Assembly (NCBI GenBank): GCA_031257295.1
Contig: JAIROX010000003.1
Location: 1-64,000 of the forward strand
Direction of reading: 5' to 3'
Length of the DNA stretch: 64,000 nucleotides
Source: Candidatus Nomurabacteria bacterium
GTDB taxonomy: Bacteria > Patescibacteriota > Saccharimonadia > Saccharimonadales > Saccharimonadaceae
Positions 1-64,000 of the stretch are shown here, piece after piece. Within the stretch, counting starts at the first letter, position 1. Each line of letters begins with the position of its first letter. The position numbers and the translations under genes are program-made. Below the pieces are notes generated by a model that had not been told where the DNA came from, ran no database searches, and worked only from the letters and a program-made list of their open reading frames with translations.

Positions 1-27
1 GTATTTGGTTTTAGGGTTGGGGTTTTA

Positions 28-47
28 GTTCGCAACTTGTTGCGAAC
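28..47. repeat. 20-nt perfect inverted repeat
   Basis: GTTCGCAAC, then TT, then GTTGCGAAC forms a perfect 9-bp stem. It lies just downstream (minus strand) of the possible small gene at 73-294 and could be its transcription stop, but no strong T-run follows. The GTTCG/CGAAC arms also loosely resemble a Gram-positive LexA-type operator; no gene in the window supports that reading. Confidence 0.4.
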
Positions 48-72
48 GCGGCGCGCCTTCACACGCTTAGGC

Positions 73-294
73 TTACTTTGTGCTAAAATGGGTTCGTGCC
101 ATTGTGTAAATGGTCACCAGATATTCGCATTGATTCATAAAAGTATTGACAATAACATAAGCATCATGATAATCTGATGGTGTGTAGAGAATGGCCAGCA
201 ACCGAGAGCTATCTTGGTTGTCAAAATAAAAATAATAGTGATAAGGAAAACCAACTAGAATGGAAACTCCACTTCCCTGTGTATTTATTGGCAA
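73..294 (-). CDS. Possible small hypothetical protein (73 aa)
   Basis: An open frame of 73 codons starts at a TTG (292-294) that sits 5 nt after an AGGAG Shine-Dalgarno-like sequence on the minus strand. It ends with TAA just before the palindrome at 28-47. The product is rich in Tyr, Phe and Asp and has alternating hydrophobic stretches like a small beta-rich protein, with no signal peptide and no recognised family. A competing plus-strand micro-ORF overlaps its start. Function unknown; whether it is expressed is uncertain. Confidence 0.3.
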   Translation of the reverse strand: MPINTQGSGVSILVGFPYHYYFYFDNQDSSRLLAILYTPSDYHDAYVIVNTFMNQCEYLVTIYTMARTHFSTK

Positions 295-372
295 ATCTGC
301 TCCTGATGCCGCTAAGGTTCAGGTTTCTGTTTGGCTTAAAGAATTGAAAGGGGGCCAGGCAGAGGGATAAGC

Positions 373-378
373 TATAAT
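373..378 (+). promoter_or_regulatory. -10 element of the WxL-like operon
   Basis: TATAAT lies 64 nt upstream of the start at 442. A transcript starting near 385 would have a leader of about 57 nt ending in AAGGAGA, a proper Shine-Dalgarno. No good -35 is visible at the usual distance; TTGAAA at 344-349 is too far away. Confidence 0.45.
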
Positions 379-441
379 GTGATGAACTCGGTTAACAGAA
401 TTGATAGGTTAACAAATAAAAATAACAAAAAGGAGAAAGAA

Positions 442-1080
442 ATGGCAAAAATTACAAAAGTAATTGCCGGCGTCAGCGTACTAGGTATGCTGGGCGTAGC
501 AGCCTTGCCGCTGAGCAGCTATGCTGTTACTACTGGTACTACCACGGTTAACGTGGAAGTTGGCAGTCAGTGTGGCATCGGCGAAGGCTCGACTACTGGT
601 GGTGCCGCTACTGTTGATATCGGCCCGCTAAGTTCAACTAACCAGTCTGGTGAGAATTCCACTGCTGGTGCAGCTTCACCAATTAGCGTAACATGTAACA
701 ACGCTACTGGCTGGAGTCTAACTGAGCAAATGAACACTGGTGAAGACCAGATTCTAAATATCGGTGGTTTAACGGCTAGCACAACTGGCTTTGGGCCATG
801 GACAGGGGGCACAGCCGTAACTGGTTTTGCAGCTAACACCTGGGGCGCTAAATATGCTGCCGGCGGTAGCTCTGGCGCAGGTTCCTACACGGTAGTTACA
901 GCAGCTCAGACCTACCACGCCGTTCCAGCTAACGGTAGCCCAACCAACGTTGCTACTGCATCTAATGCAACGTCAAATTCCACAGTCACACAGACCTTCG
1001 GTGCTAACACAAATGGTTCTCTAGGTGCTGGTACATATACCGGTATTGTTCTATATACCTTAACTCCTGCAGCACCGTAG
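442..1080 (+). CDS. Secreted WxL-domain-like surface protein
   Basis: 212 aa. The start at 442 is preferred over an in-frame ATG at 379 because AAGGAGA precedes it and a clean signal peptide follows (about residues 1-28, ending S-Y-A). The mature part is Thr/Gly/Ala-rich. It carries GWSLTEQ at about residues 90-96, matching the first W-x-L motif of Firmicutes WxL domains. It ends with GTYTGIVLYTLTPAAP, the position of the second WxL motif, with Tyr replacing Trp. In Firmicutes, WxL proteins bind the cell wall together with DUF916-type proteins, and two such proteins are encoded here. The stretch TGTTTVNV after the signal peptide recurs in the protein at 2175. Cell-surface attachment is inferred. 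Confidence 0.7.
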   Translation: MAKITKVIAGVSVLGMLGVAALPLSSYAVTTGTTTVNVEVGSQCGIGEGSTTGGAATVDIGPLSSTNQSGENSTAGAASPISVTCNNATGWSLTEQMNTGEDQILNIGGLTASTTGFGPWTGGTAVTGFAANTWGAKYAAGGSSGAGSYTVVTAAQTYHAVPANGSPTNVATASNATSNSTVTQTFGANTNGSLGAGTYTGIVLYTLTPAAP

Positions 1081-1118
1081 GTGATAGTATAGGAAGAATA
1101 GAGAAATAAGGGGATAAG

Positions 1119-2141
1119 ATGCTGACCAAAGGAAACTTTACACCAAAATTACTAATAGGGGTGCTGGCGACGCTGGGCTTTACGCTTAGCGCCGCCGGGT
1201 CAGCACTTGCCGTCATCAACAGCAACATTCAGACAAAAGATAAATCGGTTAGTATCGTTGTTTCGCCAGCCAATAGCAAACGACTGGATATGAAGCCGGG
1301 TGGTGTTTATGACGGTGAGTTTAAGGTTTTGTCAGACGCAAAGCATACTAACGAAGTATTTACTACGCTTTTGCCTTACACCATAAAAGAGGACGGTATC
1401 CAAGACTACAAGACAGAGACTCGTCGTACTAGTGTAACAAAATGGGCAAAACTAGAAGTTTCTGGTTGCGAAATCAAAGAACGCAAGCCAAATGGTGAGA
1501 TTTATTTTATGATGCGACCGCAAGAAGAGTGTGTGGTCTCATATCACATTGAAGTACCAAAGGACGCTGTTGGTGGCTCACAAGACGCTGGTATTTTTGT
1601 ACAAAGCGTAGTTAGAAACGGTGACGGTGGTACAGTTGGCCGGTCTTATCGCTACGGCTACATGATCTACAGTGATGTAGATGGCCCTGGCGCCAAATAC
1701 GAGGGTCGCGTGGTAGAAAACAAGATCCCATGGCTGTTATTTAGCCCACCGCTAACCGCTACTGGTAAAGTAGAAAACACTGGGACTATTGACTTTACGG
1801 CCAAGTATAGCGTCAGCATCAAGAATGCCATTACCGGAGAAAAGGCCTGGGAATATCCCAGTAAAGAAGACGGCGACAGCAACAGACAATTGGTAATGGG
1901 TGAATCGTCACGAATTAATCGTATTGCGTGGGAGGGTGCGCCGCATCTTGGTATCTTCGAAGTTACTCAGACGATTGATGTACTTGGTAAACCAGTTACC
2001 AAAACTCAACTGGTATTTATTGTGCCACTTTGGCTGATCATACTGGTGCTCGGCATAGTGGCTGCTTTGATAGTTAACGGTATCTATCAGCACAAAAAAC
2101 GCAATAAGAGGCATGCTAAGAGAAAAAACGGGCTAAGGTAA
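1119..2141 (+). CDS. DUF916/WxLIP-like anchored surface protein
   Basis: 340 aa. Signal peptide about 1-31 (ends ALA). The N-terminal domain begins SVSIVVSPANSKR and contains VPKDAVGGSQDAG, the P-x-D-x-x-GG segment typical of WxL protein peptidoglycan-binding (DUF916) domains. The second half has an ENTGTIDFT segment as in the WxL-binding domain. One transmembrane helix (about 300-322) and a basic cytoplasmic tail end the protein. It is cotranscribed with the WxL-like gene 38 nt upstream. In Firmicutes such proteins bridge peptidoglycan and WxL proteins; the same role is inferred here. A paralogue is encoded at 3098. Confidence 0.7.
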   Translation: MLTKGNFTPKLLIGVLATLGFTLSAAGSALAVINSNIQTKDKSVSIVVSPANSKRLDMKPGGVYDGEFKVLSDAKHTNEVFTTLLPYTIKEDGIQDYKTETRRTSVTKWAKLEVSGCEIKERKPNGEIYFMMRPQEECVVSYHIEVPKDAVGGSQDAGIFVQSVVRNGDGGTVGRSYRYGYMIYSDVDGPGAKYEGRVVENKIPWLLFSPPLTATGKVENTGTIDFTAKYSVSIKNAITGEKAWEYPSKEDGDSNRQLVMGESSRINRIAWEGAPHLGIFEVTQTIDVLGKPVTKTQLVFIVPLWLIILVLGIVAALIVNGIYQHKKRNKRHAKRKNGLR

Positions 2142-2174
2142 AACAACAACAGAAAATAAACATAAGAGATAAAA

Positions 2175-3068
2175 ATGAAAAAAAGACAACTGGTGCTCAT
2201 AACTTCTATAACAGCGATAGCTTTTGCCGTATTGTTCGGTGCGCTTGCTACTATCCGAGTATCAGCTGATCAGACTGGTACCACTACTGTTAACGTGCAG
2301 GTGTCGGGCAATTCGGATTATGAATTCGACAATCCTAATATTAATCAAACCGTCAACGTGCCCAACCTAAATGTCACGTTGGACTATACAAATTTGTCAA
2401 AGCTTACACTTTATATGAAGGTCGGAAACACGCTGGTGCCGCTTAGCACCTGGAACTTCGCATCAGCGCAGCAAGCTGGTGGTACAGTTAGCTGGCCAGT
2501 TAGCTTAAATATTGGACCGAATAACTTAGTGGCGCGTGGCTGGGACACTAGCGGTGGTCAAGTAACACCAGACCGCAACTTATTGCTATATTATGATCCA
2601 AATTATACCGAGCCCAACCTGGTGCTAGTAACACCAGGCGGCGACATAGTTACCAGCTCACCTGAGCAAGATATGAAGGTGTCCTATAACAACCTAACCA
2701 AGGTTGAAATATATGTAGACGGTAAGTTGGTTTACGAAAGCAGTCTTGGCCCGGGTAACCAAGCCTACGGCACAATACCATATACGATAACTGGCTTAAC
2801 GCCCGGTGTGCACACGGTTGTGGTAAAGGGTTTTGATCTAAACGGTAACCCAATAACGCGCACGCTTACGTTCAAAGTTACTTATGCAGAACCGCCTTAT
2901 GCTGGCGCATCTCCAGATACTGGTATGGTGCGTATAGGTGGGATGTCCTTGGCGGCTGATGATTACTTAGCCTCTGGGGTTATCCTTGCGCTATTCGCCT
3001 CGTTCCTCACTGTTTTTCTGATTCGGCTTAAAATTCACAACAAAAAAACCGAGCCTGTCATAGTTTGA
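2175..3068 (+). CDS. Secreted Ig-like protein with C-terminal membrane anchor
   Basis: 297 aa. Signal peptide about 1-31, then TGTTTVNVQV, matching the mature N-terminus of the WxL-like protein at 442. Two related beta-sandwich-type segments follow (around NLNVTLDYTNLSKL and QDMKVSYNNLTKVEIY), each describing an Ig/Big-like fold with G-x-N-x-V-x-x-G-x-D turns. A transmembrane helix lies near 270-290 with a short basic tail. It is 33 nt after the preceding gene, so in the same operon. No enzymatic motif. A structural or adhesive partner of the WxL-like complex is the likely role. Confidence 0.55.
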   Translation: MKKRQLVLITSITAIAFAVLFGALATIRVSADQTGTTTVNVQVSGNSDYEFDNPNINQTVNVPNLNVTLDYTNLSKLTLYMKVGNTLVPLSTWNFASAQQAGGTVSWPVSLNIGPNNLVARGWDTSGGQVTPDRNLLLYYDPNYTEPNLVLVTPGGDIVTSSPEQDMKVSYNNLTKVEIYVDGKLVYESSLGPGNQAYGTIPYTITGLTPGVHTVVVKGFDLNGNPITRTLTFKVTYAEPPYAGASPDTGMVRIGGMSLAADDYLASGVILALFASFLTVFLIRLKIHNKKTEPVIV

Positions 3069-3081
3069 TGCATGGTTGATA

Positions 3082-3090
3082 TGCTACAAT
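3082..3090 (+). promoter_or_regulatory. Extended -10 promoter for the gene at 3098
   Basis: TGCTACAAT ends 8 nt before the ATG at 3098, so the mRNA is predicted to begin at or 1 nt before the start codon. No Shine-Dalgarno is present. The gene can therefore be expressed separately from the upstream operon. Confidence 0.6.
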
Positions 3091-3097
3091 ATCTAAT

Positions 3098-4141
3098 ATG
3101 AAAAAACCTGTGAAGAGGCCTGTTGGAATAGGCCTGCTGATAGTATTTTTAGGTGTCTTGTTGGCTGGTGCTTGGTGCTGTAACCAAGTTTCCGCACAGG
3201 CTACCAGTAAAAAAGATTCGAACGAAGCAACAATCCGAATATCACCACCAACTAGGCGTATCGCGGTTGACCCGGGAAGCACCTGCACCAAAGATCAGCA
3301 GGGTGGTTATATAATTAAAGTGACCAACAGGGGTAAAGACTCTTTTATGTTCACGATGTCCGCCAAACCTTATAGTATGAAGGACACCAAATATGAGTCA
3401 CCATCATACGATGGCCAAACCAGCTATACACAGCTGTCGCGCTGGATAACTTTCCCTAAACAAGAGTATACGCTTGCCGCCGGCGAAACGGTTGATGTGC
3501 CCTTTGTCGTAACTGTCCCTGAGGACGTGCCGGGCGGTGGCCAATATGCTGTGATCTTTGCTTCAACCACTGGTAGCAAGAAAGCGGCTGATGGATCTAT
3601 TATTGAGGCCATTTATCAGCCGGGAATGATCGTTTTTGCACGCGTTAGTGGCGAAACTCGTGAAGAAGGCAAAGTTGAGTCCATGAAGATCGAAGGGTTC
3701 CAACCGCCAAAGTATGAAGCAGGTGCCAACGAGAACCCACTGTCTAGCACGGCATTAGTAAAAAATAGTGGCAATATAGACTTCACAGTTACATCTAGTA
3801 TGGTTGTAAGCAGTATCTTTTCTAGTGAAGAAGTTGCTAAGGTAAACTCCGAAAAGCTTACAGTTTTCCCGGGCACTAGTCGCCAGTTTAGCCTATCCTG
3901 GAAGGATAGCCCTAGCATCGGTATATACAACGTTAAACAGAGTTTAACGGTGCTGGGTAAAGAATACACCACGTCCAATCTAGTGGTGGTAGTTTCACTG
4001 GTCTTGATAGCCATTGTTGCTATATGCTTGGTTCTGATAGTGGTGGGCCTAGTTGTCTTTTTCAAATTGCGACGCGGGGGCAGCAAAAAAGTTAAACGCC
4101 CTAGCCAAAAACTTAGGCTTAAGTCGCATGATGACCTGTAG
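3098..4141 (+). CDS. DUF916/WxLIP-like anchored surface protein (paralogue)
   Basis: 347 aa. N-terminal signal/transmembrane segment (about 8-33), then ATIRISPPTRRIAVDPGS, the usual opening of DUF916 domains. A VPEDVPGGGQYAVIF segment corresponds to VPKDAVGGSQDAGIF in the protein at 1119. KNSGNIDFT parallels ENTGTIDFT. A long hydrophobic helix near 295-325 and a Lys/Arg-rich tail anchor it. The two copies probably arose by duplication and serve the same WxL-type surface assembly. The gene has its own leaderless-type promoter. Confidence 0.7.
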   Translation: MKKPVKRPVGIGLLIVFLGVLLAGAWCCNQVSAQATSKKDSNEATIRISPPTRRIAVDPGSTCTKDQQGGYIIKVTNRGKDSFMFTMSAKPYSMKDTKYESPSYDGQTSYTQLSRWITFPKQEYTLAAGETVDVPFVVTVPEDVPGGGQYAVIFASTTGSKKAADGSIIEAIYQPGMIVFARVSGETREEGKVESMKIEGFQPPKYEAGANENPLSSTALVKNSGNIDFTVTSSMVVSSIFSSEEVAKVNSEKLTVFPGTSRQFSLSWKDSPSIGIYNVKQSLTVLGKEYTTSNLVVVVSLVLIAIVAICLVLIVVGLVVFFKLRRGGSKKVKRPSQKLRLKSHDDL

Positions 4142-4153
4142 GTGAAAACTTAT

Positions 4154-4195
4154 ACCAAGCAATAAACCCGTCAAAGGACGGGTATATTGCTTGGT
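4154..4195. terminator. Hairpin terminator between surface locus and tRNA-Val
   Basis: A long imperfect inverted repeat (ACCAAGCAAT...ATTGCTTGGT) encloses a CCCGTC/GACGGG core. On the minus strand the core is followed by TTTATT, fitting termination of the tRNA-Val transcript. It also closes the surface operon on the plus strand. The outer arm includes the encoded ACCA end of the tRNA. Confidence 0.55.
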
Positions 4196-4268
4196 GGGTC
4201 GCGAGGGGCTCGAACCCCCGACCCCTTCGGTGTAAACGAAGTGCTCTAGCCAACTGAGCTAGCGACCC
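4192..4268 (-). tRNA. tRNA-Val (anticodon TAC)
   Basis: Cloverleaf on the minus strand: acceptor GGGTCGC/GCGACCC, D-arm GCTCAGTTGGC, anticodon stem CTTCG/CGAAG around loop TTTACAC, T-arm GGGGGTTCGAGCCCC. Discriminator A and CCA are encoded. Confidence 0.95.
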
Positions 4269-4280
4269 AAAACAGAAATA

Positions 4281-4309
4281 ATTGTACCACTCCTTGACAA
4301 TATTTGCAA
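4281..4309 (-). promoter_or_regulatory. tRNA-Val promoter
   Basis: On the minus strand TTGCAA is separated by 17 bp from TACAAT, which is preceded by TGG (extended -10). The -10 lies 12 nt upstream of the tRNA 5' end. Confidence 0.65.
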
Positions 4310-4370
4310 AGTGTGATAATATGGAGTAGAATAAGGGGGTTTTGCCCCCTGGGGTCTCTTGGTGTAGAAT
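4294..4370 (+). promoter_or_regulatory. Tandem promoters and G/C hairpin before the ZIP transporter
   Basis: P1 is TTGACA (4294-4299), 17 bp, TAATAT (4317-4322) with an upstream TG. P2 is TTGCCC (4342-4347), 17 bp, TAGAAT (4365-4370), ending 7 nt before the GTG start. Between them AGGGGG-TTTTG-CCCCCT (4334-4350) can fold in the P1 transcript and overlaps the P2 -35, so it may be an operator or leader hairpin. Regulation by metal is only a guess. Confidence 0.5.
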
Positions 4371-4376
4371 AGACAG

Positions 4377-5129
4377 GTGATATTATTACAAGTTATCATC
4401 TGCTCACTAATTGGTGGAGTATTTTCGTTAATCGGCGGGGTTTTGCTGTTGGCCAGTAAGCGCCGGGTCGCCTTGGCCGAATATGCCACAGCTCTTGCGG
4501 CTGGCGCCTTATTGGCGGCAGCTTTCGTCGATGTTTTGCCGGAAGCCATTGAAGGCGACGACCCCCATACGGTTTTGCTCTGTGCCCTGGTTGGCCTACT
4601 GGCGTTTTTCATTTTTGAAGGTATGATCACTTGGTTCCATAGCCATAGCCACCGTGGAGATGGCAAGCATACCGATCCGGTGATTCCCATGATGATCATC
4701 GGTGATACGGTACATAATTTTATTGACGGCATAGCGATTGCGGCTGGTTTTTTGGCATCACCCCTGACCGGCGTGATAGTGACGATAGCCGTTGCAGCTC
4801 ACGAGATTCCGCAAGAAATTGGCGACTTTGGCTTAATGTTGCACAAGGGCGTAAAGCGCAGTAAGGTATTATTGATTAATATCTTAAGCCAGCTGGCTAC
4901 CACTGTGGCAGCCGTGGGCTTCTTCCTGTTTGGCGAGACTACCAAGATGTCTTTTGCGCCAGCGCTGGGCGTGGTGGCCGGCTTTTTCATCTACATTGCC
5001 GCTAGCGACTTAATTCCATCGATACATCAAGAACAATCTCGCAAAGTAGTATTTAGGCAATCAGCCATTTTATTACTGGGCGTGCTAGTAGTTAGCCTAG
5101 TGATTGTAGCCTTGCACGGCTTAGAATAA
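4377..5129 (+). CDS. ZIP-family divalent metal transporter
   Basis: 250 aa integral membrane protein with about eight hydrophobic helices. It has a His-rich cytoplasmic loop (HSHSHRGDGKH, about 82-92), followed by the metal-site helices HNFIDGIAIAAGF and HEIPQEIGDFGLML. These are the conserved TM4/TM5 motifs of ZIP (SLC39/ZupT-like) transporters that import Zn2+ or related cations. The start is a GTG placed 7 nt after a -10 box, with no Shine-Dalgarno (leaderless type). Two promoters and a hairpin precede it. The ion transported cannot be told from sequence. Confidence 0.88.
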   Translation: MILLQVIICSLIGGVFSLIGGVLLLASKRRVALAEYATALAAGALLAAAFVDVLPEAIEGDDPHTVLLCALVGLLAFFIFEGMITWFHSHSHRGDGKHTDPVIPMMIIGDTVHNFIDGIAIAAGFLASPLTGVIVTIAVAAHEIPQEIGDFGLMLHKGVKRSKVLLINILSQLATTVAAVGFFLFGETTKMSFAPALGVVAGFFIYIAASDLIPSIHQEQSRKVVFRQSAILLLGVLVVSLVIVALHGLE

Positions 5130-5150
5130 TCTGGTACCCTTAGGGGAGTT

Positions 5151-5981
5151 ATGAAAATTAGTAAAGCCATTATCCCGATAGCGGGGTGGGGGACGCGCCG
5201 GCTGCCGATTACTAAAGTGATCGAAAAAAGCATGCTGCCGGTGGGCAACCGACCGATTGTTGATTATATTGTTGAAGACTGTATTTTGGCCGGTATTAAG
5301 GATATCTACTTCGTAGTTAATGAGGTGGAGCCAAGCCAAGTGCAGGCTTATTATGAGCCAAACGCCAAACTGGAACGCTATCTGATAGAGCGCGCCAAGC
5401 TAGACCAACTAGAGGTTGTTCGCGTACCCGAAGATGTAAACTTCCATTATGTGGTGCAGCCCGATGATGGTCGCTATGGCACAGCCGTGCCGGTGGCTCT
5501 AGCCGCCGAGGTATTTGGCATTAGCGAACCGGTTGCTGTTTTAATGGGCGATGATTTTATTTATGGTGCCAAGGGTGGATCAGAGATCGCTAATATGATA
5601 AAGCAGGCCAAGAGCGAAGATGATAGCGTGATTTTGGGTGCGCCAGTCGCCGAGAAAGATATTTCGCTTTATGGGGTGTTTAAGGTGTCGAGCGGTGGAT
5701 TGCTCGAGGAGATTGTTGAAAAACCAGAGCCTGGCCAGGCGCCCAGTAACCTGATAAATATCAGCAAATACATCATGTCACCTAAACTACTCCAGATGGT
5801 TAAGGATTTTGTTAAGGAAGCCAAGATTGCGGCTGATGGTGAATACCTGATAACCAGCCCCATAACAGAGTATGCGCGCAGTGGTACTATGCGAGTAATG
5901 CCGATTACTGGCGAATATCTTGACGGTGGTACACTTGAGGGTTGGCTACATGCTAACAACGTAGTTTGCGGTAAGAGATAG
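5151..5981 (+). CDS. galU: UTP--glucose-1-phosphate uridylyltransferase
   Basis: 276 aa, usual bacterial GalU length. N-terminal nucleotide-binding motif AGWGTRRLPITKVIEKSMLP (G-x-G-T-R-x-x-P...K..P), then IVDYIVEDCILAGI, a VLMGDDF metal-binding segment and VEKPEPGQAPS. It makes UDP-glucose from UTP and glucose-1-phosphate for cell-envelope glycans. The ATG follows AGGGGAG, a normal Shine-Dalgarno, 21 nt after the ZIP gene. Followed by a hairpin terminator. Confidence 0.93.
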   Translation: MKISKAIIPIAGWGTRRLPITKVIEKSMLPVGNRPIVDYIVEDCILAGIKDIYFVVNEVEPSQVQAYYEPNAKLERYLIERAKLDQLEVVRVPEDVNFHYVVQPDDGRYGTAVPVALAAEVFGISEPVAVLMGDDFIYGAKGGSEIANMIKQAKSEDDSVILGAPVAEKDISLYGVFKVSSGGLLEEIVEKPEPGQAPSNLINISKYIMSPKLLQMVKDFVKEAKIAADGEYLITSPITEYARSGTMRVMPITGEYLDGGTLEGWLHANNVVCGKR

Positions 5982-6004
5982 TTGCTTAAGTCACGTGCGT
6001 AAAT

Positions 6005-6032
6005 ATACCCCTGGGTGGTGGGGGTATTTTTA
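6005..6032 (+). terminator. Rho-independent terminator after galU
   Basis: ATACCCC and GGGGTAT arms with a 9-nt loop run directly into TTTT. Confidence 0.75.
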
Positions 6033-6050
6033 GCTTTTCTTATATTGGTA

Positions 6051-6079
6051 TTGACAAAACACAAGCAGTATGCTACAAT
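6051..6079 (+). promoter_or_regulatory. Strong sigma70-type promoter for the gene at 6210
   Basis: TTGACA, 17-bp spacer, TACAAT with TG one base upstream (TGCTACAAT). The transcript would start near 6086 and carry a leader of about 124 nt. Confidence 0.8.
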
Positions 6080-6145
6080 GGTGGTGTAGCTTTGAAATAT
6101 AGGCTATCGTACTTTAAGGAATTACTAAGGGGCGTATCTCTGGTA

Positions 6146-6196
6146 TTTTTCTGCCGTCTTGCGGATTATTTGTTAGTCCGTAAAACGGCGGAAAAA
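6146..6196 (+). promoter_or_regulatory. Long leader hairpin immediately before a Shine-Dalgarno
   Basis: TTTTTCTGCCGT (6146-6157) pairs with ACGGCGGAAAAA (6085-6096 of the 6100s block, i.e. 6185-6196). A symmetrical CTT/AAA internal loop follows, then GCGGA pairs with TCCGT. AAAGGAG begins 2 nt after the stem. The structure could protect the mRNA 5' part or control access of ribosomes. Confidence 0.55.
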
Positions 6197-6209
6197 GAAA
6201 GGAGATATT

Positions 6210-6698
6210 ATGTTTACATTTTTAAGTAATATGGCTGGTCATATATATTTTTGGTTGGCCCTAGGTGCTATCGTTCCGATGGCGTTGTTCGGTTATTTTA
6301 GGGTTTGCGAGGCAACTAGGCGTGGTGGCGCTAAGCGAGTCAGGCCTAGGTATAACTACAGGATGCCCACTGTAGCTGCGGTTGTTTTCGCGGCTGCGGT
6401 AGTGTTCCTGTCTATGCGCGAAAGTAGCGCTGGATGGGAGCAGATTGGGCTAGACGGCTTGGCCCCGGGCGATGGTGAGGCTTGGATCTATTTCATTATC
6501 GGTATTTGGGCCGCTATAGCCGTAGCCGCATTGGCGACGTTCTATATCTTCGTCTCAATGGGGTTTTGCGAGCTCAGGCGCACTGTCATTTATGACAGAT
6601 GGGCCGGAGAGCGCAAACGCGCTCGCCTCAAGAAGGAAGTTAAAGTATCCAGGAGGAGTGAGGCCGACGATCGGCCGGAGCTCCGTAGAGTAAAGTAA
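6210..6698 (+). CDS. Small membrane protein of unknown function
   Basis: 162 aa. Three hydrophobic helices can be seen: about 12-30, 50-66 and 92-114. They are separated by an Arg-rich loop (RRGGAKRVRPR) and followed by a strongly basic and charged cytoplasmic tail (ERKRARLKKEVKVSRRSE). No known domain recognised. Start chosen at the ATG 5 nt after AAAGGAG. It is a single-gene unit with a consensus promoter, a structured 124-nt leader and a downstream stem-loop, so it is probably well expressed. Confidence 0.7.
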   Translation: MFTFLSNMAGHIYFWLALGAIVPMALFGYFRVCEATRRGGAKRVRPRYNYRMPTVAAVVFAAAVVFLSMRESSAGWEQIGLDGLAPGDGEAWIYFIIGIWAAIAVAALATFYIFVSMGFCELRRTVIYDRWAGERKRARLKKEVKVSRRSEADDRPELRRVK

Positions 6699-6710
6699 TT
6701 CCGCCACGGG

Positions 6711-6734
6711 ACCCGCGCCGTCAAAAGCGCGGGT
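6711..6734 (+). terminator. GC-rich stem-loop
   Basis: ACCCGCGC / GCGCGGGT with an 8-nt loop. It lacks a clear T-run (TCAAAC follows), so termination efficiency is uncertain. Confidence 0.5.
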
Positions 6735-6744
6735 TCAAACCATC

Positions 6745-6753
6745 TGATATAAT
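6745..6753 (+). promoter_or_regulatory. Extended -10 promoter for sbcB
   Basis: TGATATAAT ends 8 nt before ATG 6761 and overlaps the alternative ATG at 6752. Transcription would start at the 6761 codon, which favours it as a leaderless start. Confidence 0.65.
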
Positions 6754-6760
6754 GAAGGTA

Positions 6761-8170
6761 ATGAAGACCTTCTTTTTTTATGACTTAGAAACCAGCGGAC
6801 TAAATCCGCGTGAAGACCGAATTATGCAGTTTGCTGGCCGGCGCACTGATATGGACCTGAACCCGGTGGGCGACCCGGTTAATCTGTTGGTTAAGCTGAG
6901 CGACGACACACTGCCCAGCCCATACGCGCTGCTGGTAACTGGTATTACGCCGCAGCAAACCCAGCAAGATGGCCTGCGCGAAGTTGAGTTAGCCCGTGCG
7001 ATTTACGATGAGTTTATGACGCCCGACACCGTGGCGGTGGGATACAATAGCGTGCGATTCGATGATGAGTTCCTGCGCTACCACCTATGGCGCAATTTTT
7101 TTGATCCTTATGAATGGGCCTGGAGCCAAGGTCGCAGTCGTTGGGACCTGCTCGACGTAGTGCGCTTAACGCGTGCGCTGCGCCCCGACGGCATCAACTG
7201 GCCGGTGGTGGACGGCAGAGCGGTCAATAAGTTAGAGCTTTTGACGAAAGAAAATGGTATAAGCCACGCTGCAGCCCACGACGCCTTGAGTGATGTGACG
7301 GCTTTGATTGACGTGGCACGCCTGATTCGCGACAGGCAACCACAACTTTTTAAGTACTTATTCGACTTACGCGACAAAAATAAGGTGAAAGAGCTGGTTA
7401 ACCTAGACGACAAGCACGAGTTTGTTTACGTGAGCGGCCGCTACGACGCTGAGTTTAATAAGGCTACGGTGACGTTCCCGCTAACGGCCGGCCGCAATGG
7501 CAATGTGGTGGTGTGCGACCTACGCTACGACCCAAGCGAGTTTATGGCCATGAATAAAACCGAGCTCAAAAAAGCCATCTTCCCCACCTGGGAGCAGCGC
7601 CAGGATGAAGATTTTAAAAAGGCGCCAGTTAAAGAGCTGCAATACAATCGCTGCCCGGCAGTGGCGCCGCTAAGCGTGCTAGAACAAGGCGGCGGCTGGG
7701 CTAAAATCGGGCTAAGTGCCGAGACGGTGGCAGCTAACAAGCGCAAATTGCTAGCGGCACCCGACTTTGCCGAGCGAGTGCGTGAAGTGTTTGAGGGCCG
7801 GCCAGAATTCAACAGTGGTAAAGACCCAGAAAGTCAGCTTTACGACAGCTTTTTGAACGATCGCGATAGGCTACGGGTCGAGGCGGTGCGTAACGCCAAA
7901 GAAAGTGAGCTGGCCGACTTTAACCCCGATTTTGCCGACGAGCGCCTGCCGGAACTGCTGCTGCACTTTAAAGCGCGCAACTATCCGAAAACCCTGAGCG
8001 AAGACGAATCGAAGCGTTGGGAACAATGGCGCACGGCGCACCTGGCGGCGCGCTCAGAGAGCTTTATGCGCGACCTGGCCAAATTAGCCGCCACCGCCAG
8101 CGACGATCAGCAGTTTGTGCTGCAAGAACTGCAATTGTGGTTCGAAAACGTGGCTGCTGCAGATTACTAA
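6761..8170 (+). CDS. sbcB: Exodeoxyribonuclease I
   Basis: 469 aa, close to the usual ExoI length. A DEDDh exonuclease domain opens with [10 protein letters not shown] (ExoI motif D-x-E). It continues with [27 protein letters not shown], the segment typical of ExoI, and [10 protein letters not shown] (H/D of ExoIII motif). The C-terminal half matches the ExoI SH3-like and helical regions ([10 protein letters not shown]). It degrades single-stranded DNA 3' to 5' in recombination and mismatch repair. The start at 6761 is chosen because the -10 box covers the earlier ATG. GC content is a little higher than in flanking surface genes. Confidence 0.92.
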
Positions 8171-8200
8171 GCGCGGCGCACGGGGTGCTGCTCACAACCC

Positions 8201-8229
8201 TTGAAAAACAGGGTTAGAACCTGTATAAT
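8201..8229 (+). promoter_or_regulatory. uvrA promoter
   Basis: TTGAAA, 17-bp spacer, TATAAT ending 11 nt before the ATG, so the leader would be only about 3-5 nt. No LexA-like operator is seen around it. Confidence 0.75.
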
Positions 8230-8239
8230 GTAGCGGTTT

Positions 8240-11071
8240 ATGAATGGCGATGTGATATATATTAAAGGTGCGCGCGAGCACAACCTAAAGAATGTGGATG
8301 TGCAGATTCCACGCGACAAGTTCGTGGTGATTACGGGGCTGTCGGGCTCGGGCAAATCCAGCCTAGCGTTCGACACCATTTATGCCGAGGGCCAGCGCCG
8401 CTATGTTGAATCTTTGAGCAGCTATGCACGGCAGTTTTTAGGGGTGATGGACAAGCCGGATGTCGACCAAATCACTGGCTTAAGCCCGGCCATTTCGATT
8501 GACCAAAAGTCGGCCTCGCGCAACCCACGTAGCACCGTGGCCACCGTGACCGAAGTTTACGATTACTTGCGCCTGTTGTTTGCGCGCATCGGCGTGCCGC
8601 ATTGTCCGGTTTGCGGCAAGGCTGTGCATCGTCGCACTGTACAAGATATTGTCGACGAGATTATGAAGCTGCCAGCAGATAGCAAGCTGATGATATTGGC
8701 GCCGATTGTGACGGCCAAAAAAGGCGAGTTCCTGCACATTAGCGGGCAATACCTGGCTAAAGGCTTTGCGCGCGCTCGCGTGGATGGCATTATTTATGCT
8801 TTAGACGAGTTCCCAGAGCTAGAAAAGCAAAAAAAACACACCATTGAGATCGTGGTTGACCGTGTAGTCCTGAACGATGAGGCGGCTGGCCGCGTGGCGC
8901 AATCGGTAGAGCAGGCGCTCGAAATGGCCGCTGGCCTGGTGGAAGTTTTCCTTGCAAGAACGGAGCTTGCAAGTGAGGAAGTGCTGACTTTTTCACAACG
9001 TTACGCCTGCGCAGACCACCCGGATGAAGTTATTCCAGAACTAGAGCCACGCTTGTTTAGTTTTAACGCGCCACAAGGCGCTTGCCCAACTTGCACGGGT
9101 CTGGGCATTCGGCTCGAAGTTGATCCCGATCTAGTTCTTAACCCTAATCTGACTATTGCTGAGGGCGCGATCCGGCCCTATAATCGCATCAACAGTGATG
9201 CTTTTTGGCGCAAGAAGCTTGAGGTGGTGGCCGAGCGACACGGTTTTGACCTGCACACGCCGGTCAAAAAACTGCACAAAGATGCTGTCCAAAAAGTCTT
9301 GTATGGTACGGGTAGTGATAAATACGACATTAGGCTGTCAAACGGTTATGAGTATGCTAGCACTTATGAGGGTGTGATTCCAAACCTAGAGCGTCGCCAC
9401 CGCGAAACCGACAGCGACTTTATGCGCCGCGACATCGAGCGATTTATGCGCGAAAAAAAATGTCACGAATGCCACGGCACACGGCTCAAACCGGTGGTGT
9501 TGGCGGTTAAAATCCACGGCCTAAACATCAACGATATGACGTCGCTAGATGTCGACGAGACCTTGCAAGTGCTAAACACCGACCTTAAGTTTACCGACAA
9601 CGAAAAACTGGTGGCCGAGCCGATAATCAAAGAAATCAAAGCTCGCGTGGGCTTTATGAGAGACGTGGGCTTAAACTACCTAGAGCTAAGCCGCGCGGCC
9701 AATACGCTTAGCGGCGGCGAAGCCCAGCGAATCCGCCTGGCCACGCAAATTGGTAGCGGCCTGCAGGGCGTGCTCTATGTGCTCGACGAACCGTCGATTG
9801 GCCTGCACCAGCGCGATAACGATCGGCTGATTGCCACACTCAAGCACCTACGCGACCTAAAAAACACCGTGCTGGTGGTGGAACACGACGAAGATACCAT
9901 TGAGCAGAGCGACTACTTGGTTGACATCGGCCCAGGGGCGGGCGAGCACGGCGGGCAGATTATCGCCACGGGCACACCGGCCCAGGTAGCCAAAAACGAC
10001 AAAAGCCTAACCGGCGACTACCTGAGCGGCCGCAAAAAGGTCGACGTGCCCAAAAAGCGCCGATCGCCCATACAAGGTCGTACCTTGAAGGTGGTGGGTG
10101 CGCGCGAAAACAACCTGAAAAAGGTTGATGTAGAGTTCCCGCTCGGTGTGATGACCTGCGTAACTGGCGTCAGCGGCTCGGGCAAATCAACTTTAGTCAA
10201 CGATATTTTAGCTAACGAACTATTGGCCCGCTTGCACCGAGCTCAAACCGTGCCGGGCGCACACGAGCGCATCGACGGCATCGACCAGCTCGACAAAGCT
10301 ATCGTAATCGACCAAAGCCCAATCGGCCGCACACCACGCAGCAACCCAGCCACCTACACTGGCGTGTTCACACCGATTCGCGAGCTGTTTGCCGCTTCGC
10401 CCGAAGCAAACATCCGCGGCTACAAAGCCGGGCGATTCAGCTTCAACGTCAAGGGCGGCCGCTGCGAAAACTGCCAGGGCGAGGGTGTGATCAAAATCGA
10501 AATGCACTTCCTGCCAGACGTTTATGTAACCTGCGAAGAATGCCACGGCAAGCGCTACAACCGCGAGGCGCTCGAAATTAAATACAAAGGCAAAACTATC
10601 AGCGACGTTTTGAACATGACAGTCAGCGAAGCCGCCGAGTTTTTTGCTAATATTACCAGCATTGCCACCAAGCTAAATACGCTGGTCGAGGTCGGCCTGG
10701 GTTATATTCGCCTGGGGCAGCCGGCCACTACGTTTAGCGGCGGCGAAGCTCAGCGCATCAAGCTGGCCACCGAACTTGCCCGCCGCAGCACTGGCCGCAC
10801 GCTCTATATTCTCGACGAGCCAACCACCGGCCTGCACACTCACGATGTTAAACGCCTGCTCAAAATCCTCAACCAACTAGTCGAGGGCGGCAATAGCATG
10901 ATTATTATTGAGCACAACTTGAACGTGGTTAAAACTGCCGATCATATTATCGACCTTGGTCCTGAAGGTGGCACTGGTGGCGGCACCGTAGTAGCTACGG
11001 GCACACCCGAACAGGTCGCTAAAATCAAAAACTCGTATACCGGAAGATATCTTAAGGAGATCTTAAGGTGA
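8240..11071 (+). CDS. uvrA: Excinuclease ABC subunit A
   Basis: 943 aa. Tandem ABC ATPase halves: first Walker [13 protein letters not shown], signature [14 protein letters not shown] and Walker [14 protein letters not shown]; second Walker [10 protein letters not shown], signature [13 protein letters not shown] and [10 protein letters not shown]. Zinc modules CPVC...CADH, CPTCTG, CHECHG and CENCQG...CEECHG are intact. It is the damage sensor of nucleotide-excision repair, working with UvrB and with UvrC encoded at 16742. A 17-nt palindrome-like word shared with uvrC and rarA sits at 10071-10087 between the two halves. The stop overlaps the next gene by 4 nt. Confidence 0.97.
10071..10087. 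repeat. Shared 17-mer, copy 1 (in uvrA)
   Basis: TACAAGGTCGTACCTTG, an inverted repeat (ACAAGGT/ACCTTG with CGT centre). Identical words occur at 17792-17808 and 33222-33238. This copy has A instead of T after the right arm. Confidence 0.8.
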
Positions 11072-11670
11072 TAAAGGCTCTGGTTTTTGACGTTGGTGGC
11101 GTGCTGCATTCTTATGACTCTGACAAGCGTAAGGCCTACCTGGCTGGTAGTTTGGGCGTTGATATCAATGTGATGCAGAAGTTTTGGAAAGATCAAGAAT
11201 TGCGCTTGTTTGAGTTGGGCAAGATTAGCGAAAAGCAGCTTTGGCAGCAGGCTCACGATAGGTATGGCACAAGGATGGTTGGTGACGACGAAGATCTGTT
11301 TGGCAAGTCCTTTGAGAAAGTTATAAAAGTGGATAATGAGATGACCAGTCTGGTAAAGAGTTTGCGCGGAGGAAGGTATAAGTTGGCGGTACTATCAAAT
11401 ACTTGTGGGCCGGATGCGAAAGTGAACGCACCCATTCTAAGTTTGTTCGATCAAGCGTTCTTATCATGCCGAATTGGCTATAAAAAGCCGGCACGAGAAG
11501 TTTATGAATATGCTTTTGGTAAGCTGGGTGTGCAACCCGATGAGGCGGTTATGATTGATGATCGCGATGATAACGTGGCGGGCGCTAAATATATCGGTAT
11601 GCAAGCTATCAAGTTTGAGGGCGTCGACCGGTTGTGCCAGGAGTTGGCAAAACTGGGTGTAAAGTGGTAG
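11068..11670 (+). CDS. HAD-superfamily hydrolase
   Basis: 200 aa. Motif I FDVGGVL contains the nucleophile Asp (residue 8), with the G-G variant common in HAD-IA/YihX-like enzymes. Motif II is LSNTCG, motif III the Lys in GYKKPAREVYEYAF, and motif IV MIDDRDDNVAGAK. A helical cap lies between motifs I and II. It probably dephosphorylates a small phosphoester; the substrate is unknown. The GTG start overlaps the uvrA stop (GTGA), so it is translationally coupled to uvrA. Confidence 0.85.
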   Translation: MIKALVFDVGGVLHSYDSDKRKAYLAGSLGVDINVMQKFWKDQELRLFELGKISEKQLWQQAHDRYGTRMVGDDEDLFGKSFEKVIKVDNEMTSLVKSLRGGRYKLAVLSNTCGPDAKVNAPILSLFDQAFLSCRIGYKKPAREVYEYAFGKLGVQPDEAVMIDDRDDNVAGAKYIGMQAIKFEGVDRLCQELAKLGVKW

Positions 11671-11701
11671 AATAGTTCAAGTAATTTATGAGGGAGCATT
11701 G

Positions 11702-12385
11702 ATGAACGATATAAAATTGAAAGTTGACCTGAGAGAGGTGACAGGTAAAAAGGTAGCTATAATTCGTAAGCAGGGCTTTGTGCCGGGCGTAGTTTATGGT
11801 GGTAAAGACCAGCCCATGCTAACTCAGAGTGACTATAATGAGACTGAAAAAGTTGTGCGAAAGGCCGGCTATCACTCACCGTTGTACCTAGAGATTGATG
11901 GCAAAGAGAAGTTGGCAATGGTAAAAAATGTTGCTGTTGACCCGGTTAGACGCCGTCTGATCAATATTGAGTTTCACGCTATTAAGGCGACTGACGCTGT
12001 GACAGCCGAAGCGCCGATTCACCTGGTTGGCTTAGGCGAGAGTGAAGCCGAAAAAGCCAGCTTGGTGATTTCGCAGGTGTTGGAAGATGTTGAGATTAAG
12101 GCTAAGCCGGCTGACTTGCCGAGCGCTATTGAAGTTGACGTGACTGGCTTGGCTGGTGTTGAAGACAAGATTACGCTAGGCGATATCAAGTTGCCGGAAG
12201 GTGTAGTTTTTGCTGATCCAGAAGAAGACTTGCACCAGGTGATTGCCAACGTTTACGACCCAGCAACCGAGGCCGCCAAGCTAGAGGCCGAAGAAGCTGA
12301 AGAAGAAAAGGCTGAAGCCGAAGGTGCTGCTGAAGAAGTTCCTGCTGAACACGGTGAGGAAAAGATGGCTGAAAAAGCAGAGTAA
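11702..12385 (+). CDS. rplY: Ribosomal protein bL25, CTC-type
   Basis: 227 aa. The N-terminal 5S-rRNA-binding domain contains LREVTGKKVAIIRKQGFVPGVVYG and a GHHSPLY-like segment. The TL5/CTC beta domain follows (SEAEKASLVISQVLEDVEIKAKPADLP, DLHQV). The C-terminal 45 residues are a very acidic Glu/Ala tail. It binds 5S rRNA in the 50S subunit. ATG 11702 is chosen over TTG 11699; GGGAG lies 5 nt upstream. A TGGTAGAAT extended -10 at 11665-11673 can drive it independently of the HAD gene. Confidence 0.93.
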   Translation: MNDIKLKVDLREVTGKKVAIIRKQGFVPGVVYGGKDQPMLTQSDYNETEKVVRKAGYHSPLYLEIDGKEKLAMVKNVAVDPVRRRLINIEFHAIKATDAVTAEAPIHLVGLGESEAEKASLVISQVLEDVEIKAKPADLPSAIEVDVTGLAGVEDKITLGDIKLPEGVVFADPEEDLHQVIANVYDPATEAAKLEAEEAEEEKAEAEGAAEEVPAEHGEEKMAEKAE

Positions 12386-12400
12386 ACTAAAATATGTCAA

Positions 12401-12435
12401 AAAAGAACGTGGAAAAATCAGCCACGTTCTTTTTA
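12401..12435. terminator. Bidirectional terminator between rplY and the ABC exporter
   Basis: AAAAGAACGTGG and CCACGTTCTTTTT enclose a short loop. The A-run and T-run flanks serve both converging genes. Confidence 0.9.
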
Positions 12436-14241
12436 GCGCTCATTAAATGCGCCAGTTTGGCGGTTCCAAAGCCGAGCGTACTCGGCGTCGCTATTCACGA
12501 GTTGCTTGTGTGGGCCGTCTTCGACGATCTTGCCGTTTTTGAGCACGATGATCCTATCCAGCCCAGCCACGGTGCTGAGGCGGTGAGCAATCACAATACT
12601 AGTGCGGCCTTTCATGAGTTTTTGCAAGGCGTCTTGAATCAGCTTTTCGCTTTCGCTGTCGAGTGCACTGGTGGCTTCGTCGAGTACCAGGATGGGTGCA
12701 TCCTTCAAAATCGCTCGAGCAATGGCAATGCGTTGGCGCTGGCCACCACTCAGCTTAACACCGCGTTCGCCAACCAGAGTTTCCATGCCGTCGGGCAGGT
12801 TTTTTATGAACTCCCAAGCGTTAGCTAGTTTAGCAGCTTTCATAACTTCGTCGTCGGTAGCGTTCAGTTTGCCGTAGGCGATATTCTCACGTATGGTACG
12901 GTGAAATAGCAGAGTTTCTTGTGGCACGTAGGCGATGTTTTTGCGCAGCGATTCTTGCGTGATGTTCGAAATATCTTGCCCGTCGACCAAGATATTTCCG
13001 TTTTGCACGTCCGCAAAACGGAGTAGCAACTTAGTTAGTGTAGTTTTGCCTGAGCCCGAGCGGCCGACTAAGCCGACACGCTCGCCGGGCTTGATGTCGA
13101 GCGTAAAATTTTTAAACACCGCTTCGCCACCGTCGGCGTGCGTAAAGCTGATGTTGTTAAAGCCAACCGCTCCTGTAGCGACGTGCAGTTTTGCGGCGTT
13201 CGCAGAGTCTTCAACACCAGTTGGCTCGTCTAAAATCAAAGTCATTTCGCGAGCGTCGCCAAAGCCACGGTTGATATTGCGGAAAATGCGGTTAACTCCC
13301 CATAGTTCGCCAACCAGCGACTGGCCATACATCATGGCCAGCACCAACGTGCCGATTCCAGCACCAAACCACACGCCGCCAAATACCAAAATTATGATAA
13401 ACACTGCATTAATACCAACCAGTACTGCGCCAAAGCCAATATCACGCTTGGTAACAGCTGCTGCAACGGCGATAGTAGCGCTGCGGGCGTGTTGGTTGAC
13501 CTGCGAATAGCGTTGCTTTTCGTACTTTTCATGCCCATGTGACTTAACGGCCAAGATGTTGGTGATGGAATCAGACAGTCGACCGCTAACTTTGTTTTGT
13601 TGTTCGGCTTCCTGCTCGTTAAGCTTGCGAGTGGTACTAAAACCAAACCACGCTACCACGATAAACACCACTGCTAGAACTGCCAGAACCAGCGTAAACC
13701 ATGGCAACTGCGGACCTAAGATTGTAAAAATAGCGATGAGCGAAACGACCAAGGTGACAATGCTCCACAAAAAAGCATCCCACAAGTTGCCAAAACCACT
13801 GGCGAACTTGTTGACCTGGCTAACCAGCGAGCCGCCAAAGCGGTTGTTGTGAAAATGCATAGATTGTTCGGCTAATTTATCAAAACACATCAGGTTTAGG
13901 TCGTAGGTTATTAGTGCCGCTAGCCGCCAGTCGAGGTAAACCGCTAGTCGCCAAAGCAGAATGTCGGTCACTAAGCGCAGGCCGATAAACAGGGCGATCA
14001 GTGGTGCAAAAACCGGCAAAAGCTGCTCGGGCGTAAAAGTCTGCGTGGTAACGCGATTGATAATATCGGCGATTATAAGTGGGCTAATAAATTGCCCAAC
14101 GACTGTTGTTGTAGGTATGATGAAAAACAGCGGCACGGTGTAACGCTTTTTACCCTTTAGGGCTTGCTGGTAGTAGTGAAGCGTCCGTCGAACGGTTGAC
14201 GGGGCTTTTTCCTCTTTTTTCACAACTGTATATTTTATCAT
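12433..14241 (-). CDS. ABC exporter, fused TM-ATPase half-transporter
   Basis: About 602 aa. An N-terminal six-helix exporter domain (about 35-320) is followed by an ATPase domain with Walker A GRSGSGKTT, Q-loop YVPQETLLF, signature LSGGQRQRIAIA, Walker B ILVLDEATSALD and the switch His in IAHRLST. It resembles MsbA/BmrA-type lipid or multidrug exporters and would work as a homodimer. The start at 14241 is preferred because more upstream ATGs fall in or before the -10 box at 14260-14255. It is divergent from the gene at 14267 and convergent with rplY. Substrate unknown. Confidence 0.88.
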   Translation of the reverse strand: MIKYTVVKKEEKAPSTVRRTLHYYQQALKGKKRYTVPLFFIIPTTTVVGQFISPLIIADIINRVTTQTFTPEQLLPVFAPLIALFIGLRLVTDILLWRLAVYLDWRLAALITYDLNLMCFDKLAEQSMHFHNNRFGGSLVSQVNKFASGFGNLWDAFLWSIVTLVVSLIAIFTILGPQLPWFTLVLAVLAVVFIVVAWFGFSTTRKLNEQEAEQQNKVSGRLSDSITNILAVKSHGHEKYEKQRYSQVNQHARSATIAVAAAVTKRDIGFGAVLVGINAVFIIILVFGGVWFGAGIGTLVLAMMYGQSLVGELWGVNRIFRNINRGFGDAREMTLILDEPTGVEDSANAAKLHVATGAVGFNNISFTHADGGEAVFKNFTLDIKPGERVGLVGRSGSGKTTLTKLLLRFADVQNGNILVDGQDISNITQESLRKNIAYVPQETLLFHRTIRENIAYGKLNATDDEVMKAAKLANAWEFIKNLPDGMETLVGERGVKLSGGQRQRIAIARAILKDAPILVLDEATSALDSESEKLIQDALQKLMKGRTSIVIAHRLSTVAGLDRIIVLKNGKIVEDGPHKQLVNSDAEYARLWNRQTGAFNER

Positions 14242-14250
14242 GATTTCTTG

Positions 14251-14260
14251 TGGTATCATA
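14251..14260. promoter_or_regulatory. Overlapping divergent -10 elements
   Basis: Plus strand: TGGTATCAT ends 8 nt before ATG 14267. Minus strand: TATGAT (14260-14255) precedes the exporter start by 14 nt. The two boxes share five bases, so the two genes probably compete for RNA polymerase. Confidence 0.5.
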
Positions 14261-14266
14261 GTGTTA

Positions 14267-15235
14267 ATGGCTAAAGACGTGGGCAAAACTATCTATACCG
14301 TGGGGAATATTACTAAGGATGTCTATCTGCGGTTGGACGCACGAGCTAGAAAAACTTACGCCGATGAACGCAATGTGCCGTGGCTAAGCTTGCCGTTTGA
14401 TGGCAGTGTGCAGTATTACCGCGGTCGCAAAAGTGTGCTGGGCGGTAGTGCGGTGAGTACAGATGTTTTCAAGCGTTTTGGGCTTAACCCACTGGTGGCG
14501 GGTGCACGGCTAAAGTTTAAGAACGAATATGATTTAAGCGCTGAGTCGGAGCTGGGGGCGGTTTATCGTTATATTTTAGTAAGCGGCGACCAGCCAGCGG
14601 TTTTCGCACCCAGCGACTCAGAATTGACTTTTTGGGAGATGCCGATTGAGCCACCAGGTGTGATTTATCTGGATAGAGCCTGTCAGCTTAACCTACGTCA
14701 GCGTGGTGACATAGTTAAGTATCTGAAAGAGCACCAGCGGGTTGGCCTGGCTTTGTGGGCAAACAGCGGCACGCTTAAGTTGCCGGATTATACCGATAGC
14801 TTGGGCGGTGTCGAGATGGTATTTGTGGACGTGCGAGATCTTGGCCTGCCGGCCTCTGAGGAAAGCGCCATAAAAACCGTTAAAAAGTTTCATAAACTTG
14901 GGACCGAAACTGTGGTAGTGGTTGATGGTGGTGACATCTATGCATCAAACAAAAAGCAACTACTTAAAGTGTCTTGGGCTCTGGATGAGCATGAACAACG
15001 CAACTTATTCACCGGGTTAACGACTGATTCTTTGATTGGTGCAAGTTTTTTGGGCGGTTATGTGCTGAACCGACCTCTGCACGAATGTTTGTTGCTGGCT
15101 AAGTATGGCGTTGAGAATGCTGACTTAGAAGCCGCACGAACAATTGGTTGGCTAAGTGGGCGCATAGCAGGTAAACAACACGAAGTTAAGATTTGGCAAG
15201 ACACACCACAAACAAACCCCGACCAAACCGAATGA
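14267..15235 (+). CDS. PfkB/ribokinase-like protein, possibly inactive
   Basis: 322 aa. It opens with YTVGNITKDVYLRLD and has GGSAVSTDVFKRFGLNP, matching the N-terminal G-G substrate region of PfkB-family sugar/nucleoside kinases. A central ETVVVVDGGD fits the strand before the C-terminal signature. At the place of the family's T-G-A-G-D-x-F motif it reads DSLIGASF, so the catalytic Asp appears replaced by Ala. It may be a divergent or non-catalytic member. The start is the ATG 8 nt after an extended -10 box (leaderless type); an upstream ATG at 14240 would precede transcription. Confidence 0.6.
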   Translation: MAKDVGKTIYTVGNITKDVYLRLDARARKTYADERNVPWLSLPFDGSVQYYRGRKSVLGGSAVSTDVFKRFGLNPLVAGARLKFKNEYDLSAESELGAVYRYILVSGDQPAVFAPSDSELTFWEMPIEPPGVIYLDRACQLNLRQRGDIVKYLKEHQRVGLALWANSGTLKLPDYTDSLGGVEMVFVDVRDLGLPASEESAIKTVKKFHKLGTETVVVVDGGDIYASNKKQLLKVSWALDEHEQRNLFTGLTTDSLIGASFLGGYVLNRPLHECLLLAKYGVENADLEAARTIGWLSGRIAGKQHEVKIWQDTPQTNPDQTE

Positions 15236-15292
15236 AACTATTCTAGCATAAATAGTTTAATAAGTCAATAGTATGAGCTAATCATAACCGGC

Positions 15293-15321
15293 TTGCCTTT
15301 TGTCCCTGGGGGGGGTATAAT
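15293..15321 (+). promoter_or_regulatory. Promoter with G8 tract before the FISUMP surface gene
   Basis: TTGCCT, 17-bp spacer ending in eight G (15308-15315), then TATAAT. The same layout, with the same G8-TATAAT join, precedes the giant surface gene at 27988. The rest of 15236-15356 holds no gene. A leader with GAGAGGGAAAGG leads to a TTG start. Confidence 0.75.
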
Positions 15322-15356
15322 GTTGGCAATGCGAGAGGGAAAGGTATTATTTTAAC

Positions 15357-16727
15357 TTGAATGCATCTCAACAGATAAACATTACGGTTGTTAACGCACC
15401 ATTACCGCCAGACGCTGGTGCAACGAGTTTGTTTGATGGTTTTGCCATGCCGAGTGTCACTTTAGCTCTTGCAATTAGCCTGATTATTCTTGTCCCAATA
15501 GTGATACGTTTAGCCCGTCGCGGCCGCAGAAAGTTGGCACTTGGCGTATCGTCAATGATGATTCTATCGTCCCTGGTATTTACAGCTGGCGTGTCGCCCC
15601 ATGTTTTGGCGGCTTCGGCGTTAACTTTAGGGCAGCCAAAGGTCGATATCACAGTGGTTAAAAATGACGCGCAAGCCACCACCAAAACGGCGACCAGCAC
15701 GACGAACGTGACAACCAACAACACCACGGGCTACACGATGAGCGCGGGGCTTCAAGCCGCGCTGCCAGCTGGTATTACGGCCAACATTAACAATGAAGAT
15801 TTGACCACCACTGCGGTGGATATTTACGCAGACAATACCGGCACCAGCCCGAGCGATTACGATCATGACCTAAGTGTGACTGTGCCAGCCGGCACGCCAG
15901 TGGGGCAGTATACCTTCTATATTGACTATGCCATCACTGAAAACGCACCAAACGCACCAACCACCATGCAGGGTATGACACGGGCGTACTGCAACAGTAT
16001 GTCGCTCAATGAAACCATCACTTTGAACGACCCACGTGGTGCTGGGCAAGAATACCGGGTGCGCAAACTAGCCGACGGCAATTGTTGGATGATAAATAAC
16101 TTGAAACTTGGCTCTACCGGTGGCACACTGGCGCTAACTTCGACCGATACTAATATTCCTGGTAATTATACTTTGCCACAAGTTGGCGCAAGCGGCACTA
16201 ACTCTTATACGGCGGGTGTTGTGAACGGGCCAATTACTGGGCAGAACAACGATCTGACGAGCAGTGCTTTTTACGGATATCTTTACAATTATTGCGCAGT
16301 AACGGCTAACGCGACCGCTACCTGTGCGGGTAATCTACCATCGGCGACGGTAGCGAGTAGCGACATTTGCCCAGCTGGTTGGCGCTTGCCGCGTGGCGGG
16401 GCGGTTAACGATGTCAATAACGAGTTTAGCCAACTTAATGCCAAGATGGCCGGCTTTGCCGATAACCAAAATGCGACTTACCAAGTTAATCCCGGATCGT
16501 ATTACAGTAATTTTCAACATGACGGACCGTTTAGTGGTGTGTTGGCGGGCTGGAAAGATGGCGCAACGGTCAATGGCACCGGTGCATATGGTATGTATTG
16601 GTCGGCTAACGCTAATGCTGGCTACCAAGTTTATGGCGTAGTACTTCTAAATGGCGCACAGGTCCAAACTGGTTTTGCTGGTCCTTACCGAACTTATCGC
16701 ACGGCAGTGCGCTGCGTGCTGAACTAA
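15357..16727 (+). CDS. Surface protein with FISUMP (Fib_succ_major) domain
   Basis: 456 aa. No ATG fits; a TTG at 15357 follows a purine-rich leader similar to that of the 27988 gene. Two hydrophobic segments lie at about 34-51 and 62-85, the second ending HVLAASA like a signal-peptide cleavage site. A Thr/Asn-rich beta region follows. The C-terminal domain (about 215-456) has YRVRKLADGNCWMINNLKL, CPAGWRLP, YWSA and a final RTAVRCV, the hallmarks of the Fibrobacter succinogenes major paralogous domain. Cell-surface location and possible phase-variable expression are inferred from the signal segment and the G8 promoter. Confidence 0.75.
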   Translation: MNASQQINITVVNAPLPPDAGATSLFDGFAMPSVTLALAISLIILVPIVIRLARRGRRKLALGVSSMMILSSLVFTAGVSPHVLAASALTLGQPKVDITVVKNDAQATTKTATSTTNVTTNNTTGYTMSAGLQAALPAGITANINNEDLTTTAVDIYADNTGTSPSDYDHDLSVTVPAGTPVGQYTFYIDYAITENAPNAPTTMQGMTRAYCNSMSLNETITLNDPRGAGQEYRVRKLADGNCWMINNLKLGSTGGTLALTSTDTNIPGNYTLPQVGASGTNSYTAGVVNGPITGQNNDLTSSAFYGYLYNYCAVTANATATCAGNLPSATVASSDICPAGWRLPRGGAVNDVNNEFSQLNAKMAGFADNQNATYQVNPGSYYSNFQHDGPFSGVLAGWKDGATVNGTGAYGMYWSANANAGYQVYGVVLLNGAQVQTGFAGPYRTYRTAVRCVLN

Positions 16728-16729
16728 GC

Positions 16730-16735
16730 TATAAT
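16730..16735 (+). promoter_or_regulatory. -10 element of uvrC
   Basis: TATAAT ends 7 nt before the GTG start at 16742 and overlaps nothing but the end of the upstream gene's tail. It predicts a leaderless mRNA. Confidence 0.55.
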
Positions 16736-16741
16736 TAAATT

Positions 16742-18181
16742 GTGAACAAAAAGCTGGAAGCCAAATTAAAAACTTTGCCTAACACGCCGGGGGTATATTT
16801 TCATAAAGACGCCACGGGAGAGGTGATCTACGTGGGCAAGGCAGCTAATTTAAAGAACCGCGTGCGTTCGTATTTTAACCGCAAACACGAGGATGCTAAG
16901 ACGCGTGCGTTGGTGGCAGAGGTTGTTGACACGGACTGGATAGAAGTGGAAACCGAACTTGACGCACTCTTCTTTGAGAGCGAGATGGTGAAGCGCTATA
17001 TGCCACGTTACAATATTTTGCTGCGCGATGATAAGTCGCATCTGTATGTGCGAATTGATATGAAAAGTGAACGGCCAGTGGTAAGTTATACACGCGAGCC
17101 GTTGGATGACGGTGCGGAGTACTTTGGGCCGTACTACGGTGGCGCACCGATCAAGCAGGCCATGCGGCAACTGCGGTGGGTGTTTCCGTACTACACGCAT
17201 GCGCCGGATGCGCAGCGGCGCTCAAGATTGGAGCAGCAACTTGGTCTTGAGCCGGTGAGACTGAGCTCAGATGACTACAAGCGTGGGCTGAAGCAACTGA
17301 TAAGCGTAGTTAAGGGTAATCGCGTAGCAATTTTACGCGAATTGGAGAGTGAAATGAAAGTAGCTAGTGCTGCACAAGAATTTGAGCGGGCGGCGATGCT
17401 GCGTAATCAAATCAAGAACCTGCGAGCGCTACAAAAGCAGATTCTGTTTGGCGATAAAGAGTTTTTGGATATCAGCAAAGACCAGGCTTTGGTAGAGCTA
17501 CAAGAACTACTGGGGTTGGAGAGTGCGCCAGCGCGGATTGAGGGTTTTGACATCTCACACCTAAGCGGTACTAATGTAGTGGCCAGCATGGTGGTGTTTA
17601 AAAATGGTGCAGCTAGCCGAGCGGATTACCGCAAGTTTAAGATGAAACAGCAGCTGAATGACGACACGGCTAATATGCGTGAGGTGATTACTCGCCGCCT
17701 AAATCATCTGAGTGATTGGGGCGTGCCGGACGTAGTTATTATTGATGGTGGTCAAGCCCAGCTGGCCGCCGCACTCGACGCCTACCGCGATTACAAGGTC
17801 GTACCTTGTAGCAGAAATATTAAGTTTATTGGGCGAAATAAGAGTGGGGATCATGGCAAAAATGCCAAATCTCAACCAATCCTCCCGCGTGGAGACGGGG
17901 GCTATACGGTGATCAGTATAGCACATGATAGCCATCTTGTCAAGCTAGTAACTCGGATTGACGAAGAATCGCATCGTTTTGCGATTAGCTACCACACTAC
18001 TTTGCGCGCCAAAGCTAGCAGGCAAAGTGCGCTCGACGAGATTCCCGGCATTGGCCCAAAAACTAAGGCCAAGTTGCTCAAAAAGTTCGGATCTGTAGCG
18101 AAGATCAAGCGAGCGGATGAGAAAGAGCTCACCAGGCTCATCGGTAAAGAGAAAACTAGGTTAGTACGTGGCCACCTGTAG
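16742..18181 (+). CDS. uvrC: Excinuclease ABC subunit C
   Basis: 479 aa, shorter than the usual ~600. GIY-YIG nuclease domain (PGVYFHKDATGEVIYVGKA, N-terminal 90 residues), UvrB-binding UVR helix (AAQEFERAAMLRNQIKNL), RNase H-like 5' nuclease domain (RIEGFDISHLSGT, IIDGGQAQL, HRFAISYH) and a C-terminal helix-hairpin-helix (DEIPGIGPKTKAKLL). The cysteine-rich stretch seen in many UvrC proteins is absent. It makes both incisions in nucleotide-excision repair with UvrA and UvrB. The GTG start is leaderless type. One copy of the repair-gene 17-mer lies at 17792-17808. Confidence 0.95.
   Translation: MNKKLEAKLKTLPNTPGVYFHKDATGEVIYVGKAANLKNRVRSYFNRKHEDAKTRALVAEVVDTDWIEVETELDALFFESEMVKRYMPRYNILLRDDKSHLYVRIDMKSERPVVSYTREPLDDGAEYFGPYYGGAPIKQAMRQLRWVFPYYTHAPDAQRRSRLEQQLGLEPVRLSSDDYKRGLKQLISVVKGNRVAILRELESEMKVASAAQEFERAAMLRNQIKNLRALQKQILFGDKEFLDISKDQALVELQELLGLESAPARIEGFDISHLSGTNVVASMVVFKNGAASRADYRKFKMKQQLNDDTANMREVITRRLNHLSDWGVPDVVIIDGGQAQLAAALDAYRDYKVVPCSRNIKFIGRNKSGDHGKNAKSQPILPRGDGGYTVISIAHDSHLVKLVTRIDEESHRFAISYHTTLRAKASRQSALDEIPGIGPKTKAKLLKKFGSVAKIKRADEKELTRLIGKEKTRLVRGHL
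17792..17808. repeat. Shared 17-mer, copy 2 (in uvrC)
   Basis: TACAAGGTCGTACCTTG, here extended to full arms TACAAGGT and ACCTTGTA around CGT. Identical 17-mers lie in uvrA and rarA. Confidence 0.8.
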
Positions 18182-18199
18182 TGTGTTAAAATATTGTAT

Positions 18200-18541
18200 A
18201 TGAAACGCTTGCGCATAGTTATTAGGGTTATTACTGGCGTATTGGTTGTATTAACTGTCGCTGGAATTGTTATATTAGTCGCTAATCAAAAGCTTGATTT
18301 TCTGGATACGACTTATGAAATTATTGCCTTTTCGATAGGCATGGGCGGTATGATTATGGCGGTGGTTAGCCAAATTGACTCGTACCAACAAGAGAAAAAC
18401 AACAAGAAGATGCTGGATGAGTTATCTGATCTTAACCGTGCAGCCGATAATGACGACAAAGTTGACAGTGATTTTCAGAAAAAACTAGACACGCTAATCA
18501 GCCAAAGCGGCAAAATTTATAGTAAGCTTGGTAAAAAATAG
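18200..18541 (+). CDS. Small two-helix membrane protein, unknown
   Basis: 113 aa. Two hydrophobic helices (about 9-28 and 42-60), then a soluble charged tail (EKNNKKMLDELSDLNRAADND) that could form a coiled coil. ATG 18200 is chosen because TGTTAAAAT (18184-18192) ends 8 nt before it, leaving an upstream TTG without leader. No family recognised. It lies between uvrC and the FtsA-like gene but has its own promoter. Confidence 0.65.
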   Translation: MKRLRIVIRVITGVLVVLTVAGIVILVANQKLDFLDTTYEIIAFSIGMGGMIMAVVSQIDSYQQEKNNKKMLDELSDLNRAADNDDKVDSDFQKKLDTLISQSGKIYSKLGKK

Positions 18542-18577
18542 TAAGCAAGCTGTCCCGTTGTAGCCTTTACCTAAAAG

Positions 18578-18586
18578 TGGTAAAAT
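18578..18586 (+). promoter_or_regulatory. Extended -10 promoter for the FtsA-like gene
   Basis: TGGTAAAAT ends 11 nt before ATG 18597, predicting a leader of only about 4 nt. Confidence 0.55.
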
Positions 18587-18596
18587 CATAAACAGT

Positions 18597-19868
18597 ATGG
18601 CTATATCTAAACTTAAGATTAGAAAACCAAAGAACGATGGGCGTGATGCGATTGTGGCGCTCGATATTGGTACCGAGTTCGTAAAGGCGTTGATTGCGCA
18701 GGTGAATGGTGATCAGCTAGAGATTGTTGGCGTGGGGCGCAAACACCAGGGGCTAGGCGACATGCACAGTGGTGCAATCGCCGATATTGATGGCGTGGTC
18801 AAAAATTGCGAAGTCGCCCTGGCTGAAGCCGAAGAGCAATCCGGATTCCAGGCTAAAAATGTGATTGTGGGCATTGCTGGCGAACTAGTGAAGGGCACAA
18901 CTAGCACGATTCGCTACCGCAGACCGCAGCCCGATCTGCCGCTGAGCGAGCGTGAGATGGAATTTATCATTGAAAAGGTGCAGGACCGCGCCCGCATGAA
19001 GGCGCAGCGCCAGGTGGCTGTCGAAACCAGTAATCCAGAGGTAGAAGTTAAGCTGGTCAACTCAGCGCTGGTTAGCATTCATATCGATGGTTACAAAGTG
19101 AGCAATCCGATTGGTTTTCAGGGCAAAGATGTGGCGGTGCAGATCTACACAGCCTTTGCACCGATGGTGCATATTGGTGCTATTGAGCGTGTAACAAACG
19201 AGCTCAGCCTAGAGTTGATCGCTGTGGCGGCCGAGCCATTTGCGGTGGCACGCAGTGTGATTGGCACTGATGTTAGTAGTAACTTTACGGCAATCCTTGC
19301 TGACATTGGTGGCGGCACAACCGATATTGCTGTGATTGATGACGGTGGTGTGGAGGGTACTAAGATGTTCGGCATTGGTGGCCGCAGTTTTACGCATCAA
19401 ATTGCTGGTGAACTGAACTTATCATACGAGGCGGCTGAGAAACTGAAAGTTAACCTGGGTAAGGGTAATATGAAGGAGTCTGTTGAGGCTAAGGTGGACG
19501 AAGCCCTGAAGCGCACGTTGGGCGTGTGGCTAAGCGGTGTGGAATTAGCGCTCGACGAGTTTAAAACTGTTGATCACCTGCCGAGTCGGATTTTAATGTG
19601 CGGTGGCGGTGCTAGCCTAAAGCAAATCACGGAGATTTTGACAGAGACAGATTGGTGGCAGGACTTGCCATTTACGAAAAAACCGCATGTGCAATTGATC
19701 GAGCCTGATGAAGTGGTCGGTGTGGTTGACCAGACGGATTCGGAGCATACTTTGGACCATACGTTCATCACGGCCATGGGGTTGCTCAGGGTTGGCTATG
19801 ATACAATTAGTGCTGTTGACATGGGCGACGGTGTTAAGGATAAGTTAAGTAAAATTTTGAGGATTTGA
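18597..19868 (+). CDS. FtsA/PilM-like actin-fold ATPase
   Basis: 423 aa. ALDIGTEFVKALI is the phosphate-1 motif, ADIGGGTTDIAVI phosphate-2, and MCGGGASLKQI the adenosine motif of FtsA/PilM proteins. A SHS2-like segment precedes them (QVAVETSNPEVEVKLVNSAL and neighbours). FtsA would anchor FtsZ to the membrane; PilM would bind the cytoplasmic tail of a pilus inner-membrane protein. No amphipathic FtsA C-terminal anchor is obvious (it ends KDKLSKILRI). The next gene starts 1 nt later and encodes a single-pass membrane protein with a large cytoplasmic N-terminus, a PilM-PilN-like arrangement. Assignment between the two roles is open. Confidence 0.8.
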   Translation: MAISKLKIRKPKNDGRDAIVALDIGTEFVKALIAQVNGDQLEIVGVGRKHQGLGDMHSGAIADIDGVVKNCEVALAEAEEQSGFQAKNVIVGIAGELVKGTTSTIRYRRPQPDLPLSEREMEFIIEKVQDRARMKAQRQVAVETSNPEVEVKLVNSALVSIHIDGYKVSNPIGFQGKDVAVQIYTAFAPMVHIGAIERVTNELSLELIAVAAEPFAVARSVIGTDVSSNFTAILADIGGGTTDIAVIDDGGVEGTKMFGIGGRSFTHQIAGELNLSYEAAEKLKVNLGKGNMKESVEAKVDEALKRTLGVWLSGVELALDEFKTVDHLPSRILMCGGGASLKQITEILTETDWWQDLPFTKKPHVQLIEPDEVVGVVDQTDSEHTLDHTFITAMGLLRVGYDTISAVDMGDGVKDKLSKILRI

Positions 19869-19869
19869 C

Positions 19870-21540
19870 GTGTCAAAAGATGTAGTATACGTAGACGCCG
19901 AAGATGATATTACTGATATCATTGGTAAGGTTAAGGCCAGCAAAGAAGCAATTGTAGCGATTGTGCCACCCAAGCGGGTAGGCGCTTTGCAGAGCGCAGT
20001 TAACTTGAAGTTACTAGCCAAATCCGCCAAGTCTGAAGAGAAGCAAGTGGTGTTGATCACTGGCAATCGCGCCATTGAGCCGCTTGCGGCCGTGGCCAAG
20101 ATACCAGTGGCACGTACGTTGCAAACTAAGCCAGAAATTCCTGAAATTTCTGCGCTAGAAGATGACAATGGCGAAATTGATGTAATTGAGGGTGAAAAAG
20201 TACCAGTTGGTGTGGGCGAGCTTGACGAAGCCGTTAAGGCTACTGCAAAAGATGATGATAGCGCTGAAGATGACATGGACGATCAGCTGCTGAGCAGCAT
20301 AGCTTTAGATGATGACGATAGGCCAGAAAGGTCATCGAGAGGTCGTAAGGACGGTAAGAAATCTAAAGGTGGCGTACCGAATTTCGATAAATTCCGCAAG
20401 AAACTATTGATAGGTATCGGCATTGGTGTGCTGGTGATTGGTTTTTTGGTGTGGGCAATTGTGTTTGCGCCGCGTGCCACTATTATCATCAAGACAAAAT
20501 TGTCTAAAATTGATGTGTCGGAGGCTGTAATTTTTACAACTGACCAGTCACAGTCTAACGCTAAAAAAGGCACGATATTGATTAAAAAACAGCAACTATC
20601 TAAGAAGTCTGAGGTAGAATTTGACCCGACCGGCTCTAAAAAGATTGGCGAAAAAGCTAAAGGCACGCTGACCGTGTCTAACTGTGATGATACAAACAGC
20701 TTCAATATTGCGGCTGGCACCAAGTTCACCAGCAGCGGGTTGGTGTTCATCAGCACGGCGTCTGCATCTGTTTCTGGTATGACAGGCTCGGCTTCGGCTT
20801 GTCAAAACAGTGGCACGGGTGCCGGTACGGGTACGGTGTCCGTTCAGGCGGCCGACGTAGGGGAAGATTATAATTTGCCAGTCCAAAAGTATACAGCTAG
20901 CGGCGTATCTGGTTATATATATTTCAGCGGTTCGGCTATGAGCGGTGGTTCATCCAGAACTGTTAAGGCCGTTAGCCAAGATGATATTAATAAGGCTAAG
21001 GAAAAGTTATCTGAGGCAAACGACGCAGCCGCTAAGAAAGAGCTAGCTGGCCAGATGTCGAGTGATTTCATTGTAATTGATTCAAGCATGAAAGTAGACC
21101 TAAAAGACCCTGTGTCAACACCGGCGGTCGACCAAGAGGCTAGTGGCAAAGCTAAGTTATCAGCTGAGACGATCTATACGGTTTATGGCGCCGATCGCTC
21201 ACAGGTTAAAGAATTCTTGATTGCTAAGCTAAGTGACGGCCTAAACGATAAGGAAGAACAAAAGATTTATAGTAACGGCGTAGACGACGCCTATTTTGAC
21301 CAGTTTGTTGACGATGGTGGTAAAATGTCAGCTCGTCTCAAGACAGTGGCACAAATTGGGCCGAAAATTGATGAAAAACATGTGCGTGAGGTGTCTAAGG
21401 GCAAACGCTACGGTGAAGTTCAGGGTGAGTTAGAATCAATTTCTGGTGTGGAAAGTGTTGATATTAAGTTCTCGCCATTTTGGGTGTCTAAGGTTCCGGG
21501 TAGCGACTCAAAGATCACGGTAGAATTTAAGTCCAAATGA
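19870..21540 (+). CDS. Single-pass membrane protein with baseplate-J-like domain
   Basis: 556 aa, GTG start 1 nt after the FtsA-like stop. Residues 1-~170 are cytoplasmic: a small alpha/beta part (VVYVDAEDDITDIIGKVKA, VLITGNRAIEPLA), then an acidic and a Lys-rich linker. A transmembrane helix follows at about 179-200. The outer part has a region (TVSNCDDTNSFNIAAGTKF, VSVQAADVGEDYNLP) resembling phage baseplate J/gp47-type beta domains found in CPR membrane proteins. Coupling to the actin-fold ATPase suggests a shared envelope or division/pilus-like machine. The stop overlaps ruvX by 4 nt. Confidence 0.6.
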   Translation: MSKDVVYVDAEDDITDIIGKVKASKEAIVAIVPPKRVGALQSAVNLKLLAKSAKSEEKQVVLITGNRAIEPLAAVAKIPVARTLQTKPEIPEISALEDDNGEIDVIEGEKVPVGVGELDEAVKATAKDDDSAEDDMDDQLLSSIALDDDDRPERSSRGRKDGKKSKGGVPNFDKFRKKLLIGIGIGVLVIGFLVWAIVFAPRATIIIKTKLSKIDVSEAVIFTTDQSQSNAKKGTILIKKQQLSKKSEVEFDPTGSKKIGEKAKGTLTVSNCDDTNSFNIAAGTKFTSSGLVFISTASASVSGMTGSASACQNSGTGAGTGTVSVQAADVGEDYNLPVQKYTASGVSGYIYFSGSAMSGGSSRTVKAVSQDDINKAKEKLSEANDAAAKKELAGQMSSDFIVIDSSMKVDLKDPVSTPAVDQEASGKAKLSAETIYTVYGADRSQVKEFLIAKLSDGLNDKEEQKIYSNGVDDAYFDQFVDDGGKMSARLKTVAQIGPKIDEKHVREVSKGKRYGEVQGELESISGVESVDIKFSPFWVSKVPGSDSKITVEFKSK

Positions 21541-21944
21541 CCGAAAAAACAAAGCAGCTGATGTCTTTAGACGTGGGAGAAAAACGCATTGGTGTGGCGC
21601 TGGCCGACGCGGCAGTGCGGATTGCTATCCCTTTTGGGTTTGTCGAGGTAAATGGCCACGAGCTTGAGGAGATTAACCACGTGATTGTGCAGGAGGGCGT
21701 AAATACTCTGGTGGTAGGCTTGCCGCGTAACTCTGGGGGTGAGGAGACCGCCCAAACTGAGTTTGTGCGCAACTTTGCCAAACAACTGGAACTGTCGGTT
21801 GACGACCTGGTGTTCCAGGATGAATCATTGACTAGTGTCGAAGCTGAGAAACGGCTTAAAAGTTATGGTAAGCCATATAGCAAGGGTGACATTGATACTG
21901 AGGCGGCGGTGATAATTTTGCAAGACTACCTGGAGGAAAACTAA
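21537..21944 (+). CDS. ruvX: RuvX/YqgF-family nuclease
   Basis: 135 aa, normal family length. RNase H-like fold: LDVGEKRIGVALAD supplies the first Asp, VVGLPRNSGGEET follows, then DESLTSVEAEKRL, and the C-terminal DTEAAVIILQDYL carries the last acidic residue. YqgF/RuvX proteins act in pre-16S rRNA 5' maturation and were proposed as Holliday-junction resolvases. It overlaps the upstream gene (ATGA) and mltG downstream (TAATG), so all three are coupled. Confidence 0.92.
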   Translation: MTEKTKQLMSLDVGEKRIGVALADAAVRIAIPFGFVEVNGHELEEINHVIVQEGVNTLVVGLPRNSGGEETAQTEFVRNFAKQLELSVDDLVFQDESLTSVEAEKRLKSYGKPYSKGDIDTEAAVIILQDYLEEN

Positions 21945-23161
21945 TGGATGGATTTAAAAAAAAGCGTGAGCAGCAGGTACCTGCAACTACCGCTTCTTTG
22001 AACCAACCTTTTTCTGACGAATCAAATAACGAGCGCAAGACCGATGAACCTGACCAAGCCGCTGAGGAAGAAAAAAGGTTGGAGAAAGAATCCATCACTG
22101 TAAAAAACCCCAAAAAATGGTTAAAATGGACAATCTTAGGTGCAGCGGTGTTATTGCTAGCTGGCGGAGTACTTGTGTGGTATCAAAACGGCTTAAGACC
22201 GGCATGCACAATTTACCCCGGTGAATCTGTTGCTATACAGTGCCCGAAACAGGACTTTACGGTGCAAGGTGGTGAGTCGGTATCTAAAATAGCTGATGGT
22301 CTTGAAGCTGCAAACTTGATTCAAAATGCTGGTGCGTTCAAGATCCACGCCAAGCTAAGCGGCAAGTCGAGTAGTATAAAAACCGGAGTGTATGAACTCT
22401 CTCCCACTATGTCCGCGCCGGAAATACTAGACAAGTTGACCACCGAGCCAGACGCAAGAGTTTTTAGAGTAACATTTTTACCAGGGGGTACTTTAGCTGA
22501 TGCCAAGAAAGCCTTGCTTAAAGTAACTAACCACAGAAACCAGGTTGTATATAGCGAAGCAGAAATTGATGCTGCATTTGCTAAGCGATATGATAACCCC
22601 GTCTTGCAAGATAAACCGGCTGAAGCCGATCTTGAGGGGTATATATACGGCGACACTTACGAATTCTATGAAGGCGTACCAGTTGAGACGATTATTGAGC
22701 GTGTTTTAAAGGAAATGGAGCAAGTTGTAGATGACGGTAATCTGGCGGTTAAGTTTAAAGCTCAGGGGCTTAACCTATACCAAGGCATTACCTTGGCCTC
22801 GATTGTACAACGCGAAGGTGGTGGCGATTTGCCAGAAGTAGCTAGTGTCTTCCTGAACCGACTAAACGCTGGCATGACGCTAGGAAGTGATGTCACATAT
22901 CAATATATAGCCGATAAGTTAGGTGTAGAGCGTGACCCGGCACTAGATAACCCCTACAACACGCGAGTCTATCCGGGTCTGCCACCAGGGCCGATTAGTT
23001 CGCCGGGCAAAAGCGCTTTGCTGGCAGTAGCTGACCCAGCTAAAACGGACTATATCTATTTTCTAAGTGGTGACGATGGCAAAACTTACTTTGCCAAAAC
23101 TGAAGCTGAACACAATAAAAATATCCGCGATCATTGCCAAGAGAAATGTTTGATATTATAG
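21944..23161 (+). CDS. mltG: Endolytic murein transglycosylase
   Basis: 405 aa. The cytoplasmic N-terminus is long and charged (about 65 residues). One transmembrane helix (about 66-85) and a LysM-like segment follow. The YceG domain has ASIVQREGG with the catalytic Glu, SDVTYQY, and YNTRVYPGLPPGPISSPG, the family signature. MltG cuts nascent glycan strands and sets their length at the outer face of the membrane. Its position after the actin-fold ATPase operon fits a growth/division cluster. Confidence 0.94.
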   Translation: MDGFKKKREQQVPATTASLNQPFSDESNNERKTDEPDQAAEEEKRLEKESITVKNPKKWLKWTILGAAVLLLAGGVLVWYQNGLRPACTIYPGESVAIQCPKQDFTVQGGESVSKIADGLEAANLIQNAGAFKIHAKLSGKSSSIKTGVYELSPTMSAPEILDKLTTEPDARVFRVTFLPGGTLADAKKALLKVTNHRNQVVYSEAEIDAAFAKRYDNPVLQDKPAEADLEGYIYGDTYEFYEGVPVETIIERVLKEMEQVVDDGNLAVKFKAQGLNLYQGITLASIVQREGGGDLPEVASVFLNRLNAGMTLGSDVTYQYIADKLGVERDPALDNPYNTRVYPGLPPGPISSPGKSALLAVADPAKTDYIYFLSGDDGKTYFAKTEAEHNKNIRDHCQEKCLIL

Positions 23162-23180
23162 TGGGTAGGAAGGGGGAATC

Positions 23181-24086
23181 TTGCCAAAAACAGTTTTAAA
23201 AACTCACAGCTTAACTAAAACGTACGGTAGTTTTACGGCACTAGACAGCGTGTCACTAACACTGCACCAGGGTGATATCTATGGTCTAATCGGCCGCAAC
23301 GGTGCGGGTAAAACGACGTTTTTTAAATGTGTAATGGGGCTGGCTAAGCCGAGCGGCGGTACGATAGAGATCGGCGGTAAAAAAATCAGCCTGAGCTCGG
23401 CCAGGCGACAGATTGGATTCTTGATCAACTCGGCCTTCTTCCCATATCTGAGTGCGCGGCAAAACCTAGAATATCTTTGCCGGGTTAAGGGTATAAAATC
23501 TAAGGATGAAGTTGAGCGACTACTGGATCTAGTTGGGCTGAGCGGTGTTAAGAAGCCGTTCAAAGCATTCTCGATGGGCATGAAACAGCGCTTGGGGCTA
23601 GCTGGCGCGCTGCTGGGTGATCCACCAATCGTGATTTTGGACGAGCCAGTCAACGGCCTAGACCCGCAAGGTATTGCCGATATTCGCGCTATAATTAAGC
23701 GTGAAAATGAGCAGAATGGCACAACGTTTATGATTTCGTCGCACATTCTCGGTGAGCTTGACCTCGTGGCGACACGCTTTGGCTTTATTGAGCAAGGTAG
23801 GTTATTGCAGGAAATCAGCCACGAAGACCTGCACCAACACACTAAGAAATCACTGGTTGTAGGTGTAGATGACGCCGAAAAAGCCCTTGAGGTGTTGAAG
23901 AAACGACTAAAAATCAACAACGTAACGGTGCGCGGTAAACAACTGATGCTTGACAATCAAATTGGCAAAAGTAGCGACATAGCTCGTGCACTGGTAGGCG
24001 CTGGGCTAGAGTTGCAGCACCTTGCGCCGCAAGAAACCACCCTAGAAGAATACTTTATACGTTTGATAGGAGGTGAAGATGTTTAA
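23181..24086 (+). CDS. ABC transporter ATP-binding protein
   Basis: 301 aa. Walker A GRNGAGKTTF, signature FSMGMKQRLGLAGAL, Walker B IVILDEPVNGLDP, and the switch His in ISSHILGELD. The extra C-terminal domain is usual for ABC-2 exporters of the bacitracin/BcrA or lantibiotic-immunity type. It starts at TTG 23181, preceded by AGGAAGGGGG. It overlaps the permease gene by 8 nt, so the two form one transporter. Substrate unknown. Confidence 0.88.
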   Translation: MPKTVLKTHSLTKTYGSFTALDSVSLTLHQGDIYGLIGRNGAGKTTFFKCVMGLAKPSGGTIEIGGKKISLSSARRQIGFLINSAFFPYLSARQNLEYLCRVKGIKSKDEVERLLDLVGLSGVKKPFKAFSMGMKQRLGLAGALLGDPPIVILDEPVNGLDPQGIADIRAIIKRENEQNGTTFMISSHILGELDLVATRFGFIEQGRLLQEISHEDLHQHTKKSLVVGVDDAEKALEVLKKRLKINNVTVRGKQLMLDNQIGKSSDIARALVGAGLELQHLAPQETTLEEYFIRLIGGEDV

Positions 24087-24822
24087 TTATATCCGCGCTG
24101 AAGTTTACCGCGTTCTACACAAGAAGAGCCTGTATATCTACTTTGGCTGCATAGCCGTGGGCTATACTTTACTAACACTGATTAGTGCTGGCGCAGCTAA
24201 CGAGACCTCAGTTGGCCGCGACGCTGCCAATCTATTCTTCTTATTGCCGGCCGTGGTGGGCGGTTATCTGTTTGCTACCTTGTTAGGTGACGACCTTAGC
24301 TCAAAGAACCTCACTACGTTGATCGGATTTGGTATGAACAAGGCCAAGATCGTGGTTTCGAAGCTGCTTTTAGTGGCTGGACTAAGTGCCGTGATTTTAG
24401 GAATCACACCCCTGTTTATGGCTGGCATTTACGCTGTAATTGGCCATTCGCCATCAACGGCTAGCCTTGAGGGAGCCTATACTGAGAGCTTTTCGATGTG
24501 GCTTACCTTGATAGCTTGTACGGCAATCGCATCGATTGCTACCTATGGCTTGCAGCGTGTCACCTTTGCCATGGTGCTCTATCTGCTCCTAGCGCTTAGA
24601 GTGATTGACCAGTTGCTAAGCATGGTATTTAGCTGGAATCTTATCCGTGACCTAGCGCCTAACCTTTCTGACTACCTGGTAACTAGTATCACGTCGCGCA
24701 TACAGCTCGGGGCAACGCTTGACGGCACTATGTTGGCGGCGATTATCGAATACGGAGTTGTATTAGTAGTGGCTACGGTGTTATCGGTGATAGTATTTAA
24801 TAAAAAAGAATCGGAGTTTTAA
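24079..24822 (+). CDS. ABC-2 type permease
   Basis: 247 aa with six hydrophobic helices, in the order typical of BcrB/ABC-2 permeases: an N-terminal amphipathic NYIRAEVYRVLHKKSLYIY stretch, then paired helices with a G-D-D-L-S-S-K-N loop after helix 2. ATG 24079 is chosen because AGGAGG (24068-24073) is well spaced from it; a GTG at 24073 lies inside that site. It pairs with the ATPase upstream and the YxeA-like protein downstream. Confidence 0.82.
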   Translation: MFNYIRAEVYRVLHKKSLYIYFGCIAVGYTLLTLISAGAANETSVGRDAANLFFLLPAVVGGYLFATLLGDDLSSKNLTTLIGFGMNKAKIVVSKLLLVAGLSAVILGITPLFMAGIYAVIGHSPSTASLEGAYTESFSMWLTLIACTAIASIATYGLQRVTFAMVLYLLLALRVIDQLLSMVFSWNLIRDLAPNLSDYLVTSITSRIQLGATLDGTMLAAIIEYGVVLVVATVLSVIVFNKKESEF

Positions 24823-24823
24823 G

Positions 24824-25249
24824 ATGAAAAAAGTCGTGATTAGTATAGTAAGTTTAGTGGTGATTGCTTTAGCGGTGGTGGGCGTGCTTTTAGGGCAACG
24901 TTACTACAACGACCGCTACGTCAGCAGTGATTATTACACAGTCGTGCCAGCTGACTACGACACCACGCCCAAAATGCAGCACGACTACACCGGCAAAGAT
25001 ATCGCTCTTGGGGTGGAATATAAGTTAACAGCCTATAACACCGAGGGCGAATCTAAGGTCGTGGAGTTTACGGTGATGGATAAGAATTCAAAAGAAGCTA
25101 CTGCAGGCGAATACTACCAACCTGGTACATATCTGTTAGTTAAGGCTAGCAAGCAGATAGTGACAGGACAAGAAACTATCGACAGGGGTAAGATTCCGGA
25201 AGGAGTCTTAAAGCTTCTCGAGGTGAACAAACAGCTAGTTAGCCGTTAA
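24824..25249 (+). CDS. YxeA-like (DUF1093) exported protein
   Basis: 141 aa. N-terminal signal-anchor helix (about 4-24), then an OB-like small domain with DYYTVVPADYDTT, YKLTAYNTEGESKVVEFTV and GTYLLVKASKQIVTGQETI, ending IPEGVLKLLE. The spacing of these segments fits the YxeA/DUF1093 family of Firmicutes, often encoded beside ABC exporters. It starts 1 nt after the permease stop. Function in the family is not known. Confidence 0.6.
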   Translation: MKKVVISIVSLVVIALAVVGVLLGQRYYNDRYVSSDYYTVVPADYDTTPKMQHDYTGKDIALGVEYKLTAYNTEGESKVVEFTVMDKNSKEATAGEYYQPGTYLLVKASKQIVTGQETIDRGKIPEGVLKLLEVNKQLVSR

Positions 25250-25251
25250 TA

Positions 25252-25280
25252 TTGACTTTGAGTGAGTTTTTTGCTAAAAT
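25252..25280 (+). promoter_or_regulatory. Promoter of the LysM-CHAP gene
   Basis: TTGACT, 17-bp spacer, TAAAAT with TG one base upstream. Transcription would start near 25287, giving a leader of about 129 nt. Confidence 0.75.
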
Positions 25281-25286
25281 GGTAGT

Positions 25287-25415
25287 GTCTATCAGTTGTA
25301 GGTTAAGCCGTTTGTGGCGATGTCTATAAAGGGTAGGCCTACCTAAAGCTATTCGTGAGGTGGCTAAAGGGTTTTTGGGTAGTGCCTTGTAGCAATATAG
25401 GGCAGGAGAATTTAA
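25287..25415 (+). promoter_or_regulatory. Structured 5' leader, candidate cis-regulatory RNA
   Basis: The leader contains several hairpins: GCC/GGC near 25310, the perfect 12-nt palindrome GGTAGGCCTACC (25332-25343), and AGCTATT-CGTGA-GGTGGCT. A 3' pairing of TGCC (25383-25386) with GGCA (25401-25404) touches the Shine-Dalgarno AGGAGA. I do not recognise a known riboswitch. In Gram-positive bacteria genes for wall hydrolases of this kind are often under ydaO-type control, but the conserved ydaO core was not found. Confidence 0.4.
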
Positions 25416-26594
25416 ATTAGTAAAAAATCAGTAAAGAATGAAGAGCCTCAAAGCGAGGTTTCGGCATTAAGACAGGCGGTGCTTGAGGGCGTTAAAAAAC
25501 CTAATTCTAAGCATGGCCGAAGACTACGTAAGATCCGTCAAACTGCTATTTATGCATTTGCATTTGTAGCTATTGTTGCGGCTGTAGCAATTGGCGCCGA
25601 AAAGCCAGAAGATGGCGAGATCAAAGCTTCTATGGTTGACGAGATCACTAGTGACGACGCTAGGCCAACCGTCGACCAAGTGACAGAAGCCTCGATTATC
25701 GCGAGCCTTGCTGAAACGGCTAACTTACCAGTGGCGGCTAATGCGGCTAACGTGTCGGCCTCCTTGGCTATTAAGCATGAAATTTTACAAGCAGATGACA
25801 TATCTGCCATATCTAAGCCACAGATCATAAACTTAAAATCATTGCCTGGTGGTGTAATAACCCATAAGGTGGCGGTTGGCGACACTCTTGAGTCAATAGC
25901 TGCTAAGAATAAAATTAGTGCTCAAACTTTGCGATGGGCTAATGGATTGAAAAACAACGATATTAAGGAAGGCCAGGACTTAGTCGTGCCTTCGGTGGAT
26001 GGTGTAGTTTATACGGTTAAAGATGGTGATAGTGTTGACAGCCTGGCTGGCAAATACAAAGCTAATGCTGAACGTATTACGGTGTTTAATAACCTAGAAG
26101 TTGATGGCCTTAAGCCGGGTGTACGAATTGTTATACCAGGCGGAGTGTTGCCTGAAAATGAGCGTCCGGAATACGTGGCGCCACAACCAGTTGTAACTAC
26201 CTATAACTTCAATAACTACAGCTATAGTGGTGGTTCGCTAAACTACACTGGCCGCGGTATGCCAAATCCGTTCCCGAATCGTGATAATGGTTACGCATAT
26301 GGCTGGTGTACGTGGTATGTAGCCGAGAAGCGAGCTAAAGCTGGTGCGCCGATTGGCCGCAACTGGGGCAATGCTATCTCTTGGGGTTATAGCGCGGCAG
26401 CGGCTGGCTACAGGGTGGATCACGCGCCAAGCGCGGGTGCTATCTTGCAGAAGGGTAATCACGTGATGTATATCGAGAGCGTGTCAGGAGATGTGGTTAA
26501 GTATTCTGAAATGAACGGCCCGTCTGGTTGGAATCGCGTAGACTACGGTGAGATGAGCTTAGCTACAGCCGCCTCGTATAATATAATCCACTAA
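25416..26594 (+). CDS. Membrane-anchored LysM-CHAP peptidoglycan hydrolase
   Basis: About 392 aa if started at ATT 25416, which reads I/M-S-K-K-S and lies 6 nt after AGGAGA; the first GTG (25479) has no Shine-Dalgarno. There is a transmembrane helix at about 38-62 and a linker. Two LysM repeats (about 150-193 and 199-245; HKVAVGDTLESIAAKN, YTVKDGDSVDSLAGKY) bind glycan. A CHAP amidase/endopeptidase domain (289-392) has catalytic Cys in GWCTWYVAEKRA (about 298) and His in GNHVMYIE (about 349). It would cut wall peptides outside the membrane. Confidence 0.85.
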   Translation: MSKKSVKNEEPQSEVSALRQAVLEGVKKPNSKHGRRLRKIRQTAIYAFAFVAIVAAVAIGAEKPEDGEIKASMVDEITSDDARPTVDQVTEASIIASLAETANLPVAANAANVSASLAIKHEILQADDISAISKPQIINLKSLPGGVITHKVAVGDTLESIAAKNKISAQTLRWANGLKNNDIKEGQDLVVPSVDGVVYTVKDGDSVDSLAGKYKANAERITVFNNLEVDGLKPGVRIVIPGGVLPENERPEYVAPQPVVTTYNFNNYSYSGGSLNYTGRGMPNPFPNRDNGYAYGWCTWYVAEKRAKAGAPIGRNWGNAISWGYSAAAAGYRVDHAPSAGAILQKGNHVMYIESVSGDVVKYSEMNGPSGWNRVDYGEMSLATAASYNIIH

Positions 26595-26596
26595 TC

Positions 26597-26605
26597 TGGT
26601 ACAAT
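26597..26605 (+). promoter_or_regulatory. Extended -10 promoter of obg
   Basis: TGGTACAAT ends 7 nt before ATG 26612; predicted leaderless. Confidence 0.6.
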
Positions 26606-26611
26606 ATCTAT

Positions 26612-27895
26612 ATGTTTGTAGATACAGCTAAGGTGTTTATTGAGGCCGGCAAAGGTGGCGACGGGGCGGTAAGCTTTCGGCATGAGATTTATGTGCCTAA
26701 GGGCGGTCCAGATGGCGGCGACGGTGGCCGTGGTGGTAATGTGATTCTTAGGGCCGCTAAAGAGCTGAACACCCTGCTAGACTTTCGATACCAACCGGAG
26801 CTAAAAGCTCGCCCAGGTAAGGCTGGTGGTAAGCAGAATATGGCAGGCAAGTCGGGCGAGAACATAACTGTGAAAGTGCCGGTTGGCACAGTGGTGGTGC
26901 GTGATGGCGAAGTGTTGGCGGATTTTATCGAAGACGGCCAAGAAGTGACTATTGCCAAGGGCGGCGGCGGCGGCTTTGGCAATGCTCATTTTAAAAGTTC
27001 GGTGCGGCAAACTCCTCGGATCGCTGAGGTAGGTGAGCCTGGCGAAAAGTTCGAGGCCGAGCTTGAACTCAAACTGTTGGCCGATGTCGGGCTAGTCGGG
27101 TTGCCTAATGCTGGTAAGTCAACGTTCCTCAGCGTGGTGAGTAACGCTCGTCCAGAGATCGCGGATTATGAATTTACCACCCTTACGCCAAATCTTGGCG
27201 TAGCCGACATAGACGAGTCGAGTTTGCTCATAGCGGATATCCCGGGGCTAATTGAAGGTGCCAGCGAAGGCAAAGGCCTGGGCTATCAGTTCTTGCGGCA
27301 CGTTGAGCGCACTAGTGTGATTTTGCACCTAATAGACTCACTTAGTAGCGATGTGGCGGGCGATTACCTTAAAATTCGCGCTGAGCTCGAAAAATACAGC
27401 GCCGATCTGGTCAAAAGGCCCGAGATTGTGGCACTTACTAAGGCAGACGCTGTTGATGACGAAATTATTGCCATGCAGAGCACCGATCTTAGCAAGGTCA
27501 CTAGTAGCCAAGTTTTTGCAATATCTTCTAGCGCACATCGTGGCACGACTGAGTTACTTAGGGCACTGGTGAAATCTGTGAAAACTGCTCGAGAGCAAAG
27601 AGCTAACGAGAGTACAGAAGTGGTAACAGAGGGTGACGTTCCTGTGATTACCCTTACAGACAAAGATTATAGTAACGCCTGGGAAGTTTTGCGACGTGAG
27701 GATGGTGTTTTTGAGGTCAAAGGTGGTAAGATTGAGCGTTTTGCCGTGCGGACTGACTTCGCAAATGTTCATAGTGTGAACCGCTTGCGTGATATCATGA
27801 AAAAGCTTGGTGTTGCGGCTGAACTTAACAGGTTAAGCGCTGAGCCAGAGTCGATTGTTGAGATAGCTGGTAAGCAGTTTACGTTCTTTGAGTGA
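26612..27895 (+). CDS. obg: GTPase Obg/CgtA
   Basis: 427 aa. N-terminal glycine-rich Obg fold (DTAKVFIEAGKGGDGAVSFRHE, GGPDGGDGGRGG). G domain: G1 GLPNAGKST, switch TTLTPNLG, G3 DIPGLIEGA, G4 TKAD, G5 ISSSAHRG. The C-terminal OCT domain covers about the last 80 residues (WEVLRREDGVFEVKGGKIERF). It is essential for 50S ribosome assembly and stress response in other bacteria. No Shine-Dalgarno precedes it. Confidence 0.97.
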   Translation: MFVDTAKVFIEAGKGGDGAVSFRHEIYVPKGGPDGGDGGRGGNVILRAAKELNTLLDFRYQPELKARPGKAGGKQNMAGKSGENITVKVPVGTVVVRDGEVLADFIEDGQEVTIAKGGGGGFGNAHFKSSVRQTPRIAEVGEPGEKFEAELELKLLADVGLVGLPNAGKSTFLSVVSNARPEIADYEFTTLTPNLGVADIDESSLLIADIPGLIEGASEGKGLGYQFLRHVERTSVILHLIDSLSSDVAGDYLKIRAELEKYSADLVKRPEIVALTKADAVDDEIIAMQSTDLSKVTSSQVFAISSSAHRGTTELLRALVKSVKTAREQRANESTEVVTEGDVPVITLTDKDYSNAWEVLRREDGVFEVKGGKIERFAVRTDFANVHSVNRLRDIMKKLGVAAELNRLSAEPESIVEIAGKQFTFFE

Positions 27896-27901
27896 GGGCC
27901 C

Positions 27902-27930
27902 TTGCATTATGCCTCTGGGGGGGGTATAAT
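27902..27930 (+). promoter_or_regulatory. Promoter with G8 tract before the giant surface gene
   Basis: TTGCAT (27902-27907), 17-bp spacer ending in eight G (27917-27924), then TATAAT (27925-27930). The layout is the same as at 15293-15321. Transcript start is near 27937 with a leader of about 50 nt containing GAGAGAGAAAG before a TTG start. Confidence 0.78.
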
Positions 27931-27987
27931 CTATTAAGTAGAGTGTAGATAGATACTAAGTATACACGAGAGAGAAAGTATTCCTCT

Positions 27988-30900
27988 TTGTTTTTACGCA
28001 AAATAAAAACTAGCTTTTACCGTGCACCATTGGCTGGTAAGCTACAGCAAGCTTCAATTGCTCTAGCTTTAGCTGTTGTTTTCGCGTACCCTGTTTACAC
28101 ATCTGTAGCCAACTTAGACCGCAAAGATGCCAGTGCGGCTTCGCAAGATTACACTTGCACCGGTTCTATACAAAACTATAACGTACCAACAACTGGAGCC
28201 TACGCGTTAGAAACTTGGGGAGCTCAGGGTGGAACGGTTAATACTTCAGTCGGTTATACCGGAGCTTATTCTAAAAGTGTTGTGAATTTAACAGCGGGTG
28301 ATGTTATAAAAGTCTTGGTGGGTTGCCAGGGTGGCTATGGCGCTGGCGGCGGCGGGTCGTTCATGACTACATCTACAAATACGGCTTTATCTGTAGCTGG
28401 CGGTGGCGGTGGCCGTGGTGGCCTAACAACTAGTGGCAATGCTAATGCTCAAACTAGTGGTAGTGCGCCTAACTACGGCCAGGCTGGTACTAGCGGCGGT
28501 ACAACAAACACAAACAACGGTGGTTCCGGCGGTACTAGCGGCTCTGGCGGTACCAGTGGTATCGACAACGGGCCAGGTAATGGCGGCGGCGGACTAACTG
28601 GTAATGGTGGTAACGGCACTTCGGGCACAGGTGGTTCAGCATTTGTTAATGGTGGAACTGGCGGCACGGGGGCTGGCACGGCTCTAACTACCCCAAGCCA
28701 ACCACCTGGTAATGGCGGTTTTGGTGGCGGTGGCGGTGGCTATAATAATAACGCTGGCGGGTACTTCCGTGGTGGTGGCGGTGGCGGCTATTCTGGTGGA
28801 CAGGGCGGTACATATTCACCGACAGCTGTTGCAAATTCTGGCGGTGGCGGTGGCGGATCTTATGCCACTGGTACCGGCTCAACTACAATTGCTGGTAACG
28901 CATCAATGACAGCTCCGGGTGGTGGTAGCGAAACTGGGCATAGCGGCAACGGATATGCTCGCATAACATCTTTGCTGTCGGTTACTAGTGTGTCGCCCAA
29001 CTCAGGACCGTCAGTAGGTGGCACTACAGTTACAATTACGGGTAACGGTTTTGCTGCTGGCACAATTAGCACCATGGACTACTCTTCTTGTGGTGCAGCT
29101 CAGACCTATACTGTGCCGGCGACTGGTTCGTACAAATTAGAAACTTGGGGTGCTTCAGGTGGTGATTTTAGTACTTCCTATATGGGAGGTCGTGGCGGTT
29201 ACTCGGTTGGCACGATTAGCTTAACGTCTGGCCAAACACTATATATTTCTAACGGATGCCAGGGCAACGGTGACTCAACTAATGGTGGCCACGCTGGTGG
29301 CTGGAATGGCGGGGGTTCTACAACAGGTTATGGCTCAGGCGGAGGCGGCGGTTCGGATATACGCGTTGGCACTAACTCACTTTATGCACGCGTGATTGTG
29401 GGCGGCGGAGGTGGCGGGTCAAGCTCTGGCTCAACCTCGCTGGCTGGTTATGGCGGTGGTACAACTGGCGGCAACACTTCAAGGCGCGGTTCTGCAACTG
29501 GTGGCTCGCAAACTGCGGCTGGTACCACTACGCCTAATTCAAGCACTTATAGTTATTGGTCGGCAGCGGCTTTTGGCGTTGGTGGTGGTATTACGGCTGG
29601 TAACTCAACTGGTGGTGGTGGAGGTGGTGGTGGCTGGTATGGCGGCGGCGCTGGGCCAAACGATTATCCAAGTTTTAATGATAACGATGATACGGCTGGT
29701 GCTGGTGGCTCGGGCTATGTTTATACGTCTACAAGTAGTGTGCCGAGCGGCTGGTTACTTAATAGCTCATCATATTTAACCAGCGCCTCAACTACAGCTG
29801 GCAACGCTAGCATGCCAAACCCAGCCGGCGGTGCTAATACTACTGGTAGAACTGGTAATGGTTGGGTGAGAATCACACCTACACCGACCGGTACTGGTAC
29901 AACACCAAACGTGACTTTCCAGACCACTGGCGATAGCGCACCAGCCAGTTGTAACGTGGTAAGTTGGACGTCTACTCAAATAACCTGCATCACTAACGCT
30001 CATATCACGGGGCCAGTTAACGTAACCGTGAGCACTGTTAGTAACGGTAGTACCACGATAAATAACGCTTTTAGCTATCTATCAGTGCCCACGGTTACGT
30101 CACTATCGCCAAATGTTGGCCCGATGGGCGCTACGGGGCTGAGCACCACTATAACTGGTACCGGTTTTACTACTGCTACCACCGTTACGGTCGGTGGCAC
30201 AGCTTGTGCTAGTTTCACGGTTAATAGCGACACTAGCATCACTTGCGTATTACCATCGTTTAGTGCTTCGGGGACAAAGAGCGTGCTAGTGACTAGCCCA
30301 GGAGGCACCAACTCTGTCAATAGCTTATATACTGTAGTGCCAGCACCAACAGTTTCGTCTGTATCGCCAAATGTTGGGCCAACAAACACGATTGGTAAAG
30401 TGATAACGATATATGGTTCTAATTTTTATGGTAGTGGTTGGACAACCACATCTGTCACTGTTGGTGGCACGGCCTGTACGTCATTTGCAATGATGAGCTC
30501 CAGCCAAATTAGTTGCACCTTGCCTCCTTACGCTGCGGCTGGTAGCAAGAGTGTACTGGTTACTACTGTTGGTGGCACTAATACGGCAAACAGTTTATAT
30601 ACGGTGTTGGCCCCGATGACTGTCAACTCAATAGCTCCAAATCACGGTTTAGTTAACGGTGGTACGGAGGTGACCATAGCCGGTACCGGTTTTACCAACA
30701 TATCATCACAACTTAACTTCCGGCAGGTTTCGTCTGGTTATGATCATACTTGTGGTGTGACTCATGATGGCAGTGTCTATTGCTGGGGCCGTAACGACTA
30801 TGGCCAGCTAGGCAACGGTTCAGTTGGAGCAAATGGCCCTGTTGGTGGTGGTGTGGTGCAGGTTGAAGGTTTAGGCGGCATGGATATACAGCAGATATCA

Positions 30901-32469
30901 GCGGGTGATCAGTTTACTTGTGTCTGGGATGGCAATAACTACTATGCTTATTGCTGGGGCCGCAATGACGAAGGGCAGCTAGGTGATGGCGGCGCTTCGG
31001 GTACACAAAGCGTCACACCAGTTCAGGTGGGATATTATAACCAGGATATACAAACTGTTTCAGCCGGCGGTCGGCATGTTTGCTTATCTAACTGGAATGG
31101 CGATGTTTACTGTTGGGGTGCTAACGACCATGGGCAGTTGGGCTATGGTGCGACTGGACAGACTGGTGTGCTGCCAACCCGGGTTAGTTATTATTATGGC
31201 GATGCACAGCAAGTAGTGGCTGGCCGTGATCACACCTGCTTATGGACATGGTCCGGTAACGGTGCTTGGTGCTGGGGTGCTGGTGGTGCTGGCCAATTGG
31301 GCAATGGCGGTTATAGCGATAGTAGTTCGCCGGTGCAAGTTGCAGGCGGTGGTAGTAATATTTATCAAATGGCTGCGGGAGCGGAGCATACTTGCTTGGT
31401 CAATAACAGCAGCCAAGCTTATTGTTGGGGAGATAATTCTGTTGGGCAGCTGGGCAATGGTACGGGCAGTGATAGCTCTACACCAGTGCAAGTAGGCGGC
31501 GGGCTTTATTCTGGTGAGATTGCTGCTAGCTACTGGGGGACATGCTCAACGGACGGCTCGTATATCTACTGTTGGGGTAACGATATAGCTACGCCCGGTG
31601 CTGGATACAGCCTCAGTCCGGTACAAATCAGCTATCAAGGCAGCGGCGCCCAGAGTATCACGGCAGGTGGTGAGGGCCATGCTTGCGTGCTGGACTATAG
31701 CAGCAATGTTTATTGTTGGGGCATGAACCGGAATGGAGAAATTAGCTATTCTCTCGATCCTACAGTCACTACTCCTGAGCAGGTCATGGCATTTGCCAAC
31801 CCACTCACGGTGACGCTTGATATTGGTGGCACACCGGCACCATGTTTGGACTTAAACACTGGCTCGGCTAATATCACCACTTATGATGCTACACATATTT
31901 ATTGTGTAACCACTGCTCATACACAAGGGCTGGTGGATGTGACGGTAGATAACGGCATGTATATTGTCGACCTGCCGGCAGTCTATACTAACCCATCGGG
32001 GAACTTGTCTGACTACAATAATGTAGCTTCAGGTTTTCTTTATGAGCCGATATATATTGACTTGACGAAATCTGGTGACGTGAGCTTTTCGATAACCCCC
32101 AGCACTTCAGGTGTTCAAAACCAAGGCTACGTGGATGTTCAGGTAGTAACTAATAATCCGACCGGGCAAAGTACGACATTGGTGTCAGGCGGCTCAAATC
32201 TAGTGTGCTCGGCTAATAGTTCATATATCATTCCGTCAATCACGTCGAGTGGCGTGGCTTTAAGCAACAATACGTGGGGGTATATGGTTAGTCCCTCGAC
32301 GCCAGCCAGCTACAGTAAGGTGCCGACGAGCCTTGCTCAGTTTATGTATTCTGGCAGCGACGGAACCTTTAGTAGTAGGGTATGGTTTGGCGCTAAGGTG
32401 GACATGAGCACCCCAGCTTGCAACGGTTATAGGCAGACGATCACATTTACGGCAGTGGTTAACCCTTGA
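27988..32469 (+). CDS. Giant secreted protein: Gly-rich, TIG and RCC1 domains
   Basis: 1493 aa, TTG start. Signal-type helix about 18-38. Gly-rich lectin-like domain 1 (about 51-330; YTCTGSIQNYNVPTTGAYALETWG) is followed by half a TIG domain (SPNSGPSVGGTTVTITGNGF). Gly-rich domain 2 (about 365-630) comes next, then the remaining TIG half. Two complete TIG domains (about 699-875) precede a half TIG (GLVNGGTEVTIAGTGF). Seven RCC1-type repeats with HTC...YCWG cysteine pairs (about 912-1268) follow. The closing TIG half and a C-terminal beta domain end the protein. There is no sortase motif or C-terminal helix. Likely an adhesin or host-contact surface protein; function inferred. Confidence 0.82.
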   Translation: MFLRKIKTSFYRAPLAGKLQQASIALALAVVFAYPVYTSVANLDRKDASAASQDYTCTGSIQNYNVPTTGAYALETWGAQGGTVNTSVGYTGAYSKSVVNLTAGDVIKVLVGCQGGYGAGGGGSFMTTSTNTALSVAGGGGGRGGLTTSGNANAQTSGSAPNYGQAGTSGGTTNTNNGGSGGTSGSGGTSGIDNGPGNGGGGLTGNGGNGTSGTGGSAFVNGGTGGTGAGTALTTPSQPPGNGGFGGGGGGYNNNAGGYFRGGGGGGYSGGQGGTYSPTAVANSGGGGGGSYATGTGSTTIAGNASMTAPGGGSETGHSGNGYARITSLLSVTSVSPNSGPSVGGTTVTITGNGFAAGTISTMDYSSCGAAQTYTVPATGSYKLETWGASGGDFSTSYMGGRGGYSVGTISLTSGQTLYISNGCQGNGDSTNGGHAGGWNGGGSTTGYGSGGGGGSDIRVGTNSLYARVIVGGGGGGSSSGSTSLAGYGGGTTGGNTSRRGSATGGSQTAAGTTTPNSSTYSYWSAAAFGVGGGITAGNSTGGGGGGGGWYGGGAGPNDYPSFNDNDDTAGAGGSGYVYTSTSSVPSGWLLNSSSYLTSASTTAGNASMPNPAGGANTTGRTGNGWVRITPTPTGTGTTPNVTFQTTGDSAPASCNVVSWTSTQITCITNAHITGPVNVTVSTVSNGSTTINNAFSYLSVPTVTSLSPNVGPMGATGLSTTITGTGFTTATTVTVGGTACASFTVNSDTSITCVLPSFSASGTKSVLVTSPGGTNSVNSLYTVVPAPTVSSVSPNVGPTNTIGKVITIYGSNFYGSGWTTTSVTVGGTACTSFAMMSSSQISCTLPPYAAAGSKSVLVTTVGGTNTANSLYTVLAPMTVNSIAPNHGLVNGGTEVTIAGTGFTNISSQLNFRQVSSGYDHTCGVTHDGSVYCWGRNDYGQLGNGSVGANGPVGGGVVQVEGLGGMDIQQISAGDQFTCVWDGNNYYAYCWGRNDEGQLGDGGASGTQSVTPVQVGYYNQDIQTVSAGGRHVCLSNWNGDVYCWGANDHGQLGYGATGQTGVLPTRVSYYYGDAQQVVAGRDHTCLWTWSGNGAWCWGAGGAGQLGNGGYSDSSSPVQVAGGGSNIYQMAAGAEHTCLVNNSSQAYCWGDNSVGQLGNGTGSDSSTPVQVGGGLYSGEIAASYWGTCSTDGSYIYCWGNDIATPGAGYSLSPVQISYQGSGAQSITAGGEGHACVLDYSSNVYCWGMNRNGEISYSLDPTVTTPEQVMAFANPLTVTLDIGGTPAPCLDLNTGSANITTYDATHIYCVTTAHTQGLVDVTVDNGMYIVDLPAVYTNPSGNLSDYNNVASGFLYEPIYIDLTKSGDVSFSITPSTSGVQNQGYVDVQVVTNNPTGQSTTLVSGGSNLVCSANSSYIIPSITSSGVALSNNTWGYMVSPSTPASYSKVPTSLAQFMYSGSDGTFSSRVWFGAKVDMSTPACNGYRQTITFTAVVNP

Positions 32470-32494
32470 CAAAACGCAGCTAGTGTGCTATGCT
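32466..32494 (+). promoter_or_regulatory. Promoter at the end of the giant gene
   Basis: TTGACA overlaps the giant gene's TGA stop. After a 17-bp spacer comes TATGCT with TG one base upstream. It fires toward the 3' end of rarA, antisense to it. Confidence 0.6.
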
Positions 32495-32500
32495 GATATT

Positions 32501-32555
32501 AATCGATGGAGATCGAGTTTGTTGGGTGTTACTCAAAGATCTCCTCATCTTTTAT
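32501..32555 (+). ncRNA. Candidate short RNA / terminator hairpin
   Basis: From the predicted start at 32501, GATGGAGATC (32505-32514) pairs with GATCTCC..ATC (32538-32549), followed by TTTT. The product would be a hairpin RNA of about 55 nt. The same hairpin ends the giant gene's mRNA, and on the other strand overlaps the last codons of rarA. It may be only a shared terminator. Confidence 0.4.
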
Positions 32556-33704
32556 AGCATCCGGCAGATAGTTTTTATCTAGGTGAAAACCAGCTTCCCA
32601 TTTTTGACCTTTGCCATAGCCCAAGTCTTCCATGAGCTTGGTGGGGGCGTTGCGTAGCCAAATGGGCGTGGGTAAATTGGGTGTTTCGGCGGCTAAGGCT
32701 TGAGCTCGTGCCCAAGCGTCGTAGCTTTGGCGCGATTTTTTGGCTTTGGCAAGTGCCACAACTACGTGACTCAGAATGATTCCACTCTCCGGCATACCGA
32801 CCCGCTCCACGGCCTGAAAGGCATCAAGCGCTAGGCCGAGTGCGCCGTTGCCAGCCAGACCGATGTCTTCGCTGGCAAAAATTACCATACGGCGGGCGAT
32901 AAACTTGGGGTCTTCGCCTGCTTGCACCATGCGGGCTAGGTAGTATAGCGCTGCGTCGACATCGCTGCCGCGCATACTTTTGATGAATGCACTGATGACG
33001 TTGTAGTGCTGTTCGCCCTTTTTGTCGTAGCCGGGTATGGCCTTCTGGGCGGCTTGCTTGACCACTTCGATATCGACTTTGTCGGCTAGGCTGAGGGCTA
33101 GCTCTAGGTTGCCCAGCGCCACGCGGGCATCGCCGCTAGATAGCTCGGCCAGGTAGTCAAGCGCTTTGGGGCTGACGCGCCTGGTAGCTTTTAACCTCTT
33201 CAAGGCTCGTTTCAGCGCTTCTACAAGGTCGTACCTTGTGAGCTGTTCGAGTACCAACACGCGTGAGCGGCTGAGCAAGGGTGAAATGACCTCGAAACTG
33301 GGGTTTTCGGTGGTGGCGCCAATCAGAGTAATTAGCCCGGATTCGACATGTGGTAAGAAAGCGTCTTGTTGAGCCTTGTTGAAACGGTGGATTTCGTCAA
33401 CAAACAAAATCGTGCGCTGGCCAAGGTTCCAGTTCACCCGAGCGTGTTCGACGATCTTTTCTACATCTTTTTTACCACTGGTGACGGCTGAAATTTCGAC
33501 AAAATCGGCTTTTAGTTCGCTAGCAATGATGCGCGCCAGGGTGGTCTTGCCGGTGCCGGGCGGCCCCCAAAATATCAAATTGACCGGCTCGGCTTTTTCT
33601 ACGATCCGATTCAAAATCTGACCGTCGCCAATCAGCTGTGATTGCCCAACCACCTCACTTAGCTTGGCTGGTCGCATCTGCTCCGCCAAGGGTATTCTGT
33701 TCAT
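32529..33704 (-). CDS. rarA: Replication-associated recombination protein A
   Basis: 391 aa. AAA+ ATPase with N-terminal PLAEQMRPAKLSEVVGQ, Walker A WGPPGTGKTTLARI, Walker B TILFVDEIHRFNKAQQD, sensor GATTENPSFEV and arginine-finger SRSRV. The C-terminal MgsA helical tetramerisation domain (GSDVDAALYYLARMVQAGEDP, ASEDIGLA) is complete. RarA/MgsA acts at stalled replication forks. The start is leaderless type: TGTTAAAAT (33719-33711) ends 7 nt before it. It carries copy 3 of the repair-gene 17-mer. Confidence 0.95.
   Translation of the reverse strand: MNRIPLAEQMRPAKLSEVVGQSQLIGDGQILNRIVEKAEPVNLIFWGPPGTGKTTLARIIASELKADFVEISAVTSGKKDVEKIVEHARVNWNLGQRTILFVDEIHRFNKAQQDAFLPHVESGLITLIGATTENPSFEVISPLLSRSRVLVLEQLTRYDLVEALKRALKRLKATRRVSPKALDYLAELSSGDARVALGNLELALSLADKVDIEVVKQAAQKAIPGYDKKGEQHYNVISAFIKSMRGSDVDAALYYLARMVQAGEDPKFIARRMVIFASEDIGLAGNGALGLALDAFQAVERVGMPESGIILSHVVVALAKAKKSRQSYDAWARAQALAAETPNLPTPIWLRNAPTKLMEDLGYGKGQKWEAGFHLDKNYLPDAIKDEEIFE
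33222..33238. repeat. Shared 17-mer, copy 3 (in rarA)
   Basis: TACAAGGTCGTACCTTG on the plus strand, opposite to the gene's direction. Exact match to the words in uvrA and uvrC. Confidence 0.8.
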
Positions 33705-33719
33705 GATATAATTTTAACA
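33704..33719. promoter_or_regulatory. 14-bp divergent intergenic region with two interlocked -10 boxes
   Basis: Plus: TGATATAAT (33704-33712) ends 7 nt before ATG 33719. Minus: TGTTAAAAT (33719-33711) ends 7 nt before ATG 33704. Each TG dinucleotide lies in or touches the other gene's start codon, and the two boxes overlap. Confidence 0.65.
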
Positions 33720-34477
33720 TGAAACTAGTGGTTGATGGCCTGATGACGGAATATATAGATCGCGGAAAGGGCAAGGTGATCTTGTTTCTGCACGGTTGGG
33801 GGTCTGACGCAGCTGTGTTTGGTGGGCTATTTAAAGAGCTTGAAGATAAGTATAGGGTGATCGGTTTGAATTTTCCGGGGTTTGGTGGCACAGATGAGCC
33901 ACCAGAGGTTTGGAGCGTGCAGGATTACGTAGACTTTACGAAGAAATTTATTGATAAGCTTGACCTAAAGGATATATATGCTATTGTCGGCCATTCATTT
34001 GGTGGGCGAGTTATGCTAAAGAGTGTGTCGAGTGGGCAGATTGCCGCAAAAAAATTAATTTTCATTGATACGGCCGGTGTTAAACAAAAAACTACACTTA
34101 AACTATTTGTCTATAAGGCCATCGCTAAAACTGGTAAAGTTATTTTCGGCTTGCCTGGGCTCAAAAAGTTTTCTGGCAAGCTTAAAGATCGGCTCTATGG
34201 TGCAGCTGGTGCTAAAGATTACGTGAACGCCACGAGCGAAGTGATGAAAGAGATCTTCAAGAAAGTTATAGATGAAGACTTGAGCCAGGACATAGCTAAA
34301 ATTAAGCAGCCTAGCTTGGTTGTTTGGGGCGCTGATGATGAGATGACGCCCGCTAGTGACCTGGAAGAATATGGTAAAAATCGTGTGATGCAAGTAAATA
34401 TCATAGACGACGCCGGACACTATGTGTTTATTGACCAGCCCGAAAAAACCATAAAGCTCATTAAGGAGTTCTTGTGA
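33719..34477 (+). CDS. Alpha/beta hydrolase
   Basis: 252 aa. FLHGWGSDAAVFG supplies the oxyanion hole, GHSFGGR the nucleophile Ser, WGADDEMTP the acid and DAGHYVF the catalytic His. The whole alpha/beta-hydrolase triad is present with a helical lid in the middle (about 130-190). No specificity can be read. It overlaps the MurF-like gene by 4 nt (GTGA), suggesting an envelope-related role. Confidence 0.85.
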   Translation: MKLVVDGLMTEYIDRGKGKVILFLHGWGSDAAVFGGLFKELEDKYRVIGLNFPGFGGTDEPPEVWSVQDYVDFTKKFIDKLDLKDIYAIVGHSFGGRVMLKSVSSGQIAAKKLIFIDTAGVKQKTTLKLFVYKAIAKTGKVIFGLPGLKKFSGKLKDRLYGAAGAKDYVNATSEVMKEIFKKVIDEDLSQDIAKIKQPSLVVWGADDEMTPASDLEEYGKNRVMQVNIIDDAGHYVFIDQPEKTIKLIKEFL

Positions 34478-35889
34478 TCAGAAAATATTTTTCTATGCTA
34501 ACCATGAATTATGAGCGCACGTTGTTGTACATGCTACAACAGGTGGAATATGATATTCCGCAGTATATAAAGTGGCTGCACCGTGTCAAAGATTTTCGTA
34601 CTGTGGCTAAACGTGGCCAGATGGTGCCAACCCCAAAAGCTCACGCGCTGTTTTTGGCGTTGGCGTTGTTTGTGCTAGTTTATGCAGGCCTGGCGGTGTA
34701 TTTAGCGATTAGCGCTGGCTTGGTTATGGGCTACTTGTTGGCGATCTTAGTTATATTGATACTGCCAGTACTGGCGCCATATGTGCTGGTTGTACCACTG
34801 GTGGTCGGCCGCTACGTGGTGCAAAAACCGCTTGAGCTCAACACGATTAGTATGGCCAAAAAGTATGTGAAAGGTCACGCTGGGTTTAAAATTGCCATCG
34901 CTGGAAGTTATGGTAAAACCACGGCCAAGGAGGTCCTAAGGACAGTGCTGAGTGGCGGGCGCAAAGTGGCAGCTACACCAGGCAATATCAACCAACCGCT
35001 TGGGCTAGCCAAGTTTGTTATGAGTCTGAAGGGCGATGAGGATGTGGTGATCTTCGAGTTGGGCGAGTGCCGGCCGGGCGATATTGCTGAAATGTGTGAG
35101 TTTGTGCAGCCTGAAGCGGGGTTTATCACAGGTATCAATGAGGCGCATCTGGAGTCTTTTGGGTCGCTAGAAAATATCATAGGTGATATATTTAGCCTTA
35201 GGGATTTTCTGGAAGGCAGGCCGCTTTATCTGAATGGCGATAATGATATCTTGCGTCGTGAAGATGAGAAGTCGACCACACTATACTCACGCGATGGTAC
35301 AGAAAATAACATCGTTAGCGGCGTTAAGATCGGGCCGTTTGACACGGTATTTTCGCTGGGCAGGTTTAAGGTGCACTCTGGTTTGCTGGGTTGGCACAAC
35401 ATTGGAATTATTTCGGCGGCCGTGGAATTAGCTGGGCAGATGGGTTTGACGGATGAAGAAATTCGAGCTGGGCTAAGAGATCTAAGACCATTTGAGCACC
35501 GTATGCAACCATACGAACTAAACGGCGCGGTCATCATTGACGACACATATAACGGCAACCTCGATGGTGTCAAAGTTGGCCTGGAGCTTATGGGGCAGCT
35601 GAAGGCAAACCGCAAGTTATATGTGACGCCAGGGCTGGTGGAGCAAGGTGATAAGACAGAAGCTAACCATCAAGAAATTGGACGGTTATTGGCCAGACAA
35701 GTCGATGAAGTTGTGCTGATTCGTAACTCAGTGACGGGGTTTATTACTGATTCGCTAGTTAAGCATGGTTTTACCGGTAAGCTGACTATCATCGATGATC
35801 CGCTTAACTTTTATGAAAACTTGGACAAGTTTGTGGCGGCTGGCGACCTGGTGCTTATGCAAAACGACTGGACGGACAACTATTCGTAG
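34474..35889 (+). CDS. MurF-like Mur ligase with N-terminal membrane helices
   Basis: 471 aa. Two or three hydrophobic helices (about 50-115) precede a Mur ligase core: ATP loop AGSYGKTTAKEV (about 143-154), NINQPLG, ELGECRPGDIAEM, NEAHLESFGS, then the C-terminal DDTYNGN and TPGLVEQG segments. MurF adds D-Ala-D-Ala to the UDP-MurNAc tripeptide. Ddl, which makes that dipeptide, is the next gene, supporting this role. The membrane segment is not found in classic MurF. A second, soluble MurF is encoded at 56777. Confidence 0.82.
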   Translation: MIRKYFSMLTMNYERTLLYMLQQVEYDIPQYIKWLHRVKDFRTVAKRGQMVPTPKAHALFLALALFVLVYAGLAVYLAISAGLVMGYLLAILVILILPVLAPYVLVVPLVVGRYVVQKPLELNTISMAKKYVKGHAGFKIAIAGSYGKTTAKEVLRTVLSGGRKVAATPGNINQPLGLAKFVMSLKGDEDVVIFELGECRPGDIAEMCEFVQPEAGFITGINEAHLESFGSLENIIGDIFSLRDFLEGRPLYLNGDNDILRREDEKSTTLYSRDGTENNIVSGVKIGPFDTVFSLGRFKVHSGLLGWHNIGIISAAVELAGQMGLTDEEIRAGLRDLRPFEHRMQPYELNGAVIIDDTYNGNLDGVKVGLELMGQLKANRKLYVTPGLVEQGDKTEANHQEIGRLLARQVDEVVLIRNSVTGFITDSLVKHGFTGKLTIIDDPLNFYENLDKFVAAGDLVLMQNDWTDNYS

Positions 35890-35895
35890 TACAAT
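35890..35895 (+). promoter_or_regulatory. -10 element of ddl
   Basis: TACAAT follows directly after the upstream stop codon and ends 8 nt before ATG 35903, making that ATG the predicted leaderless start rather than ATG 35894. Confidence 0.5.
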
Positions 35896-35902
35896 GGAGC
35901 TT

Positions 35903-37060
35903 ATGGATAAGAAAACTATTGCGGTATTTTTTGGTGGTAAGTCGCCAGAACATGATGTGTCAATCGTGTCGGCTATTGCTAATGTCATAAAGCCGCTTAA
36001 GATCATTGGACATAAGGTTGTGCCGGTATATATTGCGAAAAACGGTAATTGGTATATGGGCGATGAACTAGCCGATATTAAGACTTACCAAACAGGTAAA
36101 GTTGATGAGGTTATGGCTAAGCAAAAGCCGGTGCGGGTGAGTTTTAACGGTGGGCTGACCCTTGTGCCTGCCGGGTTCCGAGAAAAACCAGTTAAGGTCG
36201 ATATTGCTTTCCCGGTGATGCACGGTGCTTACGGCGAGGATGGCTCGTTAATGGGGCTGCTGCGCATGGCGGGTGTCCCTTTTGTTGGTACTGATATGGA
36301 AGCTGCCGCTGTCGCTATGAATAAGGTGCTTAGTAAAGAGGTAGCGGTTGAAAACGGTATTCAGACACCAAAGTATGTGTCGTTTTTGACGAGCGAGTTT
36401 GCCGCTGACCGCAAAGGGGCTATTCGGCGCACCAACGGTAAACTGAAATATCCGGTATTTGTGAAGCCGGCGCACTTGGGTTCAAGTATAGGTATCAGCA
36501 AAGTTAAGGACGCTAAAGACCTGGAAAATGCGCTGGAAGTAGCGGCTTACTATGATGATGTGATCTTGGTTGAGGAAGCAGTAGAAAACCTGATCGAAGT
36601 AACAGTCCCGATTATTGGCAACGACGAACTGACCGTGGCTAATGTGGAGCGGCCAGTTAAGCTAACAGATGAGTTCTTCGACTTTGAATCGAAGTATATC
36701 AACGCTGGTGGCAAAAGAGGCAGTAAGAGCAAGGGCGGCTCTGGCGGATATTCTGAGCTGCCGGCTAAACTACCAGGTGCACTTTATAAAGAGTGCGAGG
36801 AGCTTGCTGAGCGAGTTTATAAGGTTGTCGGGCTGATGGGTATATCACGTATCGACCTATTGATTGATTCTAAGGCTGAAAAAGTATATTTTAATGAGAT
36901 TAACCCCATGCCGGGCGGATTATATGCACACAATTGGGCCGCAAAAGGTATCTCGAATGTTGAGCTGGTTGAGCGTCTGCTGGGCCTAGCCGAAGATGCC
37001 AACGCCAAGCGTCAGATGGCTAAAACTACTTTCGACACTAGCTATCTCAAGCAGTTTTAG
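35903..37060 (+). CDS. ddl: D-alanine--D-alanine ligase
   Basis: 385 aa. N-terminal VFFGGKSPEHDVSIVSA and HGAYGEDGS, ATP-grasp segments FVKPAHLGSSIGISKV and VEEAVENLIEVTV, and the metal/substrate site FNEINPMPGG. It joins two D-alanines for peptidoglycan precursors and follows the MurF-like gene that would use the product. The length is slightly above average because of an Arg/Lys/Ser/Gly-rich insertion (KRGSKSKGGSGG) before SELPAKL. Confidence 0.95.
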   Translation: MDKKTIAVFFGGKSPEHDVSIVSAIANVIKPLKIIGHKVVPVYIAKNGNWYMGDELADIKTYQTGKVDEVMAKQKPVRVSFNGGLTLVPAGFREKPVKVDIAFPVMHGAYGEDGSLMGLLRMAGVPFVGTDMEAAAVAMNKVLSKEVAVENGIQTPKYVSFLTSEFAADRKGAIRRTNGKLKYPVFVKPAHLGSSIGISKVKDAKDLENALEVAAYYDDVILVEEAVENLIEVTVPIIGNDELTVANVERPVKLTDEFFDFESKYINAGGKRGSKSKGGSGGYSELPAKLPGALYKECEELAERVYKVVGLMGISRIDLLIDSKAEKVYFNEINPMPGGLYAHNWAAKGISNVELVERLLGLAEDANAKRQMAKTTFDTSYLKQF

Positions 37061-37093
37061 TGTGATACAATAAGATTACTTAAGGAGGTTCAT

Positions 37094-37837
37094 ATGGGAG
37101 TATTTCTTACTATTATAGTGCTGGTAGCCATATTTTTGCTATCTGGTATCAAGGTTATCAATCAGTACGAGCGGGGTATCACGCTGACGCTGGGGCGCTA
37201 TTCAAGCACAAAAGACCCTGGTTTGCGCCTGGTGGTTCCTGTGTTTCAACGCATCATTAAGGTCGACGTGCGTACCACGCCTATCGATGTGCCCAAACAA
37301 GAAGTTATTACGCGCGACAACGTAACAGTTGGAGTGGACGCTATTGTGTATTTCAAGGTGATTGATTCTAGCAAGGCGGTGCTTGAGACGACCAACTATG
37401 TTTATGCCACCAGCCAGTTTGCTCAGGCGGCCTTACGTGATGTAACTGGTAATTTTGAATTGGACGACCTGCTTAGCAAGCGTGAAGAAATTAGCCAACA
37501 AATAAAAGAAATTGTTGACGCTCAAACCGACAAGTGGGGGATTGACGTTGAAAACGTGAAGTTGCAAAATATTGAGTTACCGGCTGACATGAAGCGTGCT
37601 ATGGCCAAACAAGCTGAAGCTGAACGCGAACGCCGTGCCGCAATTATCAATGCCGAGGGCGAAAAAGCAGCGGCTGCTGCTGTGGCCGAAGCCGCCAAAT
37701 TGTTAGCTTCGACTGCAGGTGGTATCAACATCCGTACGTTGCAGACTCTTGAAAAAATTAGCACCGAGCCAAGCCAGAAGACAATTGTGGTCGTGCCGAG
37801 CGATCTAACTGGTGCTATTACCAAAGGTATCAGATAA
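37094..37837 (+). CDS. SPFH/band 7 protein (slipin-like)
   Basis: 247 aa. N-terminal membrane hairpin (about 2-16), SPFH domain (NQYERGITLTLGRY, RTTPIDVPKQEVITRDNVTV, LRDVTGNFELDDLLSKRE), then a long Ala/Glu helix (KQAEAERERRAAIINAEGEKAAAAA) for oligomerisation. It resembles prokaryotic slipins, membrane scaffolds. It has a perfect AAGGAGG Shine-Dalgarno and a TGATACAAT -10 upstream, so it is leadered, unlike its neighbours. Confidence 0.9.
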   Translation: MGVFLTIIVLVAIFLLSGIKVINQYERGITLTLGRYSSTKDPGLRLVVPVFQRIIKVDVRTTPIDVPKQEVITRDNVTVGVDAIVYFKVIDSSKAVLETTNYVYATSQFAQAALRDVTGNFELDDLLSKREEISQQIKEIVDAQTDKWGIDVENVKLQNIELPADMKRAMAKQAEAERERRAAIINAEGEKAAAAAVAEAAKLLASTAGGINIRTLQTLEKISTEPSQKTIVVVPSDLTGAITKGIR

Positions 37838-37848
37838 ACGCGTGCCAA

Positions 37849-38682
37849 ATGAGCGATAATAACTTTGATGAAATTATCCCCACGGCAATCCAGGGTGCAT
37901 ATTATAAAACGCTGACGGATATTCCGTATTCTACTGAGATTCTGAAAGAGGCTCGAGACTTATGTGGTGAATTACCGCAAGATATTATAGTTGACGAAAA
38001 AGCGGTAATACGCGAAGCTCGGCATAAGATAATCGATAAATTGTTAAAACAATCTGGTATTACGCAGGTGTTTGAGCTTGCTGCTGGCTATTCGTCGCGA
38101 GGTTTGAAATTTACTGAAAATGAGAATTGTTGTTATGTTGAGCTAGACTTGTCAACTGTATCTAAAGCTAAAGAGATGATCATAGAAAGAGTTGTTGGTG
38201 AACGCAAAAACCTACACGTAATTAATGGCAACGCGCTCGATGAGCAAGTGTATATATTGGCACAGGCCTATTTTGACAAAAGCCTGCCTGCGACTATTGT
38301 CAATGAGGGATTGTTGCGTTACTTAAGTTTTGACGAAAAATCGGAATTAGCAGAAAATATTCGTAGATTTATCACCCAATATGGTGGTGTTTGGATTACC
38401 GGCGATGGCGGTTTCATGGACTTTCGTAAAAACCAAAATCAAATATTGCCGGAGCACGATAAGAGCTTGAGTAAAAGGGTTCCGCGGAATTCATTTGATA
38501 ACGTGTTCGAGAATAAAGAAGATTTTGCAAATTTTTTTGCTCGATTTGGTTTCTCGACAGAATTTTACAGATATAGCGATGTCTTAGGCGAACTTTCATC
38601 TGCGAAGGTCTTGGGTCTATCGAATGGCAGGGTGCACGACTTGCTTTTTGGAGCATATGCGGCCGTATTGAAACTTAGGTAG
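37849..38682 (+). CDS. SAM-dependent methyltransferase, LCM/PPM-like
   Basis: 277 aa. VFELAAGYSSRGL is the SAM-binding motif I, YVELDL motif II, and TIVNEGLLRYLSFDEK a later conserved segment of the leucine carboxyl methyltransferase/PPM family (also in polyketide O-methyltransferases). The codon use is more AT-rich than in flanking genes. It lies 11 nt after the slipin gene. Substrate unknown. Confidence 0.75.
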   Translation: MSDNNFDEIIPTAIQGAYYKTLTDIPYSTEILKEARDLCGELPQDIIVDEKAVIREARHKIIDKLLKQSGITQVFELAAGYSSRGLKFTENENCCYVELDLSTVSKAKEMIIERVVGERKNLHVINGNALDEQVYILAQAYFDKSLPATIVNEGLLRYLSFDEKSELAENIRRFITQYGGVWITGDGGFMDFRKNQNQILPEHDKSLSKRVPRNSFDNVFENKEDFANFFARFGFSTEFYRYSDVLGELSSAKVLGLSNGRVHDLLFGAYAAVLKLR

Positions 38683-38697
38683 TCACAAACGGCAAAG

Positions 38698-38718
38698 AAA
38701 AATCGCCCGAATGGGCGA
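38698..38718 (-). terminator. Terminator of tRNA-Phe
   Basis: On the minus strand TCGCCC-ATTC-GGGCGA is followed by TTTTTC. Confidence 0.75.
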
Positions 38719-38738
38719 CCGAAAAAAGTTTTCTCTAC

Positions 38739-38814
38739 TGGTGGCTCCGACTGGACTCGAACCAGTGACACAAGGCTCTTCAGGCCTCTGCTCTACCAAC
38801 TGAGCTACAGAGCC
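38739..38814 (-). tRNA. tRNA-Phe (anticodon GAA)
   Basis: Acceptor GGCTCTG with its partner CGGAGCC (one wobble), D-arm GCTCAGTTGGTAGAGC, anticodon loop CTGAAGA, T-arm CTGGTTCGAGTCCAG, encoded CCA. Confidence 0.95.
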
Positions 38815-38884
38815 GTAACGCAATTACGCCAAGTAATTATATCATGCACAGAACTGTTGTTGCAAAAGTAAACGGCACAGTTGG

Positions 38885-38912
38885 TTGACATTTATGTGGT
38901 GCATGATAAGAT
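38885..38912 (+). promoter_or_regulatory. Promoter of the His leader peptide / hisS
   Basis: TTGACA, 16-bp spacer, TAAGAT with TG one base upstream, ending 7 nt before ATG 38919. The leader peptide is thus predicted to be translated from a leaderless 5' end. Confidence 0.7.
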
Positions 38913-38918
38913 GTAGGT

Positions 38919-38981
38919 ATGAAAACAACCAGTGTTTCTACTTTTGAGCATCATAGCCACCACAAGGTTTCTTTGGGGTAG
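38919..38981 (+). CDS. His-rich leader peptide of hisS
   Basis: A 20-codon ORF reads MKTTSVSTFEHHSHHKVSLG. Codons 11, 12, 14 and 15 are His (CAT CAT, CAC CAC). It lies upstream of the histidyl-tRNA synthetase gene and is followed by alternative hairpins (38972-39027). This is the layout of amino-acid attenuators such as the enterobacterial his leader. Low charged tRNA-His would stall ribosomes on the His codons. Expression is inferred; the match of His codons to the regulated gene is the main evidence. Confidence 0.7.
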   Translation: MKTTSVSTFEHHSHHKVSLG

Positions 38982-39027
38982 CTCTTGGCTTTTCGATAAA
39001 ATGGCAGCTCCCCAAAAGGGAGTTTTT
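38972..39027 (+). promoter_or_regulatory. Putative transcription attenuator of hisS
   Basis: Terminator: CTCCC (39008-39012) with GGGAG (39018-39022), then TTTTT. Antiterminator: TTTGGGG-T-AGCT (38972-38983) pairs with AGCTCCCCAAA (39006-39016), 11 bp with one bulged base, and would sequester the terminator's 5' arm. The antiterminator's 5' arm covers the leader stop codon TAG (38979-38981). A ribosome finishing the peptide would block it, while one stalled on His codons would free it. TATAAT at 39038-39043 might be a second, attenuator-independent promoter. Confidence 0.65.
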
Positions 39028-39060
39028 AAATATATAGTATAATAATTGATAGGAGAAAAT

Positions 39061-40359
39061 ATGAATAAAATATCAACCGCACCACTATCTGGTTTCATGG
39101 AGCTTAGCCCGAGCGATCAGCTAGAATTCGATCGAATTAAAGACGTGATTCGTGCTGAGCATGTTAAGCGCGGTTTTTTACCGATTGATACGCCGCTGAT
39201 TTATCGCAGCGAGGTATTGCTGGCCAAAGCTGGTGGCGAAACCGAAAAGCAGATCTACAGGTTCGACAAGGGGGATAATGACCTGTCGCTTAGGTTTGAC
39301 CTGACTGTGCCGCTAGCGCGCTATGTGGTCGACAAGCAGAGCGAACTGAATTTTCCATTTAAAGTGAGTCAGATTGCCAAAAGCTACCGCGGTGAGCGAG
39401 CGCAGTTTGGGCGTTTTCGTGAGTTCTATCAATGTGATGCCGACGTGATTGGGCGTGGCTCTCTAGACATAAGCTACGATGCTGAGGTTATTGCATTAGT
39501 TGACGCAATTTACAGCCAACTGGAGTTTGGCGATTTTACAATTCGTGTTAATAATCGCAAGCTACTGAGTGGTTTTATCGACGCGATTGGCGCTAGTAGC
39601 AAGGCAGGTGAAATTCTAGGTATCATCGACAAAGCTGCTAAAATCACACCTGAGGAGTTTGAATCTGAAATACGTGGGCTAGGATTGTCTGATGACGGTG
39701 CCGGGCGGCTTAGAGAATTTATCGGCTTGACTGGTGACAATACAGCTATTTTGAATAGTTTAGAGGAGCTGAATATCGATAATGAGGTTTATCGCCAGGG
39801 CCTAAGTGAGCTTAGGGCGGTAATCAGCTTACTGGCTGACATGGGTGTAACTAAGACTGTGCGAGTTGACCTAATGATTGTGCGTGGGTTGGACTATTAC
39901 ACGGGTACGGTGTATGAAACAACCATTAATGGCCGCGAACGCGAGGTCGGTTCAGTGGCTAGCGGCGGACGATATGACGACTTGGCCAGTAATTATTCAA
40001 GCGAAAACTTCCCCGGCGTAGGCGTATCAATTGGCTTGACGCGCTTATTTGCGGCATTAAAAGGTGCTGGATTGGTTGGCGAAACCAAGCAAACGCCAGT
40101 TGATGTGCTAGTATTGCCGTTTAGCTCAGCGGAGTTCGCATATTCTTATAAGTTGGCCGATCAGCTGCGCGCTGAAGGTAAGAATGTTGATGTGCTAACT
40201 GAGGACATGAAGTTTGGCAAAAAAATGGCTTATGCTGATAAAACTGGCGTGGCTAGCGTGGTTGTGGTAGGTGAAAACGAAGTAAAAACTGGCGATACTA
40301 AGATTAAAAATATGAAAACTGGTCAGGAGTCTCAGCTTGATACCTACAGCGACTCCTAA
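39061..40359 (+). CDS. hisS: Histidyl-tRNA synthetase
   Basis: 432 aa. Class II synthetase: motif 2 SYRGERAQFGRFREFYQCD, HisRS-specific GLDYYTGTVYE, motif 3 GGRYDDLASNYS...GVGVSIGLTRL, then an anticodon-binding domain (PVDVLVLPFSSAEFAYSYKLADQL). It charges tRNA-His. ATG 39061 has AGGAGA 6-7 nt upstream; an in-frame TTG at 39046 lacks one. The gene overlaps def by 23 nt. Confidence 0.96.
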   Translation: MNKISTAPLSGFMELSPSDQLEFDRIKDVIRAEHVKRGFLPIDTPLIYRSEVLLAKAGGETEKQIYRFDKGDNDLSLRFDLTVPLARYVVDKQSELNFPFKVSQIAKSYRGERAQFGRFREFYQCDADVIGRGSLDISYDAEVIALVDAIYSQLEFGDFTIRVNNRKLLSGFIDAIGASSKAGEILGIIDKAAKITPEEFESEIRGLGLSDDGAGRLREFIGLTGDNTAILNSLEELNIDNEVYRQGLSELRAVISLLADMGVTKTVRVDLMIVRGLDYYTGTVYETTINGREREVGSVASGGRYDDLASNYSSENFPGVGVSIGLTRLFAALKGAGLVGETKQTPVDVLVLPFSSAEFAYSYKLADQLRAEGKNVDVLTEDMKFGKKMAYADKTGVASVVVVGENEVKTGDTKIKNMKTGQESQLDTYSDS

Positions 40360-40906
40360 AATTCTTAAGTTGGTGCGCCTAGGTAATCCGGTTCTGCGCA
40401 TGGACACAAAGAGGTTAACTCGAACTGAGATTGTATCTGATAAAATCCGTAACTTAGTGGCTAATATGCGCCATACGATTGAGGAAGAAAGTTATGGCGT
40501 GGGGATGTCTGCGCCGCAAGTCGGTGAAAGTTTGGCGATTAGTATTATTGCTATCAAGCCAACTCCAAACCGCCCAGAATTGAAGCGATTCGACAAGACG
40601 TTGTTTAACGCTGAGATTATCGAGACATATGGACGCCGTGTGGGTATGTGGGAAGGTTGTGCGAGCGTGGGCAGCGGCGATGATATTCTTTACGCCAAGG
40701 TGCCGCGTTATAAAAAAGTGAGGGTTGCTTATCTTGACGAGACCGGGCAGCGACGTATCGAAGTACTCGATGGCTTTGTGGCACATGTAGCCCAGCACGA
40801 GATTGATCACCTGAGCGGTGTCATGCTCGTTGATCGTGTACGCGATAAGTCAACTTTTATGATGGGCGATGAGTATAAGAAACGCATCGTGAATTCTAGG
40901 GCGTAG
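40337..40906 (+). CDS. def: Peptide deformylase
   Basis: 189 aa, TTG start 7 nt after AGGAG within the hisS end. Motif 1 GVGMSAPQVGE (usual G-x-G-x-A-A-P-Q), motif 2 EGCASVG with the metal-ligand Cys (usual E-G-C-L-S), motif 3 QHEIDHLSG with the two His and catalytic Glu. It removes the formyl group from new proteins. Substitution of Leu by Ala in motif 2 is mild. Coupled to hisS by overlap. Confidence 0.93.
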   Translation: MIPTATPKILKLVRLGNPVLRMDTKRLTRTEIVSDKIRNLVANMRHTIEEESYGVGMSAPQVGESLAISIIAIKPTPNRPELKRFDKTLFNAEIIETYGRRVGMWEGCASVGSGDDILYAKVPRYKKVRVAYLDETGQRRIEVLDGFVAHVAQHEIDHLSGVMLVDRVRDKSTFMMGDEYKKRIVNSRA

Positions 40907-40945
40907 CAAAGTTTTAAGCTAAACGCTATATATGGTGTACAAAAA

Positions 40946-40977
40946 TTAAATATACGCTATATATAGCGTATATTTAA
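40946..40977 (-). terminator. 32-nt perfect palindrome, terminator of tRNA-Leu
   Basis: TTAAATATACGCTATA and its exact complement form a 16-bp AT-rich stem. On the minus strand ATTTTTG follows, fitting termination after tRNA-Leu. A related half-site (CGCTATATATGG) lies just upstream at 40924-40935. Confidence 0.6.
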
Positions 40978-40980
40978 GGT

Positions 40981-41066
40981 TGGTGGGCGAGATGGGACTC
41001 GAACCCATAAGCCTTTTGGGCAGCGGATTTTAAGTCCACCGCGTATACCAGTTCCGCCACTCGCCC
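40981..41066 (-). tRNA. tRNA-Leu (anticodon TAA)
   Basis: Class II tRNA of 86 nt with long variable arm (TGCCC AAAA GGCTTA region), acceptor GGGCGAG/CTCGCCC, anticodon loop CTTAAAA, encoded CCA. Confidence 0.95.
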
Positions 41067-41112
41067 ACACCCCTATTGTATCTTATTTGCGTATGCGTGT
41101 ATACTTATTACC

Positions 41113-43509
41113 ATGCGAAAGAAGATGATTGACGATAGGACTGGCTTATCTAGCAAAGAGGTTGAAGCCAGGACCAATGCGGGCGAAGTTAATGTGTTCA
41201 GAGACACTGCGTCTAAGTCGGTTGGCGAAATTGTTAGAAGCAATACCCTAACGTTCTTTAACGGCCTGAACGTATGTATTTTTATTCTGATTTTGATCAC
41301 AGGCCAGTTCAAAAACGGCCTGTTTTTTGGCGCTATTTTGCTTAACACACTGTGGGGGATCTACCAAGAGCTTCGTGCTCGCAAAATCATCTCGAAAATG
41401 TCGCTGCTTACTCGTAGCAAGGTGTATGTGATACGTGACAGTAAAGAGCAAGAGATCGACCGTAACGAGATTGTGCTAGACGACATCTGTATCTTGAAGA
41501 AAGGCTCGCAGATTCCAGCCGACGGCGTGATTGTTGGCGATGAAACAATCGAAGTAGACGAGTCTATGCTGACTGGCGAATCGGACTTTGTGGTTAAAAA
41601 GAAGGGCGACAAAGTTTTTGGTGGTAGCCTGGTGATGCTAGGGCAAACCAAAGCGCAGGTTACGGCAGTAGCCGGCGATATATATATCAACCAGTTGAGC
41701 CTTGAGGTAAAGACTGTAAAAGTTAAGAAATCTAAGCTGCAAAGGCAGATCTACGGCATTATTAAAGTTGCTACACTGCTACTCGTGGTGGTCGGTCCGT
41801 TCTTCTTTATCCGTGAGCTGACAGTCATGCGTCATAACTACATGATTGAATGGCAAGATGCTCTGCTAAGGTCGCTAACTGCTGCGATTGGCATGGTGCC
41901 GGAAGGGCTGGTGTTGTTAACTAGCGTCGCACTGACGGTTGGTGTGATGACTTTAGCCAGGCGACGTGTGCTAACCCAAGAGCTGTCGGCAATAGAAACT
42001 TTGGCGCGCGTAGATGTGTTATGCCTTGATAAAACAGGTACCTTAACTGAAGGGTCCCTCAAACTATCTGGTACAGAATATTATAGTAAAGATCAAGCTT
42101 ATACCAAGCAGGCGCTTGCTGCCCTGGCGGCTGCCGACGAAGAGCAAAATGCCACAGCATCAGCTATTAGTGAGACATTCACTAAGGTCCCTGATTGGAA
42201 AGCTACAAAAAAGATTCCGTTCTCATCGCGCACTAAGTGGCAGGCTGTAGAGTTTTCGGGTCAAGGTGTGCTTATTTTGGGCGCGCCCGACGTCGTCTTG
42301 CCTAACAACGCAAAAGATGCACGCAAGTTTTGTGCCAAAGCTGCAGATGATGGCCTGCGTACGCTGGCTTTGCTAAAAAGCTCATCATTGCCAAAAGGTG
42401 ACGACCTACCGAAGGAGCGTGAAGTGCTGGCCGTGCTGCTGCTGGCCGATCAAGTACGCTCTAACGCCAAGGAGACATTAAACTATTTCCGCGAGCAGGG
42501 TGTCGACATTCGCGTGATTTCGGGCGATCACCCAGCCACGGTTGCCAACATCTGCAAAACAGTTGGGCTGAATGGTAAATGTATCGACGCCAAAGAGTTA
42601 CCGACTGATCCTGATGAGCTGTGCGAAGCCGTTAAAGATATCACTGTGTTTGGCCGCGTTACCCCAGACCAGAAAAAGCAAATCGTGATAGCGCTGCAGG
42701 CCAACGGTCACACGGTAGCTATGACCGGCGACGGTGTTAACGATATTTTGGCGCTCAAGCAGTCTGACTGCGGTGTAGCTATGGCGGCGGGCAGCGAAGC
42801 TACGCAATCCGTGGCGCAATTCGTGTTGCTAGACTCTAATTTTGACGCTCTGCCCAAAGTGGTAGGCGAGGGCAGGCGTGTTATCAATAACATTAATCGT
42901 GTAGCTAGCCTGTTTCTTATTAAGACTACTTGGTCGTTCTGCTTGGCGCTGCTTTTCGCGGCTGCTGCCGTGCCATATCCATTCACCCCGATTCAACTGT
43001 CTTTGCTGGACTTTTTGGCGATTGGTGTGCCGAGCTTTTTGCTAGCGTTGGAGCCTAACTATGAGCTCGTGAGAGGGAACTTTATCAAGAAGACTCTATT
43101 TAATGCCGTACCAGCTGGTTTAGCTATTTTCCTAGCGATCGCATTGGTTCATGACGGAACACAAGCCATTGAAGGGCTACCGTTCAACGAGGTGTTCCCA
43201 TACGGCGCTACCTCATCCCTCTTTGTAGCGCTTTCGGCCTATATACTAACTCTATTCTTTGTCAGCCGGCCTCTAACTAAGTGGCGCAAGGCTGTTGTGG
43301 CGCTGGTTGTAGTGGCTGGTGCAGTGATGACCTCTATACCACTTGTCTACGGTTTTTATGGGTATGTGGCGCTACCAGAGCACGCATATAGCTGGACTAT
43401 TCAGTATTGCTTGTGCGCCATTGTGGCAACTATAGTGATTCGATTTATATTCTTGGGCATTAGAAGGCTCTGGCGGAAATTAAAGCCAAAGCGTTTTATA
43501 CGAAAATAA
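41113..43509 (+). CDS. P-type cation-transporting ATPase, CtpE-like
   Basis: 798 aa. Actuator motif LTGES, phosphorylation site CLDKTGTLTEG, hinge MTGDGVNDILALKQSDCGVAM, and ion-site segment GMVPEGLVLLTSVALTVG in helix 4. Eight or more transmembrane helices, including the C-terminal block. The PEGL helix-4 motif and domain order resemble mycobacterial CtpE and related Ca2+/Mg2+ pumps rather than heavy-metal (CPx) pumps. Start is leaderless type: TATACT ends 8 nt before ATG. Ion specificity is inferred only. Confidence 0.88.
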   Translation: MRKKMIDDRTGLSSKEVEARTNAGEVNVFRDTASKSVGEIVRSNTLTFFNGLNVCIFILILITGQFKNGLFFGAILLNTLWGIYQELRARKIISKMSLLTRSKVYVIRDSKEQEIDRNEIVLDDICILKKGSQIPADGVIVGDETIEVDESMLTGESDFVVKKKGDKVFGGSLVMLGQTKAQVTAVAGDIYINQLSLEVKTVKVKKSKLQRQIYGIIKVATLLLVVVGPFFFIRELTVMRHNYMIEWQDALLRSLTAAIGMVPEGLVLLTSVALTVGVMTLARRRVLTQELSAIETLARVDVLCLDKTGTLTEGSLKLSGTEYYSKDQAYTKQALAALAAADEEQNATASAISETFTKVPDWKATKKIPFSSRTKWQAVEFSGQGVLILGAPDVVLPNNAKDARKFCAKAADDGLRTLALLKSSSLPKGDDLPKEREVLAVLLLADQVRSNAKETLNYFREQGVDIRVISGDHPATVANICKTVGLNGKCIDAKELPTDPDELCEAVKDITVFGRVTPDQKKQIVIALQANGHTVAMTGDGVNDILALKQSDCGVAMAAGSEATQSVAQFVLLDSNFDALPKVVGEGRRVINNINRVASLFLIKTTWSFCLALLFAAAAVPYPFTPIQLSLLDFLAIGVPSFLLALEPNYELVRGNFIKKTLFNAVPAGLAIFLAIALVHDGTQAIEGLPFNEVFPYGATSSLFVALSAYILTLFFVSRPLTKWRKAVVALVVVAGAVMTSIPLVYGFYGYVALPEHAYSWTIQYCLCAIVATIVIRFIFLGIRRLWRKLKPKRFIRK

Positions 43510-43510
43510 A

Positions 43511-43584
43511 TGGAGGCACCTGCGGGAGTTGCACCCGCCTACGCGGTTTTGCAGACCGCTGCGTAACTGCTCCGCCAAGGCGCC
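43511..43584 (-). tRNA. tRNA-Cys (anticodon GCA)
   Basis: 74 nt; acceptor GGCGCCT/AGGTGCC with one G-T wobble, anticodon loop CTGCAAA, T-arm CGGGTGCAACTCCCG, encoded CCA. It starts 1 nt after the ATPase gene on the opposite strand. Confidence 0.94.
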
Positions 43585-43605
43585 TTGCAACCATTGTATC
43601 AAACC

Positions 43606-43634
43606 TTGCCTTTTTTTACAGAGTTGGCTAAAAT
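43606..43634 (+). promoter_or_regulatory. tRNA-Gly promoter
   Basis: TTGCCT, 17-bp spacer, TAAAAT, 12 nt before the tRNA. It shows that TTGCCT is used as a -35 here, supporting the same hexamer in the G8 promoter at 15293. Confidence 0.7.
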
Positions 43635-43645
43635 ATATCTTGCAT

Positions 43646-43721
43646 GCGGGTGTAGCTCAGTTGATAGAGCGCTTCCTTGCCAAGGAAGAGGTCCAGGGTT
43701 TAAGTCCCTGTACCCGCACCA
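43646..43721 (+). tRNA. tRNA-Gly (anticodon GCC)
   Basis: Acceptor GCGGGTG/TACCCGC, D-arm GCTCAGTTGATAGAGC, anticodon stem CTTCC/GGAAG with loop TTGCCAA, T-arm CAGGGTTTAAGTCCCTG, encoded CCA. Confidence 0.95.
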
Positions 43722-43744
43722 AGGGTTAGACTTCATTAGAATTT

Positions 43745-43766
43745 GACGCTAAATGCGTCATTTTTC
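43745..43766 (+). terminator. Terminator of tRNA-Gly
   Basis: GACGC-TAAAT-GCGTC followed by ATTTTTCG; it overlaps the stop codon of the convergent peptidase gene. Confidence 0.75.
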
Positions 43767-44429
43767 GTTCTGAATTTCTAGCCACCGCCCTTCACTGACG
43801 ACTCTGACTGTGTCTTCATCCACGCTCACCGCGCTGTTGTCATCAACTACATATAGCTTACGCCCATCTAATTCTCGAAGACTTCTTGCGGCATTTTCAA
43901 GATTCTCTTTTCTAATTTTTGGGAAATGCGGGCTATCTAAGTGTGGTACAAACTGGAAATCTACTAGAGAAAGACCGTCTTTTGGTGCGCCATTAAAGTC
44001 TTCATCGAAGAGTTGCTGCACGCTATTTAGAATAGTTGGGCATAGAACGCAGCTGCCGGCGCTCGCACCTACCCAGGTGCGGGTTTTTAATAATCTTGGT
44101 AGTTTGTTCTCAAGCATAGATTCTTTTATGCACTTGCGAAGCCACTGGGTGTTACCGCCCTCGAAGAAAAATATGTCTGCGGCTTCGAACCTTGGTAGCA
44201 GATTTTCTCTTGGTGCGCCGCTAATGTCACAAACGTCGATTTCAAATCCCAGATCTTTAAATTTTGATAAATCCTCAACTAGCCACTCACTCATATTTCC
44301 ACCTTCATAGTTTGATGCGGTGGTGCAGAATAACATCTTCATGCCGGCAAAGTCTTTGCCTACCAGCCTACGTAATTCTTTCTTAATGCTTCCATTCTCA
44401 ATCCCAGCTGAAGTCAATAATAATTTCAT
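43758..44429 (-). CDS. Peptidase E-like (S51) protease
   Basis: 223 aa. GASAGS contains the nucleophile Ser, FFEGGNTQWL is the conserved loop, and PHLDSPHFPKIR supplies the His region of family S51 (dipeptidase E / cyanophycinase fold). It hydrolyses Asp-containing dipeptides in other bacteria. ATG 44429 is chosen because TGCTATGAT on the minus strand ends 8 nt before it (leaderless type); an earlier ATG at 44441 would lie inside the promoter. Confidence 0.85.
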   Translation of the reverse strand: MKLLLTSAGIENGSIKKELRRLVGKDFAGMKMLFCTTASNYEGGNMSEWLVEDLSKFKDLGFEIDVCDISGAPRENLLPRFEAADIFFFEGGNTQWLRKCIKESMLENKLPRLLKTRTWVGASAGSCVLCPTILNSVQQLFDEDFNGAPKDGLSLVDFQFVPHLDSPHFPKIRKENLENAARSLRELDGRKLYVVDDNSAVSVDEDTVRVVSEGRWLEIQNEK

Positions 44430-44558
44430 ATTACTTATCATAGCATATTGAAAAGTAGCCAGAGGTATCGAGATTATAAAATATGCCCAAGCAGGGTGCT
44501 AAAACCTAAGTTTTTTGTTATAATAGTAAGTGTTAAATTAACGGAGGAATAAAACAAA

Positions 44559-45122
44559 ATGATGTGGTTATGGATAATCATTGGCGTAGTTGTTCTGCTA
44601 TTGCTAGTGATTTGGGGGATTTACAACTCGCTTGTCCGCTTGAACGTGCGTGTTGATGAAGCTTGGAGTGATATTACGGTGCAATTGAAATACCGTGCCG
44701 ATTTAATCCCAAATCTTGTTGAAACAGTTAAAGCTTATGCCAAGCACGAGAAAGAAGCTTTTGAAAACGTTACAAAAGCGCGTGCTGGCTTATTAAATCC
44801 AAGTGCTAATGTTAAGGCTGCGGCCGAAGCTGAGAATGCTATGACGAAGGCCCTTAGTGGGCTGTTTGCAATAGCTGAAAACTACCCGGATCTTAAAGCT
44901 AACCAAAACTTTGCCGAATTACAGCGTCAACTGCAGGAGGTTGAAGATAAGATCCAAGCTGCACGCCGCTTTTACAATGGTGGCGTTAAAGACCTTAACA
45001 CTAAGGTTAAGCTGTTCCCGAGTAATATTTTTGCTAGTATGTTGGGCTTTAAGGTTCGTGATTTCTTTGAAGTTGAAGATCGTGCTGCCGTCGAGAATGC
45101 ACCAGAAGTTAAATTTGAGTAA
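44559..45122 (+). CDS. lemA: LemA family protein
   Basis: 187 aa. N-terminal transmembrane helix (about 3-23), then the four-helix LemA domain: [80 protein letters not shown]. Function is unclear, but LemA is often encoded next to HtpX, as here (7 nt apart). GGAGGA precedes the start. Confidence 0.93.
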
Positions 45123-45129
45123 CATATAA

Positions 45130-46005
45130 ATGTACGGTGCAATTGCTGCTAACAAACGTAACACTGCGATTTTTATCGCAGTGTTTGTGGCGTTAATCGG
45201 TGGGATTGGTTGGGTGGTTGGTTATATCAGCGGTGATATGACACTTGGTATTTGGTGCCTGACTATTGCGGCAATCTATGCTTTTACACAATACTTCTTG
45301 GCTAGTAAATTAGCCGTAGCCATGACTGGAGCCAAGAAGATTGATGGGAAACAGGATAACCCACGGCTCTACCATATAGTAGATACGCTGGCTATCACGG
45401 TTGGTATCCCTACGCCAGAGATATACGTTATCAACGATCCGGCACCAAATGCTTTTGCTACTGGCCGTGATCCAAAGCATGCTATTATCGGTGTAACTAC
45501 TGGTTTGCTTGATACTATGGATGACAACGAACTCACCGGTGTGATAGCACATGAAATGAGTCACATTCAAAATTATGACATTCGCTTATCGGCTATAGTG
45601 TTCGGGCTAGTTTGTTTGATTGGTTACATCTCAGATATCGGTTTTAGAGTTTTGGTAGGTGGCGGTGATCGTGACAAGAACCCTATTACCCTAGTGGTCG
45701 GGATAGTGGCGATGATTTTGGCGCCAATAGTTGCTTTGGCGGTACAGATGAGCGTGAGTCGTCAGCGTGAGTATCTTGCAGACAGTTCGGCGGTAATGAT
45801 CACACGCTACCCAGAAGGCATGATTAGCGCCCTAAAAAAACTGGGAGAGTACAAGCAGCCCATGGCTAAACAAAACCCATCTATGAACATGATGTTTATT
45901 AGTGACCCAGACAAGAAGAAGGGGTTCATGAGCCGGATGTTTAGCACTCATCCGCCAATTGAAGATCGTATAGCTCGTTTAGAACAAAATCAAGGAAAGT
46001 TTTAG
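45130..46005 (+). CDS. htpX: HtpX-type M48 membrane protease
   Basis: 291 aa. Zinc motif HEMSHIQN (H-E-x-x-H) with a downstream Glu ligand in QREYLADSSAV, two N-terminal and two central transmembrane helices, and a C-terminal STHPPIEDRIARL segment typical of HtpX. It degrades misfolded membrane proteins. It forms an operon with lemA and the membrane gene at 46006. Confidence 0.94.
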   Translation: MYGAIAANKRNTAIFIAVFVALIGGIGWVVGYISGDMTLGIWCLTIAAIYAFTQYFLASKLAVAMTGAKKIDGKQDNPRLYHIVDTLAITVGIPTPEIYVINDPAPNAFATGRDPKHAIIGVTTGLLDTMDDNELTGVIAHEMSHIQNYDIRLSAIVFGLVCLIGYISDIGFRVLVGGGDRDKNPITLVVGIVAMILAPIVALAVQMSVSRQREYLADSSAVMITRYPEGMISALKKLGEYKQPMAKQNPSMNMMFISDPDKKKGFMSRMFSTHPPIEDRIARLEQNQGKF

Positions 46006-47112
46006 GTGGCTAGACCGAAAAAGAATAACCCGAAAAAACGTCTCAACAAGAGTGCTGCACAAAGCGGCGTTGTAAAAGATACAACATTTAGACAAGGGCT
46101 AGCCGATGGGTTTGAGCGTTCACGCGCCCGAGTTTATGGCCACAAGATGCGCCGCCCTCATCGTAGCTTTCGGTTGACTCGTCGACGAGACTATAACCGC
46201 TCATTCAAGATGCCAGGGTATCTCGGTTTTACAAAGTACGTGCTAGGACAATTACGCAAATCGAAGTGGTCTTTTAGGCTCTTGACTTTATTCTCTGTAG
46301 TGGCGATTGCACTACTAGTTGGCATCATGTCACAAGATATGTACTCATCTTTGCAGGACGCCTTGGCCCAAACTAGCGAAAATATTGTAGGCGGCCAAGT
46401 CGGCGAAGTTGGTAAGGCAGCGTTGCTGCTATTGTCTACGGCTACGACTGGCGGTTTGAACCAATCACCAACAGAAGTTCAGCAAGTCTTCACGGTGTTG
46501 ATATTTATGATAATTTGGTTAACCACGGTATGGCTGCTGCGCAATCAACTATCTGGTAACAAAGTTCGCCTGCGTGACGGCTTGTATAATGCTTGCGCTC
46601 CTTTAATATCTACAGCGTTAGTAGTCTTGGTGCTTTTTGTCCAACTAATTCCAGCTATAGTTGCTCTAGTGGCGTATAGTGCTGCGGTGGCAACCGATTT
46701 CCTGGCCACGCCACTGTATGCAGTAGTGTTTTGGATGGCAGCGGGTGGACTGGGACTATTGTCGTTATTTTTGGTTACAAGTACGATCTTTGCGCTAGTT
46801 GTTGTAACGATACCGGGTATGTACCCATTTGCAGCTATTAAAATATCAGGCGACCTAGTAACTTCTAGACGGCTTCGAGTTATCCTTAGGTTGGTTTGGA
46901 TGGCTTTGAATATTTTGGTTTTCTGGGTTATCACCATGATACCAATTATTATATTTGACAGTTGGTTTAAGGGTGTAGCTGAGTGGGCTTCTGGCTGGCC
47001 AATTGTATCAATTGCACTCTTGATAGTCAGTTCTATGTCGATTATTTTTGCATCAAGCTATATCTATTTGTTGTATAGGAGATTGATTGACGATGCAGCA
47101 GACCCCGCCTAA
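46006..47112 (+). CDS. Multi-pass membrane protein, unknown
   Basis: 368 aa, GTG start directly after the htpX stop. The first 95 residues are strongly basic (many Arg/Lys), then about six hydrophobic helices (near 98-113, 160-175, 195-222, 232-265, 300-320 and 330-352). No recognised domain. Coexpressed with LemA/HtpX and overlapping ligA by 20 nt. The basic N-terminus might contact nucleic acid or the membrane surface; this is speculation. Confidence 0.65.
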   Translation: MARPKKNNPKKRLNKSAAQSGVVKDTTFRQGLADGFERSRARVYGHKMRRPHRSFRLTRRRDYNRSFKMPGYLGFTKYVLGQLRKSKWSFRLLTLFSVVAIALLVGIMSQDMYSSLQDALAQTSENIVGGQVGEVGKAALLLLSTATTGGLNQSPTEVQQVFTVLIFMIIWLTTVWLLRNQLSGNKVRLRDGLYNACAPLISTALVVLVLFVQLIPAIVALVAYSAAVATDFLATPLYAVVFWMAAGGLGLLSLFLVTSTIFALVVVTIPGMYPFAAIKISGDLVTSRRLRVILRLVWMALNILVFWVITMIPIIIFDSWFKGVAEWASGWPIVSIALLIVSSMSIIFASSYIYLLYRRLIDDAADPA

Positions 47113-49102
47113 ATCGGCCACATTGCGCGCTGCTAAGCTGCGTGAACTGGTAGATGATTATCGTTACCATTATCACGTGCTTGATGAAAGTACTATGAGC
47201 GAGGCGGCGGCAGATAGTTTAAAGCACGAACTGGCCGAGCTAGAGGCAAGGTATCCAGAGATCATCACGCCTGATAGCCCGACTCAAAAAGTCGCTGGTG
47301 CGGTGCTACCGGGATTTACTAAAGTTGTCCACCGTACTCCCATGATTTCGCTGGCGGACGTGTTTGATGCTGGCGAGCTAGAAGCTTGGTTGGGGCGAGC
47401 TAAAAAGTTGCAGCCTGATGGTCGGTATGATTTTTTTTGCGATATTAAGATGGACGGCCTGGCTTGCGCGTTGATTTATGAGGATGGATTATTTGTTCAG
47501 GCGGTGACGCGCGGCGACAGCAAAGTTGGTGAAGATGTGACGACGAACGTGCGTACGATCAAAAATGTACCGCTTAGCCTGCGTCAAGCGGTGCCAGGAC
47601 GTACAGAAGTGCGCGGAGAAATAGTGATTTTTAAGGATGATTTTGCCAAGTTGAACGAGCAACGTCGAGCGCATAGTGAACCAGAGTTCGCAAACCCACG
47701 CAACTTAGCAGCTGGCACGATTCGTCAGTTGGATCCTAAGGTTGTGGCAGGGCGTCCACTTAGATTTATAGCCTATGACCTGATGCGCGACGATACTAAC
47801 GAGGTGCTAACCTATGCCTCTGCTTATCAGACTTTAACTAAGCTTGGTTTTGCGACTAGTGGCCAGCAAAAACTTTGTAAGGACCTGTATAGCGTGATGG
47901 AGCTTGTGAAAGATCTAGAAAAACGGCGCGAAAATCTACCGTTTAACACAGATGGTATGGTTGTTAAGATTAACGATCGCAAACTATATGCTAGCCTCGG
48001 TGTGGTTGGTAAGAGCCCGCGTGCGGCTGTGGCCTATAAATACCCGGCTGAAGAAGCAACTACGGTCGTGAAAGACATCGTAGTTTCGATTGGGCGAACG
48101 GGCGCAGCGACTCCGGTGGCTGTTTTTGACCCTGTGCAAGTGGCCGGCACAGTTGTGCAGCACGCCTCGCTTCACAATGCTGATGAGATCGCGCGGCTTG
48201 ATGTGCGTATTGGTGACACGGTGGTTGTATATAAAGCGGGTGATATTATCCCGCAGATTAATAGGGTTTTGACTGAGCTGCGACCAAAAGACTCCAGGGT
48301 GTTTAATTATGAAAAAGCCTTAAAACATCAATATCCGGGTTTGGAATTCGAGCGATCAGAAGGCGAGGTAGTTTACCGCGTAAAAGGTGAGACATCCGAT
48401 CTAATCTTGAAGCGTGCCGTGCAGTACTATGCTAGTAGGCCAGCACTCAATATCCGTGGCCTAGGTGAAAAAAATGTGGTTGCCTTGGTTGATGCCGGGT
48501 TGGTGCATGATGTTGCCGATCTTTATGCACTGACGGTTGATCAAGTCTTTCGGCTGGAACGTTTTGCGGCACTTTCAGCACAAAACTTAGTAAATGCTGT
48601 GTTAGCCAGTAAACGGCCGACATTCAGCCGTTTCATAACTGCCCTTGGCATCCGGCATGTTGGCGCACAAACGGCTATTGACTTAGCTGGTCACTTTAAG
48701 AGTTTAGATAGTTTCATGACTGCTACAATTGAAGAACTTGAAGGTATAGATGGTATCGGCGGAATCGTGGCGGAGTCGATTATGGGTTGGGTGAGTGATG
48801 ATGATAACGTCGCGCTGGTCAACAAGTTCCGCGAGCTGGGTGTCGAGCCAACCCACGAAGACTCATCATCGAGTAGGTTGGCTGGTAAAAGCTTCGTGAT
48901 AACTGGCGCCTTGGAATCGATGGGCCGCGATGAAGCTGCTGAAAAAGTTCGTGCGCTAGGAGGTACCTTTCAAGGTTCGGTCGGCAAGTCCACAACCTAC
49001 TTGGTGGCTGGTGGTAAGCTTGGCGGCTCTAAGCGCGCTGCCGCTGAAAAGTTCGGTACGAAGGTCATAAACGAGCAAGAGTTTTTGGAGATGGTACAGT
49101 GA
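47093..49102 (+). CDS. ligA: NAD+-dependent DNA ligase, zinc-finger cysteines lost
   Basis: 669 aa. Domain Ia (YRYHYHVLDESTMSEAAADSL), adenylation site CDIKMDGLACAL (Lys of K-x-D-G), NTDGMVVKI and VAYKYPAEE, OB fold (GRTGAATPVAVFDPV, YKAGDIIPQI), HhH domain and C-terminal BRCT (GKSFVITGALESMGRDEA). At the four-Cys zinc finger after the OB fold no cysteine is present (HQYPGLEFERSEGEVVYRV). It seals nicks in replication and repair. An in-frame TTG at 47087 is an alternative start closer to AGGAGA. Confidence 0.95.
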   Translation: MQQTPPKSATLRAAKLRELVDDYRYHYHVLDESTMSEAAADSLKHELAELEARYPEIITPDSPTQKVAGAVLPGFTKVVHRTPMISLADVFDAGELEAWLGRAKKLQPDGRYDFFCDIKMDGLACALIYEDGLFVQAVTRGDSKVGEDVTTNVRTIKNVPLSLRQAVPGRTEVRGEIVIFKDDFAKLNEQRRAHSEPEFANPRNLAAGTIRQLDPKVVAGRPLRFIAYDLMRDDTNEVLTYASAYQTLTKLGFATSGQQKLCKDLYSVMELVKDLEKRRENLPFNTDGMVVKINDRKLYASLGVVGKSPRAAVAYKYPAEEATTVVKDIVVSIGRTGAATPVAVFDPVQVAGTVVQHASLHNADEIARLDVRIGDTVVVYKAGDIIPQINRVLTELRPKDSRVFNYEKALKHQYPGLEFERSEGEVVYRVKGETSDLILKRAVQYYASRPALNIRGLGEKNVVALVDAGLVHDVADLYALTVDQVFRLERFAALSAQNLVNAVLASKRPTFSRFITALGIRHVGAQTAIDLAGHFKSLDSFMTATIEELEGIDGIGGIVAESIMGWVSDDDNVALVNKFRELGVEPTHEDSSSSRLAGKSFVITGALESMGRDEAAEKVRALGGTFQGSVGKSTTYLVAGGKLGGSKRAAAEKFGTKVINEQEFLEMVQ

Positions 49103-49683
49103 GCGATACCGTGTCAATGATCCGTAAAGAAGTCATAGCTCGGTGCAAGTCGCGCGACAACATGCATGGCTACGGAGCCTGGACATATCATATAAAGTCG
49201 GTGGCAGATTGTGCAGTTAAGCTCGCTGAAGCGTGGGGGGGGGTAGATGTAGAAGTGGTTGAGCTAGCGGCTCTATTGCACGACGTAGCATCTGTCACAA
49301 AAGAGGAATATGTTAAAGAACACCACATCTACGGTGCAGAAATTGCGGAGCAGTTACTAACAGATTATAATTATCCAGAGGACAAGATAGAATTGATTAA
49401 AAAATGTATTTTGAACCACCGCGGCAGCCGGCCGCGATCCAAGGTGACGATTGAAGAGATCATCATCGCAGATGCTGACGCTATGGCGCACTTTGATAAT
49501 ATCCCCTCGTTGTTCAGCTTAGTTTACAAAGAAAGGCAAATGTCGATTGATGACGGTGCGCGTTTCGTTAAAGAAAAACTGCAGAGAAGTTACGACAAAC
49601 TAAGTGACAATTCAAAAAGGCTATATCGAAGAAGGTACGATGAAGCTATGAGTATATTTGGTAATCTGGAAAAACAGCCTTAA
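49099..49683 (+). CDS. HD-domain phosphohydrolase with internal G9 tract
   Basis: 194 aa, GTG start overlapping the ligA stop. H...HD...D metal-site residues appear in MHGYGAWTYHIKSVADCA, LAALLHDVASV and ADADAMAHFDN, as in HD-superfamily (YfbR/RNase Y-like) phosphohydrolases. Codons for AWGGV contain nine consecutive G (49235-49243). The present length keeps the frame open; a one-base change would truncate the protein near residue 50. Substrate unknown. Confidence 0.82.
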   Translation: MSDTVSMIRKEVIARCKSRDNMHGYGAWTYHIKSVADCAVKLAEAWGGVDVEVVELAALLHDVASVTKEEYVKEHHIYGAEIAEQLLTDYNYPEDKIELIKKCILNHRGSRPRSKVTIEEIIIADADAMAHFDNIPSLFSLVYKERQMSIDDGARFVKEKLQRSYDKLSDNSKRLYRRRYDEAMSIFGNLEKQP

Positions 49684-49694
49684 TATAGGCTCAG

Positions 49695-49856
49695 ATGTTG
49701 TATACTAAGGAAAGTAATAAAAGAGTTAGCACGGCACTAGGTAAATTGCAAAAGATAGGTATCAAGCCAATGAAGCGTAGTATAGTCGATGTGTTGGATG
49801 ATACGCCGGCCGAGAAGGAGGCCAGGAGTACTTATGGGAAAAACTGTCAAATTTGA
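49695..49856 (+). CDS. Possible small protein (53 aa)
   Basis: The ORF from ATG 49695 to TGA 49854 encodes a Lys/Arg-rich peptide beginning MLYTKESNKRVSTALGKLQK, with a later SIVDVLDDTPAEKEARSTYG. Composition looks coding. It overlaps the following gene by 23 nt, allowing coupling. However it lacks a Shine-Dalgarno, and TATACT at 49701-49706 may be a -10 box instead, in which case only a 28-residue ORF from 49770 would be transcribed. No family recognised. Confidence 0.35.
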   Translation: MLYTKESNKRVSTALGKLQKIGIKPMKRSIVDVLDDTPAEKEARSTYGKNCQI

Positions 49857-50904
49857 TATATCCGCCTGGCGACAGCCGCTTAAGCACCAGGATTTCAGAG
49901 TGTTTTACAAAGCAGAGTCGACACCATTCTTTAAGCGCCAAGGTGTGTTGGTGTTCCTTGGGCTGATAATCGCGCCATTAGCAATCGGAACATTAGACCT
50001 CTTTGTTTTGCCGTGGTTGATGAACGGATCGTCAATGCCACAAATAGTACACCTATGGTTCTTGGCGGTTACAGTTTTTGCGGTGGCCGCCTCGTTGTGT
50101 TTTATGCGCATATCTCGTCGAGAAGTGCGTTTGGCTAAGTTTTGTCGGGTGAATGAGCTAGCGTATCGCTCTAAGGTGCGAGACCTGCGCATTGACGGCG
50201 CACCATTCTTAAACAATCACACTTCGTTAACAGCACCACTCGTGTCTGGTGTTTTTGACGGTGAAAAGTTTACGCTCGGCCGTTACTCTGTTATCAATGA
50301 AGACCGCGAATCAAATGTCCAGGTACGTCGCCCATTCACCTTCGCGCTCTCAAGTTTGCCACGTAGCGTGCCGCATATTATTTTAAAAAACCGTCGTTCC
50401 CGCATCATCCCGCTCATCGGTGCAACCAGCGCCAACGCCAAGCTTACGCTCGAGGGCGACTATAGTGACAAGTTCACTCTTATTTGTCCGAAGAATTACG
50501 AGCAAGATGCTCTTCGTATTTTTACACCCGACGTCATAGCGGCTGTTTACGATTTTGCTCCTGATGCCGAAATTGAGCTAGTCGATAACAGACTGTTCAT
50601 CTATACGCGCGACGGCAAGGCCCTGCGCTACCCCGAGAAAATGATGCAATTATTTGGCTTGCTGGCACGGCTTGACAGCTATTTCGACAGGCAAGCCGAG
50701 CGTTATCGTGATGACTTTGCCAAGCCTGGGTCAAACGTAGCAACGACTGCCCAGCGGCTAAATCTCAATAACATATCAATTCTCACGCTGCTGTGGTCCG
50801 TGCCAGTTTTCACACTGGTGGCGTTCCAGTTCCTGCGACTGCTTGGCGTACAGCCCTTCACCGATTGGTTTAACTTTTTAGTTAAACATCTATTTGGTGG
50901 CTAA
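49834..50904 (+). CDS. Membrane protein of unknown function
   Basis: 356 aa. Two adjacent hydrophobic helices near 40-60 and 70-88, a central soluble region of about 220 residues with GVFDGEKFTLGRYSVINED (loosely like DUF3137 proteins), and a third helix near 320-340. ATG 49834 is preferred for its AGGAG; an upstream in-frame start exists at 49789. It is the last gene of the ligA run and converges with 50910-51221. Confidence 0.65.
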   Translation: MGKTVKFDISAWRQPLKHQDFRVFYKAESTPFFKRQGVLVFLGLIIAPLAIGTLDLFVLPWLMNGSSMPQIVHLWFLAVTVFAVAASLCFMRISRREVRLAKFCRVNELAYRSKVRDLRIDGAPFLNNHTSLTAPLVSGVFDGEKFTLGRYSVINEDRESNVQVRRPFTFALSSLPRSVPHIILKNRRSRIIPLIGATSANAKLTLEGDYSDKFTLICPKNYEQDALRIFTPDVIAAVYDFAPDAEIELVDNRLFIYTRDGKALRYPEKMMQLFGLLARLDSYFDRQAERYRDDFAKPGSNVATTAQRLNLNNISILTLLWSVPVFTLVAFQFLRLLGVQPFTDWFNFLVKHLFGG

Positions 50905-50909
50905 CGCTT

Positions 50910-51221
50910 CTAGCCTAAAATATTTAGTAGGTTTAACGGGCCTGTGTCGACACCAAAGGCTGGTAAAATCACCATCACTACACCAGCCGCTAGCACTAGC
51001 AGCGTGACGATCAGTGCGATCTTGCTCAGAATGTGGCCATCACGTTTTTCTTCAGGCACTTTCATGACTGGCAAGATAATCTTGCTAACCAAAAAGTCCA
51101 AGATACCATAAACGATACCGGTGGCTGCGGCTACAACAATTATCGCAATAATTATCGCACCGATTGGGTTGCTGGCGTCGATTTTGACTCGGGCGCCGAA
51201 TTGAGTTAATGTGTTGATCAT
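50910..51221 (-). CDS. Small two-helix membrane protein, unknown
   Basis: 103 aa. Helices near 20-45 and 68-88 are joined by a charged loop (MKVPEEKRDGH). Preceded by AAGGAA. It lies 47 nt after the unknown gene 51269-51799 and likely shares its transcript. No domain recognised. Confidence 0.6.
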   Translation of the reverse strand: MINTLTQFGARVKIDASNPIGAIIIAIIVVAAATGIVYGILDFLVSKIILPVMKVPEEKRDGHILSKIALIVTLLVLAAGVVMVILPAFGVDTGPLNLLNILG

Positions 51222-51268
51222 GTCTTATTTCCTTTTTTTAAGTTTCATGTTCAGTTTATAAGCTAGTT

Positions 51269-51799
51269 TTATGCCTTAGCTTTTGTCAGTACCTTTATGA
51301 ATTCACCGGCGCTATTTTTGATGTAGAATACGTACGCGGCTTCAGCGGCAGCCCGGCCGTTGGCGTCGAAGTATAGGATGGTGTGCTGAAAAGTTCGTAC
51401 ATTGCCCAAGCCATCGGCGAGATGGTGAACTAATAACGGTGCGTCACCTTTTTTGTTGACTGGGTGACCAGCTGGTGGCACTAGTGGCTCAAAGCCTACC
51501 AACCAGCCGCGATCTTCGGCTTTCATCTGCTCCTTGGTTAAAGTTGCAGCGCGCGTAGATAATTCGTTCAGGACTTTATCGGATAGCTCGCTGCCGTCAT
51601 TCGTGAAAGCGTAAATTATATAGTCGACACCAGTATCATTCGACCGGGCCACGGGCGTAACCGCAAAAACACCTTTAGTATCAGCGTCGCGCCAAGCTGC
51701 CTCGGCAAGTTTGGCCTTTTTACCAAAACCACCCTTAAAATACTTCTTAAAACCTTTAGAGTCTATCAACTCTTGTTCAATTTTCTGTGATTTTTCCAC
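51269..51799 (-). CDS. Soluble protein of unknown function
   Basis: 176 aa, GTG start 8-9 nt after a strong GGAGGTG. No signal peptide or transmembrane segment. Alternating strands and helices (VDYIIYAFTNDGSELSDKVLNEL, LVHHLADGLGNVRTFQHTILYF) suggest a compact alpha/beta fold. No family recognised. The strong Shine-Dalgarno suggests high translation. Confidence 0.65.
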   Translation of the reverse strand: MEKSQKIEQELIDSKGFKKYFKGGFGKKAKLAEAAWRDADTKGVFAVTPVARSNDTGVDYIIYAFTNDGSELSDKVLNELSTRAATLTKEQMKAEDRGWLVGFEPLVPPAGHPVNKKGDAPLLVHHLADGLGNVRTFQHTILYFDANGRAAAEAAYVFYIKNSAGEFIKVLTKAKA

Positions 51800-51884
51800 G
51801 ATAGTTGCACCTCCTTCAACTACACATTAATACGCAACTAACCATATAGTATTTTACGTAAACGAACAAGCTGAGGCTGGGGGT

Positions 51885-52994
51885 CTACTGTAGATTTTCT
51901 GGGTTTAAGCACTCTAGCTCAGGCAACACAAAAAGCCCATTTTTGCGCACTAGCACGTCGTCAAGATAAATCTCGCCGCCGCCATATTCGGGGCGTTGCA
52001 CGCAGACTAAGTCCCAATGCACGGCTGACTTATTGCCGTTTGAAGCGTCTTCATAACAGGCACCAGGTGTTAAGTGAAAACTGCCAGCTATCTTTTCGTC
52101 AAATAGTATGTCATTCATAGGTTGCAAGATATACGGATTAAGCCCGAACGAAAACTCACCAAAATAGCGCGCGCCATCGTCAGTGTCGAGCAGCTGGTTA
52201 ATGCGTTCGTTGTTGTTGGCGGTGGCCTTGATGATCTTGCCGTTTTTCACCTCAAATGCCACGTTCTCATACTTAAAGCCTTGCTCGGTACTTGGCGCGT
52301 TGTAGCTGACGCGACCGTTCATCGACTCACGCACCGGCGCAGTATAGACTTCGCCGTCCGGAATATTCATTTTGCCATCGCACTTAATAGCTGAAATGCC
52401 CTTTATAGAGAAGGTTAGGTTGGTACCTGGCCCAGTGATATGCACTTTGTCAGTGCGATTCATAAGCGCCACTAGCGCGTCCATGGCCAGGCTCATCTTG
52501 CTATAGTCTAAGTTGCAAACGTCAAAATATAAATTCTCGAAACCCTCTAGGCTCATGCCGGCTAGTTGCGCCATCGAGCTATTTGGGTAGCGCAAAAGAA
52601 CCCATTTGGTATGGTCGACTCGTTGGCGCAAAACCGGGTCAAGTACTTTGCTGTATAAGCTCAGCTTTTCGGCTGGCACATCGGATAACTCAGTTATGTT
52701 GTCATCACCAGATATAGCAATGTAGGCGTCCATGCCCTTCATTTGCGCCAGCTGAATATCGCGCATAAATTCTAATTGTTGCTGTTCAGTACCGAGCAGT
52801 ATCTCCCGCATGATGCTTGAGTCGCGTGCTTCCACAAACGGCACTCCTCCCGCGCGGTAAATATCCTTAACCAACGTTTTTATTAGTGGCCGCGTAGCGA
52901 CGCCTTCATAAGATATCAATACTTTTTCACCTGCCTGCACGTCACAAGCATAAGTTACTAAGTTTTTGGCTAATTTTTTGATTCTTTTGTCCAT
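51885..52994 (-). CDS. M29-family aminopeptidase
   Basis: 369 aa, usual length for AmpS/aminopeptidase T. Conserved segments VEARDSSI, ITGPGTNLTFSIKG, NIPDGEVYTAP, NGKIIKATA, GEFSFGLNP and HWDLVC carry the metal-ligand Glu/His/Asp residues of family M29. It trims N-terminal residues from peptides in the cytoplasm. The start is leaderless type: TGGTAAAAT on the minus strand (53009-53001) ends 7 nt before ATG 52994. Confidence 0.93.
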   Translation of the reverse strand: MDKRIKKLAKNLVTYACDVQAGEKVLISYEGVATRPLIKTLVKDIYRAGGVPFVEARDSSIMREILLGTEQQQLEFMRDIQLAQMKGMDAYIAISGDDNITELSDVPAEKLSLYSKVLDPVLRQRVDHTKWVLLRYPNSSMAQLAGMSLEGFENLYFDVCNLDYSKMSLAMDALVALMNRTDKVHITGPGTNLTFSIKGISAIKCDGKMNIPDGEVYTAPVRESMNGRVSYNAPSTEQGFKYENVAFEVKNGKIIKATANNNERINQLLDTDDGARYFGEFSFGLNPYILQPMNDILFDEKIAGSFHLTPGACYEDASNGNKSAVHWDLVCVQRPEYGGGEIYLDDVLVRKNGLFVLPELECLNPENLQ

Positions 52995-53054
52995 ATATCC
53001 ATTTTACCATAAGATTTTTAACAGGGGTGAACAAGACATTTTATGATAAAACTA

Positions 53055-53083
53055 TTGACATTACTAAGCGCTTGTGCTATACT
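53055..53083 (+). promoter_or_regulatory. Strong promoter upstream of a small ORF
   Basis: TTGACA, 17-bp spacer, TATACT with TG one base upstream. A start near 53090 gives an A-rich leader of about 60 nt. Confidence 0.78.
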
Positions 53084-53149
53084 TTGAGAGAGTTTGAATA
53101 AAGAAAACAAAAAATAATTAAAAAACAAGCTCGGGAGAAAACAAAATAT

Positions 53150-53269
53150 ATGTTAAAAACATTGACAGATGCAATAGCAAAATTAGCAAAAGAAGAAAGT
53201 GGCATAAAAGCACATAAACTATCATTTTTAGAGACAAGGCTCAAAGAGCTAGAAGACGTTGAGCTATAG
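53150..53269 (+). CDS. Small Lys/Glu/Leu-rich protein (39 aa)
   Basis: The ORF encodes an amphipathic helical peptide beginning MLKTLTDAIAKLAKEESG and containing FLETRLKELEDVEL. It has a consensus promoter 60 nt upstream and GGGAG about 12 nt before the start. Codon bias is AT-rich compared with neighbours. It precedes the histidine phosphatase gene by 85 nt. No family recognised; it may be a small regulatory or structural protein. Confidence 0.5.
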   Translation: MLKTLTDAIAKLAKEESGIKAHKLSFLETRLKELEDVEL

Positions 53270-53354
53270 GCTTATGCTTGGCGATCAACATGGACGACAC
53301 TATAATTTAAAGTGAATATAGAACTTTTATATCTAAAGAAAAGAGGTGAGATGA

Positions 53355-54104
53355 GTGAATCTACCAGAAAAGCTGATCTTCGTGCGGCATTACAAAGCTC
53401 ACAAAGCCGGCAGCAAGCCGGTTGCCAAATACAAAGAGACAAGGCTGTCCGACTCGCAGTTCCCGCTAAGGCAAGAAGGGATTGCTCAGGCCAAAGTGGT
53501 GCGCAGTTGGCTTGACGTGGTGTTTCCGGAGATCGATGGTTATCTATGTCCGGAATATGTGCGTTCTAGCCAGAGTGCAGGGCTGACATTCCCAGATATA
53601 TCGTGGAGCGTTGACCCCAACCTGGACGAACGCAGCCATGGTACGGGCTTTGTGAGCTTCTTCCGCCAAGCGCTGAAAAGCTCAATCTTTCTGTATCACA
53701 CGCGTAGCGTGGAAAGCATGGTCGACGTGGTCGACCGATGGCAGAAAGTGAAGGCCAGACTGGCTGCGGAGTATGCTGACAGCAAGTGTGTGTTGGCGTT
53801 CTCGCATGGCGAATACATCGCTGGTGTGCAGTGTGACCTGGAGCGCATAAGCCGGGCTTGGTACGATCAGCACTATAAAGAGTTGATCTTACCACATGGT
53901 GGAATATTAGTTTATTCTCGCTATAGCCATGGTGACAGCGGCGACCTGCAGCCCGAGTATGTCAAGAAGCGGGTTGTAGACCTGTTCGGTCGAAAAGATA
54001 CTGGCTGGCTTGACATTAGCGGCGTTACTCCGGGGCCTGCAACTGCAGTTGCAGGCAGCACACTGGTTGATCGAGCGTGGCAATTCTCGATATTCGAAGA
54101 ATGA
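53355..54104 (+). CDS. Histidine-phosphatase-superfamily protein
   Basis: 249 aa, GTG start after AGAGGTGAG. FVRHYKAHK is the R-H-x active-site motif (usual R-H-G), RSSQSAGLT supplies the second Arg, DERSHG the acid, and AFSHGEYIAG the second His. It is related to phosphoglycerate mutase-like phosphatases. Replacement of Gly by Tyr in R-H-G is seen in some branches. Substrate unknown. A 22-nt perfect palindrome lies in its C-terminal coding region. Confidence 0.8.
   Translation: MNLPEKLIFVRHYKAHKAGSKPVAKYKETRLSDSQFPLRQEGIAQAKVVRSWLDVVFPEIDGYLCPEYVRSSQSAGLTFPDISWSVDPNLDERSHGTGFVSFFRQALKSSIFLYHTRSVESMVDVVDRWQKVKARLAAEYADSKCVLAFSHGEYIAGVQCDLERISRAWYDQHYKELILPHGGILVYSRYSHGDSGDLQPEYVKKRVVDLFGRKDTGWLDISGVTPGPATAVAGSTLVDRAWQFSIFEE
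54035..54056. repeat. 22-nt perfect palindrome inside a coding region
   Basis: GCCTGCAACTG and its complement join without a loop. It encodes PATAVAG near the end of the histidine phosphatase. It may slow elongation or be a binding site. Confidence 0.5.
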
Positions 54105-54107
54105 GCG

Positions 54108-54137
54108 TAAAAAGGCGTCCTAAGCGACGCCTTTTTT
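54108..54137. terminator. Bidirectional terminator
   Basis: AAAAAGGCGTC and GACGCCTTTTTT arms. It ends the histidine phosphatase gene and, on the other strand, overlaps the last codons of eno. Confidence 0.9.
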
Positions 54138-55412
54138 GAATGGGTGTGATAATTCAGCTTTCGGCTCAGCAGCGGCAATGCGCATCAGCTCATTGTACTT
54201 GGCGGTTCGTTCTGAGCGGCTGAGTGAGCCAGTTTTAATCTGGCCGGTGGCTAGGCCAACAGCTAGGTGAGCGATGGTGGTATCTTCGGTCTCACCGCTG
54301 CGATGGCTCATGATGATTGTGAACCCGGCGCTCTTGGCCAACTTAACGGCGGCGACGGTTTCGCTGAGACTGCCAATTTGGTTTGGCTTAACCAGGATTG
54401 AGTTCGCGGCGTGCTCGTCGATGGCTTTTTGCAACAACTTGACGTTAGTGACTAGCAGGTCATCGCCGACTAGCTGGACCCTGTCGCCTAGTTCGGCCTG
54501 TAAAGTTTGCCAGCCTTCCCAGTCGCTTTCGCTCAGACCGTCTTCAATCGACACGATGGGGTACTTATTGACTAATTTTTTGTACCACTCGATCATCTCG
54601 GCGCTGGTTAAGGTTTTGCCATCGGCCTTCAGGTGGTACTTGCCACCGCTGTAAAATTCACTAGATGCAGCATCAATAGCGTAGGCGATATCTTTGCCCA
54701 ACTGATAGCCGGCCGCTTCAATAGCTTGGCGGATCAGCTTGAACGGGCCTTCATTGCCACCCTTAATCTTGGGGGCATAGCCGCCTTCGTCGCCAACAGT
54801 GGTGGCGTAGCCCTTACTTTTTAAGACCTTACCGAGCTGATGAAAAACTTCGGCACCCATGCGTACAGCATCGTCAATCGTTTTGGCGTCAACCGACACG
54901 ATCATGTATTCCTGGATATCGGTTGCCCAGTCAGCGTGCGTGCCGCCATTCTCAACATTCATCATCGGCATGGGCAGGCTGATGGGTGAGGTTTTAGTAA
55001 GCCGAGCGACATATTTATAGAAGGGCAGGTGGCTTTCAGAAGCAGCGGCCTTGGCCGTGGCTAGGCTAACGGCCAAGATAGCGTTGGCGCCCAACTTAGA
55101 CTTGTTCTCGGTACCATCTAGCGCAATCATCACCGAATCAATCGACGCTTGGTCGTTGGCTTCTTTACCACGCAGAGCAGGTAATATGGTTTCTTGGATA
55201 TTCTTGATGGCTTTGGTAACACCTTTGCCGCCATAAGCTTTTAATCCGTCGCGCAGCTCTAAGGCTTCGCCCGAACCAGTGCTGGCACCACTGGGCACAG
55301 CGGCTCGCCCCACAGCGCCACTTTCGAGTGCGACGTCACACTCCACGGTTGGGTTGCCGCGGCTATCTAATATCTGTCTGGCTACTATATTTTTTATCTT
55401 AAACCCACTCAT
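54120..55412 (-). CDS. eno: Enolase
   Basis: 430 aa. N-terminal [16 protein letters not shown], substrate loop [11 protein letters not shown], metal ligands in [20 protein letters not shown] and VGDDLLVTN, catalytic Lys in [12 protein letters not shown], and [17 protein letters not shown]. It converts 2-phosphoglycerate to phosphoenolpyruvate in glycolysis. TGTTACAAT on the minus strand ends 10 nt before the start, so the leader is about 3 nt. Confidence 0.97.
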
Positions 55413-55480
55413 GATGGTTCCATTGTAACAAAAATCTAGCCCTTTTTGTAGAGCTAGATTTTCTGCTATGGTAGGCTTAC

Positions 55481-55783
55481 TTAACGTGTTGAACGACGAA
55501 AAGTGTTGCCGCCACGGTTGCCATCGCCCTCGCCCTTGGCGCGAGCTAAGCTAACGGTAATCTCACGGCCATCAAGTGACTTGCCGTTCAACTCATCGAC
55601 AGCTTTTTGATTGTTGGCAGCGTCTTCAAACTCGACAAAGCCAAAGCCACGGCTGCGGCCGCTTTCGCGGTCGGTAATAACACGGGCGCTTTTGACCTCG
55701 CCAACCGACTCGAAGAAAGCCTTCAGGCTGTCGTCGGTGGTGTCGTACGAAAGACTACCTACAAATAGATTTTGTTGTTGCAT
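55481..55783 (-). CDS. RRM-type RNA-binding protein
   Basis: 100 aa from the ATG after AAGGA; a longer in-frame start at 55846 has no such site. One RNA recognition motif: RNP2 NLFVGSLSY and RNP1 [10 protein letters not shown], followed by a short Arg/Gly-rich tail ([15 protein letters not shown]). Like cyanobacterial and other bacterial Rbp proteins it probably binds mRNA or sRNA. A candidate structured RNA is transcribed divergently from the adjacent region. Confidence 0.92.
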
Positions 55784-55916
55784 TTCTCTATCCTTACAAA
55801 TTATAACGTCAGATCGACCAATCACGTCATATTTCGTAAGAATCACTTATAAGCGGCGCTTACTCGAACGTAAACTTCTGAACAACTACATTATAACAAA
55901 AAAACTTATTTTGTGC

Positions 55917-55945
55917 TTGCAAATTGTTTTTAGGTGGTTTATATT
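55917..55945 (+). promoter_or_regulatory. Promoter of the candidate ncRNA
   Basis: TTGCAA, 17-bp spacer, TATATT; start near 55952. No long ORF follows on the plus strand before the terminator. Confidence 0.55.
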
Positions 55946-55951
55946 AAGCAT

Positions 55952-56111
55952 AAGCTGGTACGCTTCGCGGGGTTCCGACATTCGTGTAGGAATTTGTGTG
56001 GAGACAAAAATCAAAAACAGCGGATTAAAACAAAACAATGTGCCCCAGGGTGGGCGCGTAACAGCGGTTATAGGGAGCGAGCTGGGTAGAGACGGCTCGC
56101 TTCTTTTTGCT
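55952..56111 (+). ncRNA. Candidate structured noncoding RNA (about 160 nt)
   Basis: Between the RRM gene and the HdeD-like gene lies a segment with its own promoter and terminator. Hairpins: TTCC-G-ACA-TTCG-TGT-A-GGAA (55973-55992, UUCG tetraloop), GTGCCC/GGGCGC (56040-56057), and a final GCGAGC/GCTCGC stem (56077-56100) with a TTTTT tail at 56104-56108. It contains ACAGCGG twice. It does not match tmRNA, SRP RNA, RNase P RNA or 6S RNA cores that I can recall. Class unknown. Confidence 0.5.
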
Positions 56112-56135
56112 TTTTGATTCGTTTCTTAGTAAAAT
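56107..56135 (+). promoter_or_regulatory. Promoter of the HdeD-like gene
   Basis: TTGCTT, 17-bp spacer, TAAAAT. The -35 overlaps the T-run of the ncRNA terminator. AGGAGA precedes ATG 56165. Confidence 0.5.
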
Positions 56136-56164
56136 CGAAGCATAAGCTTATTTAGGAGATAAAC

Positions 56165-56773
56165 ATGAGAAAACTTATTAAAAATTATATTGAGAGCTAC
56201 TGGTGGTATTTTGTTCTGCAATCTGCCATTACTATGGCTTTGGGCCTGTTTGCTCTTTTTGCGCCAACCAAGGCGCTTAGCGTAATCTTGGTTGTTGTGG
56301 CTTGCGCACTTATCTTGATGGGTCTAGTCGGCGTGCTCCGGATGTCGTACGATTATAGCCGCCGCCCACACCGCCGCTGGGGTGATAGCTTTGTGTTGGC
56401 ACTAGTAGAATTAGCGCTTGGCATATTCTTCCTGCTTTACCCAGGTGCCAGTTTCGTGGTCACGGCTACGGTATTTGGTGTGGTTATCCTGGTACGCGGT
56501 ATTTTTGACCTGCTGGTGGGCTTACTTAACCTTAAGGACCCAATTGATAGGTTTTTCTGGATTGTAGCCGGCGCGGCCGGTGTTATACTTGGCTTTTCTA
56601 TCTTCGCGCATGCGGATACAGTAAGTATTCTCATGATTATGCTACTAGGCACCTATATGCTTATCTTGGGCCTGAGCAATCTGTTTTATGGTTTGCATAT
56701 GCGCACTAAGCCAGTCAATATTAAGAAAGCCGTTAAACCAGTTCGAAAAGCACAAACCAAGGCTAAAAAATAG
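56165..56773 (+). CDS. HdeD/DUF308-like membrane protein
   Basis: 202 aa with six hydrophobic helices in three similar pairs, and GVLRMSYDYSRRPHRRW and LVRGIFDLLVGLLNL segments typical of the DUF308 (HdeD) repeat. In enterobacteria HdeD is linked to acid resistance; the mechanism is unknown. It has a Lys-rich C-terminal tail (KAVKPVRKAQTKAKK). It is 3 nt from the MurF gene, so probably one operon with it. Confidence 0.8.
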   Translation: MRKLIKNYIESYWWYFVLQSAITMALGLFALFAPTKALSVILVVVACALILMGLVGVLRMSYDYSRRPHRRWGDSFVLALVELALGIFFLLYPGASFVVTATVFGVVILVRGIFDLLVGLLNLKDPIDRFFWIVAGAAGVILGFSIFAHADTVSILMIMLLGTYMLILGLSNLFYGLHMRTKPVNIKKAVKPVRKAQTKAKK

Positions 56774-56776
56774 CCC

Positions 56777-58090
56777 ATGTTCAAATACTACGTTCAGAAA
56801 AAGCTCGAAAGATATGTAAAAAAGTACTTTCGGCGCCATCCAGAAGTTAAGCTGGTGGTGGTGACCGGTAGCGTTGGTAAAACTGGCACCAAGGCGGCGA
56901 TTGCTGAGGTTTTAGCTCAGCAGTACCGTGTGCGCATGAGCCTGAGGAACTTAAACACCGAAATCGGTGCACCGATGTCTATCCTGGGGATAGACATGCC
57001 AGATAGTCTTAGGAGTATGGGGGCTTGGCGACGTGTCTTCAGAATTGCACGGCAGCGCCTTAGGGCGCAAACCGACGTGGATATCGTAGTGCAAGAGTTG
57101 GGCGCCGATAAACCTGGTGATATCGCGGCTTTCATGAAGTACCTGAAGCCAGATATTGCAGTTGTTGCGGCTGTAACGCCGGAGCACATGGAGTTTTTCA
57201 AGAACATCGAGGCAGTTGCTGAAGAAGAAATCACGGCCGCTAACGCTGCCAAAGTGGCGGTTATCAACCGCGAAGATGTTGATGGTGAGCATTTTGCGCA
57301 GTACTTAAGCAACCCCAATATCTACACTTATGGTGATACTGACGCTGCAGAATATAGTTTCGAGGTCCAGGACTTTGATGTAGCTGGTGGCTATAAAGGA
57401 GCTTTTTTGACTCCGAATGGTCGTATTCCGGTCGAGGGTATCCATGTGGTTGGCCAACATAACTTGAGGCCGATATCGGCAGCTGTTGCGGTGGGGGCTT
57501 TGCTGGAGGTGCCGGTCGATAAGATGGTGGCTGGCGTGACTAAGGTTCGTCCGGTGCCAGGGCGGATGGATATTTTACGCGGGCTAGAGGGTGCCACGAT
57601 AATTGACGATAGCTATAATTCCAGTCCAGCAGCGGCTACAGCGGCGTTGGCCACTCTTTATTCAATCCAGGCGCCTGCGCGCATTGCAGTGCTTGGCGAT
57701 ATGGCCGAGCTAGGTGACATATCAGCTGAGGAACACAAGAAACTGGGCGAACTGTGCGATCCTGCGTTGCTTTCCTGGGTGGTTACAGTTGGCCCACAAA
57801 GTAAGCAATATCTAGCACCGGTTGCTAAAGCCAAGGGGTGCCAAGTAGCAAGTTTTGATAACGCCTTACAAGCGGGCGCTTTTGTACATAAAGTGCTGGA
57901 GCCAGGCGCCTTCGTGCTGTTTAAGGGCTCGCAAAGCGGTGTTTATCTTGAGGAAGCGGTTAAAGTGATTCTGCACAGCACCGAGGAGGTGAATGATCTG
58001 GTGCGCCAAACCCCAGAGTGGGTGCATATCAAAACGGAATTCTTCGACAGTTTTGAGTCAGAGGTTGATGCCGGCGATGATAAGTATTAA
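56777..58090 (+). CDS. murF: UDP-MurNAc-tripeptide--D-Ala-D-Ala ligase (MurF)
   Basis: 437 aa, soluble. ATP loop VTGSVGKTGTKAAI (about 29-42), NLNTEIGAPM, QELGADKPGDI, TPEHMEFF, then GQHNLRPISAAVAVG, DDSYNSSP and LGDMAELG, all in the order of MurF. The GDMAELG motif makes it the more classical of the two MurF-like proteins in this window. It joins the D-Ala-D-Ala dipeptide to the cell-wall precursor. Neighbouring genes are membrane proteins of unknown role. Confidence 0.85.
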   Translation: MFKYYVQKKLERYVKKYFRRHPEVKLVVVTGSVGKTGTKAAIAEVLAQQYRVRMSLRNLNTEIGAPMSILGIDMPDSLRSMGAWRRVFRIARQRLRAQTDVDIVVQELGADKPGDIAAFMKYLKPDIAVVAAVTPEHMEFFKNIEAVAEEEITAANAAKVAVINREDVDGEHFAQYLSNPNIYTYGDTDAAEYSFEVQDFDVAGGYKGAFLTPNGRIPVEGIHVVGQHNLRPISAAVAVGALLEVPVDKMVAGVTKVRPVPGRMDILRGLEGATIIDDSYNSSPAAATAALATLYSIQAPARIAVLGDMAELGDISAEEHKKLGELCDPALLSWVVTVGPQSKQYLAPVAKAKGCQVASFDNALQAGAFVHKVLEPGAFVLFKGSQSGVYLEEAVKVILHSTEEVNDLVRQTPEWVHIKTEFFDSFESEVDAGDDKY

Positions 58091-58099
58091 AGGGGAAAT

Positions 58100-59695
58100 A
58101 TGAACGACGATATCTTAAAACAGGCAGAGAACGAAGTGCCGGCAGAGGCCGCACCTCTTTTTGGTGATAGCGCACCAATGGCCACACCCACACCAAACTT
58201 AACTACTGGTCCTGAGATCAATGGCACGAAGCCAGCTGGCAAGAAAAAGCTTAAGAAAAGCTTGATTATAGGTATTGTCGTTGCCGCCGTGTTGGTTATT
58301 GGCACCACAGCGGCTGTACTCGGATATTTCTTGTGGTATCAGAACCCAGAGAAAGTTGTATTTGACTCCATCACCAATGCTATAAAAGCCAAGTCAATTA
58401 AAGCCACTGGCGAGCTGAAACTAAAAGTTAACGACAACAGTGACTCTGCAGGAATCAAAAGCGCAACACTAACATTAATTGAAAAGGGCAATATAGCCAG
58501 TTATGATGTTGGCGCTAAGCTAACCGTTGACATTGCCAACCATGATAAGCCACTCAACCTGGAGGGCGGCGCTATCATGACTGAAGGTGGTGATATTTAT
58601 TTAAGAGTCTCTGGAGTGAAGAAGGTTATAGACTCATACCTAGAAAACATGAAGACCGAGGCGGACGTAAGCACTTATGAAGCGATTTACGCATCTGTTA
58701 AAAGCATTGTTGAGATGGTTGACGGCCAGTGGTGGAAGATCTCAGCAGCAGAGCTTAGTGAGCAAAACAAAGACTACGGTGAAGCCCAAAAATGTGTAAC
58801 TGGCGTTGCAAAAAAACTGGAGTCAGACGATTCTATGCGCGGGGAGCTGGCCGATCTCTACGGCAAAAATCGGTTTATCGTCATAAAGGAAAGCTTGGGC
58901 GAAAAGGACGGTAACTTGGGCTACAAAGTTGACGGTGATGGCAAAGCGGCTAAAAAGTTTGTGAAGGGCTTGAAAAACACTAAAGTTTACAAAGAGCTAC
59001 ATGATTGTAACGATTCGTTCACTATAGACGAGAGTTCTCTGGGCGATGATTCAAACTCCAACTCCGATGATGTAAAGGTTAGCACTGAGCTTTGGATTAG
59101 TAAGTTTGGCCACGAGTTGGTTGAGGTGAAAGCCTCGGTTTCGGACGATGGCACTAGGGTGACAGGCTCCTTGAAGCCAGTATTTAATAAATCGTCAGAA
59201 GTTAAAGCGCCGAGTGGCTCAAAGTCGATTAAAGAACTGATAGAGGCTGTTCAGAAGTTAGTAACCGGTGCGACAGGTGATGGAGGTGAGCAGGTGCCAA
59301 CTGGGTCTTTCCAGCAAAACCAGCGCGACACAGAGCGCAAAGACGAAGTTTCTATTGTCGGTAGTGCATTGACTAATTATCAGGCTAATAACCGTGGTAG
59401 TTTTCCAGATCCTACGACCATAAATGTTGCTGATCTAGCCAACAACCCTGTTTTCGCGGTGTATATGAAGGAGTTAAACGGTGCGATAGTAAAAACCGTA
59501 GTTATTCTGGATGGTAGCGGCGCCGCTTTTACTACAGCGTCAGGTGCTACGGTGGATAAGATAGTGATTGCAACTGGTGCCATGTGCGACCCCGGTGATG
59601 CTCAAAATGGCAAGTATATTAAGGCTGATTCAGCGCGTGATGCTGCTATTATTATAAAGTTAGAATCAAACATCTATTATTGCCAAGATATTTAG
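58100..59695 (+). CDS. Anchored extracellular protein with pilin-like C-terminal part
   Basis: 531 aa. Cytoplasmic N-terminus (about 1-52), one transmembrane helix (about 53-76), then an extracytoplasmic domain (about 85-385) with a lipid-carrier-like start (VVFDSITNAIKAKSIKATGELKLKV). After a linker, residues 410-531 contain NQRDTERKDEVSIVGSALTNY, very like the start of mature type IV pilin-like proteins of CPR bacteria (R-D-x-x-R-K-x-x-L). No prepilin peptidase site is seen, so the domain seems fused. Function unknown. Confidence 0.55.
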   Translation: MNDDILKQAENEVPAEAAPLFGDSAPMATPTPNLTTGPEINGTKPAGKKKLKKSLIIGIVVAAVLVIGTTAAVLGYFLWYQNPEKVVFDSITNAIKAKSIKATGELKLKVNDNSDSAGIKSATLTLIEKGNIASYDVGAKLTVDIANHDKPLNLEGGAIMTEGGDIYLRVSGVKKVIDSYLENMKTEADVSTYEAIYASVKSIVEMVDGQWWKISAAELSEQNKDYGEAQKCVTGVAKKLESDDSMRGELADLYGKNRFIVIKESLGEKDGNLGYKVDGDGKAAKKFVKGLKNTKVYKELHDCNDSFTIDESSLGDDSNSNSDDVKVSTELWISKFGHELVEVKASVSDDGTRVTGSLKPVFNKSSEVKAPSGSKSIKELIEAVQKLVTGATGDGGEQVPTGSFQQNQRDTERKDEVSIVGSALTNYQANNRGSFPDPTTINVADLANNPVFAVYMKELNGAIVKTVVILDGSGAAFTTASGATVDKIVIATGAMCDPGDAQNGKYIKADSARDAAIIIKLESNIYYCQDI

Positions 59696-59713
59696 TATTC
59701 AGTATTTGATATC

Positions 59714-59722
59714 TGATACAAT
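59714..59722 (+). promoter_or_regulatory. Extended -10 promoter of leuS
   Basis: TGATACAAT ends 7 nt before ATG 59729; predicted leaderless. Confidence 0.6.
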
Positions 59723-59728
59723 AGATAG

Positions 59729-62584
59729 ATGAAGCGTTATAATCCACAAGAAATTGAAGCCAAGTGGCAAGAGGTTTGGGCCGATGGCAAAACTTACGAA
59801 GTAAGTGATAAAGCCGACCGACCCAAGGCATATGTGTGCGAAATGTTCCCGTACCCATCAGGGGCAGGCTTGCATGTTGGCCACGTACGCAACTTTATGA
59901 TTGTTGATGCTATCGCACGGTTTTATCGCCAACTAGGGCACAACGTAATGCGCCCCTTTGGCTACGACACATTTGGCCTGCCGGCCGAAAATTACGCTAT
60001 CAAAACTGGCCTGCCACCACAAGAAACTACGCTAACCAACATCAACCATTTTCGCGAGCAGTTTAAGCGCATGGGCATGGGCGTGGATTGGTCACGCGAG
60101 ACCAACACGAGTGACCCCGAATATTACCGCTGGACACAATGGATTTTCGCCCGGCTATATGAAAAGGGCTTGGCTTATCAGGCCGAGAACTTTCAGTGGT
60201 GGTGCCCGCACGACAAAACCGTGTTGGCCAACGAACAAGTTGAGGGTGGTAAGTGCTGGCGCTGTGGCAACGAAGTCGAAAAAAAGCGCATGAAACAATG
60301 GTTCTTTAAGATCACGGCTTATGCCGATGAGCTGCTGGATGAAATCGATAATCTTGACTGGCCTGAAAAAATTAAAACTATGCAACGCAACTGGATCGGA
60401 CGTTCTGAAGGTGCCGAGATTGAGTTTGTTGTAAAAAACACAACACGCAAGGTACGAGTTTTCACCACCCGCCCTGACACGATTTTTGGCGCTACATTCA
60501 TGGTGCTGGCACCCGAACACCCACTGGTCAGCCGGCTTACAAACGACAAAACCCGCAAAGCAGTAGGTAAGTACGTTACCGAAGCTATGCGCAAAACTGA
60601 GGTTGAGCGCCAAGAAAACAAGCAAAAAACCGGTGTGTTCACTGGCTCATATGCCATCAACCCCGCTACGGGCGAGCCGATTCCGATCTGGGTGGCTGAC
60701 TACGTGTTAGCTACTTACGGCGAAGGGGCCATCATGGCTGTTCCAGCCCACGACGAGCGCGACTACGAATTTGCCGAAAAGTTCAAATTACCCATTAAGC
60801 AGGTGATTCGCCCGCTGGTGACTGGCGAAAAAAATGAAGATGCTATTAGAAGAAACGTGATCTCTGCAGTTGTTAAGCGTCCAAGTGACGGAAAGTTCCT
60901 ATTTGTGAAATGGCATAAGTTTGGCTGGATCAGCCCGGTTATTGGTGGCATCGACCCTGGCGAAGCTGTTGAAGAAGCTGCTGTTCGCGAGGTTTTTGAA
61001 GAAACTGGTTACAGAACGAGGTTTATCAAAAAACTAGGTGGTGAGGTTGAGAAATACTTCTTTGCCGAAAATAAAGGTGAATGGCGACATGCGATTAGCC
61101 AACCCGTATTGTTAGAGCTAACCGAAGAGACGCCGAGTGCTGTGAGCGCCGCTGAGAAGAAAATCCAGGAGCCTGTATGGTTAACACACGACGAAGCTAT
61201 GGAGCAAGTTACGCACCCAGATAACAAGATTGGTTTGGATAGGTTTACTAATGGCGTGAAGAACTATGGTCTTGAGGGCACGATGATGAATTCGGGTGCG
61301 TTTGACGGTCGGCAGAGCTCAGAGGTCCGCGAAGATATTGTGGCCTGGTTGGAAGAACAGGGTGTGGGCAAGAGTAAAACTACCTACCGCATGCGCGACT
61401 GGCTGATAAGCCGTCAGCGCTACTGGGGTTGCCCGATCCCGATTGCTTACGATGCGGCAGGTAAAGCGCATCTGATCCCTGATGACCAGCTGCCGGTGCT
61501 ATTACCCAAGATTACCGATTATCAGCCCGACGACAGTGGTCGCTCGGCACTAGCTAAAGACAAAAAATGGCTCAAGGTAACGATTGACGGCCAAGAAATG
61601 ACTCGCGAAACCGACACTATGGACGGCTACGCTTGCTCGAGCTGGTACTTGCTGCGCTACTGCGACCCCAAAAACGCCAAACAGGCCTGGGATAAGCAAA
61701 AAGTCGACTATTGGAGCCCGGTAGATTTTTATGTGGGCGGCGATCATGCGGTGGCACACCTACTTTATGTGCGTTTTTGGTGCAAGTTCTTTGCCGACGA
61801 AGGGCTGCTCGGCTTTCGTGAGCCAGTCAAACGTCTGCTTTATAACGGATATATCAACGCGCCTGACGGCAAAAAAATGAGCAAAAGCAAGGGCAACGTA
61901 ATTGACCCGCTCGACATTGTCGACCAAGGCTATGGCGCTGATGCGCTGCGTGTTTACGAACTGTTCATTGGGCCGTACGAGCTAGATGCTGCTTGGGACC
62001 CACGGGGCATTGGCGGCGTTTATCGCTTTTTGAACCGCGTTTGGACGGTGACGCAGGAGTACTTGGCTGCAAGTTCAGCAAAGGGCGGCGACCCTGCCGA
62101 CCTGCTCAAGGCTCAACATTCCACCGCTAAGCGTGTCACCGAAGACTTGCATCGTAACAGTTTCAACACGGCCATTGCGGCGTTGATGGAATATGTCAAC
62201 GAGCTTTATAAGCTGAAAACTAGCGGTTTCTCGCCCGAGTGGCAAGAGGCGCTCGAGACTTTAGTTAAGCTGCTAGCGCCGTTTGCGCCGCACATTGCCA
62301 ACGAGCTTTTCGAGCAGCTGGGTCATAGCGAGTCGATTGAAGAGGCCGGTTGGCCCAAGTGGGACGATAGTTACTTGGTGGCTAGCGAGGTTGAAGTGGT
62401 GGTGCAGGTGAACGGCAAGTTGCGTGCTAAGTTTAGCGTGCCAGCCGACACGGCAGTGGATGAAGATGAAATTAAAAAGCTTGCCCTATCCCAAGAAAAC
62501 GTCCAAAACTTCGTTAGTGGCAAACAGGTGGTCAAGACCATCTATATTGCCAAGAATCACCTTATAAATATAGTGGTGAAATAG
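59729..62584 (+). CDS. leuS: Leucyl-tRNA synthetase with inserted Nudix domain
   Basis: 951 aa, about 90 more than E. coli LeuRS. HIGH motif GLHVGHVRNF, CP1 editing domain (FTTRPDTIFGATF, EGAIMAVPAHDERDYEF), KMSKS motif GKKMSKSKGN, anticodon helices and C-terminal VQVNGKLRAKF. Between IKQVI (about 356) and the usual TMMNSGAFDG (about 518), residues about 373-510 form a Nudix fold. Its intact box is GGIDPGEAVEEAAV then REVFEETGY (406-428), matching G-x5-E-x7-R-E-U-x-E-E-x-G-U. The synthetase charges tRNA-Leu; the Nudix role is unknown. Confidence 0.95.
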   Translation: MKRYNPQEIEAKWQEVWADGKTYEVSDKADRPKAYVCEMFPYPSGAGLHVGHVRNFMIVDAIARFYRQLGHNVMRPFGYDTFGLPAENYAIKTGLPPQETTLTNINHFREQFKRMGMGVDWSRETNTSDPEYYRWTQWIFARLYEKGLAYQAENFQWWCPHDKTVLANEQVEGGKCWRCGNEVEKKRMKQWFFKITAYADELLDEIDNLDWPEKIKTMQRNWIGRSEGAEIEFVVKNTTRKVRVFTTRPDTIFGATFMVLAPEHPLVSRLTNDKTRKAVGKYVTEAMRKTEVERQENKQKTGVFTGSYAINPATGEPIPIWVADYVLATYGEGAIMAVPAHDERDYEFAEKFKLPIKQVIRPLVTGEKNEDAIRRNVISAVVKRPSDGKFLFVKWHKFGWISPVIGGIDPGEAVEEAAVREVFEETGYRTRFIKKLGGEVEKYFFAENKGEWRHAISQPVLLELTEETPSAVSAAEKKIQEPVWLTHDEAMEQVTHPDNKIGLDRFTNGVKNYGLEGTMMNSGAFDGRQSSEVREDIVAWLEEQGVGKSKTTYRMRDWLISRQRYWGCPIPIAYDAAGKAHLIPDDQLPVLLPKITDYQPDDSGRSALAKDKKWLKVTIDGQEMTRETDTMDGYACSSWYLLRYCDPKNAKQAWDKQKVDYWSPVDFYVGGDHAVAHLLYVRFWCKFFADEGLLGFREPVKRLLYNGYINAPDGKKMSKSKGNVIDPLDIVDQGYGADALRVYELFIGPYELDAAWDPRGIGGVYRFLNRVWTVTQEYLAASSAKGGDPADLLKAQHSTAKRVTEDLHRNSFNTAIAALMEYVNELYKLKTSGFSPEWQEALETLVKLLAPFAPHIANELFEQLGHSESIEEAGWPKWDDSYLVASEVEVVVQVNGKLRAKFSVPADTAVDEDEIKKLALSQENVQNFVSGKQVVKTIYIAKNHLINIVVK

Positions 62585-62672
62585 CACCACTTAACAAGCC
62601 TCACCCAAGAGAATACCCCCATTGTAGCACACATGATATGTTTTGTCAAGTCTAGAGGCTGGGCGAGCTATG

Positions 62673-62681
62673 TGGTATACT
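62673..62681 (+). promoter_or_regulatory. Extended -10 promoter for the rpmF-nusB operon
   Basis: TGGTATACT; no good -35 at 17 bp. A start near 62688 leaves a 42-nt leader with AAAGGAG before ATG 62730. The rest of 62585-62729 contains no gene. Confidence 0.6.
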
Positions 62682-62729
62682 AAGATGCAAGATAACAACC
62701 AAACCTCTAAATCAAAAGGAGCACATTAG

Positions 62730-62879
62730 ATGGCAGAGCCAAAAAAACAGAGTAGCCCAAGGAAAACCGGTACGCGCCGTAGTCACTTGAGGCTTAAGTT
62801 AGCGCGCGCGGTCAACCGCACTTCACCAGTTAAGGCTTTTGAAACTAAAAAGCAATCTAGCAAGAACGTAAGTAAGTAG
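62730..62879 (+). CDS. rpmF: Ribosomal protein bL32
   Basis: 49 aa. [23 protein letters not shown] matches the conserved bL32 start (M-A-x-P-K-x-x-x-S-x-x-R...R-R-S/A-H). The rest is basic, with no zinc-binding cysteines (a Cys-free variant). It is a 50S subunit protein. A good Shine-Dalgarno (AAAGGAG) precedes it and nusB follows 7 nt later. Confidence 0.85.
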
Positions 62880-62886
62880 GTGGGAC

Positions 62887-63387
62887 ATGGCATCAAATAG
62901 ACACCTGGGTAGAATTGTAGCGCTGCAAACACTTTATGAATATGAATTTCGGGTGCGCAGCGAAGACCAGTCAGCTGATATTCAGGAAATCATGTTAAAA
63001 AATATTGATCCGTATGAAAACAGCCTGGGCGATAAAGAGTTCGTGCATGAGCTAGTGAATGGCGTGTTTGAGCACCTGCAAGACCTCGACGAAAAGATTC
63101 AACCTATGGCACCAGAGTGGCCGCTCGATCAAATCAGCGCTATCGATCGCAACACTTTGCGTATAGGCGTATACGAGCTGATTTACGCAAAAGATACCGT
63201 GCCACCCAAGGTGGCTATCAATGAGGCGGTCGAGCTGGCCAAGGCTTTTGGCTCAGACAACTCCAGCAAGTTCGTTAATGGCGTGCTGGGTACTGCCTAC
63301 AAGCAATTTGTAGAAGGAATAACAGATGACAGCAAAGAACAATCAGAGACCGGAACCGAAAAAGCCGGCCAAGAAAACGGAGAGTAA
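62887..63387 (+). CDS. nusB: Transcription antitermination factor NusB
   Basis: 166 aa. R-x-x-A-L-Q-x-L-Y-type start ([15 protein letters not shown]), [19 protein letters not shown] and [27 protein letters not shown] are the NusB core. It acts with NusA/E/G in rRNA antitermination. A Lys/Glu/Gln-rich tail follows and overlaps the next gene by 62 nt. Confidence 0.95.
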
Positions 63388-63904
63388 TACCGGTAGCGAA
63401 AAGTCGGGCAGGTTCGACAAGCTACGCGGTATTTTGAAGGGGCGCCGGCCACAAATTAAGGTGGTGGGCCGCGAAACTACTTCAGGTGGGATTGTGTTTC
63501 GGCCTTCTAAAAAAACTCCGGGCGATATAGAAATCTTATTGATTGGCGACATTAAGCGGCGCTGGACCATTCCCAAGGGGCATGTTGAACCGGGTGAAAC
63601 TACCAAGCAAACTGCCATTCGTGAGATTGGCGAAGAGGTGGGGCTAAAAGATGTTGAAGTGATTGACTGGCTGGGCAAGACCGAGTTTAAATATCGTCGT
63701 GTCGATAAGCTAGTGCTCATGACTATGCATGTTTACCTAATGCGCGCCCGCGGCGATACCGATGCTGTCGTGCCTGAGGAGTGGATGACTAATGCTAAGT
63801 GGTTTAGCTTTAGCGAGGCGTTAAATGAAATTGAATACGAAGATATTGGCGACTTGATGTTGCTGGCGCGGCGCAAGGTTCGCGAGTTAGGAGCGGCCAA
63901 GTGA
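63326..63904 (+). CDS. Nudix hydrolase
   Basis: 192 aa. A basic, disordered N-terminus (about 1-45) precedes the Nudix domain (about 50-185). Its box is [14 protein letters not shown] then REIGEEVGL, matching the consensus, and IPKG upstream is typical of Ap4A/MutT-type enzymes. It hydrolyses nucleoside-diphosphate-linked compounds; substrate not determined. It starts inside nusB after GAAGGAA and overlaps rnc (GTGA). Confidence 0.87.
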
Positions 63905-64000
63905 CACCACAGCAAAAACAAGCCTATCAAGATTTTGCTAGCGAAAAATTAGGCTTTGAATTTAACGATGTAGACTTGCTGATTACGGCGCTAACGCACC
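63901..64000 (+). CDS. rnc: Ribonuclease III, N-terminal part (runs off the window)
   Basis: GTG start overlapping the Nudix stop. The visible 33 codons read QDFASEKLGFEFNDVDLL followed by ITALTH, matching the conserved RNase III opening (L-G-Y-x-F-x-x-x-x-L-L-x-x-A-L-T-H). RNase III cuts double-stranded RNA, including rRNA precursors, which fits its place after nusB. Confidence 0.8.
   Translation, partial: MTPQQKQAYQDFASEKLGFEFNDVDLLITALTH

Follow-up and report, generated by a model that had tools for sequence, protein, structure and literature searches.

Transcription of hisS, the histidyl-tRNA synthetase (HisRS) gene in the window (the whole 64,000-nt stretch of Candidatus Nomurabacteria DNA analysed here), is very probably controlled by a classical ribosome-mediated attenuator. 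The initial annotation had proposed attenuation of hisS through a leaderless, His-rich leader peptide, and this is supported by the anatomy of the locus, by folds computed for different ribosome positions and by a parallel set of leaders detected across the Saccharibacterial order. The parts it had described are all present: a 20-codon ORF with HHSHH directly upstream of hisS, a terminator of 5-7 bp with U5, a competing 11-bp antiterminator whose 5' arm lies over the stop codon of the peptide, and a -10 box just ahead of the peptide ATG.

Layout of the hisS leader

The features identified between the divergent tRNA gene and hisS are as follows.

38742-38814, - strand: tRNA-Phe (GAA), from an Rfam tRNA match and the aragorn anticodon GAA; divergent neighbour, and a landmark for the gain of about 200 nt
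38885-38890, + strand: -35 hexamer TTGACA, with a 16-nt spacer to the -10
38904-38912, + strand: extended -10, TGA-TAAGAT (hexamer 38907-38912), with TG ahead of the hexamer; consensus matches 10/12
38919-38981, + strand: leader peptide ORF MKTTSVSTFEHHSHHKVSLG, 20 codons; predicted leaderless, its AUG at the predicted 5' end of the transcript
38949-38963, + strand: putative sensing codons CAT CAT AGC CAC CAC (HHSHH), read from the sequence
38955-38967, + strand: segment 1, 5' arm of the predicted protector hairpin, AGCCACCACAAGG; the Ser-His-His-Lys codons, pairing with 38971-38983 (fold of 38953-38985)
38972-38983, + strand: segment 2, 5' arm of the predicted antiterminator, TTTGGGGtAGCT; spans the stop codon at 38979-38981, with one bulged T
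39006-39016, + strand: segment 3, 3' arm of the antiterminator and 5' arm of the terminator, AGCTCCCCAAA; 2:3 has 11 pairs and about -15 kcal/mol
39006-39027, + strand: predicted intrinsic terminator 3:4; stem 39006-39012 / 39018-39024, loop CAAAA, U5 at 39023-39027
39038-39043, + strand: TATAAT, possible weak bypass promoter; no recognisable -35, and absent from the + strand promoters of the scan
39051-39055, + strand: Shine-Dalgarno (SD) sequence AGGAG of hisS, read from the sequence; outside the hairpins
39061-40359, + strand: hisS, class A histidyl-tRNA synthetase, the putative regulated gene; motifs RGLDYYTG and GGRYDDL in the translation

The leader ATG at 38919 begins with the seventh base past the -10 box, and there is no room for an SD for the leader ORF downstream of the predicted start site; from this promoter geometry the AUG is predicted to lie at or next to the 5' end of the transcript. 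The TATAAT at 39038, suggested earlier as a way around the attenuator, is present as a hexamer and lacks a -35; it may be a weak bypass promoter.

The cycle that we infer, from start site through translation, stalling and termination to the response to His, would begin with transcription starting on the A of the leader AUG or on a neighbouring base and a 70S ribosome loading as the 5' end emerges. With ample charged His-tRNA, the ribosome would reach the stop codon and cover segment 2, and the 3:4 hairpin would halt RNA polymerase before hisS. When charged His-tRNA is scarce, it would stall at HHSHH and cover segment 1, leaving segment 2 free to form the 2:3 antiterminator; transcription would then enter hisS, whose own SD would drive its translation. 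With no ribosome on the RNA, segment 1, made up of the SHHK codons, could sequester segment 2 and so favour termination.

Folding by ribosome position

The predicted terminator is short, its stem consisting of five strong pairs, or seven with the flanking G-U and A-U (-9.1 to -9.6 kcal/mol). Segment 1 resembles segment 3 (AGCTCCCCAAAAGG), and both pair with segment 2. The protector hairpin between segment 1 and 38971-38983, which was absent from the initial annotation, has 11 pairs and -9.6 kcal/mol in the fold and, as modelled, completes the classical 1:2 / 2:3 / 3:4 set. Ribosomes were represented by masking, with a footprint assumed from general knowledge to extend 12 nt past the first base of the codon in the A site. 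Whichever of the four His codons occupied the A site, the mask for a stalled ribosome gave 2:3 in the predicted folds (-14.1 to -19.5 kcal/mol); the mask extending to the stop-codon footprint gave 3:4 alone (-9.6 kcal/mol), and the unmasked region 38946-39027 gave 1:2 plus 3:4 (-22.7 kcal/mol). In these predicted folds antiterminator and terminator are mutually exclusive and gated by the position of the ribosome. The predicted minimum free energy (MFE) structure of the full unmasked leader, 38919-39030, holds 2:3, so the ribosome-free state would not be firmly terminating; both translated states are clear in the modelled folding, and the fold of the naked RNA is ambiguous between states.

The leader peptide might instead act on translation or mRNA stability, as the position of the hisS SD, about 70 nt past the leader stop codon, would allow. 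There are related cases in mycobacteria, where leaderless short polycysteine ORFs are Cys-responsive attenuators (Canestrari 2020, as cited in PMC13236596) and the cys leaders yielded no conserved terminators (PMC1262725). Such control is very unlikely at the window locus, however, given an intrinsic terminator with U5, an antiterminator that competes exactly with it and covers the stop codon, and an SD that lies outside the hairpins.

Chance was considered as well: a constitutive promoter could yield a long untranslated leader with a fortuitous His ORF and hairpin, hisS being transcribed from this promoter or from the TATAAT at 39038. Among 20,000 dinucleotide shuffles of 38815-39060, a His ORF (at least four His in six codons) appeared in 4 and a terminator in 26, and none contained a His-rich ORF and then a terminator, in that order. 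All of the folding states were reproduced by none of 3000 shuffles of 38946-39005 in which the terminator was kept, and by 12 of 3000 synonymous recodings of the leader peptide. Chance is also unlikely because the enriched residue is the amino acid of the downstream gene itself; in addition, the same architecture recurs at hisS across the order (below), and the TATAAT lacks a -35. Consistent with a fortuitous origin are the absence of the element from relatives, the shortness of the terminator, the TATAAT and SD just ahead of hisS and the unremarkable fold energy of the whole leader (z = -0.83), this last being expected of a switch as well, because the evidence for one lies in mutually exclusive hairpins. 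Taken together, a fortuitous arrangement is improbable.

Relation to known leaders

The his leader of E. coli and Salmonella controls biosynthesis, encodes seven consecutive His residues and is led by an SD. The proposed window attenuator has in common with it a His-rich peptide, competing antiterminator and terminator hairpins and, by prediction, a response to charged tRNA-His (his leader described in PMC3896937), and differs in its target, its lack of a leader SD and its lack of an Rfam match. The His leader of Bacillus hisS*/hisZ (Naville and Gautheret 2010, PMC2965389) is likewise a predicted His peptide ahead of a HisRS paralogue, with transcription attenuation, but belongs to Firmicutes paralogues; the likeness is one of description, and the passages describing that leader mention no leaderless start. 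Terminator attenuators with a leader peptide that lacks a ribosome binding site occur at Corynebacterium glutamicum ilvBNC, trp, leuA and aroF (Morbach 2000, as cited in PMC4046766), but these serve the biosynthesis of other amino acids, in Actinobacteria. The classical attenuators of Streptomyces trpS2 and leuS (PMC1262725) are leader-peptide attenuators on aminoacyl-tRNA synthetase genes, as proposed here, but for Trp and Leu and again in Actinobacteria. The kind of regulation is therefore a known one, every ingredient being known elsewhere (Corynebacterium, mycobacteria, Bacillus hisS*); what is added here is the phylum, a family of leaders spread over the order and a protector arm made of the SHHK codons. 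No description of amino-acid attenuation in Saccharibacteria or Patescibacteria was found in the literature (open-licence papers).

Since T-boxes are described in the hisS leaders of Bacillus and lactobacilli (account in PMC2965389), a different sensor, whether T-box, riboswitch or protein-binding attenuator, was weighed too. It is extremely unlikely. No Rfam family was found on 38850-39100 at E up to 5, apart from a snoRNA match on the opposite strand that is put down to chance; the Rfam T-box does not match the window leader, and the enterobacterial His leader family gave nothing at gathering score, either in the window or at eight related loci. The leader is, moreover, just about 110 nt long, with hairpins that overlap the peptide codons.

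Class A hisS relatives

The window genome has a single HisRS gene, of the type named class A here, and full-length class A matches in the family show 43-69% identity. The initial annotation had looked to related hisS loci for conserved His codons and hairpins. The exact element is missing there: among 48 class A loci a His leader with terminator was found at the window locus alone, the other 47 being without one, and no such leader is present at the hisS locus of G001, a member of the same genus (69% identity). What is kept across the order, at a different HisRS type, is the attenuator logic. Similarity to the leader DNA among 40 relatives was limited to the starts of hisS genes and to a similar-looking terminator that belongs to another gene, and the window copy has no covariation or codon conservation to show because no related class A locus shares the element.

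The window has 246 nt between tRNA-Phe and hisS; where class A loci share this divergent tRNA-Phe, the gap is mostly 40-54 nt, and two class A loci have a gap of 233-235 nt, neither of them carrying the leader. To judge from these sequence comparisons, the window element is either a lineage-specific gain or a radically rewritten copy, the comparison between gain and rewriting being with one same-genus genome.

In 23 of the 48 class A loci hisS starts at most 10 nt from a -10 box, and all 23 genes lack an SD. Because of this combination hisS is probably leaderless in those loci, and leaderless hisS mRNA appears common in the family. TATAAT-like boxes 6-10 nt before the hisS start, with no SD, are seen for example at L008, L022, L036-L045 and L048-L052. 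The AGGAG of the window hisS is to be expected, because a leader precedes the gene.

An order-wide His leader at class B hisS

A second type, class B HisRS, shares about 30% identity with class A. G024, G070, G087, G125, G128 and G161 each carry two strongly divergent HisRS genes, with about 30% mutual identity. In several genomes a peptide of 17 residues, for example MIYRTIHHLHLSPEQVG or MITFVIHHSHLSPNRVR, is encoded ahead of class B hisS; the order-wide leader motif is H-H-x-H-x-x-P-E-x-x-G, which can also be written HHxH(L/I)(S/L)PExxG. Two covariance models of this leader, R1 and R2, were used, the R1 matches making up loci L157-L203 (for example L163:1501-1631 and L157:1501-1630). R1 has matches in 37 of 295 genomes of the family and in 44 of 295 genomes of the order, spread over 34 of 144 genera and many families, a few of the matches being weak. 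Outside the order R2 gave no convincing match; its distant matches there (E 0.003-0.009) were taken as chance. In eight order-wide loci scanned with Rfam at gathering score, tRNA was the sole match.

Nearly all R1 matches encode a peptide of 14-20 residues with at least two His, whose ATG mostly stands 4-8 nt past a TATAAT-like box. The distance from the last His to the stop is usually 24 nt, and 18 nt in the window; the 5' arm of the antiterminator extends across the stop, usually from a point 9-13 nt ahead of it and in the window from 7 nt ahead; and the terminator begins 14-38 nt past the stop, 24 nt in the window. In common with the window leader, the order-wide one has a predicted leaderless His-rich peptide, an antiterminator arm that overlies the stop codon and a terminator shortly past it, and it mostly lies ahead of hisS. 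It differs in a CGCCGGA-type terminator, an LSPERVG-like C terminus of the peptide and, mostly, the other HisRS type. Homology between the two is not claimed; R1 fails to recognise the window leader, and neither R1 nor R2 has a match in the window genome.

The order-wide antiterminator and terminator co-vary: arms taken from one genome pair with a mean of -12.6 kcal/mol, as against -10.1 kcal/mol for swapped arms, and none of 20,000 permutations did as well, in a test where dereplication takes out relatedness in part only. The protector hairpin scored no better in the order-wide family than in shuffled sequence, and for that reason none is claimed there.

No cognate leader with terminator was found upstream of pheS, ileS/valS or thrS/serS/proS at the available loci of 16 genomes, or at leuS in the window, with a detector of a kind that picks up 41 of 47 positive controls; on these results we gave up the idea that synthetases in general have such attenuators. 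Among the synthetase genes compared, attenuation looks specific to His. Within the window genome, 30 of 65 sites with runs of His codons were checked and yielded no second His leader with terminator.

Associated genes and histidine biosynthesis

The first gene after the order-wide leader is mostly class B hisS. Elsewhere the leader is followed first by a HisG-like gene (PF01634, in some cases with a PRA-PH fusion), by a peptidase gene of the M15 or M20 type or by an unknown gene, and hisS often comes behind. HisG or a HisG-like gene comes right after the leader at L168, L170, L176, L184, L190, L194, L196 and L199; Pfam confirms five of these eight, and some carry the PRA-PH fusion. In G215 the leader (L170, G215:C11:46821-48867) is followed by HisG and then histidinol dehydrogenase, and in G325 (leader L189, G325:C1:461619-463671) by a HisRS-like gene (HisZ or HisRS) and then HisG. 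To our knowledge, these bacteria are usually thought to be without His biosynthesis.

In the window genome (96.8% complete) neither HisG nor HisD was found, by family searches that are positive in 13 of 14 control genomes. This Saccharibacterium is therefore probably a His auxotroph, and the initial annotation's view of a reduced-genome bacterium that controls a synthetase instead of biosynthesis agrees with this absence. We infer that His attenuation either is older than His biosynthesis or has survived its loss, and that it remains with hisS. Somewhat less likely than not is a broader reading, in which leaderless attenuation by His leaders would be an old regulon of the order, specific to His and kept beside hisS and its neighbours while biosynthesis was lost; the window lineage, having class A HisRS only, would have rebuilt an equivalent switch de novo in the gap between tRNA-Phe and hisS and used the His codons themselves as its protector arm. 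If the window attenuator is real, reduced, host-dependent cells would sense His shortage through the ribosome and respond with more synthetase, not more histidine, giving a natural reporter of the host's His supply; leaderless initiation would also prove able to work with ribosome-gated attenuation outside Actinobacteria, and might even be favoured for it.

Directly under the order-wide leader there is an M15-type dipeptidase at L169 and L203, an M20 peptidase at L197, and at L165, L171 and L187 a protein of a set sharing AFAxxPWxEVxxC, without a Pfam match (L165 scanned); these peptidases and AFAxxPWxEVxxC proteins perhaps scavenge His from peptides. At L071 and L076 (L057 is also listed), a second promoter-like sequence, TTGCAA...CAACAAT, stands right before an internal in-frame ATG of class B hisS, and such class B loci may make HisRS in two forms, a long one from the attenuated transcript and a short leaderless one.
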